From positions 1 to 55,172 of the forward strand of contig JAICXH010000006.1 of assembly GCA_025981645.1 (NCBI GenBank): a stretch of DNA of 55,172 nucleotides, given 5' to 3'. Source of the DNA: Burkholderiales bacterium (GTDB taxonomy: Bacteria; Pseudomonadota; Gammaproteobacteria; Burkholderiales; Casimicrobiaceae). How positions within the stretch are numbered: the first letter of the stretch is position 1; the number at the start of each line of letters is the position of its first letter. Positions 1 through 55,172 of the stretch are shown here, piece after piece. The translations under genes were made by a program, and so were the position numbers. The notes beneath the pieces were generated by a model that ran no database searches, was not told the origin of the DNA, and saw only the letters and a list, made by a program, of their open reading frames with translations.

Positions 1-2
1 AG

Positions 3-1259
3 GCGCGACGCGAAGCGCTCGCGAACCGCTTTCGCGATCCGAAGGATCCGTTCCGCGTGGTGATCGTGCGCGACATGTGGCTGACCGGCTTTGACGCACC
101 CAGCCTCGCCACGATGTACGTCGACAAGCCTATGCGCGGTCACGGCCTCATGCAGGCGATTGCGCGCGTCAACCGCGTGTTCCGGGACAAGCCCGGCGGC
201 CTGGTGGTCGACTATCTCGGCCTCGCCGACGAGTTGAAGCAGGCGCTCGCCACCTACACGGAGGCGGGCGGCACCGGCAAGACCGCCATCGACCAGGCCG
301 AGGCAGTGGCGGTGATGTTGGAGAAGGTCGAGGTTTGCCGTGGGCTCTTCCACGGCTTCGACTGGTCGGCTTGGGGGTCAGGAGCGACCGCGCAAATGTC
401 GCTGCTTCCGAAGGCGCAGGAGCATATCCTCGCGCAGGAGGACGGGAAGGCGCGGTTATTGCGCGCGGTCACCGACTTGTCGCGGGCCTTCGCGCTTGCG
501 GTGCCGCACCCCGAGGCACTGGCGGTGCGCGACGAGGTCGGCTTCTATCAAGTGGTGCGTGGCGCACTCGCGAAGGGTACCGCCGACGAGCAGAAGACCG
601 ACGCGGAGCAGGAACACGCGATCCGCCAGATCGTCTCGCAGGCGATCGTTTCGGATCAGGTGGTCGACATCTTCGCCGCGGCGGGATTGAAGAAGCCTGA
701 TATCTCGATCCTCTCCGACGACTTCCTCGCCGAGGTGCGCGGCATGCCGCAGCGCAACCTCGCCGTCGAGCTCTTGCAAAAGCTCCTCAAGAGCGAGATC
801 AGGACACGCCAACGGCACAACGTCGTCGAGGCGCGCTCGTTCGCTGAATTGTTGGAGCAGGCGATCCGCAAGTACCAGAACCGCGCGATCGAAACCGCGC
901 AGGTGATCGAGGAGCTGATCCGGCTCGCCCGGGACATGCGTGAAGCCGGCCGCCGCGGCGAGGAGCTCGGCCTCTCCGACGACGAGGTCGCCTTCTACGA
1001 TGCACTCGAAACCAACGACAGCGCGGTCAAGGTGCTGGGCGACGAGACGTTGAAGACGATCGCGCGCGAACTGGTCGCCACCGTCCGTAAGAACGTCACC
1101 ATCGACTGGACCATTCGCGAGAACGTCCGCGCCCACCTCCGAGTGCTCGTGAAGCGAATCCTGCGCAAGTACGGTTACCCGCCGGACAAGCAGGAAAGGG
1201 CGACGGAGTTGGTGCTGGAGCAGGCCGAGGTATTGTCGATGGAGTGGGCGGTTGGCTAG
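3..1259 (+). CDS. hsdR: Type I restriction enzyme R subunit, C-terminal part (5' end outside window)
   Basis: The frame is open from the first bases of the window, so the start lies to the left. The visible part begins inside the second RecA-like helicase domain: a [10 protein letters not shown] segment followed by [16 protein letters not shown], which corresponds to helicase motif VI. The remaining roughly 300 residues match the charged helical C-terminal region (DUF3387 type) that docks HsdR onto the HsdM/HsdS complex. Full HsdR proteins are about 1000 residues, so about 40 percent is present. The protein translocates DNA with ATP and cleaves unmethylated DNA. hsdM and hsdS are not in the window and would be expected to the left. 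Its position beside a relaxase and an integrase marks it as cargo of the mobile element ending at the tRNA-Ala gene. Family assignment is firm; whether the system is complete cannot be judged. Confidence 0.92.
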
Positions 1260-1387
1260 ATGTGAAATGTCAGGAGGTTGTTTCTCGAGCGGTGAAGGCC
1301 ACTGATCCGTGCGGTACCGCCAAGGGCTTGGTCTGAGCGGTGTCAGACGTGATGCTGCCGCATAGTGCAACCGACCCCTGGAAATAC

Positions 1388-2788
1388 TCACCGAGGTCGC
1401 CGGGCGCTTGGCGGTTTCACCGTGGATGGATTCCGCATCGAGGGATTCGCGTTAGTTGTGAGCGCATCGGCGAGCGCAACCAGAAGATCATAGGCGGTTG
1501 GCGATTGCCCATCCGGTGATTCGGATGACCGGTCATTGCGCTGTGCTTCGTCGCCGATCTCATCTCGAATGACCGCGGTCTCCGGGAGATGGAGTCGATC
1601 GATGGGGGCGTGTGTCTCGTACAGAGCGCGCCTGAGTTCCGCATCCCACTGTGCGGGCCCGGCCCCTGTTACCGAGCCGGTCGTTCGCGTACGGGCCAAC
1701 GCCACCATGGCAGCTGCGGCCGCCGCGCTCGGTTCAGTTGTCAACATACGGTCGCCGCAATCGAAAATTACGCACCCAAGCGGAAGCCGCCACACCAGGA
1801 TGCCGTGTGCCAGCGAGCACTCCCAGTCGGCGCCAACGGCATGTCGCGCCACTTGCTGGTAATGCTTTTGGGCAAGAAGTGGCTTGAGATCGTGTCGACG
1901 TCCTTCGTCTGGTTCGAGGATTTGGCAGGTGTAGGTTGTGCCTCCGGATGCCTCGTGCGCCTTGAGTTGTTTCAGCGCGAACTCGGCATCCTGCAGCAAT
2001 TGCTCACGCCGCTTGATCGCCTCCGCTTCCTCGCGTCGCCGTTCATCCTCGCGCCGTCGATTCTCGCGCTCGATCTCGAGATTTCGTAGTCTTCGCTGCT
2101 CGCGTCCAGGATTCGGTCGGCCCGGCAGCGGGAGCGGACCGAGGGGCAAAGTGGGTATTCGATGGTCTCCCCGCGCGGCATGCGAACGCCGATCGATGTA
2201 AAGCCCCGTTCCCCACGCAGCAAGCAGGCGATTGGCCACCCTCTCCCAAGTCGCGCGAAGCTCATTCAGCCACCCTTTGCGGGTAACCTCGCGGGATTTT
2301 CGCGCGCCTCCACGCTCAGGGCGCCCGGCGTCAGCGCGGCGAAACCAACGCCCTGGGGAGCGCGATTGTCCGTCGTTGATGCACTGCGACAGCTGCAGGT
2401 GCGCGTGGGGATTCCGCCCGTAGCCTTGATGGAGGGCGAAGGTGTATGGCAGGCGCCCCTGCGGGTCTTCGGACATCCGGCCGACGGCGTCCGCGAAGGC
2501 CCGGGTGAGCTGGATATGTTGGTCCTGGGAAAGTCCGAGTGGAAGCCCGATATAGATCGCGAAATACCGACGACCGCCGACGCGCGAGTAGCGATCTGCC
2601 GCCTCCCAGTAGTCCCGGCCACACTGACCCCCGTTGGACCAGGCCGGCATGTTGCCAGCCTCCATGTAGACGAGTTGGTCCGGTCGCTGTCCGTGCTCTT
2701 CAGCGCGCGCGATATACCGCCATGCCGATGCTGCATCAGGGTCGCCGGGATGATATTCGAGCTCGCACCGGTACAAAGCTTCCTGCAT
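1388..2788 (-). CDS. MobA/MobL (MobQ-type) relaxase of an integrative mobilizable element
   Basis: 466 residues. The N-terminal third shows the MobA/MobL pattern: a SAWRYIARAEE helix, EAGNMPAW, a DYWEAADRYSR helix, LPLGLS, then HQGYGRNPHAH. The metal-binding histidines of the HUH fold are probably H120, H128 and H130. Such relaxases nick the transfer origin and lead single-stranded DNA into a recipient, using a type IV secretion system supplied by another element. Residues about 230-275 are a highly charged helix (coiled-coil-like). The C-terminal region is not recognised. The ATG start is supported by AGGAGC seven bases upstream. The gene diverges from the 3070-3666 gene across a 281-bp gap that could hold oriT. 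The classical N-terminal AAAYRxGE segment is absent, so which tyrosine is catalytic is uncertain. No conjugation (T4SS) genes are visible. Confidence 0.85.
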   Translation of the reverse strand: MQEALYRCELEYHPGDPDAASAWRYIARAEEHGQRPDQLVYMEAGNMPAWSNGGQCGRDYWEAADRYSRVGGRRYFAIYIGLPLGLSQDQHIQLTRAFADAVGRMSEDPQGRLPYTFALHQGYGRNPHAHLQLSQCINDGQSRSPGRWFRRADAGRPERGGARKSREVTRKGWLNELRATWERVANRLLAAWGTGLYIDRRSHAARGDHRIPTLPLGPLPLPGRPNPGREQRRLRNLEIERENRRREDERRREEAEAIKRREQLLQDAEFALKQLKAHEASGGTTYTCQILEPDEGRRHDLKPLLAQKHYQQVARHAVGADWECSLAHGILVWRLPLGCVIFDCGDRMLTTEPSAAAAAAMVALARTRTTGSVTGAGPAQWDAELRRALYETHAPIDRLHLPETAVIRDEIGDEAQRNDRSSESPDGQSPTAYDLLVALADALTTNANPSMRNPSTVKPPSARRPR

Positions 2789-3069
2789 GACTCGCTCCTG
2801 AAACCACTTGCACGCTCCCCGGACGCCAGACGAAATGTCTTAACTGCACTACGTAAACGTAAAGGGCTGGACGCTGGCGAGAGCCAAGACGGCGTCGCGT
2901 CGGTCACGACGCCGCTTCATCGTGAGCGGATACGCGATCCCGACAACGAACCTTTGCGCCACCGCCTGCACGTTACAACCGGGCCGGCGACGCTTTTGCC
3001 CCGTTTACGCATGACATCCCGCTTGTCGTCCCCTAAGCTATTCGACACCGACTTACCCGGAGCATTAAC
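2789..3069. other. Divergent intergenic region of the mobile element, candidate oriT
   Basis: 281 bp without a convincing gene, between the divergent relaxase and the 3070 gene. It contains a perfect 8-bp inverted repeat CGGCGTCG/CGACGCCG (2890-2897 and 2907-2914, 9-nt loop) and a short ACGTAAACGTAA repeat near 2850. In MobQ-type elements oriT commonly lies directly upstream of the relaxase gene. The inverted repeat is seen; the oriT role is inferred from position only, and no known nic consensus was recognised. Confidence 0.35.
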
Positions 3070-3666
3070 GTGAATGCACCTGAATTCATCCCGACCAAGA
3101 CCGACGATTGCGCCAAACCCAGCGCGACCGAACGTACGGTAGTCGAGAGCGCCACCGCTGACCCGTCGAAGTGCATATCCGCCAATGCCGTAACAGATGC
3201 CGAACCTCAGCACGCATGCGACGAACCGCGCGCATACGACGCCGAATCGCCGATCGCGGCCAACGACGACGTTGAGCACGTCGTCAAGTCGGAGAGCGCC
3301 GCGCCGCCGGTCCGCAGAGCGATGACGCGAACGGAGCGCATCGCCGCACGCGACGAAAAGATTCGCGAACAAAAGCAGCGCAACCGTGAGGATGTTGCGC
3401 GAGGACGCGAGAAGATCGCGGAGATGGAGAAGCGCAATCGCGAGGCGGCAGTGAAGCAACGACGCCAGGAGAGAAAGATGCGAAGCAAGCAAGAGAGCAT
3501 TGCCAAATATCACTTGGCCGACGCCTTCGTGGCGCAGCTGGCCGCCATTCCTGAGCATGAGTGGCCACCCGAGTTTCGCGACGTGTTGCGTGAGCTGAGC
3601 GAACTCGACTACAGCGTTGTCGAGCAAATGGTTGAGCGTCGACGGAGTGCTCGGGCGGCGGCGTAA
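3070..3666 (+). CDS. Charged coiled-coil protein of unknown function, divergent from the relaxase
   Basis: 198 residues from a GTG start preceded by a CCGGAG ribosome-binding site. I do not recognise the family. Residues 1-75 are acidic and low in order. Residues about 80-150 are an Arg/Lys/Glu-rich helix (TRTERIAARDEKIREQ and following) predicted to form a coiled coil. The last 50 residues (PEHEWPPEFRDVLREL) look like a compact helical domain. There is no signal peptide or membrane segment. Divergent placement beside the relaxase suggests a mobilization accessory or element-maintenance role, but nothing in the sequence proves this. Overlapping frames on the other strand have shadow-like composition and were not called. 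Confidence 0.6.
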   Translation: MNAPEFIPTKTDDCAKPSATERTVVESATADPSKCISANAVTDAEPQHACDEPRAYDAESPIAANDDVEHVVKSESAAPPVRRAMTRTERIAARDEKIREQKQRNREDVARGREKIAEMEKRNREAAVKQRRQERKMRSKQESIAKYHLADAFVAQLAAIPEHEWPPEFRDVLRELSELDYSVVEQMVERRRSARAAA

Positions 3667-3770
3667 AACGCGAGCGACAAGGCCCAGACCGGGGCCGTGA
3701 CGCCATACGCGTTGACGCCCTGGGGTGAATCGACGCCGGGTGCTCGCGGCATCGATCGTCGACGCGCTCG

Positions 3771-5423
3771 TCATGGTTGTGTACCTTCAACGGACGTCAC
3801 CGCGGCCGTCGCGGTCGGAGGGCAGAAGCGCGGGTCCCGCTGGAGTAGGAAGCCCCACTCGATCGCGTCGAGCTTCTCGCGCACTAGCTTCAACGGCAGC
3901 GCACGGAGACCATCGGGGCCGCGCATGTAATGCGTCTCGCGGACGGACTGCCCTTTGTGGCCGACCACGCGCTCGGCGATGCCGCTATCGAGTCCGACTT
4001 CGTCGAAAGCCTGCAGCAGCGTGCTGCGAAACGAATGAAATGTCTTGCTGCGGTTGGTCTTGATGCCGAGTGTGCGCAGGCGCTCGGCAAAATCCTCAGT
4101 GACGTAACGCGCGTGCCCGTTCTTGTCTTCCCAGATGAGTTCGTCCCAAAGCCAGACCTTCTTTGACTTGCGGCGAGCTGCGACGAATTCGAGAAGGCCC
4201 AAGTCGAGTAGGGCTGTCGCAATCGGGATCTGACGCTCGGAAGTGACCGTCTTGACACGCTTTCGGCGTGCTGGTCCGTGGTCTTCTTCGACCGCGCCGG
4301 CGCGAAACCAAAAGCACGGGATGTCGTCTCGATGGACGATATCGTCCACAGTGAGATCGGCGACCTCGCGCACTCTCGCGCCGGTCAACAGCGCGATTCG
4401 GCAAGCCCAGAACTGCCATGCATGCTTGAGGTTGCCGAACGTGGCCGGGGCAAACATTCGAACCAGTTCGTCATTCGAAAACGCGCGGTAGCCTCCATTG
4501 GGATCGGCCTTCGCGCCACGCAGCGCCTGCTTGAACTTCTTAAGTAGCTCGGATGGCAGGAGATCGCGGTCGCAGGCCCACTGCACGAATACGCGCACAT
4601 GCTCGATCTTCCCGCGCGCGCTGATCGGCGACTGTGGGGGCAGCCCTAGGCCGAGCAGCGCTTTGGTGTCGTGTCCGGTCGGACGCTGTCCCTGTCGCGC
4701 CGGTAGACGACGCACGCCTTCCAGATAACGTTCGATCCCGGACTGGTCGATCTGCGACAAGGGGATGTCCCAGATCGGTTCTGCGCCCGGCGTCGGCCTG
4801 CGCTGCGCGAGGGATATCAGCTCGCGAAACGCCCGCAGCGCCGGCTCGTAGGTATTTCTCCAAGTCCCGGCGACCGTCCACGCGCCGACTCGCTCCTGAT
4901 CCGCGCGCCACGCTTCGACGGCGTCGCTCAGCCAGCGCATGGGCTCGGTCGCGTCGTTGGCGGCGACGACGTTGGGCGCCATGGCGGCGACTGGCGACAT
5001 CGTCGCCGCGCGAGCCTCCACCATGCGCCGGCGGATGTCCTCCAGCCGCTGCGCGAGGTGCCGCATCGGGGCGGGCATCGGCGTGCCGGTGCGCTCGAGG
5101 AACTCGAGCACGCTGCGGAGCTGCTCCGGCGTATCGTCGGGCGACGTCGTCAGCGTGCGCTCGCGCCGCCCGTCGGGGTGGATAACGTCCGTCAGCGTGT
5201 AGTGCGTAAGTTCGGGCATGGCCATGCTGGCTTCCAACGCGGCTTGCAGTTGCCACCATGCTAGCGTCATATTCCGCACGGTGCGAGCGTAAGCGCGGCG
5301 CGGCACCGACCGCAACGAAATGGACATGTCACCGGGCAGTTCTGGAAAGGCCGCCCGCAGGTGCGCCGGCACCACGACGCGGAAGCGCCAGGTGCCGTGC
5401 CGACTCTTGGAGAGGTAGAGCAT
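3771..5423 (-). CDS. Tyrosine recombinase / site-specific integrase of the element
   Basis: 550 residues from the ATG at 5423. A longer in-frame reading back to 5621 only translates the tRNA gene and its terminator and is not credible. The N-terminal segment (MLYLSKSRHGTWRFRVVVP) is the typical start of phage-type integrases. The C-terminal catalytic domain shows R350 (TGARVREV), H463-x-x-R466 (FHSFRS), H489 (VGHKG) and nucleophile Y499 (ETHYMRG), so it looks catalytically complete. The gene lies directly downstream of tRNA-Ala and in the same direction, the standard arrangement for an integrase that targets the tRNA 3' end. It should catalyse integration and excision between attP and the tRNA site. 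The upstream stretch contains two copies of TTTGGATCCCT that might bind the integrase. Confidence 0.92.
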   Translation of the reverse strand: MLYLSKSRHGTWRFRVVVPAHLRAAFPELPGDMSISLRSVPRRAYARTVRNMTLAWWQLQAALEASMAMPELTHYTLTDVIHPDGRRERTLTTSPDDTPEQLRSVLEFLERTGTPMPAPMRHLAQRLEDIRRRMVEARAATMSPVAAMAPNVVAANDATEPMRWLSDAVEAWRADQERVGAWTVAGTWRNTYEPALRAFRELISLAQRRPTPGAEPIWDIPLSQIDQSGIERYLEGVRRLPARQGQRPTGHDTKALLGLGLPPQSPISARGKIEHVRVFVQWACDRDLLPSELLKKFKQALRGAKADPNGGYRAFSNDELVRMFAPATFGNLKHAWQFWACRIALLTGARVREVADLTVDDIVHRDDIPCFWFRAGAVEEDHGPARRKRVKTVTSERQIPIATALLDLGLLEFVAARRKSKKVWLWDELIWEDKNGHARYVTEDFAERLRTLGIKTNRSKTFHSFRSTLLQAFDEVGLDSGIAERVVGHKGQSVRETHYMRGPDGLRALPLKLVREKLDAIEWGFLLQRDPRFCPPTATAAVTSVEGTQP

Positions 5424-5437
5424 GCTGCGTGTCGCCC

Positions 5438-5461
5438 TTTGGATCCCTGGTTTGGATCCCT
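5438..5461. repeat. Two direct copies of TTTGGATCCCT upstream of the integrase start
   Basis: Two exact 11-bp copies at 5438-5448 and 5451-5461, 13 bp apart, between the integrase start and the tRNA terminator. Their position is where integrase arm-type sites are often found; that role is inferred. Confidence 0.45.
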
Positions 5462-5487
5462 TCGAGGTGGCGACCGCCGCCGAAATG

Positions 5488-5513
5488 AAAAGGCCCTGAC
5501 TGATCAGGGCCTT
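5488..5513 (-). terminator. Rho-independent terminator downstream of tRNA-Ala
   Basis: A perfect 10-bp stem (5490-5499 with 5504-5513), 4-nt loop, followed on the minus strand by a TTTT run and then CATTTC. It lies 10 bp past the CCA end of the tRNA, so it ends the tRNA transcript before the integrase gene. Confidence 0.8.
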
Positions 5514-5523
5514 GCGCGATTTC

Positions 5524-5599
<76 letters not shown>

Positions 5600-5610
5600 A
5601 CGAGCGCCAT

Positions 5611-5616
5611 AGTATA
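5611..5616 (-). promoter_or_regulatory. -10 box (TATACT) of the tRNA-Ala promoter
   Basis: TATACT on the minus strand ends 11 bp before the first tRNA base, the expected spacing for a tRNA promoter. No good -35 hexamer is visible at 16-18 bp. Confidence 0.55.
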
Positions 5617-5738
5617 GCCAACCGGCGGCCGGGGGATCATTCGCGAAGCTCAACCGCGGCGATCGCGGCGCGACCACGACAGCGATCGCGCCGAAATTCC
5701 GATAGATTCATAGTGGTTCACCTTTGCAGAAGCGCTGC

Positions 5739-5939
5739 ATGGACAGCACGCAGCGATTCGATCCGGAGGCAGTCAAGGGCGCCACGCGGCGCCAGTGGGA
5801 AGGCGCTGCGCAGGGATGGAACGATTACGCTCCGATGTTCTGCGCGTGGCTTGCCGATTCCACGTCGGCGATGCTCGCAACGGCGCGGCTATACCGGGGC
5901 GCATTGTTCGGAGCGGCCCGGCCGCGCATTCCAGCGTAA
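5739..5939 (+). pseudogene. N-terminal remnant of a class I SAM-dependent methyltransferase
   Basis: 66 residues. The segment FDPEAVKGATRRQWEGAAQG followed by a WNDYAPMF-like stretch and a TSAML helix is the start of a UbiE-like methyltransferase family, which normally runs over 250 residues with a SAM-binding GxGxG loop. The frame stops at 5939 before any SAM motif, and no continuation is seen in other frames. It therefore reads as a truncated remnant just outside the element boundary. Assignment rests on resemblance of a short segment. Confidence 0.5.
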
Positions 5940-6018
5940 ACTGCCGCGATCGGGGTCATCGCGATTCGGCGGCGCCGATGGGCGCGACGGCAGCGGTCCC
6001 GGGTCGCAGGTGGGTGCG

Positions 6019-6192
6019 ATGGAATCGACGTCACCGGGCGCGGGCGACGCTGCGCCGCTCGCGCCGCGTGCGCCGTACTTCCACAACGGCTCGGCGCCGG
6101 ATCTCGCGGCGGTCGTCGCTTTCTACAACCAGCGCTTCGGCATCGGCTTCACGCAGCAGGAGAAGGTCGATCTCGTAGCGTTCCTGCGCACG

Positions 6193-6198
<6 letters not shown>
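6019..6198 (+). pseudogene. C-terminal remnant of a c-type cytochrome (di-heme peroxidase-like)
   Basis: The last 40 residues (YFHNGSAPDLAAVVAFYNQR, then an EKVDLVAFLRTL ending) match the conserved C-terminus of cytochrome c peroxidase/di-heme cytochrome proteins. The heme-binding CxxCH motifs and the rest of the protein are missing; upstream sequence in frame is low-complexity. The stop codon overlaps the 3' end of the next, oppositely oriented gene. Confidence 0.6.
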
Positions 6199-7326
<1,128 letters not shown>

Positions 7327-7457
7327 CGTTGTGTCGTGGGGCCCGGGTGTGGCGTGGACGCCGTGGGTGGTGTGGAGGCGTGTGGTCACGCGGAGGCGAA
7401 CGTTCAGTGTGCTGCGGATGCGCGATTATGCTCCGCGGCCGGGAGGGCAGCGCCTGC

Positions 7458-7463
7458 TAAACT
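7458..7463 (+). promoter_or_regulatory. Candidate -10 box (TAAACT) upstream of ridA-recG
   Basis: TAAACT lies 47 bp before the ridA start, in the 184-bp gap between the divergent lldD and ridA genes. The -35 is not clear. Confidence 0.35.
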
Positions 7464-7510
7464 GGACCGCTCGCGACAGCAGCGAACTGCGCTCACGACA
7501 GGAGCGACCC

Positions 7511-7960
7511 ATGACTCGGCAAGCCATCCAGAGTCCCGACGCGCCAGCGGCGATCGGGCCTTACTCGCAGGCGATCCGCGCCGGCGACATGCTTTATCTC
7601 TCGGGCCAGATTCCGCTCGACCCGAAGACGATGCAACTCGTCGACGGCGTCGACGCGCAGGCGCACCAGGTGTTTCGCAACCTGCGCGCGGTCGCCGCGG
7701 CGGCCGGCGCCGCGCTGAACGACAGCGTCAAGCTGACGATCCTGCTCGTCGACCTCGCCGACTTCGCGAAGGTGAACGAGATCATGGCAGGATACTTCGA
7801 GCCGCCTTACCCGGCGCGTGCCACCTACCAGGTTGCGGCATTGCCGCGCGGGGCGAGGATCGAGGTCGAGGCGATCGTCGCGCTGCCGAAGGTCGCCCCG
7901 CCCGAGGTCCCGCAGCAGACCGGTTGGAACGAAGCCTTCGATCAGACCAAGGGCGCGTGA
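7511..7960 (+). CDS. ridA: RidA family enamine/imine deaminase
   Basis: 149 residues, ATG preceded by AGGAG with seven-base spacing. It shows the RidA pattern: an N-terminal PAAIGPYSQAI, the YLSGQIPLDP strand, and the C-terminal ARATYQVAALPRGARIEVEA containing the active-site arginine and glutamate. RidA hydrolyses reactive 2-aminoacrylate-type intermediates made by PLP enzymes. At 149 residues it is about 20 longer than usual, from a C-terminal tail. Its stop overlaps the recG start (GTGA), so the two genes are translationally coupled. Confidence 0.93.
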   Translation: MTRQAIQSPDAPAAIGPYSQAIRAGDMLYLSGQIPLDPKTMQLVDGVDAQAHQVFRNLRAVAAAAGAALNDSVKLTILLVDLADFAKVNEIMAGYFEPPYPARATYQVAALPRGARIEVEAIVALPKVAPPEVPQQTGWNEAFDQTKGA

Positions 7961-10026
7961 GCGTCGGCAACGCGAAGCGCGGCGACGCGCTCGCGGACAA
8001 GCTGGCGCGCATCGGCGTGCTGCGCGAGGAAGACCTCGTGCTGCATCTGCCGCTGCGCTACGAGGACCACACGCGCATCGTGCCGCTCGACGCCGTTCGG
8101 GCGGGGCTCACCGTGCAGACCGAGGGCGTCGTCGCGAGCGCACAAGTGCAGTTTCGCCCGCGCCGGCAGCTCGTGTGCCTCGTGCGTGCGCCCGGCGGCG
8201 GCGACGCCACGCTGACGCTGCGCTTCTTCTCGTTCTACCCGAGCCATCTGAAGGCGCTCGCAATGGGCACGCGCGTGCGTGTCTACGGCGACGTGCGCGA
8301 CGGTCCGTACGGCCCCGAGATCGTGCACCCGCAGTTTCACGTTGTCGGTGACGATGCGCCGCTCCCCGACCGGCTGACGCCCGTGTATCCGACGACCGGG
8401 GGTCTCGGGCAGGAGCGGCTGCGCAAGGCGGTCGCGCGCGCGATCGCTGCCGACCCCACGCGAACCGCCGAGGTCTTGCCTGCGGTGTTTCTGCGCAAGA
8501 ACGGGCTGTGGTCCTTCCACGATGCGCTCGCCTTCCTCCATGCACCGCCGCCGCGGCTCGCACCGGCGGCTGCGCGCGCGCTCGCCGACCGGACGCATCC
8601 GGCGTGGACGCGGGTCAAGTTCGACGAACTGCTCGCGCAGCAACTGTCGCTGAAGGCGCACCGCCGTTCGCGTGCGGCGCGGCGCGCGCCGGTCCTGACG
8701 GGTACCGGTGCCCTGACCCGTGCGCTGCTCGAGCGCGTCGGCTTCCGTCTCACTGCGGCACAGCAGCGCGTTTGGCGCGAGATCGCCGCCGACCTGAAGC
8801 GCTCGATGCCGATGCAGCGCCTTCTTCAGGGCGATGTTGGCTCCGGGAAGACGGTGATTGCCGCGCTCGCCGCGCTGCAGGCGATCGAGAGCGGACGCCA
8901 GGTCGCGTTCATGGCGCCGACCGAACTCCTCGCCGAGCAACACTACCGCAAGCTCGCCGGGTGGCTCGCGGGCGTCGGCATCGAGATCGCGTGGCTTTCG
9001 GGCTCGCTCCCCGCGAAAGCGCGCCGCAAGGCGCGGGAGGGGCTCGCGAGTGGCGCCGTGCACTTTGCGATCGGAACGCACGCACTGTTCCAGGAGGGTG
9101 TGGCGATGCCGCGCCTCGGCCTCGCCATCATCGACGAGCAGCACCGCTTCGGTGTCGCGCAGCGGCTGGCGCTTCGCGATCGCGGCATCGCCGACGCGCA
9201 CCAGTTGATGATGAGCGCGACGCCGATTCCGCGCACGCTCGCGATGACTTTCTATGCCGACCTCGACGTGTCGGTTCTGGACGAGATGCCTCCCGGTCGC
9301 GCGCCGGTCGCGACGCGGCTCGTGAGCGAAAAGCGCCGTGCGGAGATCATCGCGTGGGTCGGCCGAATGTGCCGCGACGGCCGGCAGGCGTACTGGGTCT
9401 GCCCGCTGATCGAGGAATCGGAGAAGCTCGAATTGCAGACCGCGGTCGCGCTGCACGCCGAGCTCGTCGCGACCTGGAGCGGGACCGAGCCGCCGATTGC
9501 AGTCGGTCTCGTGCACGGGCGGATGAAGCCCGACGAGAAGGCCGCGGCGATGGATGCCTTCGCCCGTGGCGAGACCGCGGTGCTGGTGGCGACGACGGTG
9601 ATCGAGGTCGGGGTCGACGTGCCGAACGCGTCGATCATGGTGATCGAGCACGCCGAGCGCTTCGGTCTCGCGCAGCTCCACCAGCTTCGCGGACGTGTCG
9701 GCAGGGGCGCCGCGCAGAGCACCTGCGTGCTGTTGTTCGAGGATCCGCTGACCGCTGCGGCGAAGGCGCGACTCAAAGTCGTCTACGAATCGAACGACGG
9801 CTTCGAGATTGCGCGCCACGATCTCGCGATCCGCGGGCCAGGCGAATTCCTCGGTGCGCGGCAGTCGGGCGTGCCGCTGTTGCGCTTCGCCGATCTCGAG
9901 CGCGACGTCGATCTCATCGAGCGCGCGCGTGATGCAGCGGCAGAGCTCCTGCAATCGTCTCCGGCGGCTGCTGCGCGCCACCTCGACCGTTGGCTCGGCG
10001 GCCGGCAGGACTTCATCAAGGCGTAG
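7957..10026 (+). CDS. recG: ATP-dependent DNA helicase RecG
   Basis: 689 residues, the usual RecG length. The start is the GTG that overlaps the ridA stop; a longer reading upstream only covers antisense of lldD. An N-terminal wedge/OB region (LPLRYEDHTR) is followed by helicase motif I GDVGSGKT near residue 290, the DEQH box near 392 (IIDEQHRFGV), MSATPIPRTLAM (motif III), and LRGRVGRG (motif VI). RecG remodels stalled replication forks and Holliday junctions. It is the second gene of the ridA-recG unit. A GC-rich hairpin at 10033-10049 follows the stop. Confidence 0.97.
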   Translation: MSVGNAKRGDALADKLARIGVLREEDLVLHLPLRYEDHTRIVPLDAVRAGLTVQTEGVVASAQVQFRPRRQLVCLVRAPGGGDATLTLRFFSFYPSHLKALAMGTRVRVYGDVRDGPYGPEIVHPQFHVVGDDAPLPDRLTPVYPTTGGLGQERLRKAVARAIAADPTRTAEVLPAVFLRKNGLWSFHDALAFLHAPPPRLAPAAARALADRTHPAWTRVKFDELLAQQLSLKAHRRSRAARRAPVLTGTGALTRALLERVGFRLTAAQQRVWREIAADLKRSMPMQRLLQGDVGSGKTVIAALAALQAIESGRQVAFMAPTELLAEQHYRKLAGWLAGVGIEIAWLSGSLPAKARRKAREGLASGAVHFAIGTHALFQEGVAMPRLGLAIIDEQHRFGVAQRLALRDRGIADAHQLMMSATPIPRTLAMTFYADLDVSVLDEMPPGRAPVATRLVSEKRRAEIIAWVGRMCRDGRQAYWVCPLIEESEKLELQTAVALHAELVATWSGTEPPIAVGLVHGRMKPDEKAAAMDAFARGETAVLVATTVIEVGVDVPNASIMVIEHAERFGLAQLHQLRGRVGRGAAQSTCVLLFEDPLTAAAKARLKVVYESNDGFEIARHDLAIRGPGEFLGARQSGVPLLRFADLERDVDLIERARDAAAELLQSSPAAAARHLDRWLGGRQDFIKA

Positions 10027-10032
10027 CGACGT

Positions 10033-10049
10033 GCCGCGGCCCGCGCGGC
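10033..10049. repeat. GC-rich hairpin downstream of recG
   Basis: Perfect 6-bp stem GCCGCG/CGCGGC with a 5-nt loop, 7 bp after the recG stop and 100 bp before the RAYT-like gene. There is no T-run, so it is not a standard terminator; a REP-type palindrome is a possibility. Confidence 0.4.
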
Positions 10050-10149
10050 GGAATGTCGCGGGAGTCGGCCAAAGGTCTGATTTCGTCCGCAGCAGGCTTC
10101 GATCAGCATCGGCAACCATCGACGAGGTTCGAGTCGAGAAGGTTCGACG

Positions 10150-10698
10150 ATGCCGACCGACCGTTCGCAGCCCTGGCATATCGCTGCCGTCACGCAAGGA
10201 GGGCGGCCGACCTTCGCGCGCTTCGCTGCGGGCGCGGCGGTCGGTTGCGAGCTCGCGCTGTTGCGCTCGGCCGGCCTGTGGGACGTGCTCGCCTGGGTCC
10301 TCCTTCCTGCCCGCCTCGAGGCGGTGATCGCGCCGCTGCGCGCGCGCCTCGACGACACGGTGCCGCGGTTTCTCGCCCGCGCTGGCACCCGCGTCGCGCA
10401 GGTCGAGGACGACCCACGCCCGGTCTGGGCCGACCGCTTCGGCTGGCGGCCGCTCGCCGATGAGGGCGAGGCCGAAGCCGTCGCGCGCGCGCTCCTCCGC
10501 AAGCCGCTTCGTGCGGAGCTCGTCGAGCGGCTTGCCGACTATCCGTTCTGGGACAGCGTCTGGCTCGGCGCCCCGGCGCGCCCGCCGGCGCTTCCGGGCC
10601 CGGTGTGCACCATCCCCCTCGCCGCGACGGCCTGCCTGCCGTCGCTTCCCGACCGCCGCCCGCGCGCGGCCGCGCACGGTCTCGAGGCGGTTCTTTGA
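10150..10698 (+). CDS. RAYT-like (REP-associated Y1 transposase family) protein lacking catalytic residues
   Basis: 182 residues. The layout follows REP-associated tyrosine transposases: an N-terminal strand and GGRPTFARF, the core strand AWVLLP, a VWADRFGWRPLADEGEA segment, a helix VARALLRKPLRAELV, and LADYPFWDSVWLG. In active members AWVLMPDHxH carries the HUH metal-binding pair and the helix reads ARYxxxNPxRAGLV with the nucleophilic tyrosine. Here those positions are R55 and E57, and A114, and the conserved Asn is K118. The frame is otherwise intact, with GC and codon use like its neighbours. This suggests a domesticated or inactive derivative whose role, if any, is not DNA cleavage. The last 40 residues are Pro/Ala-rich. 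The family call comes from by-eye alignment; function is unknown. Confidence 0.6.
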   Translation: MPTDRSQPWHIAAVTQGGRPTFARFAAGAAVGCELALLRSAGLWDVLAWVLLPARLEAVIAPLRARLDDTVPRFLARAGTRVAQVEDDPRPVWADRFGWRPLADEGEAEAVARALLRKPLRAELVERLADYPFWDSVWLGAPARPPALPGPVCTIPLAATACLPSLPDRRPRAAAHGLEAVL

Positions 10699-10742
10699 CC
10701 CAAATCAGATACTTGCCGTCGATGCCCGACGTCGTCCTGCGC

Positions 10743-10748
10743 TACAAT
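10743..10748 (+). promoter_or_regulatory. Candidate -10 box (TACAAT) of the hemA promoter
   Basis: TACAAT sits 25 bp upstream of the hemA ATG. TTGCCG at 10713-10718 is too far away (24 bp) to be a normal -35. Confidence 0.45.
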
Positions 10749-10773
10749 GCCGCGACGCGCATTCCGTCCAGAC

Positions 10774-12042
10774 ATGGCGCTCTACACGCTTGGCCTCAGC
10801 CACACGACCGCCCCGCTCGACGTCCGCGAGCGGGTCGCGTTCGCGCCCGAGGCCGTCACCGGCGCGCTGCGCGAGATCACGTCGCGGCACATGGTGCGCG
10901 AGGCGGCGATCCTGTCGACCTGCAACCGCACCGAGGTCTATTTCGACGGCGGCGAGCCGCGCGCGGTCGCGCGCTGGCTCGAGGACGCGCGGGGCATCCC
11001 GCCGGCGACGCTCGACCCCTACACGTACACGCTGCCCGATGATCGCGCGGTAACCCACGCGTTCCGCGTCGCGAGCGGCCTCGATTCGATGGTGCTCGGC
11101 GAGCCGCAGATTCTCGGCCAGATGAAGCAGGCGGTTCGCTCGGCCGAGGCGGCGGGCTCGCTCGGTCTCATCCTCAACCGGCTGTTCCAGCGCAGCTTCG
11201 CGGTCGCCAAGAATGTGCGCACGCAGACCGACATCGGCAGCGCGTCGATCTCGATGGCCGCCGCAGCGGTCAAGCTCACCGAGCGCATTTTCCCGTCACT
11301 CGCCGACCAGCGGCTGCTGCTCGTCGGCGCCGGCGAAATGATCGAGCTCGCCGCCACGCACTTCGCCGCACGGCGCCCGCAGTCGATCACCGTCGCGAAC
11401 CGCACGCTCGAGCGCGGCCAGAAGCTCGCCCAGCGTTTCGGCGCCGACGCGATCACGTTGGCCGAGCTCGCGAGCCGGCTCGCGCAGTTCGACATCATCG
11501 TTACCTGCACGGCGAGCACGCTGCCGATCATCGGCAAGGGCACGCTCGAGCGCGTCGTGCACATGCGGCGTCACGCCCCGGTCGCGATCGTCGATCTCGG
11601 CGTTCCGCGCGACGTCGAGGCCGAGGCCGCCGGGCTCGACGATGTGTTCCTGTTCAGCATCGATGACCTCTCCGAGATCGTGCAGGGCAACCAGCAGATC
11701 CGTCGCGAAGCCGTTGCCCAGGCCGAAGAGATGATTGCCGCACAGGCCGCGCACTTCATCCAGTGGCTGCAGGGGCGCTCGGTGGTTCCGACGATCGCCG
11801 CGCTGTCGCGGCATCACGACGCGTTGCGTCGTGCCGAAGTCGATCGCGCGCGCAGGCACCTCGCCGCAGGAGCGGAGCCCGAAGCGGTGCTGGAGGCGCT
11901 CGCGCGAGGGCTTTCGAGCAAGCTGCTGCACGCGCCGCTCGCGGCGCTGAACGCGGCCGGCGACACCGAGCGCGCCCAGATGACTGCGCTGTTCGAGCGC
12001 GTCTACGGCCTGCCGGGATCGGCCGGCGACGACGAAGCCTAG
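10774..12042 (+). CDS. hemA: Glutamyl-tRNA reductase
   Basis: 422 residues; the ATG of MALYTLGLSHTTAP is the family start. The catalytic cysteine C50 lies in STCNRTEVYFD. The NADPH-binding Rossmann domain (LLLVGAGEMIELAA) and a helical dimerisation C-terminus follow. The enzyme reduces glutamyl-tRNA to glutamate-1-semialdehyde, the first committed step of C5-pathway tetrapyrrole synthesis. It heads the hemA-prfA-prmC cluster common in proteobacteria. hemW, hemC, hemD, hemX and hemY lie within the next 24 kb. Confidence 0.97.
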   Translation: MALYTLGLSHTTAPLDVRERVAFAPEAVTGALREITSRHMVREAAILSTCNRTEVYFDGGEPRAVARWLEDARGIPPATLDPYTYTLPDDRAVTHAFRVASGLDSMVLGEPQILGQMKQAVRSAEAAGSLGLILNRLFQRSFAVAKNVRTQTDIGSASISMAAAAVKLTERIFPSLADQRLLLVGAGEMIELAATHFAARRPQSITVANRTLERGQKLAQRFGADAITLAELASRLAQFDIIVTCTASTLPIIGKGTLERVVHMRRHAPVAIVDLGVPRDVEAEAAGLDDVFLFSIDDLSEIVQGNQQIRREAVAQAEEMIAAQAAHFIQWLQGRSVVPTIAALSRHHDALRRAEVDRARRHLAAGAEPEAVLEALARGLSSKLLHAPLAALNAAGDTERAQMTALFERVYGLPGSAGDDEA

Positions 12043-12053
12043 TTCCCCCGCGC

Positions 12054-12124
12054 GCAAGGAGGCGGAGTCGCTCCGCCCGCTTGCATGTGACCCGGCAGCC
12101 GGCGGGTGCGGCGCGTGGCGCCGC
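12054..12124. repeat. Cluster of three hairpins between hemA and prfA
   Basis: The 102-bp gap holds an imperfect 14-bp stem (12054-12084: GCAAG..GGCGGAG, TCG loop, CTCCGCC..CTTGC), a short CCGGC-A-GCCGG palindrome (12092-12102), and a perfect 7-bp stem GCGGCGC-GTG-GCGCCGC (12108-12124). No T-run follows. The structures could attenuate or stabilise the hemA-prfA transcript. Confidence 0.5.
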
Positions 12125-12144
12125 GAAAGCCGGGCCGCTCCTCG

Positions 12145-13227
12145 ATGAAGACTTCGCTACGCGTTCGTCTCGACCAGATCGGCGCCCGCCTCGCCGAGCT
12201 CGACGCGCTGCTCGCGTCCGAAGACGCGACGCGCGACCTCGAACGCTTCCGCGCGTGGGCGAAGGAGCGCGCCGAGATCAATCCGGTGGCCACGCGCTAC
12301 GATGCGTACCGTCGCGCGGAAGCCGATCGCGCCGCGGCCGACGAGCTCGCCGGGGACCCGGCGATGCGCGCCTACGCCGCCGAGGAGCGTGACGAGGCCG
12401 CGCAGCGCCTCGAAGCGATCGAGGCCGATCTGCAGACGATGCTGTTGCCGAGGGATCCCGACGACGCGCGCAACGTCTACCTCGAAATCCGCGCCGGCAC
12501 CGGAGGCGACGAATCGGCGCTGTTCGCCGCCGACCTCTTCCGGATGTACGCACGCTACGCGGAGCGCCGGCGCTGGCGGTTCGACGTCGTGTCGGAGTCG
12601 AGCTCGGATCTCGGCGGCTATCGCGAGATCATCGCCCATGTCAGCGGCGACCGCGTCTACGCGCGGCTCAAGTTCGAGTCCGGCGGTCACCGCGTCCAGC
12701 GCGTGCCGCAAACCGAGGCGCAGGGGCGCATCCACACGTCGGCGTGCACGGTCGCCGTGCTCCCCGAAGCCGACCCGATGGCCGACGTCACGATCAACCC
12801 CGCCGAGCTTCGCATCGACACCTTCCGGGCGTCGGGAGCCGGGGGGCAGCACATCAACAAGACCGATTCGGCGGTGCGCATCACGCATCTGCCGAGCGGC
12901 ATCGTCGTCGAGTGCCAGGATGATCGCTCGCAGCACCGCAACCGCGCGCAGGCGATGGCGGTGCTCGCATCGCGGCTAGTCGATCGCGAACGGCGCGAGC
13001 GCGAGCAGAAGGAAGCGGCCCACCGCAAGAGCCTGATCGGATCGGGCGATCGCAGCGAGCGCATCCGTACCTACAACTTCCCGCAGGGCCGCGTCACGGA
13101 CCATCGGATCAATCTCACGCTGTACCGGATCGACGCGATCATGGACGGCGACCTCGACGAACTGATCGATGCGCTCGCGCAGCAATTCCAGGCCGAGCAG
13201 CTCGCCGCACTCGGGGGCGAGGCGTGA
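12145..13227 (+). CDS. prfA: Peptide chain release factor 1
   Basis: 360 residues, the normal RF1 length, starting [16 protein letters not shown]. The peptidyl-tRNA hydrolysis motif GGQ is at about residues 231-234 ([18 protein letters not shown]). The C-terminal region has [14 protein letters not shown] and [19 protein letters not shown]1 releases peptides at UAA and UAG. The glutamine of GGQ is the substrate of PrmC, encoded two genes downstream in the same direction. Confidence 0.97.
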
Positions 13228-13240
13228 TGCGGAGCCGGCG

Positions 13241-13792
13241 ATGAAGCGACCGTGGCGCGCGACGCGCCGCCTCGCCCTTTCCGAGATCGGCGAGCAGCAC
13301 GCCAACGAGTTGCACGAGCTCGACTCGGATCCGCGCGTGATGCGCTACGTCGGCCACGGCCGCCCGGCGACGCGCGCGGAAATCGACGCCGTCATGCGAC
13401 GCGTTCCGCGGGCGTACGGTCTCTACCCCGGCCTCGGGACCTGGCGGGCGGCGCGTCGCGACAACGGCGACTTCGTCGGCTGGTTCGCGCTCAAGTACAT
13501 TCCGCGCACCAGCGTCGTCGAGGTCGGCTACCGGCTGCGTCACGGGGCGTGGGGACGCGGCTATGCGACCGAGGGCGCGCGCTCGCTCGTCGAGTATGGC
13601 TTCGAGGAGCTCGGCCTCTACCGGATCGTCGGCGTCACGCACCCTGACAATATCGCGTCGCAGCGCGTGCTCGCCAAGGCCGGGCTTGCCGACATCGGCT
13701 GGGGCCACTACTACGCGCGCCCGGTGCGCGTGTTCGAGGTGGTGCGCAACGCCGGATGGCGGCCGTGCTGGGAGGGCGATGCTGCGCGCTAG
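13241..13792 (+). CDS. GNAT family N-acetyltransferase
   Basis: 183 residues; the ATG has GGAG eight bases upstream. The acetyl-CoA-binding segment is RHGAWGRGYATEG, followed by the beta5-alpha4 signature VGVTHPDNIASQRVLAKAGL. It resembles RimJ/RimL-type acetyltransferases that modify protein N-termini or small amines; the substrate cannot be read from sequence. It is inserted between prfA and prmC, which are usually adjacent, and overlaps prmC by 14 bp, so it is co-transcribed with the release-factor genes. Confidence 0.87.
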   Translation: MKRPWRATRRLALSEIGEQHANELHELDSDPRVMRYVGHGRPATRAEIDAVMRRVPRAYGLYPGLGTWRAARRDNGDFVGWFALKYIPRTSVVEVGYRLRHGAWGRGYATEGARSLVEYGFEELGLYRIVGVTHPDNIASQRVLAKAGLADIGWGHYYARPVRVFEVVRNAGWRPCWEGDAAR

Positions 13793-14675
13793 CGCCGATT
13801 GCGTGGCGTCGGCGCTCGCCGCCTGCGGCCTCGACCGCATCGACGCCGAGGTGCTGCTCGCCCGCGTGCTCGGCCGCAATCGCGCGTGGCTGATCGCCCA
13901 CGCCGCCGACCCGCTGCCCGCACCGCTCGAAGCCGAGTTCGCCATTCTCGTCGCGCGACGCCGCAGAGGCGAGCCGGTCGCCTACCTCACCGGCCGGCGC
14001 GAGTTTCGCGGCCTCGTGCTGGGCGTCGATCCCGCCGTCCTGATTCCCCGTCCCGAGACCGAGACGCTGGTCGAAGTCGCGCTCGCGAAGCTGCCGATCG
14101 ATCGCGCGACGCAGGTGCTCGACCTCGGTACCGGATCGGGCGCGATCGCGCTCGCGGTCGCGCACGAGCGCCCGCTCGCCCGCGTGCTCGCGACCGATCG
14201 CTCGCGAGGCGCGCTCGCCGTCGCGCGCCGCAACGCGCGGCGCCTCGACCTCGCGAACGTCGCGTTCGCGGGCGGCAACTGGTATGAGGCGCTTCGCGCG
14301 AAGCCCGCGGCGGCAGCGTCGCGAATGTTCGATCTCATCGCCTGCAATCCGCCCTACGTCGCGGAAGGCGATCCGCATCTCGTGCAGGGCGATCTGCGCT
14401 TCGAGCCGCGTCGCGCGCTCGCCGCCGGACCCGATGGGCTCGATGCGCTGCGCGCCATCGTCGCCGGTGCGGGCGCATGCCTTATGCCCGGCGGGTGGCT
14501 CGTCGTCGAGCACGGGTACGACCAGGCTCGCGCGGTACGCGCGTTGTTCGCTCGCGCGCGCTTCACCGAATTTGCCGCAGCGCGCGACCTCGCGGGGATC
14601 ACGCGCGTCGCGGCGGGTCGGCGCCCGATGTCGCAGAACAGCGTTTCCGTGTCGCAGAACGGTGCTTCTGCGTGA
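13779..14675 (+). CDS. prmC: Release factor glutamine methyltransferase
   Basis: 298 residues; the ATG has GGAGGG just upstream, inside the end of the GNAT gene. The N-terminal helical domain is followed by REFRGLVLGVDPAVLIPRPE, the SAM loop DLGTGSGAIALAVA, and the active-site NPPY at about residue 190 (CNPPYVAEGDPHL). PrmC methylates the GGQ glutamine of RF1 and RF2. The last 15 residues (MSQNSVSVSQNGASA) are encoded by an imperfect 21-bp tandem repeat and look like a recent extension. Confidence 0.95.
   Translation: MLRASADCVASALAACGLDRIDAEVLLARVLGRNRAWLIAHAADPLPAPLEAEFAILVARRRRGEPVAYLTGRREFRGLVLGVDPAVLIPRPETETLVEVALAKLPIDRATQVLDLGTGSGAIALAVAHERPLARVLATDRSRGALAVARRNARRLDLANVAFAGGNWYEALRAKPAAAASRMFDLIACNPPYVAEGDPHLVQGDLRFEPRRALAAGPDGLDALRAIVAGAGACLMPGGWLVVEHGYDQARAVRALFARARFTEFAAARDLAGITRVAAGRRPMSQNSVSVSQNGASA
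14629..14670 (+). repeat. Imperfect 21-bp tandem repeat at the 3' end of prmC
   Basis: Two 21-bp units (14629-14649 and 14650-14670) share the exact 11-mer TGTCGCAGAAC and most of the rest. They encode SQNSVSV and SQNGASA in the PrmC tail. Confidence 0.6.
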
Positions 14676-14712
14676 CCGACGGTCGCGCCGATCGCAGGAT
14701 CGGGCGTCCGGA

Positions 14713-14718
14713 TACAAT
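14713..14718 (+). promoter_or_regulatory. Candidate -10 box (TACAAT) of the S8 peptidase gene
   Basis: TACAAT 58 bp upstream of the GTG start, in the 100-bp gap after prmC. No clear -35. Confidence 0.4.
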
Positions 14719-14775
14719 CCGCTTCCCGTTCGCGCGCCATCCACCGCGCAGGCGCTTCGTCAGGAGGTTTCGCAG

Positions 14776-16620
14776 GTGCCGACCCGTTTCCTCGTTCCGC
14801 TCCTCGCGCTGGTCCTCGGCCTGGCCCCTGGCCTCGCCGACGCCAAGCCTCGCATCGCGAAGGCCGCTGACCTTCCGCGCTTCACCTACCGTATCGATGG
14901 CAAGGCCGAGGACGTCGTTCGCGATCCGGCGAAGTTCGCCCCGTTCGCCGCTGCCGTTCGCCGCGACGTTGAATCGGTGCTCGCCGACTACGAGATCGAC
15001 GACCACGCGACGCTGCGTCAGCTCGAAGGCGAGCTCGCGTTGATCGACTATCTCGAAGGGCGGCGCGACGACGCGCTGGCCCGGCTCGCGCGCATCAAGG
15101 CGCTGCAGGACAAGCCGGCCGCGAAGCTGATGTCGGGTCTCGTCATGCGGGCGCTGATCGGGGCGGACGTGAAGACCGGCAGTGCGACGTCGCAGGCCGG
15201 ACGCGACGAAGTCGGGCGACTCTTCGACGCCGAACTCGCCGGACTCCCCTACAACGTCGTGCAGAACGAAGTGAGGGAGCTGAAGGCCGGCCTCGAGCTC
15301 ACCAGCGAGGCGCTGATCCTCGGCTACGTGACGAACGTGATCCAGCCGACGGTCGACAAATCCGGCGGAACGCTGAGCTCCGATCTCGCACCGGCGCTGA
15401 TTGGCGCCCGCTACCGGCTGGTCGCCCTCCTTCCGCTGAAGGACGTCGGCGCGCGCAGCCTCGAGCGCTACCTCACCGCGCACCGCGTCGTAAAGCCCGA
15501 CATCTGGACCGCCCGCGACGTGACGCTCGCTCCTGGCAAACCCTACCATCCGGTGAACATCGCGATATGGGACAGCGGAGTCGACCTGGCACTCTTCCCC
15601 GGGCGCGTCGTCGACAACGCGTCGGGTAGACCCGCGGTGATCGCGTTCGACCGCTACTCCGAACCGGCGACGGGTGATCTGCAACCGATTCCCGCCAGCC
15701 TGCGCGACCGCATTCCGCAGTTGAAGGCGCGGCTCAAGGGATTTTCCGACCTGCAATCGAACATCGACAGCCCCGAAGCGACTGCAGTGAAGCAATACCT
15801 GTCGACGCTCAAGCCCGACGAGTACAAGAGCGCCGTCGAGAACCTCGGGCTCGCCGGGAACTGGATGCACGGCACCCATGTGGCGGGCATCGCGACGGCC
15901 GGCAATCCCTACGCACGCATCGTCGTCGGCCGAATCGAGTTCGACTGGCATCTCTTGCCCGATCCGTGCCCGAGCCGGGAGCTCGCGTTGAAGGACGCGA
16001 AGAACGCGATGGCCTACGTCGACTTTTTCAAGCACCACGATGTGCGCGTCGTCAACATGAGCTGGGGCGGGAGCGTCAAGGGCGTCGAGGAGGCGCTCGA
16101 GATGTGCAACATCGGTAAGGACCCCGCCGAGCGCAAGAAGATCGCGCGTGAGCTCTTCGACATCCAGAAGAGCGCACTGACGCGAGCGTTCGGGAGCGCC
16201 CCGGGAATCCTGTTCGTCGCCGCGGCCGGCAACAGCAATCAGAACGCGTCGTTCGCCGAGGACATCCCGGCCGACATCGCCTTGCCCAACCTCATCACCG
16301 TCGGCGCTGTCGACCAGGCTGGCGACGAGGCGTCGTTCACGAGCTACGGCCCGACGGTCGTCGTCGACGCCAACGGCTACCAGGTCGAGAGCGTGATTCC
16401 GGGCGGCGAGAAGCTCGCCGAATCGGGCACGTCGATGGCGTCGCCGCAGGTGGTGAATCTCGCCGCCAAGATGCTCGCCGTCGACTCCGGGCTCACGCCA
16501 ACGCAGATCATCGCGATCATCCGCGACACCGCCGAGACCACGCCCGACGGCCGGCGCAACCTGATCGATCCGAAGAAGGCGCTCGCCAAGGTCACCCCGA
16601 CGACGGTGCGCGCGGAGTGA
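14776..16620 (+). CDS. Secreted S8 (subtilisin-like) serine peptidase
   Basis: 614 residues from GTG with an ideal AGGAGG eight bases upstream. A Sec signal peptide (RFLVPLLALVLGLAPGLADA) ends near residue 23. A helical region of about 240 residues of unknown type precedes the catalytic domain. The triad is D266 (AIWDSGVD), H368 (HGTHVAGIA) and S553 (SGTSMASPQ); the oxyanion asparagine is in AAAGNSNQ. About 100 residues separate D and H, much more than in ordinary subtilisins, with a Lys-rich insert. A large prodomain-like N-terminus and the insert make it a distinct S8 subgroup. It should act in the periplasm or outside. Substrate unknown. The downstream glycosyltransferase starts 1 bp after its stop. 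Confidence 0.9.
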   Translation: MPTRFLVPLLALVLGLAPGLADAKPRIAKAADLPRFTYRIDGKAEDVVRDPAKFAPFAAAVRRDVESVLADYEIDDHATLRQLEGELALIDYLEGRRDDALARLARIKALQDKPAAKLMSGLVMRALIGADVKTGSATSQAGRDEVGRLFDAELAGLPYNVVQNEVRELKAGLELTSEALILGYVTNVIQPTVDKSGGTLSSDLAPALIGARYRLVALLPLKDVGARSLERYLTAHRVVKPDIWTARDVTLAPGKPYHPVNIAIWDSGVDLALFPGRVVDNASGRPAVIAFDRYSEPATGDLQPIPASLRDRIPQLKARLKGFSDLQSNIDSPEATAVKQYLSTLKPDEYKSAVENLGLAGNWMHGTHVAGIATAGNPYARIVVGRIEFDWHLLPDPCPSRELALKDAKNAMAYVDFFKHHDVRVVNMSWGGSVKGVEEALEMCNIGKDPAERKKIARELFDIQKSALTRAFGSAPGILFVAAAGNSNQNASFAEDIPADIALPNLITVGAVDQAGDEASFTSYGPTVVVDANGYQVESVIPGGEKLAESGTSMASPQVVNLAAKMLAVDSGLTPTQIIAIIRDTAETTPDGRRNLIDPKKALAKVTPTTVRAE

Positions 16621-16621
16621 C

Positions 16622-17467
16622 GTGCCGCTCCCGGCATCGCTCCAGGTCAGCGTCGTCACCTGGCGTCCGGATCGGGCGCTTCTCGAGCGCACGCTCGAAC
16701 GCCTCGCGGGCGCGATCCGCGCGGCCCAGGAGGAGAACGTCCTCGGGACCGTCCACGTCGCGCTCGTCGACAACAGCGAAGACGCCGACATCGCCGCCGC
16801 GGTGAGCGCGCTCGGGCGCGCACGCTTCGCCGGAACGCGGGTGCACGTCGCCTGCGTCCACGGGCATACCAACCTCGGATTCGGGGCCGCGCACAACCTC
16901 GTGCTGCACGGAACCGGTGCGAACTTCCACCTCGTGTTGAATCCCGACGCCGAGCTCGCGCCCGACGCACTTGCGGTCGCGGTCCGCTGGCTCGACGCGC
17001 ATCCCGAGGCGGGCGCACTCGCTCCGTCGGTCACGGACGCGAGCGGACGCACGCAGTATCTGTGCAAGCGCTATCCGGCGATCGTCGATCTCGTGCTGCG
17101 CGGCTACGCGCCGCGCGGGCTGCGCCGGATGTTCGCCCGGCGCCTCGCGCACTACGAAATGCGCGACGTCGTCGACGCAAGTCCGCCGCGCGATGTCATC
17201 GGCGTTCCGCTGATGTCGGGCGCGTTCATGCTGGTGCGGCGCGAGGCGATCGATCGGACCGGGGGGTTCGATCCGCGCTTCTTTCTCTATTTCGAGGACT
17301 TCGACTGGAGCCTTCGGCTGGGCAAGGTGATGAAGAATGCGTGGGTTCCGCAGGTGCGCATCGTCCACCACGGCGGCCGCGCCGCACGCAAGGGCCTCAT
17401 CCACCTCTGCCACTACCTCGCGAGCGGGTGGCGCTTCTACCGCAAGCACGGATGGAGGTGGCGGTGA
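16622..17467 (+). CDS. Family 2 glycosyltransferase, rhamnosyltransferase-like
   Basis: 281 residues, GTG start directly after the peptidase gene with GGAG in its end. It has a GT-A fold: VSVVTWRPD at the N-terminus, VALVDNSEDAD, NLGFGAAHN, LVLNPDAEL, then MSGAFMLVRREAIDRTGGFD and FLYFEDFDWSLRLGK. These are the marks of WbbL/rhamnosyltransferase-type GT2 enzymes that add deoxysugars to cell-surface polysaccharide. Its stop overlaps the start of the following epimerase (GTGA), so the two act together in surface glycan synthesis. Acceptor and sugar are inferred only at family level. Confidence 0.88.
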   Translation: MPLPASLQVSVVTWRPDRALLERTLERLAGAIRAAQEENVLGTVHVALVDNSEDADIAAAVSALGRARFAGTRVHVACVHGHTNLGFGAAHNLVLHGTGANFHLVLNPDAELAPDALAVAVRWLDAHPEAGALAPSVTDASGRTQYLCKRYPAIVDLVLRGYAPRGLRRMFARRLAHYEMRDVVDASPPRDVIGVPLMSGAFMLVRREAIDRTGGFDPRFFLYFEDFDWSLRLGKVMKNAWVPQVRIVHHGGRAARKGLIHLCHYLASGWRFYRKHGWRWR

Positions 17468-18471
17468 CCGTCATCGTCACCGGAGCGGATGGCTTCATCG
17501 GCGGCGCATGGTGCGCGCATGCGCGGGCGGCCGGACGGCCGCTGCGAAGGTGGGTCCACGCAGCCGGCGCACCGCAGGCGACGGATGCGCTGGCGAATGG
17601 ATCAATCGGTTCGCCGGGAGTAACCGCCACGATCGACCTGGAAACCGCGACGCACGACGCGCTCGTCGCGGCGCTCGCGGGAGCGCGTGCGGTCGTGCAT
17701 CTCGCGGGCCGCGCGCACGTCGTTGACCGACCGGACCGCGACGGTGCGGATCGGTCGTCGCCGGATTCCGTGATGCGCGGCCCCAACGTCGAGACGACCA
17801 CGCGGCTCGCTCGCGCGGCGGTGCAGGCCGGCGCCGAGCGTTTTGTCTTCGCGAGCTCGATCAAGGTCCACGGCGAGTCGACGGTGCGCGGACGTCCGTT
17901 TCGAAGCGATGATCGTCCGGCACCCGAGGACGCGTATGCGCGGAGCAAGGTGGCTGCCGAAGCTGCCCTCATCGGCGCTGCCGCCGGAACATCGATGCAG
18001 CCCGTCATCCTGCGGCTCCCGATGGTGTACGGGCGCGGTGCGAAAGGCAACTTTCGTCGCCTCGTCGAGGCGGTCGCGCGGGGTCGCTGGCTGCCGCTCG
18101 CGAGCATCGACAACCGGCGATCGCTGCTGTCGCTATCGAATCTGCTGGAAGCGCTCGACGCTGCGCTCGACGCGCCGGCGGCCGCGCCGCAACGGCACCT
18201 CGTCGCCGATGCCGACTCGGTGTCGACGCCGCAACTCGTGCGCGCGATCGCCGGGGCGCTCGACGTCGGTGCGCGGCTCCTTCCGTGCCCCGTCGCGCTG
18301 CTGAGACTCATCGGCACCGCGACGAACCGCGCGGGGGCGGTCGCGCGGCTGACCAACTCACTCGAAGCTGACACGACATCGTTCACCGCGTGGACCGGCT
18401 GGCGAGCGCGGCCGTTCGCGATCGACCGCGCGGTGGTCGGCGAAGGTGGCCGCGTACAATCGTCACGATGA
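17464..18471 (+). CDS. NAD-dependent epimerase/dehydratase (extended SDR)
   Basis: 335 residues from GTG with GGAGG five bases upstream; an ATG at 17452 is in frame but would place that site inside the gene. It has the Rossmann motif [28 protein letters not shown], and the active-site YARSK (Y-x-x-x-K), then [10 protein letters not shown]. It resembles UDP-glucose/UDP-GalNAc 4-epimerase-like enzymes (WbpV/CapD-type neighbours) that supply sugars for polysaccharide synthesis. Coupled to the upstream glycosyltransferase. The exact sugar nucleotide is not determinable. Confidence 0.85.
18455..18460 (+). promoter_or_regulatory. Candidate -10 box (TACAAT) of the rph promoter
   Basis: TACAAT lies inside the last codons of the epimerase gene, 24 bp before the rph ATG. 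Confidence 0.4.
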
Positions 18472-18484
18472 TGGAGTCGTCGCG

Positions 18485-19204
18485 ATGAGCGGGCGCTCGC
18501 AGGGCCGTGCGGCGGACGCGCTGCGTCCGCTCGCAATCACGCGCGCGTACACGAAACACGCCGAAGGATCGGTGCTGATCGAGGCGGGTGATACGCACGT
18601 CGTCTGTACGGCGAGCGTCGAAGAAGGCGTGCCGTCGTTCCTCAAAGGCAAGGGGCGCGGCTGGATCACCGCCGAGTACGGGATGCTGCCGCGCGCGACG
18701 ATGACGCGGACGCGGCGCGAGGCCGCGGAGGGCCGTCAGTCGGGGAGGACGCAGGAGATCCAGCGGCTGATCGGGCGGTCGCTTCGCGCCGTCGCCGACC
18801 TTGCCGCGCTCGGCGAGCGGACGATCCGCATCGACTGCGACGTGTTGCAGGCCGACGGCGGCACTCGCTGCGCATCGATCACCGGGGCCTGGGTCGCGCT
18901 GAAGGACGCCGTCGCGTGGTGCCGCGCGCGCGGCCTTGTCACCGGTGAGCCGATCCGTGACCAGGTAGCTGCCGTTTCGGTCGGGCTCGTTGGCGGAGTT
19001 CCCGCGCTCGATCTCGATTACGCCGAGGATTCGGGCTGCGACACCGACATGAACGTCGTCATGACGGGTGACGGCGGCTTCGTCGAGGTGCAGGGGACCG
19101 CCGAAGGCGTGCCGTTCTCGCAGGCGGAACTCGGTCTCTTGCTCGAGCTCGCGCGGCGTGGCATCGCGCGGCTGCACGAAGCACAGCGCGCATCGCTCGC
19201 GTAG
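18485..19204 (+). CDS. rph: Ribonuclease PH
   Basis: 239 residues, the normal length; ATG with GGAG eight bases upstream. It begins [18 protein letters not shown] and contains the phosphate-binding and catalytic segment [20 protein letters not shown], then [20 protein letters not shown] and [18 protein letters not shown]. RNase PH trims tRNA 3' ends using phosphate. It is followed by rdgB with a 13-bp gap; rph-rdgB-hemW is a common gene order. Confidence 0.97.
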
Positions 19205-19217
19205 GCTGCGCCGCGCC

Positions 19218-19934
19218 GTGAAGCTCGTTCTCGCATCGGGCAATCCCGGCAAGCTCGTCGAATTCCGGCGCCTGCTCACCCCGCTTGGCCTCGACGTGAT
19301 CGCGCAGGCGGAACTCGGTGTCGCCGCTGCCGCCGAACCGCACGCGACCTTCGTCGAGAACGCGCTCGCCAAGGCGCGCCACGCGTGCGCCGCCACCGGC
19401 CTTCCGGCGCTCGCCGACGATTCGGGCATCTGCGTCGAAGCACTGGGCGGCGCACCGGGCGTGCGCAGCGCGCGCTTCGCGGCGGATCGTGGCATCGCTG
19501 CAAACGATCGATGCATTGTCGCCGACGATCGCACCGGTGGCGCGGACGATCACGGATGCGACGCCGACCTGCGCAACAACGCGGCGCTGATCGCCGCACT
19601 CGCCGGCTGCGCGGACCGCCGCGCGCATTACTGCTGCGTGCTTGTCCTCCTGCGGCATGCTGCCGACCCGGAGCCGATCATCGCCGAAGGTACATGGCAC
19701 GGGCGCATCGTCGACGTTCCCCGCGGTGCGCGCGGATTCGGCTACGACCCGCACTTCGAGGACCCGGAAACGGGGCTCACCGGAGCCGAGCTTCCGCTCG
19801 AGCGCAAGAACGAGCTCTCGCATCGCGGCAAGGCGATGCGAGCGCTGATCGTGCGGCTGCAGCGCGAGTGGGGGCATCGAGCCGCCGGCGTCGCCGGAGC
19901 GGTCCGCGACGCGGACACGCTGCGTGCGCGCTGA
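19218..19934 (+). CDS. rdgB: XTP/dITP pyrophosphatase (Ham1 family) with an internal insert
   Basis: 238 residues from GTG. The family opening KLVLASGNPGKLVEFRRLL, the FVENALAKARHA segment, LADDSGICVEALGGAPGVRSARF, and the C-terminal GARGFGYDPHFED and ELSHRGKAM are all present. The enzyme removes non-canonical purine nucleotides. Relative to the usual 200 residues there is an Asp/Ala/Gly-rich insert of about 26 residues after SARFA (roughly residues 92-118), between the active-site loop and the RNNAALIAAL helix. This is unusual but leaves the motifs intact. It is part of the rph-rdgB-hemW run. Confidence 0.94.
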   Translation: MKLVLASGNPGKLVEFRRLLTPLGLDVIAQAELGVAAAAEPHATFVENALAKARHACAATGLPALADDSGICVEALGGAPGVRSARFAADRGIAANDRCIVADDRTGGADDHGCDADLRNNAALIAALAGCADRRAHYCCVLVLLRHAADPEPIIAEGTWHGRIVDVPRGARGFGYDPHFEDPETGLTGAELPLERKNELSHRGKAMRALIVRLQREWGHRAAGVAGAVRDADTLRAR

Positions 19935-19941
19935 GCCGACG

Positions 19942-21165
19942 ATGAACGGCCACGCGTCGGCGCGCGGCGCCGTCATCAAGGTGGTTCCGACCGCGGCCAT
20001 CGCCGACCCGCACTTTCGCGCGCTGCCGCCGCTGTCGCTGTACGTGCACATCCCGTGGTGTCTGAAGAAGTGCCCCTACTGCGACTTCAACTCGCATGCG
20101 ATCCCCGGCGATTCGCGAGACGGCGTTCCTGAGGAGGCCTATGTCGACGCGCTGATCGCCGATCTCGAGACGGCGCTCCCTGCCGTCTGGGGCCGGCGCG
20201 TCGAATCGATTTTCGTCGGCGGCGGCACGCCGAGCCTCTTCTCGCCGGCGGCGATCGACCGCCTGCTCGCGGCGGTGCGCGCGCGCCTGCCGGTCGTTCC
20301 GGGGGCCGAAGTGACGCTCGAAGCGAATCCGGGAACGTTCGAGCGCGAACGTTTCGCCGGTTACTATGCCGCCGGGGTCAATCGCCTCTCGCTCGGCGTG
20401 CAGAGCTTCGATGATGCGAATCTCGTCGCGCTCGGCCGCGTGCACGGTGCAGCGGAAGCATCGCGTGCCGCGGAAGCGGCGATGATGATCTTCGGCAACG
20501 TCAACCTGGACCTGATGTTCGCGCTGCCCGGCCAGATGCCCGAGGGAGCGCTGCGCGATGTCCGCGCGGCACTGTCGTTCGCGCCGCCGCACCTGTCGTT
20601 CTATCATCTGACGATCGAGCCGAACACGCTCTTTCACCATCGACCGCCGCCGCTCCCCGACGACGACATCGCGACTGACATCGAGGAGGCGATCGTCGCA
20701 ACGCTATCCGATGCCGGCTACCGTCATTACGAGACCTCGGCGCACGCGAAGCCCGGCTACGCCTGCCAGCACAATCTCAACTACTGGCGCTTCGGCGATT
20801 ATCTCGGCATCGGTGCCGGCGCGCATTCGAAGCTCTCGTTTCCCGGCGAAGTGCGCCGGCAGCTTCGCTGGAAGCAGCCGCGGTGCTATCTCGAACAGAT
20901 TTCGGCGGGTACGCCCCTGCAGGAGGACGTCGCGGTCGAGCGATCGGCGCTGCCGTTCGAGTTCATGCTGAACGCCCTACGCCTCGCCGACGGCGTGCCC
21001 GCCGCGATTTTCGCCGAGCGCACCGGACTGCCGCTCGGGCGCGTCGCACAGACGATCGGTGCCGCCGTCGACCGCGGACTGATGGAGCCCGGCACGGGGC
21101 TGCTGAAGCCGACTCCCCTTGGCCGGCGGTTCCTGAACGATCTGCAGCAGATGTTCCTGTCGTGA
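19942..21165 (+). CDS. hemW: Heme chaperone HemW (radical SAM, formerly HemN-like)
   Basis: 407 residues from the ATG at 19942; an in-frame GTG at 19924 overlaps rdgB and is an alternative. The radical SAM cysteines are C40, C44 and C47 (PWCLKKCPYC), followed by FVGGGTPSLFS and LGVQSFDD. The C-terminal winged-helix HemN_C domain ends in RRFLNDLQQMFLS. The CxxxCxxC motif lacks the extra cysteine of coproporphyrinogen dehydrogenase HemN, so HemW is the better call. It binds heme and is thought to load it onto target proteins. Its stop overlaps a GTG of the next frame. Confidence 0.93.
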   Translation: MNGHASARGAVIKVVPTAAIADPHFRALPPLSLYVHIPWCLKKCPYCDFNSHAIPGDSRDGVPEEAYVDALIADLETALPAVWGRRVESIFVGGGTPSLFSPAAIDRLLAAVRARLPVVPGAEVTLEANPGTFERERFAGYYAAGVNRLSLGVQSFDDANLVALGRVHGAAEASRAAEAAMMIFGNVNLDLMFALPGQMPEGALRDVRAALSFAPPHLSFYHLTIEPNTLFHHRPPPLPDDDIATDIEEAIVATLSDAGYRHYETSAHAKPGYACQHNLNYWRFGDYLGIGAGAHSKLSFPGEVRRQLRWKQPRCYLEQISAGTPLQEDVAVERSALPFEFMLNALRLADGVPAAIFAERTGLPLGRVAQTIGAAVDRGLMEPGTGLLKPTPLGRRFLNDLQQMFLS

Positions 21166-21233
21166 AACGTGCGCGCCGGCAGCACCGCCGCGGATCGTCA
21201 CCGCCGCGCGCGGCCGGGCGGGAGATCGTCACC

Positions 21234-21377
21234 GTGACGCTTCCGAAGCGCCGCAATCCGGTCGCGCGCTCGCCGCTCCTCGGCAAGGGAGGCGCGCACG
21301 GCAAGTCGCAAGGCGCGCTGCGCCGCCGCGCACGAATGGAGCTCGCGAAAGCCCCGACCGACGACGGAACCGGATGA
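21234..21377 (+). CDS. Small basic protein, 47 residues, unknown function
   Basis: Starts at a GTG with GGAG nine bases upstream; a longer in-frame GTG at 21162 (GTGA overlap with hemW) would add 24 Arg/Pro-rich residues. The core KRRNPVARSPLLGKGGAHGK resembles short, very basic proteins found in many proteobacteria. About a third of residues are Arg, Lys or His, suggesting nucleic-acid or ribosome contact, which is inference. Its stop overlaps the chaC start (ATGA), supporting that it is translated. Confidence 0.6.
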   Translation: MTLPKRRNPVARSPLLGKGGAHGKSQGALRRRARMELAKAPTDDGTG

Positions 21378-22057
21378 CCCTCTCGCGCCGCGATCTCGAG
21401 CAGAATCGAATGCGTGCCGTCTACGTCGAGGCGCTCGCCGACGGCGCGACGCTGACCGACGAGCAGTTGTCGGTGTCGCTCGCCGCAACCCTCGCGGCGA
21501 AGCCGAAGGACGCCGGCTGGTGGGTGTTCGCGTACGGGTCGCTCCTGTGGAACCCGCTGTTCCCGTTCGCCGAGGCGCGACCTGCGCTGCTGCACGGCCT
21601 GCACCGGCGCTTCTGCGTCTGGTCGCTCGCGTCGCGCGGGCGCCCCGACGCGCCGGGGCTCGTGCTCGGCCTCGATCGCGGCGGCGGTTGTCGCGGCGTC
21701 GTCTACCGGCTGCCCGCGCCGCTCGCGCTCGATGAGCTGCACCTACTGTGGCGGCGCGAGATGGTCACCGGCGCGTACTCGCCACGCTGGCTCCGCCTCG
21801 ACTGCGACGGGCGTCCGGTCGTCGCGATCGGCTTCGTCGTGCGGCGCAGCCATCGCCAGTACGCGGGCAAGCTCGCGCTCGACGAGCAGGCGCGCATCAT
21901 TGCGGCAGCCGCCGGCGCGTTCGGCTCGTCGGCCGACTACCTCGAACGCACACGCGTCGCGCTGGTGACGCACGGCGTCATCGATCCGTACCTCGAAGCG
22001 CTCGCCCAGCGCGTGGCGACGGTACCGCGAAGCCATTCGCCGAGGAGCACGGCATGA
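21374..22057 (+). CDS. chaC: Glutathione-specific gamma-glutamylcyclotransferase (ChaC family)
   Basis: 227 residues; ATG overlaps the preceding stop. The substrate-binding loop WWVFAYGSLLWNP, then RRFCVWSLASRGRPDAPGLVLGLD and CRGVVYRL, are typical of ChaC. The putative catalytic glutamate is in LLWRREMVTGAY. The enzyme degrades glutathione to 5-oxoproline and Cys-Gly in the cytoplasm. Its stop overlaps the next gene start (ATGA). Confidence 0.92.
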   Translation: MTLSRRDLEQNRMRAVYVEALADGATLTDEQLSVSLAATLAAKPKDAGWWVFAYGSLLWNPLFPFAEARPALLHGLHRRFCVWSLASRGRPDAPGLVLGLDRGGGCRGVVYRLPAPLALDELHLLWRREMVTGAYSPRWLRLDCDGRPVVAIGFVVRRSHRQYAGKLALDEQARIIAAAAGAFGSSADYLERTRVALVTHGVIDPYLEALAQRVATVPRSHSPRSTA

Positions 22058-23161
22058 GCCAGGCTGTCGTACCCGTCGCTTCCCTTTCGGACCTCGTCAC
22101 CGCGCTGGCCGACGGGAATCCGCGCACGCTCGAGATCCAGACGTCGGTCGCATGCCCGTTCCCGATCGTCCTGCCCCCGGGCTTCGCTCTGACGGGAAAG
22201 GACCGGGAGGAGAGCTTCCTCGTCTTCGGAAACGGTGACGGGATCGGGCTGACCGCCGACAATCGCGTCGCGCGGCTCACCGTCATCGCGACACCTTCGT
22301 CTCGCGCGATCTACACCCAGACGGGGATGGCGGACATGGGAAAGATCGCGCTCGAGGACCTCACCGTCTACAACTTCAGCGGCGAATCGCGATCGACGAT
22401 CCGGGCGTCGCTGACCGATGTCTCGGTCGGAGCGAGGGGCGCACCGGTAATGGGGTCGGGAATCTTCGTCAGCGGATTCGGCGACCAGGGTGGCTCGGTG
22501 CTACTCGACAAGCTCACCACGGGCGCGGTCCACTCGTGCGGCATGCTCCCCTACGGCACCGCCGACATGATCACCGGCGGCGTGTTCATCGTCTATGGCG
22601 TGAACGCGAAACACGTCGAGCACTTCGGCGAAGTCGTGACCTACGGTGTCAACGACATGGTGCTCGATACCTGGGGCGCGGTGGACCACTGGATTGCGCA
22701 CGCCCCGGTGGTTTCGTACGGGCCCAGCGGCATCGGCTTCGTCAACTTCGGCGTCGTCGACCGCTTCGTCGCCGAGCGCGAGATCGTGACGCACGGGCTG
22801 GGCGCGCGCGGGTTCAACCAGTACGATGGCACGGTGAAGAACATCCGCTTCAAGTCGATCGAGACTTTCGGCGACGGCTCCATCGGCATCCAGGTCAGCA
22901 AACCCGTCGGCACCATCGTCATCGACGAGGGCGTCACCACGCACGGATCGGTCGGAAACACCCTCGTCAAGGGGGTCAACATGCAACTGCCGGCGGAAGC
23001 ATTCAGCGTCAAGCCCGGCGGCGTAGTCGACAGGCTGGAGGTGCACGGCGACCTCGTCACCCACGGTGACGGCGTCACGAGCTACGCGGTCGAGGGCGGC
23101 CGGTCGCGCGCTCGTCGTCGAGGACGGCGAAGTGACCGATCGAACCGGTCTATCCGCATAG
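22054..23161 (+). CDS. Repeat-rich beta-helix-like protein of unknown function, probable frameshift near its 3' end
   Basis: ATG start with GAGGAG upstream, overlapping the chaC stop. About 350 residues are intact. They consist of short strands and turns with recurring xTHGxG/xTYGxN units (VVTYGVNDMVLDTWG, SYGPSGIGFVNFG, VTHGLGARGFNQYDG, VTTHGSVGNTLVKG, LVTHGDG), suggesting a right-handed parallel beta-helix. There is no signal peptide. I recall similar unnamed proteins in other bacteria but know no function. After about 23100 the frame becomes Arg-rich junk that runs 280 bp antisense into the next gene. The +1 frame instead gives GRALVVEDGEVTDRTGLSA and a TAG at 23159-23161, ten bases before the convergent gene ends. 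The last part is therefore read in a shifted frame, a mutation or sequencing error. Confidence 0.65.
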
Positions 23162-23171
23162 CGGAGAGGAT

Positions 23172-23909
23172 TCAGATCGCGATGTGGCGGCCGCCGTCGA
23201 CGTTGATCGTTTCACCGGTGACGTATGGCGCGTCGGCGAGGAGGAAGTGCACGGCCTTCGCGATGTCGTCGGGGCTGCCTTCGCGGCGCAGCGGCGTATG
23301 CGAGATGATGCGCTGGCGCGCAAGGTCGTCGAACACCTCGCGTTCGGGCCACATGATCGGCCCCGGAGCGACGGCATTGACGCGCACGTCGGGGGCGAGT
23401 TCGCGCGCGAGCGAGCGGGTGAGGCCCGCGAGTCCGGCCTTCGCGGTCGAGTAGACGACATAGGTCTTCAGCGGCCGCTCGGCGTGAATGTCGGTGATGT
23501 TGACGATCGCACCCTGCGTCTTGCGCAGCGCCGGCGCCGCTGCCTGCGCGAGGAAGAGCGGCGCGGCGAGATTGGTGCCGATGAGGTCGCTCCAGTCTGC
23601 AGAAGTGATCTCGCCCATCGCCGTCGGGTAGAACGCCGACGCATTGTTGACGAGACCGTCGAGACGCCCGTAGGTCTGCACGGTCTGCTCGATCAGCGAC
23701 GGCAGCTTGCCGACGTCGAGGAGGTCGGCCTGGATCAGCGCGACCGAGTTGGGGCGAAGATGGTTGAGCTCGACCTGCAGGAGCCTCGCTTCGCCTGCGG
23801 AGCTGCGATAGTGCAGCATCAGCGACGCCCCCGCGCGGTGCAGCCGGCGGCAGATGGCGGCTCCGACGCGCTTGGCCCCGCCGGTGATCAGCACGACCTT
23901 GTCCTGCAT
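23172..23909 (-). CDS. Pteridine reductase-like short-chain dehydrogenase
   Basis: 245 residues. It has TGGAKRVGAAICRRLH (the pteridine-reductase form of the NADPH motif), HYRSS, LVNNASAFYPT, VNITDIHAERPLKTY and the catalytic Y153-x-x-x-K157 (YSTAK). The Asp in NITD in place of the usual SDR serine and the RP following it match FolM/PTR1-type enzymes that reduce dihydromonapterin or dihydrofolate. Full length. It diverges from the methyltransferase gene at 23999 across 89 bp and converges with the beta-helix gene. Confidence 0.85.
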   Translation of the reverse strand: MQDKVVLITGGAKRVGAAICRRLHRAGASLMLHYRSSAGEARLLQVELNHLRPNSVALIQADLLDVGKLPSLIEQTVQTYGRLDGLVNNASAFYPTAMGEITSADWSDLIGTNLAAPLFLAQAAAPALRKTQGAIVNITDIHAERPLKTYVVYSTAKAGLAGLTRSLARELAPDVRVNAVAPGPIMWPEREVFDDLARQRIISHTPLRREGSPDDIAKAVHFLLADAPYVTGETINVDGGRHIAI

Positions 23910-23998
23910 GCCGGTCTTCCTGCCGCTCGACTAGACTGCTTGCCAATCTAGCACAGTCGGTTTGCCAGCTCGACGACCGGCCCCGCGCGCTGCCCGCG

Positions 23999-25147
23999 AT
24001 GACGAACGACCTTCCGCTTCCCGATTCGAACGCGCGCGCGCACAGCGAGCGCGTCGTCGCACGCGTCCGCGCCGAAATCGCCGCGGGCGGCGGGTTCATC
24101 GATTTCGAACGCTACATGCAGACAGTGCTCTACGCGCCGGGCCTCGGCTATTACGTCGCCGGCGCGCGAAAGCTCGGTGCAGACGGCGACTTCGTCACCG
24201 CCCCCGAGCTGACGCCGCTCTACGGGGCGGCGCTCGCCCGGCAGGTCGATGCGATCCTCGACGCGACCGGCTGCCGCGACATCGTCGAGTTGGGAGCTGG
24301 AAGCGGCGCCCTCGCGCAGGCGATGCTCGCCGCGCTTTCGCGCTCGCCGCTGCGTTATTCGATTCTCGAGCCGAGCCCGTCGCTGCGCGAACGTCAGGAG
24401 CACACGCTCGCGGGCGGTGCGTTGCGCGATGCTGCCGAAGTGCGCTGGTTCGAAACGCTGCCGCCCGAGATCGAAGGAGTCGTGCTGCTGAACGAGGTGC
24501 TCGACGCCCTGCCGCCGCGGGTGATCGCGCGACGGGACGGCGCGTGGCACGAGCGCGGAGTCACCTGGGACGGCGCCGGGCTCGCCTGGGCCGAGCGTCC
24601 GCTCGACGACCGGCGGATGCTGGCCATCGCGCGCGCGCGCTTTCCCGCCGAAGGCGACTACGCGAGCGAGATCAACCTGGCCGCCGAGGCGCTCGTCGCG
24701 ACCCTCGCGCGCAGACTTCGCCGCGGCGCGATCTTCATCGTCGACTACGGGTTTCCGCGCGCCGAGTACTACCATCCCCAGCGCAGCGAAGGAACGCTGG
24801 TCGGGCATTACCGGCACCGCGTTCACGCCGATCCGTTCCTGTGGCCGGGGCTCTCGGACCTCACCGCACACGTCGACTTCACCGCCCTCGCCGAAGCTGC
24901 CGAGGCGGCGGGCGTTGTCGTCGCCGGCTTCGCGACGCAGGCTGCATTTCTGCTGGGCTGCGGCATCCTCGATCGCCTCGCTGCGATCGGCGTACCCGAT
25001 TCGCTCGCTTATCTGCGCGAAGCCGCCGCCGTGCAGAAGCTCGTCTCGCCCGCCGAGATGGGCGAGCTCTTCAAGGTTCTGCTGCTCGCGCCGGATGGGC
25101 ACGCGTGGAAGAGCCTCGCGGTCTCCGATCTTGCGCATCGACTGTGA
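23999..25147 (+). CDS. SAM-dependent methyltransferase of the MidA/NDUFAF7 (DUF185) family
   Basis: 382 residues. FIDFERYMQTVLYAPGLGYY near the N-terminus, FVTAPELTPLYGAALARQ, the SAM loop ELGAGSGALAQAML, NEVLDALPPRVI, and FIVDYGFPRAEYYHPQRSEG are the family marks. The mitochondrial relative methylates an arginine of complex I subunit NDUFS2; the bacterial substrate is not established. Divergent from the pteridine reductase gene. A near-palindrome GACCGgcTGCGGCCGCACGG follows the stop and may serve both convergent genes. Confidence 0.88.
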   Translation: MTNDLPLPDSNARAHSERVVARVRAEIAAGGGFIDFERYMQTVLYAPGLGYYVAGARKLGADGDFVTAPELTPLYGAALARQVDAILDATGCRDIVELGAGSGALAQAMLAALSRSPLRYSILEPSPSLRERQEHTLAGGALRDAAEVRWFETLPPEIEGVVLLNEVLDALPPRVIARRDGAWHERGVTWDGAGLAWAERPLDDRRMLAIARARFPAEGDYASEINLAAEALVATLARRLRRGAIFIVDYGFPRAEYYHPQRSEGTLVGHYRHRVHADPFLWPGLSDLTAHVDFTALAEAAEAAGVVVAGFATQAAFLLGCGILDRLAAIGVPDSLAYLREAAAVQKLVSPAEMGELFKVLLLAPDGHAWKSLAVSDLAHRL

Positions 25148-25222
25148 CGACCGGCTGCGGCCGCACGGTCGCGATCGGCCGATGCGAGGGCACGGGGCGA
25201 CAGCCACCAGGCAGCCATGCAG

Positions 25223-25576
25223 TCAGCGCACGACGAGGGTGCCCTTCATGATCGGGTGGAACGTGCAAACGTAGGGGTAGCGCCCCGGCTTCTTCGCGAC
25301 GTATTTCCACGACGCTCCCGCGGCGATCGAGCCCGAATCGAACACACCCTTCGCGGTCGCCGTGTGCGGGACCGGGTCGTCATTGCGCCACACCACGGTG
25401 TCGCCGCGCGCGACGGAAAGCTCGGCGGGCTTGAATGCGAAGCCGTCGATCACGACGGTATAATCCTTAGGCGCGGCGAGCGACCGCCGCGCGCCCGTGG
25501 CGCCGGCGATCGCCGCAATCGTTGCTGCCGCCGCCGCGGCGAAGCGGCGACGGCGCATGTCGACGGCATGCATCAC
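25223..25576 (-). CDS. Exported cupredoxin (plastocyanin-like blue copper protein)
   Basis: 117 residues. An Arg-rich N-terminus (MRRRRFAAAAAATIAAIAG) forms an export signal, possibly Tat. The single cupredoxin domain has copper ligands H71 (PHTAT), C104, H107 and M110 (YVCTFHPIMKG), a complete type 1 site. It would carry electrons or bind copper in the periplasm. Its start overlaps the stop of the DUF4142 gene (ATGA), so the two are translationally coupled; the ECF sigma gene lies upstream in the same direction. Confidence 0.88.
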   Translation of the reverse strand: MMHAVDMRRRRFAAAAAATIAAIAGATGARRSLAAPKDYTVVIDGFAFKPAELSVARGDTVVWRNDDPVPHTATAKGVFDSGSIAAGASWKYVAKKPGRYPYVCTFHPIMKGTLVVR

Positions 25577-26100
25577 ATCTTTCCGAGCTTCGCCTGCAGC
25601 TCCTTCGCGCGATCGAGGTGGGCGACGAACGCGGGGCGCACCTTCACCAGCAGTGCCTTCAGCTCGGCGTTCTGCGCGCTCGGGATCAGCGTTTTGTCGA
25701 TCGCGTCGATGACGGCCTCGTGATACGTGACCTCGTGGTCGATGTACGCGGTGTCGAACGCGTGCCCTTTGAGTGTCTTCAGGTGTGCGATGTTCTCTTC
25801 ACCGCCCTTCTTCAGGCTCTCGGCGGTCGGATTGTCCTCAGGCTTGACATGAAGCTTCGTCACGAGCGCGACGGCAGCCTTGTTGACCCCGGTGTGGTCG
25901 GTGACCATCATCTTGCCGAACTCGCGCACATCCTTGTTGTGCGAGCGCGCTTCGGCGAGCTTGCCGGCGTCGATGTCGACCTGATTGGCGGTGACGACGA
26001 TGGCGGCGATCTGCGGGTCGGTGGGGCCCGCGCCCTGCGCCTGTACGGCGAGTGAGGTGGCGGCAAGGACGGCAATTGCGGCAAGCTGGAGCGGTTTCAT
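25573..26100 (-). CDS. DUF4142 exported protein
   Basis: 175 residues from the ATG at 26100 with AGGAG seven bases upstream; a reading 11 codons longer has no such site. A Sec signal peptide (MKPLQLAAIAVLAATSLAVQA) is followed by a helical bundle with DREFGKMMVTDH-like spacing (KDVREFGKMMVTDHTGVN) and FDTAYIDHEVTYHEAVID, the DUF4142 pattern (ferritin-like). Members are stress- or envelope-associated with no defined biochemistry. Followed by a coupled cupredoxin gene and preceded by an ECF sigma factor gene. Confidence 0.88.
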   Translation of the reverse strand: MKPLQLAAIAVLAATSLAVQAQGAGPTDPQIAAIVVTANQVDIDAGKLAEARSHNKDVREFGKMMVTDHTGVNKAAVALVTKLHVKPEDNPTAESLKKGGEENIAHLKTLKGHAFDTAYIDHEVTYHEAVIDAIDKTLIPSAQNAELKALLVKVRPAFVAHLDRAKELQAKLGKM

Positions 26101-26242
26101 GTGGACTCCTGGTGGATTGGGTGCCTGCGGCACGGGATCGTGCGGGACGACACCTGATGAATACGGACGCGGCCTCGCCTTGGATGCAGAAAAGCGATGT
26201 GGGCGGGTCGTGCGCGGGACTGGCGGCGGTGAATGGTCACCG

Positions 26243-26962
26243 TCACGGCGGCGCCGGAGCTTCGACGACGATGCGATCGAGTACGTGACGCACGATCCGG
26301 TCGCAGCGTGCGCCGGCGAAGCCGAACGCCTCGTGCACGGCGACGTCGAGTTCGCGCGAGATCGACTCGCGTAGACGCGCGCGGGCGCGGAACAGCCGCG
26401 TGCGCACGGTCGCCTCGGGAATGTCGAGGCACGCCGCGGTTTCCTCGACCGAGAGCTCCTCGACCTCCCGCAGCATGAAGACGGCGCGGAAGGCTTCCGG
26501 CAGCTCGTCGATCTTGCGCTCGATCAACTGGCGAATTTCCGCTTGCTCCATCGCCTTCTCCGGCATGGTTCGCGGCGCGGGGTCGGCAATCGACTCGAGC
26601 GCGGAGGGCTCGTCGTCGTGGCCGTCGAGAGCGACGACGACGCGATCGGGCCGCGTCCGGCGCAGGGTCTGCAGCGCCTGGTTGACGACGATGCGCGTGA
26701 GCCAGGTCGAAAGTCCTGCCTCGCCGCGGAAGCGGGCGAGGTTGCGCCATGCGGCGACCCAGGCCTCCTGCAGCGCGTCCTCGGCTGCCGCATCGTCCCT
26801 GAGGATCGCACGTGCCGTCCGGAAGAGGCGCCGGTTGTAGCGGCGCATCACCGCCTCGAATGCGGCCGAACTGCCGCGTGCGGCCGCGTTGGCGAGTTCG
26901 CTGTCAGCGAGCTTGCTGTCCGCGGCTCCGCGGCCGGTGGCCTGAGCGGTGACGGGGGTCAT
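26243..26962 (-). CDS. ECF-type RNA polymerase sigma factor
   Basis: 239 residues from the ATG at 26962; in-frame starts further up lack better signals. Region 2 is seen in YNRRLFRTARAILRDDAAAEDALQEAWVAAW and FRGEAGLSTWLTRIVVNQAL, region 4 in LPEAFRAVFMLREVEELSVEETAACLDIPEATVRTRLFRARARLRE. There is a C-terminal tail with two cysteine/histidine positions. No anti-sigma gene is adjacent; the next genes encode a DUF4142 protein and a cupredoxin, which are plausible targets. The arrangement suggests an envelope or copper/oxidative stress unit, by inference. Confidence 0.92.
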   Translation of the reverse strand: MTPVTAQATGRGAADSKLADSELANAAARGSSAAFEAVMRRYNRRLFRTARAILRDDAAAEDALQEAWVAAWRNLARFRGEAGLSTWLTRIVVNQALQTLRRTRPDRVVVALDGHDDEPSALESIADPAPRTMPEKAMEQAEIRQLIERKIDELPEAFRAVFMLREVEELSVEETAACLDIPEATVRTRLFRARARLRESISRELDVAVHEAFGFAGARCDRIVRHVLDRIVVEAPAPP

Positions 26963-27043
26963 TGCGGCGATTTTCCGGTCGTCATCCTGCGTCCTGCGCA
27001 TTGGATGCGGACAGTCGATCCTGCGTTCCCGCCGGGGGGCGGC

Positions 27044-27049
27044 TAGAAT
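27044..27049 (+). promoter_or_regulatory. Candidate -10 box (TAGAAT) of the dusA promoter
   Basis: TAGAAT 19 bp upstream of the dusA ATG, in the 106-bp gap between the divergent sigma factor and dusA genes. The same GCTAGAATCACCG context recurs before hemX. Confidence 0.4.
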
Positions 27050-27068
27050 CACCGCGCCAGACCCTATT

Positions 27069-28100
<1,032 letters not shown>

Positions 28101-28112
28101 CGGGCTTGGCCG

Positions 28113-29141
28113 TCAGCCTCGTGGCAGGTCATCGTCGATGTACGCGCGCACGATCGCCGTGAAATCGCGGTCGCCGTGCATGCCGAGCGCGAGTCCCTTC
28201 TCCGGTGTGAAATTCGCGGGCCAGGTCGACACCATCCGGTCGATCGCCGGATCGCGCTGCCAGCGGACCCGTGCAGCGACCGCTTCGCCGGCGACCTCGC
28301 GCAACGCGTCGACCATCTCGCCGACGCCGACGCAGAGACCCGGAACATTGACGGCGCGCGACTCGCCGAACGACGCACCGTCGGCATCGTGGCCGGCGAT
28401 CAGGTTGGCGATCACCGCGCGCGGAGAGATCACCCACATGCGCGTCCCCGGCGCCACCGGGCACTCGGCATCGGTACCGGAAAGGGGCTCGCGAACAATG
28501 CCGCTCGCGAACGACGACGCGGCGCGGTTCGGCTTGCCGGGGCGGACGGTCACCGTCGGCAGCCGCAGGCTGCGTCCGTCGAGATAACCTTTGCGCGTCA
28601 TGTCGTCGACGAGGAGCTCGGCGATCGCCTTCTGCGCGCCGTACGATGTTTGCGGATGCAGCAGGGCGTCGTCGGGAACCGGGTCGGGTAGCGTGCCGCC
28701 GAACACGGCGAGCGAACTCGCGAAGACGAACTTCGGCGGTCGCGCGATCGCTCGGCAGGCGTCGAGCAGCCGCCGCGTCGCATCGACATTGACCCGCATG
28801 CCGAGGTCGAAGTCGGCCTCGGCTGCGCCGCTGACGACGGCCGCGAGGTGGAATACCGTATCGGTGCCGCCGTCGAGCGCTCGCCCGATCGTCTCCGGGT
28901 CGGTGAGGTCGCCGACGACGGAGGTGATCGCTGGGCGGGCCGTCGCGCTTCCCGAGCCGGCGTCGACGGCAGCCGGATCGCGACCGGCTGGGGCCGATTC
29001 GAGCGGGATCGAGTCGACGGCGACGATCTCGCGAATTGCCCGCGGCGTCCCCTCGGCGTCGACGAGCGTTCCCCGCGCCGCAAGCGCGCGCGCGAGCCGG
29101 GCGCCGAGGAAGCCCCTTGCGCCGGTGATGACGATGCGCAC
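28113..29141 (-). CDS. denD: D-erythronate dehydrogenase-like NAD-dependent SDR
   Basis: 342 residues from a GTG at 29141 with a GAGG site upstream; the longer reading overlaps hemC antisense. [21 protein letters not shown] is the Rossmann motif. [27 protein letters not shown], the active-site SYGAQK (Y-x-x-x-K), [20 protein letters not shown] and IVREPLSG match the DenD group closely. That enzyme oxidises D-erythronate to 2-oxo-tetronate in four-carbon acid-sugar catabolism; its usual partners (OtnK, OtnC, OtnI) are not nearby, so the pathway role is uncertain. Confidence 0.82.
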
Positions 29142-29151
29142 GGCCTCATCA

Positions 29152-29157
29152 TATACT
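29152..29157 (+). promoter_or_regulatory. Candidate -10 box (TATACT) immediately before hemC
   Basis: TATACT ends only 8 bp before the hemC ATG. If used, the transcript would be nearly leaderless. It lies in the 24-bp gap between divergent denD and hemC. Confidence 0.4.
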
Positions 29158-29165
29158 CGCGCGAC

Positions 29166-30107
29166 ATGACCGGACCGAACGCGCCGCGCCGGCTCGCCAT
29201 CGCAACGCGCGAGTCCGCCCTTGCCCTGTGGCAGGCCGAGCACGTCCGCGCGCGGCTTGCTGCCCAGTACCCCGGCAGCAGCATCGAGCTCGTCGGCATC
29301 ACGACGCAGGGCGACCGCATCGTCGATCGGCCGCTCGCCGCGATCGGCGGCAAGGGACTGTTCGTGAAGGAGCTCGAGGCCGCGCTCGACGACGGGCGCG
29401 CCGACCTCGCCGTCCATTCGCTGAAAGACGTCCCGATGGACCTTCCGCCCGGGTTCGCGCTTGCTGCGATCACCGCGCGCGATGACCCGCGCGATGCGCT
29501 GGTGTCAACGCGCTACGATAGCCTCGACGCGCTGCCCGCCGATGCGGTGGTCGGCACGTCGAGCCTGCGCCGCGAAGCGCAGCTTCGCGCGAGACATCCC
29601 GGACTGTCGATCGTTTCGCTGCGCGGCAACGTGCACTCGCGGCTGCGCAAGCTCGACGACGGCGCGTACGACGCAATCGTGCTCGCTGCGGCGGGGCTGA
29701 AGCGCCTCGGCCTCGCCTTGCGCATCCGCGCACTCCTCGATCCGGACACGAGCCTGCCGGCGCCGGGGCAGGGAGCGCTCGCCCTCGAATGCCGCGCCGA
29801 CCGCGACGACGTCCGCGCAGCGCTCGCACCGCTCGCCGACTCTGCCGCGACGCTCGCCACCGCAGCCGAGCGCGCGTTCTCGCGCGAACTCGGCGGGAAC
29901 TGCCGCACGCCGCTCGCCGCGTACGCGGAATGGGAGGAAGGGCGGCTGTGGCTGCGCGGCCTCATTGCGAGCCGCGACGGGCGCGACGTGCTGCGCGGGG
30001 AAATCGAAGGGGAGATCGACGACGCCGCCGCCGCCGACGCGCTTGGGCAGACGCTCGCCGACCGTTTCCGGCAGCAGGGGGCACAGCGGTTTGCATCGGT
30101 CGACTGA
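29166..30107 (+). CDS. hemC: Porphobilinogen deaminase (hydroxymethylbilane synthase)
   Basis: 313 residues. [20 protein letters not shown] at the start, [26 protein letters not shown] with the catalytic aspartate region, and C246 in [14 protein letters not shown], the dipyrromethane cofactor attachment site. It polymerises four porphobilinogens to hydroxymethylbilane. hemD follows after 3 bp. The divergent denD leaves only 24 bp for regulation. Confidence 0.96.
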
Positions 30108-30110
30108 ACG

Positions 30111-30938
30111 ATGAGCGAATTCAGCCCACTCGCGCCTCCGCAGGCGCGGTCGGGACCGCTCGCGGGCGTCGGCGTGATCGTCACGCGGCCGCAGCGGCAG
30201 TCGGCAGCGTTCGCGACGCGCATCGCGACGCTCGGGGCGGCGCCGCTGATCTGGCCCGCAATCGTCATCGTTCCGCCGCTCGACACGGCGCCGCTCGCGC
30301 GCGCCCACGCGACGCTCGCATCGTACGACATCGCCGTGTTCGTCTCGGCCAACGCCGTCGAATACGGTGCGCCGTCGCCGCGTGACTGGCCCGCACACCT
30401 GATTCCGTTCGCTCCGGGGCCGGCAACCGCCGAGGCGCTCGACGGAGTCGGCATCGTCGGCGCGAAGGTTCCGACGACGACGCACGACAGCGAGGGTCTG
30501 CTGCAATTGCCCGAGCTCGCCGAACTCGACGGCAGGCGCGTCGTCGTGTTTCGTGGCGAGGGCGGGCGCGAGTTCCTCGGCAACGCGCTGCGCGCGCGCG
30601 GGGCAGTGGTCGACCACGTCACCTGTTATCGTCGCGTCGCACCAACCGCAGGCACCGAGGGGCTCGTCGAGGCGCTACGGGGCGGTGCGGCGAACGCGTT
30701 GACGATCACTTCCGCCGAGGGTCTCGACAACCTCGTAGCTGCGCTGCCGTCGGAGGGACGCGATCTGCTCACGCGCATACCCGTGTTCGCCGGTCACCCG
30801 CGTATCGCCGAGCGGGCGCGTGAGCGCGGATTGCACGCGGTGGAGGCGACGGGCGGTGACGCCGGCCTTCTCGCCGGCCTCCTCGAATGGTTCCGCACGC
30901 ATCCGCACCCGCGCGCCGGAGCGCCGCCCGGCGCCTGA
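30111..30938 (+). CDS. hemD: Uroporphyrinogen-III synthase
   Basis: 275 residues, starting 3 bp after hemC. The family is weakly conserved but shows GVIVTRPQRQSAAF near the start, FVSANAVEYG, a central DSEGLLQLPEL, VVVFRGEGGREFLG and TITSAEGLDNL. It cyclises hydroxymethylbilane with D-ring inversion. In many proteobacteria hemX and hemY follow directly; here they lie 2.5 kb further on. Confidence 0.93.
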   Translation: MSEFSPLAPPQARSGPLAGVGVIVTRPQRQSAAFATRIATLGAAPLIWPAIVIVPPLDTAPLARAHATLASYDIAVFVSANAVEYGAPSPRDWPAHLIPFAPGPATAEALDGVGIVGAKVPTTTHDSEGLLQLPELAELDGRRVVVFRGEGGREFLGNALRARGAVVDHVTCYRRVAPTAGTEGLVEALRGGAANALTITSAEGLDNLVAALPSEGRDLLTRIPVFAGHPRIAERARERGLHAVEATGGDAGLLAGLLEWFRTHPHPRAGAPPGA

Positions 30939-30993
30939 CGACCGGCGCGATGCGGGCGCCTGGCACTTCGATCGCTCACAAAGGGAGCACGCG

Positions 30994-31938
30994 ATGCACG
31001 ACGTCGACATTCTGATCACGGGATCGGTGCCCCAGCCGCTTCGCGATGCGCTGCACGCCGATTACCGCTGCCACGACCACGCCGGCGGCGACGCCGGGGG
31101 CGTACCGGACGAAGCGGCTGCGCGGATCCGCGCCGTCGTGCAGGGTGGCTGGACCGTCACGCCACCGGCATTGCTCGATCGCCTGCCCGCGCTCGAGCTG
31201 ATCTCGGTGTTCGGGGTCGGCTACGACGGTGTGCCCGTCGACTACTGCCGCCGCCGCGGCTTGCGCGTCACGCACACTCCCGACGTGCTGACCGACGATG
31301 TCGCCGACATCGGGCTCGCGCTCATCCTGATGTCGGTGCGCGAGCTGGTTCGGCTCGATCGTTTCGTCCGAGACGGGCGATGGCTCGCCGCGAGCCCGTC
31401 GCTGACGACGCGCATTGCCGGGCGCACGGCGGGTATTCTCGGCCTCGGCCGGATCGGTACGGCGATCGCGCATCGCGTCGAGGCAATCGGCATGAACGTC
31501 GTCTGGACCGGGCGCAAGCCGCGTGACGTTGCCTGGCGCTACGTTCCCGAGCTCGTCGAACTAGCGCGCGAATCCGACGTGCTCGTCGTCGCCTGTCCGG
31601 GCGGCCCGGCGACGCGCCATCTGGTCGATGCGAAAGTGCTTGCGGCGCTCGGCCCGGAGGGCACGCTTGTCAACATCGCGCGCGGATCGATCGTCGACGA
31701 GGAGGCGCTCGTCCGCGCGCTCGGCGATCGAACGATCAGGGCCGCGGGGCTCGACGTGTACACCGACGAGCCGCGCGTCCCGCAGGCGCTCCTCGAGATG
31801 GACAACGTCGTGCTGCTGCCGCACGTCGGCAGCGCGACGCGCGAGACGCGCAAGGCGATGGCCGATCTCTGCAAGGCGAACGCCGACGCGTGGTTCGAGA
31901 GCGGGCGCGTGCTGACGCTCGTCGCCGAGTTGCGCTGA
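30994..31938 (+). CDS. D-isomer-specific 2-hydroxyacid dehydrogenase (glyoxylate/hydroxypyruvate reductase-like)
   Basis: 314 residues; ATG with GGGAG upstream. It has SVFGVGYDGVPVDYCRRRGL, the NAD(P)-binding GILGLGRIGTAIA, the substrate arginine in NIARGSIVDEEALV, the glutamate in YTDEPRVP, and the catalytic histidine in LLPHVGSATRE. The segment WTGRKPRD after the second strand suggests NADPH use. It would reduce glyoxylate or hydroxypyruvate; the substrate is inferred. The gene interrupts the usual hemCD-hemXY order. Confidence 0.9.
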   Translation: MHDVDILITGSVPQPLRDALHADYRCHDHAGGDAGGVPDEAAARIRAVVQGGWTVTPPALLDRLPALELISVFGVGYDGVPVDYCRRRGLRVTHTPDVLTDDVADIGLALILMSVRELVRLDRFVRDGRWLAASPSLTTRIAGRTAGILGLGRIGTAIAHRVEAIGMNVVWTGRKPRDVAWRYVPELVELARESDVLVVACPGGPATRHLVDAKVLAALGPEGTLVNIARGSIVDEEALVRALGDRTIRAAGLDVYTDEPRVPQALLEMDNVVLLPHVGSATRETRKAMADLCKANADAWFESGRVLTLVAELR

Positions 31939-32838
31939 TCAGCGCGCCGGCTGCGGCGCCGCGCCGCGGTGGAACATCACGACGAAGAGGGCGGTGACGA
32001 CGAACACGAGCGCGACCCATTCACTCGGCCCCGGGCGCTCGCCGAGGAAGGCCATGCCGGCGAATACCCCGGCGACCGGGATCGGCAGCGACAGCAGCGA
32101 CGACAGGCTGACCGGCAGCGAGCGCGCCAGCGTGAACCACGCCCAGTTGGCGAGCAATCCGCCAGGCAGGATGTTGTAGGCGAGTGCGGACCAGCCGCGC
32201 CACGAAAGGCGCGCGAGCTCCGTTGGAAGCGGGGTCGGGTCGAACACCGGGGCGAGCAGCGCCATCGGGATCCAACCCAGGACGATCATCCAGCCGGTCA
32301 GCGCGACCGGAGACATCGGCATTGGCCATCGGCGCAGCAGCGCAGTGCCGAGGCCCCAGCTCAATGCGGCGATCAGGATCATCGCGACGCCGAAGAGCGC
32401 GCCGCCCAGCAGGTGCATCTCGTCGCCGATCAGCACCAGCATGCCGGCCATGCCAAGGGCGAGCCCGACCACTCGGCGCACCGTGAGACGCTCGCCGGCG
32501 ACGATGACCGCGCACAGCGTCGCCCACAGCGGCATCGTGTAGCCGAGGATCGCGCTGCGCCCTGCCGGAAGGTGCTGGACGCCGAACATCACGAAACCGT
32601 TCCAGCCGGCGATGTTGAACAGCGACAGCCAGCCGAGGGGCCGCCACAGCGCACGCGGCACGCGGATCGATTGCCGCTGCGCGAGCGCGATGCCGAGAAG
32701 CCCGATGCCGGCGAACGGGAGCGTCAGCGCGCGGAACGTCAGCGGTGCGATCTCGGCGACGCCGATCTTCATCATCGGCCAGTTGCAACCCCAGAGCAGC
32801 GTCAGCGCGACGACGAGGGAGAACGTTCGCAGGTTCAG
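31939..32838 (-). CDS. EamA/DMT family transporter, apparent CTG start
   Basis: 299 residues if read from CTG at 32838. The first ATG, at 32775, would delete the first transmembrane segment. The in-frame extension LNLRTFSLVVALTLLWGCNWPMMKIG is the conserved DMT N-terminus (SLxxALLWGxNWxxMK). CTG is preceded by CGGAG with a 7-base gap and overlaps the upstream stop as CTGA, like the ATGA junctions elsewhere in the window. Ten hydrophobic helices in two EamA repeats follow (second repeat from about LLGGALFGVAMILIAALSWG). Probably an inner-membrane metabolite exporter; substrate unknown. Confidence 0.85.
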   Translation of the reverse strand: MNLRTFSLVVALTLLWGCNWPMMKIGVAEIAPLTFRALTLPFAGIGLLGIALAQRQSIRVPRALWRPLGWLSLFNIAGWNGFVMFGVQHLPAGRSAILGYTMPLWATLCAVIVAGERLTVRRVVGLALGMAGMLVLIGDEMHLLGGALFGVAMILIAALSWGLGTALLRRWPMPMSPVALTGWMIVLGWIPMALLAPVFDPTPLPTELARLSWRGWSALAYNILPGGLLANWAWFTLARSLPVSLSSLLSLPIPVAGVFAGMAFLGERPGPSEWVALVFVVTALFVVMFHRGAAPQPAR

Positions 32839-33320
32839 GGCCGCGCTCCGAACTTGCTCTGGTGGAGCGCGCGCGCCTGCGTCACCCAGGCATCGCGCCG
32901 GATGCGGCCGGGAAACTCCGGGAGCTTCGCGTCGAAGGCGTCGACGTCGCGCTCGCTCCAGGCGGCGATCTGGCGATAGCTGAAGATGCCGAGCTGCTGC
33001 AGCATGCGCTCCAGCACCGGCCCGACGCCGACGATGAGTTTGAGATCGTCGGGGGCGGTCCGTGCGTCGAGCAGCGGTGGCGGTGCGTCGCGCTCGAGAT
33101 CGACGATGATCTGCCGATACCGCGCGGTGTCGGCGCGCGCGTCGGCGAGCTCGCCGAACAGCCGGTGCCGCTCGGCGGCGAAATCGGCGAGCTCGGAGGA
33201 TTCCGCCGGTGCCGGCGGTTCCCGCGCTTCACGCGTGCCGCGCGCAATCCCCGCGCGGTAGGCGAGGGTCGCCAGCACGATTACGATGACGATCGCCGCG
33301 ACGAGGGCAAGTGGATTCAC
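32835..33320 (-). CDS. Membrane-anchored helix-hairpin-helix domain protein
   Basis: 161 residues. One N-terminal transmembrane helix (ALVAAIVIVIVLATLAYRAG), a charged helix, then a domain DDLKLIVGVGPVLERMLQQL, GIFSYRQIAAWSERDVDAFD and RIRRDAWVTQARAL. This is the helix-hairpin-helix-like module (GVGPxLExxLxxLGI) also found at the ends of some NADH dehydrogenase and ribosomal L21-linked proteins. Function is not established. Coupled to the EamA gene downstream. Confidence 0.75.
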   Translation of the reverse strand: MNPLALVAAIVIVIVLATLAYRAGIARGTREAREPPAPAESSELADFAAERHRLFGELADARADTARYRQIIVDLERDAPPPLLDARTAPDDLKLIVGVGPVLERMLQQLGIFSYRQIAAWSERDVDAFDAKLPEFPGRIRRDAWVTQARALHQSKFGARP

Positions 33321-33417
33321 GGGCGATCGGTGGAATTCGGTGCGCAGGTGCGCCGGGGACGCTGATTGTATGCGCGCACGGGCACCCCCGTCACCGGGAA
33401 CGCCGGTCTGCGGCTGC

Positions 33418-33423
33418 TAGAAT
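33418..33423 (+). promoter_or_regulatory. Candidate -10 box (TAGAAT) of hemX-hemY
   Basis: TAGAAT 19 bp before the hemX ATG in the same GCTAGAATCACCG context as the dusA site. It gives hemXY its own promoter, consistent with separation from hemCD. Confidence 0.4.
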
Positions 33424-33442
33424 CACCGTCAGCGAGCGAACC

Positions 33443-34564
33443 ATGCAAAGCGCCCCCGGCACCGACAGCGATCGCAACGCGGCGCCACCTCGCGAGGGCG
33501 AAGAGCCGGTGCACGCGGACGATTCATCGCGCCGAGAGGCGGGAGGAGGTGCGGGAACGAGCCTCCTGTGGACGGTCGTGCTGATCGCGATCGCCGCCGG
33601 TGTGTGGGGTCTGATCGCTGCACATCGCTCCTCGGTCGCGTTGCAGCGCGCGGTGGCCGAGCGCCTCGCCGCCGCCGACGCTGCCGTCGCGCAGGCGCGC
33701 ACGACCCAGGCGGATCTCGCCAACCAGCTGCGTGCGGCACAGACGAACATCGCGTCGCTCGATGCTCGCGTCGGGGCGTTCCAGGCGCAACAGGCGTCGC
33801 TCGATGCACTCTACCGCGACCTCGCTCCATCGCGCGACGAGCTCGCGCTGACCGAGATCGAGCAGATCCTGGTGCTCGCGAGCCAGCAGTTGAGCCTTGC
33901 CGGCAACGTCCAGGCCGCGCTCACGGCGCTGCAGGTCGCGGACGGCAAGCTGGCTGAGCTCGACCGTCCGCAGTACGGCACGCTGCGCCGCGCGCTTGCG
34001 AAGGACATCGACGCGCTGAAGGCCGTCCCGTACGTCGACGTCACTGGTATCGCGATCAAGCTCGACCAGGTGCTCGCCGCCGTCGACACGTTGCCCCTCG
34101 CGCGCGACGAGCGCGTCGCCCCGCCGGCACCGCCATCCGCTCCGGCGGACGAGCCGGCGTGGCGGCGGTTCCTGTCCGATCTGTGGGCACAGATGCACGA
34201 CATCGTGCGCATCGAGGTGACGAGCCAGCCGGCGGCGCCGCTGCTGACGCCGTCGCAGGCGTTCTTCCTGCGCGAGAACCTGCGCCTGCGCCTGCTGTCG
34301 GCGCGCATCGGCCTCCTGTCGCACAACGAGCGCAGCTTCAAGGCCGATCTTCGCGACGCGATCGCGTGGCTGAACCAGTATTTCGACATCACGTCGCGTC
34401 CGGTGCAGTCGGCGCTCGCGACGCTCGCCCAGCAGCAGCAGGTGACGATGCCGCACGACATGCCCACGCTCGCCGCCAGCCTCGACGCGGTGCGGGCGCT
34501 GCGCGCGGCGGCCGACCGCAGCAACGACCGCGGCGCAGATCCGTCGGCGCTGCGGCCGAAGTAG
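33443..34564 (+). CDS. hemX: HemX-like membrane protein (uroporphyrinogen-III C-methyltransferase-like)
   Basis: 373 residues. A Pro/Glu/Asp-rich cytoplasmic N-terminus, one transmembrane helix (SLLWTVVLIAIAAGVWGLIA, about 40-60), an Ala/Gln coiled coil (about 62-115), then the HemX domain with LALTEIEQILVLASQQLSLAGN and FFLRENLRLRLLSARIGLL. Despite the historical name the protein lacks a methyltransferase fold. It sits 8 bp upstream of hemY. Role in heme synthesis is inferred from linkage. Confidence 0.9.
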   Translation: MQSAPGTDSDRNAAPPREGEEPVHADDSSRREAGGGAGTSLLWTVVLIAIAAGVWGLIAAHRSSVALQRAVAERLAAADAAVAQARTTQADLANQLRAAQTNIASLDARVGAFQAQQASLDALYRDLAPSRDELALTEIEQILVLASQQLSLAGNVQAALTALQVADGKLAELDRPQYGTLRRALAKDIDALKAVPYVDVTGIAIKLDQVLAAVDTLPLARDERVAPPAPPSAPADEPAWRRFLSDLWAQMHDIVRIEVTSQPAAPLLTPSQAFFLRENLRLRLLSARIGLLSHNERSFKADLRDAIAWLNQYFDITSRPVQSALATLAQQQQVTMPHDMPTLAASLDAVRALRAAADRSNDRGADPSALRPK

Positions 34565-34571
34565 TCCCGCC

Positions 34572-35759
34572 ATGCGCGCGCTCGTTGCCTTCCTGCTGCT
34601 CTGCGCCGCGGCGGTGGCGCTCGCGCTGCTGTTCAGGATCGGTGACGGCTACGTGATGCTGGTGTCGCCGCCGTATCGGATCGAGCTGTCGCAGAACGCG
34701 TTCATCGTTGTCGCCGTGCTCGCGTTCGTCGTGCTGTACGGGGTCGTGCGCGCGGTCGTGCGGCTCGCGCGACTGCCAGGCGATGTCCGGGCGGCGCGCC
34801 TGCGCCGCAGGGACGAGAAGCTTCGCAGTCGCGTCGATTCGGCGGTCGTCGCGCTGATCGAGGGCCGGCACGGCAAGGCGCGCCAGTATGCCGAGGAGGC
34901 GCTGGCCATTCCGGGCGCTCCGGCGATGCCCGCGTTGATCGGCGCGCGTGCCGCGCTCGAAACACGCGATTTCGACGGCGCCAAGGCGATGCTCGACCGG
35001 CCCGGCGCGCAGGTGACTCCGCTCGCCGTACCGCGCCTGATGCTCGAGGCCGAGCTGGCCCTCGAGCGCGGCCAGCCGACCGACGCGCTCGCGCGGCTTG
35101 CCGAATTGAAGAGCGAGGCGGGACTGCACACGGCGGCGCAGCGCCTCGAGTTACGCGCGCTCACCGCCGCCGGGCGGCCCGCCGAGGTTCCGGCCCTCGT
35201 CGACAAACTCGTGAAACGCAAGGTCTACGACGCGGCGCAGGGTGCGGCGCTGCGTGCCGCTGCGCACGCCGATACGCTGAAGGGGCTCGCCCACGATCCG
35301 GCCGGTCTTCGCGCGTACTGGGCGCACGTCGCCGAGACCGACCGCGTCCAGCCGGCGGTTGCGCGTGCGGCGGCCCAGTCGTTTCTCGCCGTCAATGCCG
35401 ACCGTGATGCCGCCGAAGTGATTCAGCGGGCGCTCGATCGTAACTGGGACGCGGGGCTCGTGTTGCTCTATGCGCAGTGCCGCAGTCCGGATCCGACGCG
35501 GCAGCTCGAGACCGCGGAACGCTGGCTCACGCGACACAACGGCGATGCGACGCTGCTCTATGTGCTCGGCAAGCTGTGCGAGCGCCAGAAGCTCTGGGGC
35601 AAGGCGCAGACCTACCTCGAGGCGAGCCTCGCGCTCGACAATCACTGGCGTGCGCAGGTTGCGCTCGGCGAGATGCTGGCGAAGCTCGGCCGCCACGACG
35701 AGGCCAATCCGCACCTCGCCGCCGCGCTGCAGCTCGCCCTCGCCGAACTCGGCGACTAG
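34572..35759 (+). CDS. hemY: HemY-like TPR membrane protein
   Basis: 395 residues. Two N-terminal transmembrane helices (about 3-22 and 43-62) flank IGDGYVMLVSPPYRIELS, the HemY_N signature. Helical TPR-type repeats follow, including GDATLLYVLGKLCERQKLWG, LEASLALDNHWRAQVALGEM and LGRHDEANPHLAAAL. It is a porphyrin-pathway-associated protein of undefined activity, not the oxidase of Bacillus that shares the name. Ends in a 4-bp convergent overlap with the reductase gene. Confidence 0.92.
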   Translation: MRALVAFLLLCAAAVALALLFRIGDGYVMLVSPPYRIELSQNAFIVVAVLAFVVLYGVVRAVVRLARLPGDVRAARLRRRDEKLRSRVDSAVVALIEGRHGKARQYAEEALAIPGAPAMPALIGARAALETRDFDGAKAMLDRPGAQVTPLAVPRLMLEAELALERGQPTDALARLAELKSEAGLHTAAQRLELRALTAAGRPAEVPALVDKLVKRKVYDAAQGAALRAAAHADTLKGLAHDPAGLRAYWAHVAETDRVQPAVARAAAQSFLAVNADRDAAEVIQRALDRNWDAGLVLLYAQCRSPDPTRQLETAERWLTRHNGDATLLYVLGKLCERQKLWGKAQTYLEASLALDNHWRAQVALGEMLAKLGRHDEANPHLAAALQLALAELGD

Positions 35760-36784
35760 CGCGGTTCGGTCTCGGCCGCGTAGGTGAAGCTATCGGCGTA
35801 GAAATCGTCGGGCGCGAGTCCGCGCAGCGTCGTGAAATCGCGCCGCGCGGCATCGATCATCGCTGGCGCGCCACAGGCGTACACCTGGTGGCCGGAGAGG
35901 TCGGGGAAATCGGTGAGCACAGCGTGGTGCACGAGGCCGGTGCGGCCAGGCCACGCATCGTCGGGTGCGGGTTCGGAGAGCACCGGGATGAAGGTGAAGT
36001 TCGCGTGCTGCGTCTGCCATGCGCCCGGCAGCCCGGCAAGGTAGAGATCGCGCTTCGCGCGGGCGCCCCAGTAGAGCACGATCTCGCGCGGGATCCGGTG
36101 GAACAGCATGTGCTCGACGATCGCCTTGATCGGCGCGAAGCCGGTCCCGCCGGCGAGAAAGATCACCGGCTTGTCCGAGACCTCGCGCAGGTAGAAGCTG
36201 CCGAGCGGGCCTTCGAGGCGCAGGATCTCGCGCCCGCGATAGCTCGTGAACAGCGGATCGGTGAAGACCCCGCCGGGTGTATGCCGGATGTGCAGTTCGA
36301 GCAGTGCATCGGCATGCGGCGGGGTTGCGATCGAGAAGCTTCGCCGATGGCCGTCCTTCAGCATGAAATCGATGTACTGACCGGGCAAATACTGAAGACG
36401 CTCGTTCGTCGGCAGCTTCAGTCGCACGATCGCGACGTCGGGAGCGGGCTTGTCGATCGACTCGATCCGGCAGGGCAGCCGCTTGATTGCGATGTCGCCC
36501 GCGCGTCGCACTTCGCGCGCCTCGATGACGAGATCGTCCTGTGGGCGCGCGCAGCAGAAGAGCGCGTAGCCCTTCCTCTTGTCGTCGTCGGTCAGCGCGG
36601 AAGCCTGGTAGGCGCCGTAGTCGACGCTACCTTCGATCACCTTGCCCTTGCAACTCCCGCAGGCTCCGTTGCGGCAGCCGTAGGGAATCATCAGATCGGC
36701 GCGCATTGCCGCCTGCAGCACCGTTTCATCGGGCTCGCAGGGAAACGTGTGGCCGCCGGGGCGTGTGGTAATCTGAAACGTCAT
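35756..36784 (-). CDS. Ferredoxin-fused NAD(P)H flavin reductase (CDP-6-deoxy-3,4-glucoseen reductase-like)
   Basis: 342 residues. The N-terminal plant-type [2Fe-2S] ferredoxin domain has CRNGACGSCKGKV and a fourth cysteine in FCCARPQDD. An FAD domain follows (LPGQYIDFMLKDG, RRSFSIATPP) and an NAD domain (VIFLAGGTGFAPIKAIVEH, YWGARAKRDLYL, VYACGAPAMIDAARRDF). Complete electron-transfer chain from NAD(P)H via FAD to an iron-sulfur centre. The usual annotation is AscD-type reductase, but related proteins serve oxygenases, and no deoxysugar genes are adjacent. Divergent from the next gene with a 23-bp gap. Confidence 0.88.
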   Translation of the reverse strand: MTFQITTRPGGHTFPCEPDETVLQAAMRADLMIPYGCRNGACGSCKGKVIEGSVDYGAYQASALTDDDKRKGYALFCCARPQDDLVIEAREVRRAGDIAIKRLPCRIESIDKPAPDVAIVRLKLPTNERLQYLPGQYIDFMLKDGHRRSFSIATPPHADALLELHIRHTPGGVFTDPLFTSYRGREILRLEGPLGSFYLREVSDKPVIFLAGGTGFAPIKAIVEHMLFHRIPREIVLYWGARAKRDLYLAGLPGAWQTQHANFTFIPVLSEPAPDDAWPGRTGLVHHAVLTDFPDLSGHQVYACGAPAMIDAARRDFTTLRGLAPDDFYADSFTYAAETEPR

Positions 36785-36807
36785 CGAGCGATGGGCGTCG
36801 CGGCGGC

Positions 36808-37713
36808 ATGACGCAACGGATTCTGCTGGTGGGCTGCGGCGACGTCGCGCTGCGCGTTGCCGAGCGGCTGCGCGATCGTGCGAGGCTGTATGGCGTCACG
36901 CGCAATCGCGACGACACGCGGCGGATGCGCGCTCACGGCGTGGTTCCGCTCGCGGCGGATCTCGACGATCTGGCGACGCTCGCGCGGCTGAAGCTCGCGC
37001 CGGAAGCGGTGCTCCATTTCGCGCCGCCGCCGTCCGAAGGTCGCGACGATCCGCGCACGCGCCGGTTGCTGGCTGCACTCACGAGGGCGCGGATTATACC
37101 GCGGCGCTTCGTCTACATCTCGACGTCGGGTGTCTACGGCGATTGCGCCGGCGCCGAGGTCGACGAGACCCGCCCGCGGCGCGCGCAGACCCCGCGCGGA
37201 AGGCGCCGTGTCGCCGCCGAGGAGCGGCTGCGCGCGTGGGCCGCGCACACGCGCGTCGCGCTCGCCATCCTGCGCGTTCCGGGCATCTACGCGCCGACCC
37301 GGCTGCCGCTCGAGCGCGTGCGCCAGGGCACTCCGGCACTCGCTCCCGACGTCGACGTCTACACCAACCCCATTCACGCCGACGATCTCGCGCGCGCCGT
37401 CGTCGCCGCGCTCTGGCTCGGCCGCCCGAACCGCGCGTACAACGTCAACGACGACAGCACGATGAAGATGGGGGCGTGGTTCGACGCCGTCGCCGACGCG
37501 TATCACCTGGCGCGCCCTCCGCGCGTGTCGTGGGAGGATGCCGAGCGCCAGATCGCGCCGATGCTGCTGTCGTACATGAGCGAGTCGCGGCGCCTGTCGA
37601 ATCGCAGGATGAAGCGCGAACTGCGCCTGCGGCTGCACTACGCGACCCCCGAAGCCATGCTGAGCGAGAGCGCGCCACGAACGCTGAAGCGCCAGCTTGC
37701 GCTGCCGATATGA
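36808..37713 (+). CDS. YeeZ-like NAD(P)-dependent SDR (atypical epimerase family)
   Basis: 301 residues. ILLVGCGDVALRVAERL is a GxGxxx Rossmann motif without the usual TGxxGxxG. It has LHFAPPPSEGRDD, YISTSGVYGDCAG, and RVPGIYAPTRLPLERVRQG. The SDR tyrosine/lysine pair is not obvious: the GRRRVAAEE segment stands where YxxxK would be, so catalysis may differ or be lost. Function unknown. The stop lies inside the first copy of a 17-bp tandem duplication shared with the ubiA start. Confidence 0.78.
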   Translation: MTQRILLVGCGDVALRVAERLRDRARLYGVTRNRDDTRRMRAHGVVPLAADLDDLATLARLKLAPEAVLHFAPPPSEGRDDPRTRRLLAALTRARIIPRRFVYISTSGVYGDCAGAEVDETRPRRAQTPRGRRRVAAEERLRAWAAHTRVALAILRVPGIYAPTRLPLERVRQGTPALAPDVDVYTNPIHADDLARAVVAALWLGRPNRAYNVNDDSTMKMGAWFDAVADAYHLARPPRVSWEDAERQIAPMLLSYMSESRRLSNRRMKRELRLRLHYATPEAMLSESAPRTLKRQLALPI

Positions 37714-37734
37714 GCGCGCTGCCGATATGAGCGC
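37701..37734 (+). repeat. Perfect 17-bp tandem duplication at the SDR/ubiA junction
   Basis: GCTGCCGATATGAGCGC occurs twice without gap (37701-37717 and 37718-37734). Each copy contains GATATGA. Copy 1 ends the SDR gene; copy 2 supplies the ubiA ATG. The first ATG opens a six-codon frame ending in TGA. Confidence 0.95.
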
Positions 37735-38623
37735 GCTGACGCTGGTCGAGCGTCTCGACGCCTATGAGCGGCTGCTGCGCCTCGACAAACCGATCGGCAC
37801 GCTGCTCCTGCTGTGGCCGACGCTATCGGCGCTGTGGCTCGCGGCGCGCGGCGCGCCGAGCGCGTCGCTGACCGTGATCTTCGTGATGGGAACCTGGCTG
37901 ATGCGCTCGGCGGGCTGCGCGGTCAACGACTGGGCCGATCGCGATTTCGATGGGCACGTCAAGCGCACCGCGCAACGACCACTCGCCGCGGGTGTCATCG
38001 CTCCGTGGGAGGCATTGGCGCTCGGCGCCGCACTCGCGGCGATCGCCTTCGTGTTCGTGCTGTTCACCAACCGCACGACGGTCCTCTGGTCATTCCCCGC
38101 GCTGGCGATCGCTATCGCGTATCCGTTCTTCAAGCGCTTCTTCGCGATCCCGCAGGCGTTTCTCGGAATCGCGTTCTCGTTCGGCATCCCGATGGCCTAC
38201 GCCGCCGCGCAGGGCCGCATACCGGCGATCGCCTGGATCCTGCTTTGCATCAACCTCGCCTGGGTGATCGCCTACGACACCGAGTACGCGATGGTCGATC
38301 GCGACGACGACGCGAAGCTCGGCATCCACACGTCGGCGCTCGCCTTCGGCCGCTACGACGTGATCGCCGTCGCGGTGTGCTATGCGGTGTACATCGCCGC
38401 GATGGCGTGGATCGGGCGCGCCTACGCGCTCGGCTGGGCCTACGCCGCCGGCCTTGCGGTGGCCGCGGTGCTCGCCATCCATCACCTGCGGCTGATCCGC
38501 GGGCGCGACCGCGATGCCTGCTTCCGGGCGTTCCTCGGCAATCACTGGCTCGGGTTTGCCGTGTTCGCAGGCATCGCGCTCGACTACGCGCTCTCCAAGG
38601 GGAGCTGGCCGCATTCGTGGTAG
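37727..38623 (+). CDS. ubiA: 4-hydroxybenzoate octaprenyltransferase
   Basis: 298 residues, about nine transmembrane helices. The two prenyl-diphosphate/Mg sites are present: NDWADRDFD (residues 67-75) followed by KRTAQRPL, and DTEYAMVDRDDD with KLGIHTSA. It prenylates 4-hydroxybenzoate in ubiquinone synthesis at the inner membrane. The start is in the second copy of the 17-bp duplication; before duplication the ATG probably overlapped the SDR stop as ATGA. ubiD, another ubiquinone gene, follows at 39.6 kb. Confidence 0.95.
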   Translation: MSALTLVERLDAYERLLRLDKPIGTLLLLWPTLSALWLAARGAPSASLTVIFVMGTWLMRSAGCAVNDWADRDFDGHVKRTAQRPLAAGVIAPWEALALGAALAAIAFVFVLFTNRTTVLWSFPALAIAIAYPFFKRFFAIPQAFLGIAFSFGIPMAYAAAQGRIPAIAWILLCINLAWVIAYDTEYAMVDRDDDAKLGIHTSALAFGRYDVIAVAVCYAVYIAAMAWIGRAYALGWAYAAGLAVAAVLAIHHLRLIRGRDRDACFRAFLGNHWLGFAVFAGIALDYALSKGSWPHSW

Positions 38624-39123
38624 ACGCAGGGCCGAAGGCCGGCGCACGCCGGCGCGGGTTGCCCCCGGTGCTGGCGCCCGACGCGCGCGTGCTGATTCTC
38701 GGCAGCTTCCCGAGCGAGGCGTCGCTCGCCGCGCGCCAGTATTACGCGCATCCGCGCAATCACTTCTGGCCGATCCTCGGCGCCCTCGTCGGCGAGCGCC
38801 TTGCCGAGCTTCCGTACCGCGAGCGGATCGCGCGCGTGCAGGCGCACCGCATCGCGATCTGGGATACGATCGTCTCCTGCGAGCGTCAGGGAAGCCTCGA
38901 CGCGGCGATCCGCAACGCGACCCGCGCCGAAGTGCGCCGCGTGCGGCGCGTCGCGCCGGACCTCGCCGCGGTGTGCTTCAACGGCGGTACCGCTGCGCGA
39001 GCGCGTAACGTGTGGGAGGCGGCGGGGTACCGGACGCTGCAATTGCCGTCGACGAGCCCTGCCTACACGCTTTCGATCGAAGCCAAGCTGTCGGCGTGGC
39101 GGGAACTTGCCGACTACCTTTGA
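38617..39123 (+). CDS. DNA-deoxyinosine glycosylase-like (uracil-DNA glycosylase superfamily)
   Basis: 168 residues from a GTG overlapping the ubiA stop. LAPDARVLILGSFPSEASLAA with YYAHPRNHFWPILG is the superfamily motif A region for family 6 hypoxanthine-DNA glycosylases. IAIWDTIVSCERQGSLDAAI and the C-terminal LPSTSPAYT complete the fold. It would excise deaminated adenine (hypoxanthine) from DNA. Coupled to ubiA by overlap. Confidence 0.85.
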   Translation: MVDAGPKAGARRRGLPPVLAPDARVLILGSFPSEASLAARQYYAHPRNHFWPILGALVGERLAELPYRERIARVQAHRIAIWDTIVSCERQGSLDAAIRNATRAEVRRVRRVAPDLAAVCFNGGTAARARNVWEAAGYRTLQLPSTSPAYTLSIEAKLSAWRELADYL

Positions 39124-39132
39124 CGCGATCGC

Positions 39133-39417
39133 TCAGTAGGAGAGCGGGGTCAGCCGCCGCGGCTCGCCGCTCGTCGGTTTCGTGTCGCCCGGTGCAGCGG
39201 CAACATCGCCCTCGACCACGACGGCAGGCGCGCCGTCACCGATCGCAATGGTGAACGTGAGCCCGGCGAGCGCGGACGTCGCGGCGTCGGGGGTGGCGAC
39301 GACAGGCTGGATCCGCCGCCGCGTGGCAGCGCTCGCCATGTGCCATTCGCCGGCCGGGAGTCCGGCGCCGGCGAGACTCGCGTAACGAAGCAGAGGGTCG
39401 CGCAGAGGTGGATTCAT
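39133..39417 (-). CDS. Hypothetical protein, 94 residues
   Basis: Start at ATG 39417 is tentative: no clear ribosome-binding site, and plausible protein-like sequence (LTPRQKALRRAIEDELN) extends further upstream in frame without a good start codon. Nothing is recognised. The region has a mixed Ala/Val/Thr composition (ATSALAGLTFTIAIGDGAP) and no membrane segment. It is convergent with the glycosylase gene, 9 bp away. Confidence 0.35.
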   Translation of the reverse strand: MNPPLRDPLLRYASLAGAGLPAGEWHMASAATRRRIQPVVATPDAATSALAGLTFTIAIGDGAPAVVVEGDVAAAPGDTKPTSGEPRRLTPLSY

Positions 39418-39648
39418 CGTGTTCAGTTCGTCTTCGATCGCGCGGCGAAGCGCTTTCTGCCGCGGCGTTAAACTCCCGCCCCAGCAGAACGATACGGCAG
39501 CCCCACCACGACAACTTCGACCGTCGTCGATCGCAATGATTCCACTATCGTGCACCGCGCGTCGCTCGACCAGCGAACGTTCGGTCCGGCGAATGCCGAA
39601 TATTCGCGTCGCATCCAGATCGCGTCCGCTGTCGCAGCGCGACGGACG

Positions 39649-41166
39649 ATGAGCTACCGCGACCTGCGCGAATTCATCGCGCAACTCGAAGCTCGCGGCG
39701 AGTTGAAGCGCGTGCGCGAGACCGTCGATCCGAAGTTCGAGATGACGGCCTTCTGCGACCGCGTGCTGCGTCGCGGCGGTCCGGCGCTGCTGTTCGAGTC
39801 CCCGACTGGGGGACGGACGGGCCCCGACGGGGCGGTGATCCCGGTGCTCGGCAATCTGTTCGGAACCCCAGGGCGCATCGCCATCGCGATGGGCGCCGAT
39901 CCGGCGGACTGGCAGAGCTCGCTGCGCGAAGTCGGCCGCCTGCTCTCGCTCCTGAAGGAGCCAGAACCTCCGAAGGGGCTCGTCGACGCGTGGCGCAACA
40001 CGCGCCCGCTGCTGCTGAAGGTGCTCGACATGGCGCCGAAGCTCCGCAACTCGGCGCCATGCCAGGACGTCGTCTGGGAGGGCGTCGACGTCGATCTCGG
40101 GCGACTGCCGATCCAGACCTGCTGGCCGGGCGACGCCGCGCCGCTGATCACCTGGGGGCTGACCGTCACCCGTGGTCCGCGGCAGAAGCGCCAGAACCTC
40201 GGCATCTACCGGCAGCAGGTGCTGTCACGAGATAAGGTCATCATGCGCTGGCTCGCGCACCGCGGCGGCGCGCTCGACTTCCGTGATCACGCCCAAGCGT
40301 CACCGGGTACGCCGTTCCCGCTCGCCGTCGTGCTCGGCGCCGATCCCGCGGTGATCCTCGGTGCCGTGACGCCGATCCCCGACGCGCTCTCCGAATACCA
40401 GTTTGCCGGCCTGCTGCGCGGTGCGCGCACCGAGATCGTGCGCTGCATCGGCCATGAGCTGCAGGTGCCGGCGTCGGCCGAGATCGTCCTGGAGGGGCAC
40501 ATCCGGCCCGACGCGAGCGATCCGTCGGGCTACGAGACCGCGCTCGAAGGGCCGTTCGGCGATCACACCGGCTACTACAACGAAGCCGAGCGCTTTCCGG
40601 TGCTCACGATCGAGCGCATCACGCTGCGCCGCGATCCGGTCTACCACTCGACCTACACCGGGAAGCCTCCCGATGAGCCGGCGATGCTCGGTGTTGCGCT
40701 GAACGAAGTGTTCGTTCCGCTGCTGCAGCGCCAGTTTCCCGAGATCGCCGACTTCTACCTTCCGCCCGAGGGCTGCAGCTATCGGCTGGCCGTCGTGTCG
40801 ATGCGAAAGCAGTACGCCGGGCACGCGAAGCGCGTAATGTTCGGCATCTGGAGCTTCCTGCGCCAGTTCATGTACACGAAGATGATCGTCGTCACCGACG
40901 ACGACATCGACATCCGCGACTGGAAAGAGGTCGTCTGGGCGCTGACGACGCGGGTCGATCCCGCGCGCGACACGCTGATCGTGCCCAACACGCCGATCGA
41001 TTACCTCGATTTCGCGTCGCCGGTTGCGGGGCTCGGCAGCAAGCTCGGCATCGACGCGACCAGCAAGTGGCCAGGTGAGACTGCGCGCAACTGGGGCCGG
41101 CCGATCGCCGCCGACGCAGCGCTCGCCGCGCGCGTCGACGAGCTCGTGAGGTCAGCCGGGCTCTGA
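39649..41166 (+). CDS. ubiD: UbiD family decarboxylase (3-octaprenyl-4-hydroxybenzoate carboxy-lyase)
   Basis: 505 residues, starting [20 protein letters not shown] as in UbiD. It carries [19 protein letters not shown] with the prenylated-FMN contacts, [33 protein letters not shown] and the active-site [12 protein letters not shown]. It decarboxylates the prenylated hydroxybenzoate in ubiquinone synthesis, using the cofactor made by UbiX (not seen here). TAAACT at 39469 is a possible but distant -10. Confidence 0.95.
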
Positions 41167-41168
41167 GC

Positions 41169-41462
41169 TCACCGGTCGGATGCGCGTCTGCGACCGCGCA
41201 GAGCGCGCACGAGGCGGAAGGCCACGATGCCGATCGAGATCGCGCGCGCTGCGACGCCGAGCCGGCTCGCGCCGATCAGCGGAATCGCGAGCCGCAGTGC
41301 GCGTGCGAGGAACGGGTGCGTGTCGCGGAAGCGGCCGGCTGCGCCGCGGGTTCCGAACGAGTCGGCGAGATCGCGCGTCGCCACCGCGACGTCGACTCGC
41401 TCGAGATCGGCGCGGGCGACGAGGAGCTCGCGGCGCTTCGCGAGCTCGGCGAGGGTGCTCAT
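41169..41462 (-). CDS. YqjK-like small basic protein
   Basis: 97 residues. MSTLAELAKRRELLVARADLER is the YqjK opening, followed by a charged middle and a C-terminal amphipathic/transmembrane stretch ([19 protein letters not shown]). Third gene of a three-gene unit with the holin-like and DUF883 genes; it overlaps the preceding gene by 4 bp (ATGA). Function unknown. Confidence 0.7.
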   Translation of the reverse strand: MSTLAELAKRRELLVARADLERVDVAVATRDLADSFGTRGAAGRFRDTHPFLARALRLAIPLIGASRLGVAARAISIGIVAFRLVRALRGRRRASDR

Positions 41463-41887
41463 GTCCTCGTCGCGGGGCCGGGCGGGCTGCCGGCATCATG
41501 CGCGTGGGGATGCCGCGCCCGCAGCCATTCGACGTCGCGTCGCAACGCATCGGTCGTGGCGCCGAACGGGACCGGAGCCTCGCGGCGGAGCCGGCGGTGT
41601 GCGACGAGCGCAACGATCCCGGCGAGTGCATAGATGACGGCGATGATCGCAATCGCCGCGTATCGGTGATCGTCCCAGAACCAGGCGATGACGCCGAGCG
41701 TCACCACCATCGCGGTCAGCGCGAATGCAACCGCGGCCACGGCGAGCAGCACGATCGACGACTTGAGCCGCTCGCGCTCCTGCGCGAACTCGACGCTTAC
41801 GAGCTCGAGGCGCGTGCGAAGCAGGGCGAGCGAGGACGCTACGACCCGGATCGCCGCATCGCGGATCCCGCCGTCCTCGCCGGACAT
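41459..41887 (-). CDS. Phage holin family / YqjE-like membrane protein
   Basis: 142 residues from ATG 41887. Two long transmembrane helices (SIVLLAVAAVAFALTAMVVT and YAAIAIIAVIYALAGIVALV) after an amphipathic helix (LLRTRLELVSVEFAQERERL), the YqjE pattern. The C-terminus is hydrophilic. Middle gene of the ElaB/YqjD-YqjE-YqjK set, which is associated with ribosome binding or stress in enterobacteria; role here is inferred. Confidence 0.82.
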   Translation of the reverse strand: MSGEDGGIRDAAIRVVASSLALLRTRLELVSVEFAQERERLKSSIVLLAVAAVAFALTAMVVTLGVIAWFWDDHRYAAIAIIAVIYALAGIVALVAHRRLRREAPVPFGATTDALRRDVEWLRARHPHAHDAGSPPGPATRT

Positions 41888-41901
41888 GGCGGTCGCTGCG
41901 C

Positions 41902-42201
41902 TCAGCGACGGTTCATCAGCAGGCCCGCGACGAGCCCGAGCGCGCCGGCGACGCCGACGGCGACCCACGGGTAGTCGCGGACATACGCGTCGGTCGTCTG
42001 CGCGGCGTCCTTCGCGCGGTCGAGCGCCTCGCCCTGCAGTTCCTGCAGGCGCAGCTTCGCCGCGAGGAGTTTCGCTTCGACCTGCGCGCGCAGGTCCTTG
42101 GCGCGCTCGCCGGATTCCGCGCCGGCGCGCTTCAGCAGGTCTTCGGCATCGGAGATCAGCTCCGAAAAATCGTCGAGGAGCGTTTCGCGCGGGCTGTTCA
42201 T
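41902..42201 (-). CDS. DUF883 (ElaB/YqjD family) membrane protein
   Basis: 99 residues. A long charged helix (LLDDFSELISDAEDLLKRAG, then RAKDLRAQVEAKLLAAKLRL), the YVRDYPWVAVGVAGALGLVA segment forming a single C-terminal transmembrane helix, and a GLLMNRR end. This is the ElaB/YqjD architecture; E. coli relatives tether ribosomes to the inner membrane in stationary phase. First gene of the unit. Confidence 0.9.
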   Translation of the reverse strand: MNSPRETLLDDFSELISDAEDLLKRAGAESGERAKDLRAQVEAKLLAAKLRLQELQGEALDRAKDAAQTTDAYVRDYPWVAVGVAGALGLVAGLLMNRR

Positions 42202-42411
42202 GTTCGACTCCGTCGGGTCAGGTGCGGGAGCGCCCGCATCGCAGTGGGGCACGGCGCGGCGCCAAGGCCATTATAGCGACGACGGCTTGCGGACGGTGGC
42301 AGGCCGTGCTCTGATGTCGATCGGCCGGCAGGCGCTTGATTCCGGCCGCGTCATCCCCGATCCAGGGGATCGCTTCGGGGGACGACCCCCTTTCGCTCGA
42401 GGAAGACCACG

Positions 42412-42840
42412 ATGACCGACTTCCCCGCCTCCACCACCCCGTCGACGCAGGTCGCGAGGCCGGTTCCCACCGGCGCTGCACTGGTCGTCTACGCGCTGTT
42501 CGCCGTCGCCGCGGTGATCGGAGTCGCCTCGCACGGCTTTCCGCTGTTCGCCCCGCTGTTCGGGCTCGTCGGGCTCATCGCCATCGTCATCGCCTACGTG
42601 AAGCGAGGCGAAGCGGCAGGGACCTGGCTCGCGTCGCACTTCCGTTGGCTGATCCGCACGTTCTGGTGGTCGCTGCTGTGGGCGTTGATCGGCGGATTGG
42701 TGCTCGTGACGCTCGGTCTCGTCCTGATCGGCATCCCGATCGCGTTCGCGATCTGGGCCGTCGACACGATCTGGGTCATCTACCGCGTCATTCGCGGCTA
42801 TCTGCTCTTCCACTCGAGCCAGCCGGTACCCGGAATGTAG
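42412..42840 (+). CDS. DUF4870-like integral membrane protein
   Basis: 142 residues, three to four transmembrane helices. GAALVVYALFAVAAVIGVAS, GLIAIVIAYVKRGEAAGTWL followed by SHFRWLIRTFWWSLLW, then GGLVLVTLGLVLIGIPIAFA and a VIRGYLLFHSSQPVP end. The TWLxSHFRWxxRTFW and terminal GYL..P pattern matches small membrane proteins of the DUF4870/COG3671 type. Function unknown. Its end overlaps the convergent dacB gene by 53 bp. Confidence 0.8.
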   Translation: MTDFPASTTPSTQVARPVPTGAALVVYALFAVAAVIGVASHGFPLFAPLFGLVGLIAIVIAYVKRGEAAGTWLASHFRWLIRTFWWSLLWALIGGLVLVTLGLVLIGIPIAFAIWAVDTIWVIYRVIRGYLLFHSSQPVPGM

Positions 42841-44353
42841 CGCGCTTCGCGTACGCGGCGCCGTGGTCGTACACCCACTCGACCAGCGTGTCGAGCGCAT
42901 GGGACGCGCGGTCCGCGTGGCGGTCGTTAACGAGGGCAACCACCGAGAACCAGCGATTGTCGGCGTCGATCACGTATCCGGCGATCGCGCGCACGTCGTC
43001 GAGGGTTCCCGTCTTGAGCACTGCCTGCCCGGCGACGCGGTCGTCGCGGAAGCGCCGCGCGAGCGTGCCGTCGGTCGCGGCGACCGGTAGCGTATTGGCG
43101 AACGCGTCGCGCAGGCCGCTGCGACTCGCTACGACGAGGAGCCGATTCAATCCCGCAGCGGTCAGGCGGCCGAGGCGCGCGAGTCCCGAGCCGTTGACGA
43201 CGACGAGGCCCGGCAGCGCGAGCTTCGCCGAGGCGAGGTAATGACGCACCGCGCGAATCGCACCCGGGTACGTCGCCGGCGGGGGTCCGATCGTCGTGGC
43301 GAGCGTGAGGAAGAGCTGCTGCGCCATCACGTTGTTCGAATACTTGTTGATGTCGGCGACGACATCGTAGAGCGGTGGCGACATCAGTGTGGCGAATGGC
43401 GCGGCGCCGATGGGCGCGCGGCCTTCGCGGACGCCACCGTCGAAGCGCCCGCCCGCAGCGCGAAACGCCCACGCGAACGCGCCGCCGATGTAGTGCTCGT
43501 GGTCGAGCACCGAGATCCACCAGTCGCGCTCGCCGCAATTCGCCGGATACGAGCCCCCGAAGTCGAGCGTCGCGCGATCGCCGCGATCGTCGATCACGAG
43601 ACCGGCGCGCTCGCGCCAGTCGCCGCATTCGGCGCTCGGTGCCAGCGACGGGGTGCGCGCGATCGTCACCCCGGTGAGGTCTGGCTCCATCGTTACCGCG
43701 ACGCCCGCACCGTCGGCAGACGGAGCCAGCGTCACGTGAATCGCCTTGAAGTTGACAAGCAGTGCGTCGGGACCGACGTTGTAGGGCTTCCCGGGCTCGG
43801 AGTCGAACGCACCGGGGTCGAATGGCGGCAGCCGGAAGAAGCTCCGGTCGACCACGAGGTCGCCATCGATCGCGTCGAGGCCGTTGGCGCGCAGGGAGGC
43901 GACGAACGCCTGCAGTTGCTCGACGGTGATCGCCGGATCGCCGTAGCCCTTGACGATGAGGTTGCCGTGCAGCACCCCGTCTTCGAGCGGACCGTCGAGC
44001 CAGGCCTCGGTGCGCCAGCGGTAATCGGGGCCAAGCAGGTTCAACGCCGACCATGTGGTGACGAGCTTCATCACCGAGGCCGGGCTTCGCGGCCGACCGG
44101 CGTTCAACGTGAACATCGGCGCAGGTCGCGTCGCGTCCTGCACGACGATCGAGACGTGGGCGAGCGGGACGCCCGACTGCACGAACGCGCGAGCGATCTC
44201 CGGCGGCAACACGGCGTGCACGCTACGCGCCGCGAGCGCGACCGGCATTGCGAGCAAAAGCATGAACGGAAACGCGATCGGAAACGCGGCGTGGCGGATG
44301 GCCGCGAGCCGCGACCGCAGGCGCCGGCCCGTGCCGCTGCCGTCAGACAGCAT
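42788..44353 (-). CDS. dacB: D-alanyl-D-alanine carboxypeptidase/endopeptidase (PBP4 type)
   Basis: 521 residues from ATG 44353, which overlaps the end of bioA by 11 bp. A signal peptide (FPIAFPFMLLLAMPVALAA) is followed by the penicillin-binding SxxK motif S93-V-M-K96 (RPRSPASVMKLVTTW), the SxN motif in INKYSNNVMAQQ, and KTG in LKTGTLDDVRAIAG. The large insert between SxxK and SxN is typical of class C PBP4. It trims peptidoglycan cross-links in the periplasm. Confidence 0.94.
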   Translation of the reverse strand: MLSDGSGTGRRLRSRLAAIRHAAFPIAFPFMLLLAMPVALAARSVHAVLPPEIARAFVQSGVPLAHVSIVVQDATRPAPMFTLNAGRPRSPASVMKLVTTWSALNLLGPDYRWRTEAWLDGPLEDGVLHGNLIVKGYGDPAITVEQLQAFVASLRANGLDAIDGDLVVDRSFFRLPPFDPGAFDSEPGKPYNVGPDALLVNFKAIHVTLAPSADGAGVAVTMEPDLTGVTIARTPSLAPSAECGDWRERAGLVIDDRGDRATLDFGGSYPANCGERDWWISVLDHEHYIGGAFAWAFRAAGGRFDGGVREGRAPIGAAPFATLMSPPLYDVVADINKYSNNVMAQQLFLTLATTIGPPPATYPGAIRAVRHYLASAKLALPGLVVVNGSGLARLGRLTAAGLNRLLVVASRSGLRDAFANTLPVAATDGTLARRFRDDRVAGQAVLKTGTLDDVRAIAGYVIDADNRWFSVVALVNDRHADRASHALDTLVEWVYDHGAAYAKRATFRVPAGSSGRADSRE

Positions 44354-45650
44354 CGAGGGTGAGAAGCGTGCGCTCGACGAGCAACGCGAACTCGTCGTCG
44401 GTGACGATGTACGGCGGCATGAAGTACACGGTGTCGCCGATCGGTCGCAGCACGACGCCGCGCTCCTGCGCCGCCGACGCGAAGCGGCGCGCGAAGGCCG
44501 GCCCCGCGTCGTCGACCTCGAACGCGGCAATCATTCCGCATTGGCGGAAGCCGCGCACGCGCGGGTGGTCGACGAGCGGACCGGCGAGCGCACGCCAGCG
44601 CGAGGCACGCTCGCGGTTGGCGGCGATCACGCGATCCTCGTCGAAGATGTCGAGGACGGCGAGCGCTGCCGCACAGGCGAGCGCGTTGCCGGTGTACGAG
44701 TGCGAGTGGAGGAAGCCCTGCGCCGCATCGTCGGCGTAGAACGCTTCGAACACGCTGTCGGTGGTGAGCACGCACGAGAGCGGCAGGTAGCCGCCGGTGA
44801 TTCCCTTCGACAGGCACAGGAAATCGGGGCTGATCGCCGCCTGCTCGCAGGCGAACATCGTTCCGGTGCGCCCGAATCCGGTCATGATTTCGTCGGCGAT
44901 CAGGTGCACATCGTGCTGCGCGGTGAGCTCTCGCGCACGCGCGAGGTAGCGCGGCGCGTACATCGCCATCCCGCCGGCGCCCTGCACCAGTGGCTCGATG
45001 ATGAGCGCCGCGATCTCGCCGGCACGCTCGTCGAGCAGCGCTTGCAGCGCCGCGAGCGCCGCATCGAGCGCTGCTTGCGGATTGGCGCCATCGCGCGCCG
45101 CCGGCGACGGCAGCACCGGCTGGTCGCGCAGGAGCGGCGCGTACGCCTCGCGAAACAGCGCGACATCAGTCACGCCGAGCGCTCCGATGGTCTCGCCGTG
45201 GTAACCGCCGGCGAGCCGTGCGTAGCGGGCTTTGCCGCGCTGTCCCCGATTCGACCAGCAATGGAAGCTCATCTTGAGCGCGATCTCGGTCGCCGATGCG
45301 CCGTCCGAGGCGAAGAACGCGTGCCCGAGCCCGGGCGGGGCGAGCGCCGCCAGGCGCTCGGCGAGCACCACTGCGGGCCGGTGCGTGAAGCCCGCGAGCA
45401 TGATGTGCGAGAGCTCGCGCACCTGCGCGGCGAGGGCCGCGTCGATGCGCGGGTTGGCGTGACCGAACAGGTTCACCCACCACGACGAAACGGCGTCGAG
45501 GTAGCGGTTTCCGGCGAAGTCGTAGAGCCATGGTCCGGCGGCGCGCGCGATCGCGAGCGGCGGGGCGTGCTCGTGCAGCTTCATCTGCGTGCACGGGTGC
45601 CAGACCGCGCCGAGGCTCCGCCGCGCCCAGTCGGCGCCGTCGGCGGTCAT
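44343..45650 (-). CDS. bioA: Adenosylmethionine-8-amino-7-oxononanoate aminotransferase
   Basis: 435 residues. VWHPCTQMKLHEHAPP and GPWLYDFAGNRYLDAVSSWW at the start are BioA-specific. The PLP aspartate lies in LIADEIMTGFGRTG and the Schiff-base lysine is K282 (LCLSKGITGGYLP). It makes 7,8-diaminopelargonate for biotin, with S-adenosylmethionine as amino donor. No other biotin genes are visible. It is coupled to the upstream pip gene by a 4-bp overlap. Confidence 0.95.
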   Translation of the reverse strand: MTADGADWARRSLGAVWHPCTQMKLHEHAPPLAIARAAGPWLYDFAGNRYLDAVSSWWVNLFGHANPRIDAALAAQVRELSHIMLAGFTHRPAVVLAERLAALAPPGLGHAFFASDGASATEIALKMSFHCWSNRGQRGKARYARLAGGYHGETIGALGVTDVALFREAYAPLLRDQPVLPSPAARDGANPQAALDAALAALQALLDERAGEIAALIIEPLVQGAGGMAMYAPRYLARARELTAQHDVHLIADEIMTGFGRTGTMFACEQAAISPDFLCLSKGITGGYLPLSCVLTTDSVFEAFYADDAAQGFLHSHSYTGNALACAAALAVLDIFDEDRVIAANRERASRWRALAGPLVDHPRVRGFRQCGMIAAFEVDDAGPAFARRFASAAQERGVVLRPIGDTVYFMPPYIVTDDEFALLVERTLLTLDAV

Positions 45651-46615
45651 CCGAAGCGTGCGGACATCCGCGCGACCGCCGCGACCAGCTCGCGCGCGAT
45701 GCCGGGCTCGCGCACCGAATGGCCGGCATCCGGGACGATGACGAGCTCGGACGACGGCAGTGCCTGCGCGAGGCGGTAGGCATTCACCGGCGGGCAGACG
45801 ACGTCATAGCGTCCCTGCACGATCGTGCAGGGGAGCCCGGCGAGCCGCCCAACCCCGTCGATGATCGCGTTCGGTGCGAGAAACGCGTCGTGCACGAAGT
45901 AGTGCGCCTCGATCCGCGCGATCGCGAGCGACGAATCGTCGATCGCCGCGCCGGCGTCGGGACGCGGCAACAGCGTCGAGCACGCGCTCTCGTAGCGATC
46001 CCAGGCGCGCGCTGCGGGCAGATGCACGGCGGGATCGGGATCGACGAGCCGGCGGTGGTAGTTCGCGAGGAGGTCGGAACGCTCCGCTGCGGGGAGCTCC
46101 CCGGCGAAACGCTCCCACGCGTCGGGGAAGAACTGCCGCATCCCGGTCAGGAACCAGTCGATTTCCGCACGGCTCGCGAGGAAGATCCCGCGCAGGATCA
46201 GGCCCAGCACGCGCTCACTATGCGCCTCGGCATAGACGAGGGCGAGCGTCGAGCCCCACGAGCCCCCGAACAGCAACCATCGATCGATGCCGAGATGCTC
46301 GCGCAGCCGCTCGATGTCGCCTACGAGGTGCGCAGTGGTGTTTTCGGCGATCCCGGCGCGCGGGGTCGAGCGCCCGGCCCCGCGCTGGTCGTAGAGAACG
46401 ATCCGCCACCGCTGCGGGTCGTAGAAGCGCCGGTGGTGCGGCAGCGCGCCGCCGCCGGGGCCCCCGTGCACGAACAACAGCGGCAGGCCCTGCGGATTGC
46501 CGCAGGACTCCCAGTACATCGAGTGCCGCGCATCGAGCGCGAGCATCCCCGAGGCGTGCGGCGCACACTCGGGGAAGAGCGCCGCCTCCGGCAGCGCGCT
46601 TCGCGTGTCGATCAC
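45647..46615 (-). CDS. pip: Proline iminopeptidase
   Basis: 322 residues, alpha/beta hydrolase of family S33. It has HGGPGGG (50-56), DQRGAGRSTP, the nucleophile S119 in GGSWGSTLA, the aspartate in QGRYDVVCP and the histidine in PDAGHSV. The enzyme removes N-terminal proline from peptides. Starts overlap: its ATG overlaps the stop of the fumarylacetoacetate-hydrolase gene and its stop overlaps bioA. Confidence 0.94.
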   Translation of the reverse strand: MIDTRSALPEAALFPECAPHASGMLALDARHSMYWESCGNPQGLPLLFVHGGPGGGALPHHRRFYDPQRWRIVLYDQRGAGRSTPRAGIAENTTAHLVGDIERLREHLGIDRWLLFGGSWGSTLALVYAEAHSERVLGLILRGIFLASRAEIDWFLTGMRQFFPDAWERFAGELPAAERSDLLANYHRRLVDPDPAVHLPAARAWDRYESACSTLLPRPDAGAAIDDSSLAIARIEAHYFVHDAFLAPNAIIDGVGRLAGLPCTIVQGRYDVVCPPVNAYRLAQALPSSELVIVPDAGHSVREPGIARELVAAVARMSARFG

Positions 46616-47490
46616 GCGGCCGGCGCGGCGGCGCTGCGCCTTCCCTTGAACGGCACGATCTTCTGCCGCTGCTCGCCGAGCCCGGTGATCCCGAGCGTGA
46701 CGACGTCACCGGCCTGCAGCCATTGTTGCGGCTTCATGCCCATGCCGACACCGGGGGGCGTGCCGGTGGTGACGATGTCGCCGGGCACGAGTGTCATGTA
46801 GCGAGACACGTCGGCAACGAGATCGGCGACGCCGAAGATCATCGTGCGCGTGTTCCCGGTCTGCCGGCGCTCACCGTTGACGTCGAGCCACATGTCGAGT
46901 TCCTGCGGGGCGCGAACCTCGTCGGCGGTCACGAGCCACGGGCCGGTCGGGCCGAAGGTGTCGCAGCCCTTGCCCTTGCCCCATTGCGACGCTCCGCGCC
47001 GGAGCTGGAAGTCGCGCTCGGAGACGTCGTTGACGATGCAGTAGCCGGCGACGTGCTTGAGCGCATCCTTCGGCTCGACGTAGCGCGCGGTGCGCCCGAT
47101 TACGAACGCGAGCTCGACCTCCCAGTCGAGCTGCGTCGAGTCGCGGGGAACCATGATGCTGTCGTTGGCGCCGACCATCGAGCTCGGCGTCTTGAAGAAG
47201 ACCACCGGGGCCGCCGGGATCGGAATGCCTGCCTCGCGCGCGTGGTCGGCGAAGTTCAGTCCGATCGCGACGAATTTGGAGGGCGCTGCGACGCAGGGAC
47301 CGAGGCGCGGCCGGCCCTTCACCGCCGACAGTCGCCGCGTGTCGAGCCGGCGCAACGCCGCGAGCGAGGATGGCGTAAGCGCGGCCGCGTCGATGTCGTG
47401 CACCTTGCGCGACAGGTCGCGCAGCACGCCGTCGGCGTCGATGATTCCGGGCTTCTCTCGTCCAGGTGGTCCGTAGCGTACGAGCTTCAT
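46612..47490 (-). CDS. Fumarylacetoacetate hydrolase family enzyme, 2,4-diketo-3-deoxy-L-fuconate hydrolase-like
   Basis: 292 residues. MKLVRYGPPGREKPGIIDAD, IGLNFADHAREAG, DWEVELAFVIG with the metal-binding glutamates, VNDVSERDFQ, GKGCDTFGPTGPWLVT, and VPGDIVTTGTPPGVGMG are family landmarks. The closest pattern I recall is the hydrolase that splits 2,4-diketo-3-deoxy-L-fuconate or -rhamnonate into pyruvate and L-lactate. The next gene upstream encodes the matching type of dehydrogenase, which supports this. Substrate remains inferred. Confidence 0.85.
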   Translation of the reverse strand: MKLVRYGPPGREKPGIIDADGVLRDLSRKVHDIDAAALTPSSLAALRRLDTRRLSAVKGRPRLGPCVAAPSKFVAIGLNFADHAREAGIPIPAAPVVFFKTPSSMVGANDSIMVPRDSTQLDWEVELAFVIGRTARYVEPKDALKHVAGYCIVNDVSERDFQLRRGASQWGKGKGCDTFGPTGPWLVTADEVRAPQELDMWLDVNGERRQTGNTRTMIFGVADLVADVSRYMTLVPGDIVTTGTPPGVGMGMKPQQWLQAGDVVTLGITGLGEQRQKIVPFKGRRSAAAPAA

Positions 47491-47506
47491 GAGGCAGTCT
47501 CCAGGG

Positions 47507-48262
47507 TCAGATGGTCATCCCGCCGTCGCAGGAACAGACGCTGCCGGTGATGAACGCGGCCTCGTCGGAGGCGAGGAACACGACCAGCGGCGCGATCTCG
47601 TCGGCCGTGGCGAGGCGGCCCATCGGCTGACGGGCGACGAACATGCGCCGCGCCTCCGCTGGATCCGGATGCGCGGCGATCCGCCGCGTGAGCGAAGGTG
47701 TGTCGACGGTGCCCGGCGCGACAGCATTGCAGCGTACACCGTGCCGCACGTAGTCGGCCGCGACCGACTTGGTGAGTCCGATCACCGCGGCCTTGGACGC
47801 ACCGTAGGCGAAGCGGTTCGGCAGCCCGTGCACCGAGCTCGCGACCGACGCCATGTTGACGATCGACGCCCCCACGCCGGTCGTCTCGAAGTGCGCGAGC
47901 ATCTTCGGCAGCGCCACGCGGATTGCCACGTACATCGGGCGCACGTTGAGGCGAAAGCTCGCATCCCAGTCCTCCGGGCGGCACTCGAGGATCGTTCCCT
48001 GGTGCACCCAGCCGGCGCAATTGAAGAGGATCTGCAGTGGCGGAAGCGCTTCGATCGTCGCGGCGACGGTGTCATCGTTCAGCACGTCGAGCCGCTTCGT
48101 CGTCAGGTTGTCGACGCCGCGAAGATCGTCGAGCGCCTCGGCGTCGACGTCGGTCGCGAGGACCTGGGCGCCCTCGCGCGCCATCGCGAGGGCGGTCGCG
48201 CGGCCGATCCCCTGTGCTGCCGCCGTGACGAGCGCGGACTTTCCTGCGAGCCTACCCGGCAT
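47507..48262 (-). CDS. Short-chain dehydrogenase, 2-keto-3-deoxy-L-fuconate dehydrogenase-like
   Basis: 251 residues from ATG 48262; an upstream ATG adds 17 residues without a better site. GKSALVTAAAQGIGRATALA is the NAD site, LFNCAGWVHQGTILECRPED and NMASVASSVHGLPNRFAYGA with YGASK contain the catalytic residues, and AFITGSVCSCDGG ends the fold. HQGTILEC and SSVHGLPNRF are marks of the subgroup that includes L-2-keto-3-deoxyfuconate 4-dehydrogenase and BDH2-like enzymes. It is separated from the hydrolase gene by 16 bp, giving oxidation followed by hydrolysis. Confidence 0.85.
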   Translation of the reverse strand: MPGRLAGKSALVTAAAQGIGRATALAMAREGAQVLATDVDAEALDDLRGVDNLTTKRLDVLNDDTVAATIEALPPLQILFNCAGWVHQGTILECRPEDWDASFRLNVRPMYVAIRVALPKMLAHFETTGVGASIVNMASVASSVHGLPNRFAYGASKAAVIGLTKSVAADYVRHGVRCNAVAPGTVDTPSLTRRIAAHPDPAEARRMFVARQPMGRLATADEIAPLVVFLASDEAAFITGSVCSCDGGMTI

Positions 48263-48355
48263 TACGGATTCCCGTTCGCGCACCCCTGCGCACGACGGTG
48301 CAGCGAGGCGCATCCAATGCTGCAGGATTCTACCGCGCGCGTCGGCGCTGGCGCC

Positions 48356-49048
48356 TCAGTGCATCAGCGCATCGACGAGGAAGGCGAACGCGATGCGCCA
48401 TGCGGCGGCTGCGGGGTCGGCCGCGTACGTGTCGCGATCCTCGGCCGCGAAGCCATGCCCGGCGTCGGGGATCACCGCCAGCGTATAGCGCCGATTGGCC
48501 GCGGTGAGCGCCTGCGCGATGCGGCCGTGCTCGTCGGCTGCGATCGACGCGTCCTTCGCGCCGTAGATCAGCAGTTGCGGTGCGACGATATCCGGTACGC
48601 GATCGACGAGCGGTCGGCGCGCGCCGGGTGTTGACGGCGCGATGCCGCCGCCGTAGAACGACAGCGATGCAGCGAGGCGGTGGCCGAGCGTTGCGTTGGC
48701 GAGAAACGCAAGGCGTCCGCCCATGCAGAAGCCGATGACCGCGATGCCGTCGTCGCGCGCGCCCTCGGAGGCAAGCGCGTCGATCGACGCGCCGACGTCG
48801 GTCATCGCTGCGTCGTCGTCGAGGAGACGGGCACGCGCCCGCGCGGCGTCGCGGTCCGCGTAATCGAATCGATCGCCGTGATAGAGGTCGGGGGCGAGCG
48901 CGAGATAGCCAGCGCGCGCGAAGCGCTCGCAGACGCTGCGCAGCCACGGCGTCAGGCCGAAGACCTCCATCAGGACGACGACGCCGGTTCCGGGTGCGCC
49001 CGGCGGCCGGGCGAGCCAGGCCTCCGCGCCGTTCGACAGCGCGGTCAT
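48356..49048 (-). CDS. Dienelactone hydrolase family protein
   Basis: 230 residues from ATG 49048, chosen because GGAGAG lies eight bases upstream. Alpha/beta hydrolase with the nucleophile C108 in VIGFCMGGRLAF, the aspartate in IYGAKDASI and the histidine in IPDAGHGF. VVLMEVFGLTPWLRSVCERF near the N-terminus carries the conserved glutamate. Such enzymes hydrolyse dienelactones or related lactones. In this cluster a sugar lactonase-like role is conceivable but unproven. Confidence 0.88.
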   Translation of the reverse strand: MTALSNGAEAWLARPPGAPGTGVVVLMEVFGLTPWLRSVCERFARAGYLALAPDLYHGDRFDYADRDAARARARLLDDDAAMTDVGASIDALASEGARDDGIAVIGFCMGGRLAFLANATLGHRLAASLSFYGGGIAPSTPGARRPLVDRVPDIVAPQLLIYGAKDASIAADEHGRIAQALTAANRRYTLAVIPDAGHGFAAEDRDTYAADPAAAAWRIAFAFLVDALMH

Positions 49049-49224
49049 CGCAGCTCTCTCCATTTGCGCTGCCATCGACCGACCTCGCGGCGACGCGCTC
49101 CCGTCAGCAGGATGAGACGAGTCGGTTCGGCCCGCAAGGAGCATCGGTACGCGATCGCCTGGGGGCTGCCGAAGTGTTGCGCCGGCGGTCACGCGCCGAT
49201 GCGGCGGCAGGGTCCGCTGCGCGG

Positions 49225-49230
49225 TATACT
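49225..49230 (+). promoter_or_regulatory. Candidate -10 box (TATACT) of the uxaA-type gene
   Basis: TATACT 61 bp upstream of the ATG in the 242-bp divergent gap between the dienelactone hydrolase and dehydratase genes. No convincing -35. Confidence 0.45.
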
Positions 49231-49290
49231 GGTCTGGCCACTCGACCACTGCTGCCCGGAATGGGGAACCTGGTGGAAGGGGAAGCCGAT

Positions 49291-50826
49291 ATGCCGCTGC
49301 GCTCCGCCCTGACGATCCGACTGCATCCCGCCGACGACGTCGTCATCGCGCGCACGCAGCTTGTCGGCGGCACCGTGCTCGCCGAAGAGCGCATCACCGT
49401 CGCCGGGCTGATCCCCCCCGGCCACAAGGTCGCCGCGCGTCCGCTCGCCGCGGGCGACCCGGTGCGTCGATACAACCAGGTCATCGGCTTCGCGCGCCGG
49501 CCGATCGGCGCGGGCGAGCACGTACACCTGCACAACCTCGCGATGGGCTCGTTCGAGCGCGAGCGCGCAATCGGGGTCGACGCTCATCCGACCGCGTTCG
49601 TCGATCCCCCCGCGATGTTCATGGGCATCGTGCGCCGCGAAGGACCTGCCGCCGGCCGCGTCGCGACGCGCAACTACATCGGCATCCTGTCGACGGTCAA
49701 CTGCTCGGCGACCGTCGCACGCGGCATCGCCGCCCACTTCGGACCGGCCGCGCTCGAGGCGTTTCCCAACGTCGACGGTGTCGTGGCGCTGACCCACGGC
49801 ACCGGCTGCGGGATGGACGTTGCGGGCGAGGGGATGCGCGTGCTGCGCCGTACGCTCGCGGGCTACGCACGGCACGCGAACTTCGGCGGCATCGTGCTCG
49901 TCGGTCTCGGCTGCGAAGCGAACCAGGCGAGCGCGTTGCTCGGCGACGCGGGCCTGCGCGAGAGCGCGCAGCTTGCGAGCTTCTCGATCCAGGACACCGG
50001 CGGAACGGCGAAGTCGATCGCACGCGGCATCCGTGCCGTCGAAGAGATGTTGCCGCGCGTCAACGCGGTCGCGCGCGAGCCGGTTCCCGCGTCGGCGCTC
50101 GTTCTCGGATTGCAGTGCGGAGGCTCCGACGGTTACTCGGGGATCACCGCCAATCCGGTGCTGGGCACCGCAGCGGATCTCCTCGTCCGTCACGGGGGCA
50201 CCGCGATTCTCTCGGAGACTCCCGAGATCTACGGCGCCGAGCACCTGCTCACCCGTCGCGCGGCGTCACCGGCTGTTGCCGCCAAGCTGCTTGCGCGGCT
50301 CGACTGGTGGGAGGACTACACGGCGCGTGAGCGCGGCGAGATGAACAACAATCCGTCGCCGGGCAACAAGGCCGGCGGCCTGACGACGATTCTCGAGAAG
50401 GCACTGGGCTCGGTCGCCAAGGGTGGCACGACGAACCTCGTCGAAGTCTATGAGTACGCCGAACCGGTGACCGCTCGTGGATTCGTGTTCATGGACACGC
50501 CCGGCTACGATCCGGTCTCGGCAACCGGGCAGGTCGCCGGGGGCGCCAACCTGATCGTCTTCACCACCGGACGCGGCTCGGCCTACGGCTGCGCCCCGGC
50601 GCCGTCGTTGAAGCTCTCGACCAACACCGCGCTGTGGCTGCGCCAGCAGGAGGACATCGACCTCGACTGCGGAGCGATCCTCGACGGCGAGGCGACGGTC
50701 GATGGCCTCGGCGCGACACTCTTCGACGCGATGCTCGCAACGGCATCGGGGGCGAAGACGAAGAGTGAGCTCCACGGCTACGGGCAGAACGAATTCGTGC
50801 CTTGGCAGGTCGGGGCGGTGATGTAG
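49291..50826 (+). CDS. UxaA family dehydratase (altronate/galactarate type)
   Basis: 511 residues; ATG with AAGGGG eight bases upstream (an in-frame ATG 30 bp earlier is possible). The N-terminal SAF-type domain (SALTIRLHPADDVVIARTQL) is followed by the large catalytic domain with NYIGILSTVNCSATVARGIA, THGTGCGMD, GLGCEANQ, LQCGGSDGYSGITANPVLG, SETPEIYG and NNNPSPGNKAGGLTTILEKA. Full-length architecture means a complete altronate/galactarate-type hydro-lyase rather than a split half. It removes water from an aldonate or aldarate to a 2-keto-3-deoxy acid. The neighbouring dehydrogenase and hydrolase could act on such a product. Confidence 0.9.
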   Translation: MPLRSALTIRLHPADDVVIARTQLVGGTVLAEERITVAGLIPPGHKVAARPLAAGDPVRRYNQVIGFARRPIGAGEHVHLHNLAMGSFERERAIGVDAHPTAFVDPPAMFMGIVRREGPAAGRVATRNYIGILSTVNCSATVARGIAAHFGPAALEAFPNVDGVVALTHGTGCGMDVAGEGMRVLRRTLAGYARHANFGGIVLVGLGCEANQASALLGDAGLRESAQLASFSIQDTGGTAKSIARGIRAVEEMLPRVNAVAREPVPASALVLGLQCGGSDGYSGITANPVLGTAADLLVRHGGTAILSETPEIYGAEHLLTRRAASPAVAAKLLARLDWWEDYTARERGEMNNNPSPGNKAGGLTTILEKALGSVAKGGTTNLVEVYEYAEPVTARGFVFMDTPGYDPVSATGQVAGGANLIVFTTGRGSAYGCAPAPSLKLSTNTALWLRQQEDIDLDCGAILDGEATVDGLGATLFDAMLATASGAKTKSELHGYGQNEFVPWQVGAVM

Positions 50827-50939
50827 CGATGCGCGAGGGATCACGCGCATGCGCATCGATTCGCCGGTCTCCCCGGATCGTTTTCTCGATCAGTTTCTCG
50901 GATTCCGCTGTGTTGTGACCGGACAGTGACCCTCCGCAG

Positions 50940-51494
50940 ATGCCGATCGCAACGACTGCGCGACTTTCACTTCGCGAAATCCACGGGGGCGACGCGCCGT
51001 TCATCCTGACGCTCGTCAACGACGCCGCCTGGTTACGGTTCATTGGCGACAGGAAGGTGCGCACGGCGAGCGATGCGCGCCGCTACATCGAAACCGGACC
51101 GGCCAAGATGTATGCGCAGCGGGGCTTTGGTTTATGGCTGGTCGAGCGCCGCGACGATGGGGTGCCGATCGGCATGTGCGGTCTCATCAAGCGCGACGCG
51201 CTGCCCGACGTCGACCTCGGCTTCGCGTTACTGCCAGCCCATCGCGGCAACGGCTACGCGTCAGAGGCGGCGCAGGCCGCGATCGACTTCGCATGCGAGA
51301 GGTTGGGGCTCGCCCGCATCGTCGCAATCACCTCCCCCGACAACGCGGATTCCGTACGGCTGCTCGGACGGCTCGGCTTTCGCTTCGAGCGCGTGCTGCG
51401 TCTTGCCGACGATGCATCCGCGGTGAGGCTGTATGCGGCCGAATTGAGTCGACGCAGCAGATTCGCGATTGTTTCGGAGGACGGGACGCCATGA
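50940..51494 (+). CDS. GNAT family N-acetyltransferase
   Basis: 184 residues. TTARLSLREIHGGDAPFILT at the start and the acetyl-CoA loop LLPAHRGNGYASEAAQAAID, then ARIVAITSPDNADSVRLLGR, are RimJ/RimL-like. No good ribosome-binding site precedes the ATG. The stop overlaps the start of the IlvD/Edd gene (ATGA), so it is co-translated with a sugar-acid dehydratase, an odd pairing. Substrate unknown. Confidence 0.87.
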   Translation: MPIATTARLSLREIHGGDAPFILTLVNDAAWLRFIGDRKVRTASDARRYIETGPAKMYAQRGFGLWLVERRDDGVPIGMCGLIKRDALPDVDLGFALLPAHRGNGYASEAAQAAIDFACERLGLARIVAITSPDNADSVRLLGRLGFRFERVLRLADDASAVRLYAAELSRRSRFAIVSEDGTP

Positions 51495-53224
51495 CCGACG
51501 ATGTGAAACCCCGACGCGCGCTCCGTTCCACCGAATGGTTCGGCCGTCACGACCGCGACGGCCTTGTTCATCGCTCGTGGATGAAGAACCAGGGCATCCC
51601 GCACGACCAGTTCGACGGCAGGCCGGTGATCGGCATCTGCAACACCTGGTCCGAGGCGACTCCGTGCAACGCGCATTTTCGCGAGCTCGCCGAGCACGTC
51701 CGGCGCGGCGTGCTCGACGCCGGCGGCTTTCCGATCGAGTTCCCGGTAATGAGCCTGGGCGAGACGCTGATGCGTCCGACGACAATGCTGTTTCGCAACC
51801 AGTGCGCGATGGACGTCGAGGAGTCGATTCGCGCCAATCCATTCGACGGCGTCGTGCTCTTGATGGGCTGCGACAAGACGACACCCGCGCTCCTGATGGG
51901 CGCGGCCTCGTGCGATCTGCCGACGATCGGAGTGTCGGGCGGGCCGATGCTGAACGGCAAGTTCCGCGGCGAGGACATTGGCTCGGGCACGCACGTCTGG
52001 AAGTTCACCGAGATGCTGAAGACCGGCGCGATGACCGAGGAGGACATGGTCGAGGCGGAGAGCTGCATGTCGCGCTCGGCCGGCCACTGCATGACGATGG
52101 GCACGGCATCGACGATGGCGTCGCTCGTCGAGGCGCTCGGCATGGGCCTGCCGATGAATGCCTCGATACCGGCAGTCGATTCGCGCCGCAAGCTGCTGGC
52201 GCGTTTCGCCGGACGCCGGATCGTCGCGATGGTGCACGAAGACATCAGGATGTCGAAGATCGTCACGCGCCAGGCATTCGAGAACGCAATCGTCGTCAAC
52301 GGCGCGATCGGCGGCTCGACCAACGCAGTCGTGCACCTCCTCGCGATCGCGGGCCGCATCGGCGTTTCGCTGACGCTCGACGACTGGGACCGACTCGGCC
52401 GTGACGTGCCGTGCCTCGTCAACCTGATGCCCTCGGGCAAGTACCTGATGGAGGACTTCCACTATGCCGGGGGCCTCCCGGTGGTCATCCGCGAGCTCGG
52501 CGCGAGGATTCATCGGCGAGCGCTCACGGTCAACGGGAGGACGATCGCGGACAACTGCCGGCGCGCGGTCAACTACAACCCGAGTGTCATCACACCGCTC
52601 GCGCGGCCGTTCAAGCGCCGCGGCGGCATTGCGGTGCTGCGCGGCAACCTCGCGCCGGACGGCGCGGTGCTGAAGCCCTCCGCGGCGACTCCGGCGCTCA
52701 TGAAGCATCGCGGTCGCGCCGTCGTGTTCGCCGACATCGACGACCTCAACCGGCGGATCGACGACCCGCAGCTCGATGTTCGCGCCGATGACGTGCTGGT
52801 GCTGAAGAACTGTGGCCCGAAGGGCTACCCCGGATTTCCCGAGGTCGGCAACTTTGCGCTGCCGGCCAAGCTGCTGAAGCGCGGTGTCACCGACATGGTG
52901 CGCATCTCCGACGCGCGGATGTCGGGGACCGCGTACGGTACAGTCGTACTCCACGTCGCACCCGAGGCGGCGGCGGGCGGCCCGCTCGCGCTGGTGGAAG
53001 ACGGCGATACGATCGAGCTCGACGTTGCGAGGCGGCGACTGCACCTCGACGTCTCCGGCGCCGAGCTGGACCGGCGCCGCGCGCGCTGGACCCCACCGGC
53101 TCCCCACGCGGCGCGCGGCTGGGTCAGGCTCTACTGCGCAACGGTGCAGCAGGCCGACCGCGGTGTCGATCTCGACTTTCTCGTCGGTGGCTCGGGGGCC
53201 GGCGTCGGCCGCGAGAGCCACTGA
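51491..53224 (+). CDS. IlvD/Edd family sugar-acid dehydratase (L-arabinonate dehydratase-like)
   Basis: 577 residues, ATG with GGAGG ten bases upstream. It opens LRSTEWFGRHDRDGLVHRSW and RPVIGICNTWSEATPCNAHF, the sugar-acid branch of the family rather than IlvD. Iron-sulfur cysteines are in GCDKTTPALLMG and AGHCMTMGTAST; further landmarks are IVVNGAIGGSTNAVVHLLAI, NLMPSGKYLMEDFHYAGGLP, KNCGPKGYPGFPEVG and RISDARMSGTAYGT. Length equals L-arabinonate/D-xylonate dehydratase. It converts an aldonate to its 2-keto-3-deoxy form, feeding the SDR and hydrolase of this cluster. Sugar specificity is not decidable by eye. Confidence 0.9.
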   Translation: MTDDVKPRRALRSTEWFGRHDRDGLVHRSWMKNQGIPHDQFDGRPVIGICNTWSEATPCNAHFRELAEHVRRGVLDAGGFPIEFPVMSLGETLMRPTTMLFRNQCAMDVEESIRANPFDGVVLLMGCDKTTPALLMGAASCDLPTIGVSGGPMLNGKFRGEDIGSGTHVWKFTEMLKTGAMTEEDMVEAESCMSRSAGHCMTMGTASTMASLVEALGMGLPMNASIPAVDSRRKLLARFAGRRIVAMVHEDIRMSKIVTRQAFENAIVVNGAIGGSTNAVVHLLAIAGRIGVSLTLDDWDRLGRDVPCLVNLMPSGKYLMEDFHYAGGLPVVIRELGARIHRRALTVNGRTIADNCRRAVNYNPSVITPLARPFKRRGGIAVLRGNLAPDGAVLKPSAATPALMKHRGRAVVFADIDDLNRRIDDPQLDVRADDVLVLKNCGPKGYPGFPEVGNFALPAKLLKRGVTDMVRISDARMSGTAYGTVVLHVAPEAAAGGPLALVEDGDTIELDVARRRLHLDVSGAELDRRRARWTPPAPHAARGWVRLYCATVQQADRGVDLDFLVGGSGAGVGRESH

Positions 53225-53238
53225 GCTGCGGGAGGCCG

Positions 53239-53781
53239 TTACGAACGCCGCGATGCCGCGACACGCCGCGCCGCCGCTCGCGTAGGCACCGGCGTCTTCC
53301 GACGCCCCGCGGACGACACCAGCCGGCCGGGAACGCGGGAAAAGTAGTCGAGGTACTCGGCGAGCTGGGGCCCCAGTTTGTTCAGCTCCTCGCGGTGCGC
53401 TGTGGCGAGCTTCTCGAAGATCCGCAGGCCGCGCGCCGTCAGGTTGAGGTTGACCTTGCGCCGGTCGTCGGTCGCCGTTTTGCGCGTCACCAGGCGCTCG
53501 TCCTGCAGGCGGTCGACCAGGCCGACGGCGCTGTTGTGCTTGATCAGGAGCGTCCGCGCGAGGGCGTTGATCGTCACGCCCTTCTCAGTGGTCCCGAGGC
53601 CGATGATCGCGAGCAGCGCCTGGTATTGCTGCGGCGCAAGACCAAACTCGCCGGCGGCAGACTCGCTGAACGAAAGAAAGCGCCGGAGCGCGAAGCGGAA
53701 CTCGGCGAGGATCCGGTATTCGGAGGGGTGCAGCTTGCGGGCGGTGCAACGGGCTGCGGCGCGGGAGGAATTGGCGGTCAT
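53239..53781 (-). CDS. MarR family transcriptional regulator
   Basis: 180 residues from ATG 53781; an ATG seven codons upstream (53802) is equally in frame. The winged helix shows FGLAPQQYQALLAIIGLG, INALARTLLIKHNSAVGLVD and RLQDERLVTRKTATDDRRKV (wing). A basic C-terminal tail (RRKTPVPTRAAARRVAASRR) is unusual. It diverges from the transporter gene and could control that gene and the dehydratase operon. The inverted repeat TATCG-N5-CGATA at 53836 lies just upstream and is a candidate operator. Confidence 0.9.
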   Translation of the reverse strand: MTANSSRAAARCTARKLHPSEYRILAEFRFALRRFLSFSESAAGEFGLAPQQYQALLAIIGLGTTEKGVTINALARTLLIKHNSAVGLVDRLQDERLVTRKTATDDRRKVNLNLTARGLRIFEKLATAHREELNKLGPQLAEYLDYFSRVPGRLVSSAGRRKTPVPTRAAARRVAASRRS

Positions 53782-53835
53782 GATCTGTCGTCGGGGAGAC
53801 ATTTCCGGAAAGAGTGCCCTGAATGGTTGACAATA

Positions 53836-53850
53836 TATCGCACTCCGATA
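53836..53850. promoter_or_regulatory. Candidate MarR operator, inverted repeat TATCG-CACTC-CGATA
   Basis: A perfect 5-5-5 inverted repeat 34 bp upstream of the nearer marR start codon, preceded by TTGACAATA (53827-53835), a good -35-like hexamer on the plus strand; TATATT on the minus strand may be the marR -10. Position fits autoregulation. Confidence 0.4.
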
Positions 53851-53905
53851 AACTGCGCCGGGGTGTCGCTTCACGACGGGAGCCGCCGGCGTAGCGCTGC
53901 CTTGC

Positions 53906-53928
53906 CGGGCCGGGCCGAGCCCGGCCCG
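53906..53928. repeat. GC-only hairpin between marR and the transporter gene
   Basis: A perfect 10-bp stem CGGGCCGGGC/GCCCGGCCCG with a 3-nt CGA loop. No T-run. It sits 118 bp before the transporter start and could influence either transcript. Confidence 0.5.
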
Positions 53929-54046
53929 CGCACGCCGGCGGGTCACCTAGCGCGGGCTCTCCCGATGCAGGTACACTTGCCGGCAGCCCAGCGCAGCCCC
54001 TGGCTGCGGCAGGTCTTCATGGGTATCCCATTTACAGGAGGTTGGA

Positions 54047-55172
54047 ATGCGAGATCGCAGGTCGAGTTCGTACAACAGCAGCCGTCGCGGGTTCATGCGC
54101 ACGGGCCTTGGCGTCGCAGGGGGCCTGGCGCTCCCGATGGGATTCGCCCAGCGCGCCTGGGCGGCCGGCGAGCCGGCGATGGGGACGTGGCCGGCGGGTT
54201 CGCAGGGCGACACCGTGTACATCGGCGCCTCGGTGCCGCTGACGGGCACGTACGCGGCGCAGGGCGAGGATGAGCTCAAGGGCTGGGAGCTCGCTGTCGA
54301 GCACATCAACACCAACCACGAGCTGATGAAGAAGATCGCGCCAAAGGTGAACAACGGCGTGCTCGGCAAGAAGGTGAAGCTGCTCTCGGCCGACTCGGCC
54401 GCCAAGCCTAACCAGGCGCTGCAGGTCGCGCAGACCTTCATCAACGAGCACAAGGTCATTCTGATGACTGGCTCGACGTCGTCGGCCGTGGCGGTCGCGA
54501 TGAACAAGTTCGCGCAGCGCGAGAAGATCCTCTACGTGGCCGGCATCTCGGGCTCGAACGACACCACGGGCAAGGACTGCGTACGTTACGGCTTCAGGCA
54601 GGACTTCTATGGCGAAACCGCGGCCAACGCGATTGGCCCAGTGATGGTGAAGAATTTCGGCAAGAACAAGAAAGCGGCGTTCATGACGCCGGACTATACG
54701 TACGGGCACACGGTCACTAAATCGGTCAGCGACTACCTCACCAAGGAAGCGGGCTGGATGAACGTGACCGACCAGGTGTCGCCGCTCGGCACGCAGGATT
54801 TCAGCCAGTACCTCACCAACATCGCCAACTCGGGCGCCGAGTTCCTGATCAACGTCAACTGGGGTCGCGACGCCGTGCTGTCGTGCCAGCAGGCGAAGCA
54901 GTTCGGCATCATCCCGAAGATGAAGCTGGTGATCCCGTACCAGATCCCGTTCCTCGCCAAGGAATGCGGGCCCGACATCACCGAGGGTGTTTTCGCTGCC
55001 ACCGATTTCTGGTGGACGATGGAGGACAAGTACCCCCTCGCGAAGCTCTTCGTCGATTCGTTCCAGAAGAAGTATGGTTACCGGCCCGAATGGGGCGCGG
55101 AGAACTCGTACAACAGCTTCGCCACGTGGGCGCGCATGGTGACGGAGGCGGGGACGTTCTATCCGCCGGACG
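54047..55172 (+). CDS. ABC transporter substrate-binding protein (amino-acid/branched-chain type), Tat-exported, 3' end outside window
   Basis: At least 375 residues; open at the window edge. ATG has an ideal AGGAGG five bases upstream. The N-terminus SSRRGFMRTGLGVAGGLALP is a twin-arginine signal, cleaved near RAWAAG. The periplasmic-binding fold of the LivJ type follows: VYIGASVPLTGTYAAQGEDE, GWELAVEHINTN, ADSAAKPNQALQVAQTFINE, MTGSTSSAVAVAMNKFAQ, YTYGHTVTKSVSDYL and AEFLINVNWGRDAV. It should deliver an amino acid, amide or small acid to a permease encoded further right. Next to MarR and the sugar-acid genes it may serve the same locus. A palindrome ATGGGTATCCCAT (54019-54031) precedes the ribosome site. 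Confidence 0.9.
   Translation, partial: MRDRRSSSYNSSRRGFMRTGLGVAGGLALPMGFAQRAWAAGEPAMGTWPAGSQGDTVYIGASVPLTGTYAAQGEDELKGWELAVEHINTNHELMKKIAPKVNNGVLGKKVKLLSADSAAKPNQALQVAQTFINEHKVILMTGSTSSAVAVAMNKFAQREKILYVAGISGSNDTTGKDCVRYGFRQDFYGETAANAIGPVMVKNFGKNKKAAFMTPDYTYGHTVTKSVSDYLTKEAGWMNVTDQVSPLGTQDFSQYLTNIANSGAEFLINVNWGRDAVLSCQQAKQFGIIPKMKLVIPYQIPFLAKECGPDITEGVFAATDFWWTMEDKYPLAKLFVDSFQKKYGYRPEWGAENSYNSFATWARMVTEAGTFYPPD

Follow-up and report, generated by a model that had tools for sequence, protein, structure and literature searches.

The gene that lies directly upstream of hemA in the window, by which we mean the whole stretch of 55,172 nucleotides analyzed, descends from a REP-associated tyrosine transposase (RAYT), a DNA-cutting enzyme, whose catalytic residues were lost in the common ancestor of five species, and which has since been under purifying selection, inherited vertically and fixed in its place at hemA. 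Because the defining catalytic features were tested for and found absent, we describe its product as a RAYT-derived pseudoenzyme, not as a RAYT transposase. With moderate confidence, we propose that the HUH scaffold is used without cleavage, most likely in binding a nucleic acid other than REPs. RAYTs have been described as domesticated transposases, and their benefit to the host is usually assumed to come through DNA cleavage and REPs.

In the window, the gene is flanked by recG, which ends at 10026, and by hemA, the first gene of heme synthesis (table 1). The original prediction had given 10033 as the gene start; this position falls inside the gap between recG and the ATG and is not the start, which lies at the ATG itself. 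The three stretches by which the protein had been recognized (AWVLLP, RKPLRAELV, and LADYPFWDSVWL) all belong to the same plus-strand open reading frame, and R55, E57, and A114 are exactly the residues that had been reported.

Table 1. Coordinates of the RAYT homologue and its surroundings in the window
Feature	Position	Strand	Description
Predicted catalytically dead RAYT homologue	10150..10698	+	182 aa, ATG start
HUH-like core and tail			Core at about residues 9–138; tail (145–182) variable, Pro/Ala-rich
AGAAGG, Shine-Dalgarno-like	10137..10142	+	7 nt before ATG
Codons 55–57 (R-L-E)	10312..10320	+	Position of the HUH motif, from alignment
Codon 114 (Ala)	10489..10491	+	Position of the catalytic Tyr, from alignment
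Codon 118 (Lys)	10501..10503	+	Where the class-2 signature Y---NP has its Asn, from alignment
FNR/ANR-like box TTGACCCAAATCAG	10695..10708	+	hemA promoter; overlaps the stop codon of the RAYT homologue
-10-like TACAAT	10743..10748	+	Upstream of hemA
hemA (glutamyl-tRNA reductase)	10774..12042	+	Conserved downstream neighbor

Homology to RAYTs is borne out both by profile and by predicted structure. The NCBIfam profile NF047646 (REP_Tyr_transpos) matches the protein with an E-value of 1.5e-12 and 47.7 bits, which falls under the equivalog cut-off of 80 bits, and a profile built from the wider family retrieves 4ER8, the structure of E. coli TnpA-REP in complex with a REP hairpin, at 2.2e-14. Of the two kinds of profile proposed for recognizing the protein, the RAYT profile thus detects it while Pfam Y1_Tnp does not; a search of PHROGs gave no match. 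A match to Pfam SH3_18 (E 0.055), under the cut-off and present in one of the five clade members, was set aside as chance. The gene is the sole RAYT match in its genome, which is 87% complete, in line with the single copy predicted. AlphaFold2 run on a 35-sequence alignment, made of the five clade members described below and 30 comparison RAYTs drawn from the family, the order and elsewhere, predicted a core in which most residues have a pLDDT above 90. The best solved match to this model is again 4ER8 (Foldseek 1.6e-7; VIA Z 14.2, rmsd 3.5, 138 residues), so that the overlay on E. coli TnpA-REP suggested beforehand agrees with the predicted fold; it is followed by the IS608 and ISDra2 transposases (Z 12–13) and by Thg1 proteins (Z 7–10). 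With the five clade sequences only, AlphaFold2 gave a pLDDT of 38.6 and no usable model, hence the fold model depends in part on the active relatives included in the larger alignment.

The protein shares with RAYT/TnpA-REP proteins of Proteobacterial groups 2 and 3 (subclasses 2.2 and 2.5), and with 4ER8, profile homology, the same predicted fold and the same core length; as in these proteins, the gene is single-copy and vertically inherited, and A112-R113 (nearly), P119-L120-R121-A122, and DYPFWDSxW are kept. Unlike them, it lacks the HUH motif, the Tyr and the Asn of "NP", has Q95, D100, and the conserved helix Lys positions replaced, and displays an extra variable tail, a fixed place at hemA and no REPs in the 12% of the genome sampled. 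The TnpA transposases of IS200/IS605 (IS608, ISDra2) have the HUH/ferredoxin-like fold in common with the model but, unlike them, the protein has no catalytic residues, lies outside any mobile element and has no relatives that we could find in viral contigs. Thg1 and Thg1-like tRNA guanylyltransferases align with it over about 128 residues of a palm/ferredoxin-like core, a resemblance of fold only, weaker than the transposase matches, for which we found no sequence relation.

Among the 22 genomes of the genus, we identified orthologs in four others, with 50–74% identity, which gives a clade of five species, all represented by draft genomes (G000, G018, G016, G005, and G011). The residue losses noticed in the window recur in all four orthologs and in none of the 30 other aligned RAYTs: the HUH position reads R-[LF]-[ED] in the five members and H-x-H in the 30 others; the position of the catalytic Tyr, part of the class-2 signature Y---NP (PMC6006769), is occupied by A, M, E, E, and E; and that of the Asn by K, K, R, Q, and R, whereas Tyr and Asn are both retained in the comparison set. 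With both histidines of the HUH motif, the Tyr and the Asn all replaced in five of five sequences, the protein is, as originally predicted, probably catalytically dead. The simplest reading of this shared absence is that the ancestor already lacked catalysis, the differences among the five having arisen later. In the gene tree, the five sequences form one clade with 100/100 support; its stem is longer than 1.5 changes per column, the median of the end branches being 0.41. They score 262–285 bits against their own profile, and a wider search of 399 genomes of the order and 369 of the class yielded no further member, the next best match scoring 98 bits; the clade was thus found in five species of one genus only. 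Further matches from the order and family that were aligned retain the HUH motif and the Tyr, those from the class being judged by score only. In the HemA tree, too, the five species group together (97/96), and their branching is compatible with that of the RAYT tree, which argues for a single origin followed by vertical descent, as the original prediction had it.

Some former active-site positions are newly invariant instead of random, and R55 together with the acidic residue at 57 could in principle make a new site, which would suit a protein that had kept nuclease or phosphotransferase activity through substitute residues. We hold this to be most improbable, since the three canonical positions contain neither His nor Tyr nor Asn in any member, position 114 varies between A, M, and E, replacing the Tyr by Phe inactivates three TnpA-REP proteins (PMC8266576), and we found no active HUH enzyme lacking these residues in the literature searched.

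The core of the protein is under purifying selection, weaker than that acting on hemA. Differences at codon positions 1/2/3 amount to 18/17/51 between G000 and G018 (chi-square p 2.4e-8), 13/10/36 between G016 and G011 (p 2.5e-6), and 23/23/54 between G005 and G011 (p 1e-6). The NG86 omega is about 0.2–0.3, with bootstrap ranges of 0.12–0.33, 0.12–0.33, and 0.18–0.43 for these pairs, respectively, and that of hemA in the same pairs is 0.08–0.10. The claim that the frame has been retained open is supported, with an omega of about 0.2. A decaying RAYT pseudogene, whose frame would stay open only through the GC-richness of the genome, could be suspected from the many long spurious open reading frames found in GC-rich DNA here, from the loss of every catalytic residue, and from the tail after residue 144, which is variable and, in G018 and G011, repeat-expanded. 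However, we consider such a pseudogene very unlikely. In independent pairs, changes at the third position of this frame are in excess by a factor of more than two, the upper bootstrap bound of omega is 0.33–0.43, 59 positions are invariant across the five species although their HemA proteins diverge by as much as 17%, and none of the five cores, those of the four relatives included, contains a stop or a frameshift. The tail repeats themselves, short tandem units of the PVRAPV... and VAAIR-VAAIQ... kinds in G018 (locus L077) and G011 (L080), are species-specific and look as if they were expanding independently between species. A 911-aa open frame is also found antisense to recG and the RAYT homologue (window 7942–10677, minus strand); as the codon-position pattern favors the plus-strand frame for the RAYT part, this antisense frame is most likely an effect of high GC. 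On the simplest reading, a RAYT located at hemA in the ancestor of the five species lost both HUH histidines, the nucleophilic Tyr and the metal-ligand Asn, changed in a burst, and has since been under purifying selection and inherited vertically, always directly upstream of hemA.

The residues that read DNA in active relatives have changed too. In E. coli TnpA-REP, Q95, D100, and R104 touch the GTAG, and K82, on helix alpha-3, touches the hairpin (PMC8266576). In all five clade members the Q95 and D100 positions hold A/D and W, respectively, and the conserved helix Lys next to K82 is replaced by Leu. On the old DNA-binding helix (residues 67–86), the conserved Lys and Arg are gone and R77 and R81 form a new invariant Arg pair, one turn apart; newly invariant or near-invariant are also R55 and D/E57, where the HUH motif used to be, and W99-R100-P101, on the former GTAG-contact strand. 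The core has a net charge of 0 to +3, no more basic than that of active relatives.

In a 332 kb sample, corresponding to 12% of the genome, no 16-mer occurs in more than four copies, N runs excepted, and GTAG-led hairpins are not enriched (6.1% vs 5.0–6.0%); in none of the five clade genomes is the gene bordered by a pair of REP-like elements. Judging by this 12%, the genome is thus unlikely to hold REPs in the usual numbers. The GC palindrome at 10033, pointed out earlier as lying just upstream, proved unremarkable and was rejected as a REP: it has a single exact copy in the 332 kb, and its 29 near matches are at chance level, 13% of shuffled patterns reaching 29. No perfect hairpin stem of at least 7 was found upstream of the gene in G000.

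With the GTAG and hairpin contacts lost and no REP family in the 12% sample, binding of canonical REPs is unlikely. The DNA-binding part of the original suggestion is therefore not borne out, REP contacts being replaced, the core near-neutral, the sample devoid of a REP family and the palindrome ordinary. As the core is not basic and REP contacts are lost, any nucleic-acid binding would be a guess from the predicted fold. The same losses and near-neutral charge, the new invariants R55, D/E57, and W99-R100-P101 at former catalytic or GTAG-contact positions, and the linkage to hemA would also suit a ferredoxin-like scaffold serving a role other than nucleic-acid binding, for example, binding of a small molecule or protein tied to heme supply. 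We consider such a role rather unlikely: its ligand or partner is hypothetical, two invariant Arg stand on helix 67–86, and the standout structural neighbors of the model, transposases and Thg1, are all nucleic-acid proteins. We favor a scaffold of HUH/ferredoxin-like type that would now work non-catalytically, most likely on a nucleic acid other than REPs.

In each of the five clade genomes, the gene sits immediately upstream of hemA and has the same orientation. Its own upstream neighbor is recG in G000 and G018, whereas G016, G005, and G011 have a divergently oriented SoxC-like gene there (the names SoxC-like, CPBP-protease-like and DUF4142-like were given by inspection). Preservation between recG and hemA, as first described, thus applies to two of the five genomes, and its recG side fails in the other three. 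In five other species of the genus, the recG–hemA gap measures about 140–160 bp and holds no comparable gene. In G013 and G017 (loci L081 and L082), the pair that is sister to the clade, the gap is occupied by an oppositely oriented CPBP-protease-like gene. A DUF4142-like gene occupies it in G008 (L085), and the gap appears to be a place of repeated insertion in the genus.

An FNR/ANR-like box is present in 9 of the 20 hemA loci of the genus, namely those of the clade and of G013, G017, G020, and G009, and its occurrence in the last four indicates that it is probably older than the RAYT homologue at the locus. The box starts 48 nt before TACAAT in the window; across the clade and in G013, the distance from its start to a -10-like TA[AC]AAT is 47–48 nt. 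Three genomes have the box overlapping the stop codon of the RAYT homologue, and in two others the frame reads through it. Judged by its sequence, it suggests that hemA is under oxygen control in this lineage. In G018, G016, and G005 (L077, L078, and L079), the presumed leader of hemA, downstream of the -10-like site, contains GC-rich hairpins with perfect stems; perfect stems of at least 7 are absent from that of G000 and G011, and scans of the region against Rfam and for terminators gave no match.

Since hemA has promoter-like elements of its own downstream of the gene, the linkage may be passive. On the other hand, that the linkage survives a differing upstream side would be consistent, at low confidence, with a protein that acts on the expression or use of hemA, and control of hemA by the RAYT homologue is possible. 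The more specific proposal of a domesticated, non-cleaving HUH protein dedicated to regulating the hemA operon, which would bind hemA DNA or RNA and tune the entry into tetrapyrrole synthesis, we regard as doubtful.

We found no description of a conserved, catalytically dead RAYT in the literature searched, and these data suggest a non-cutting role for such a protein that is apparently undescribed. A large survey of TnpA-Y1 proteins published in 2018 recruited its sequences with Pfam Y1_Tnp and limited its tree to those with HuH and Y (PMC6006769); as Y1_Tnp misses the RAYT homologue, proteins of this kind are easily overlooked. A lineage that lacks both catalysis and REP recognition, and is nevertheless under selection, would mean that the RAYT scaffold can be useful to its host without either, and the clade offers a small, testable system for finding what that use may be.
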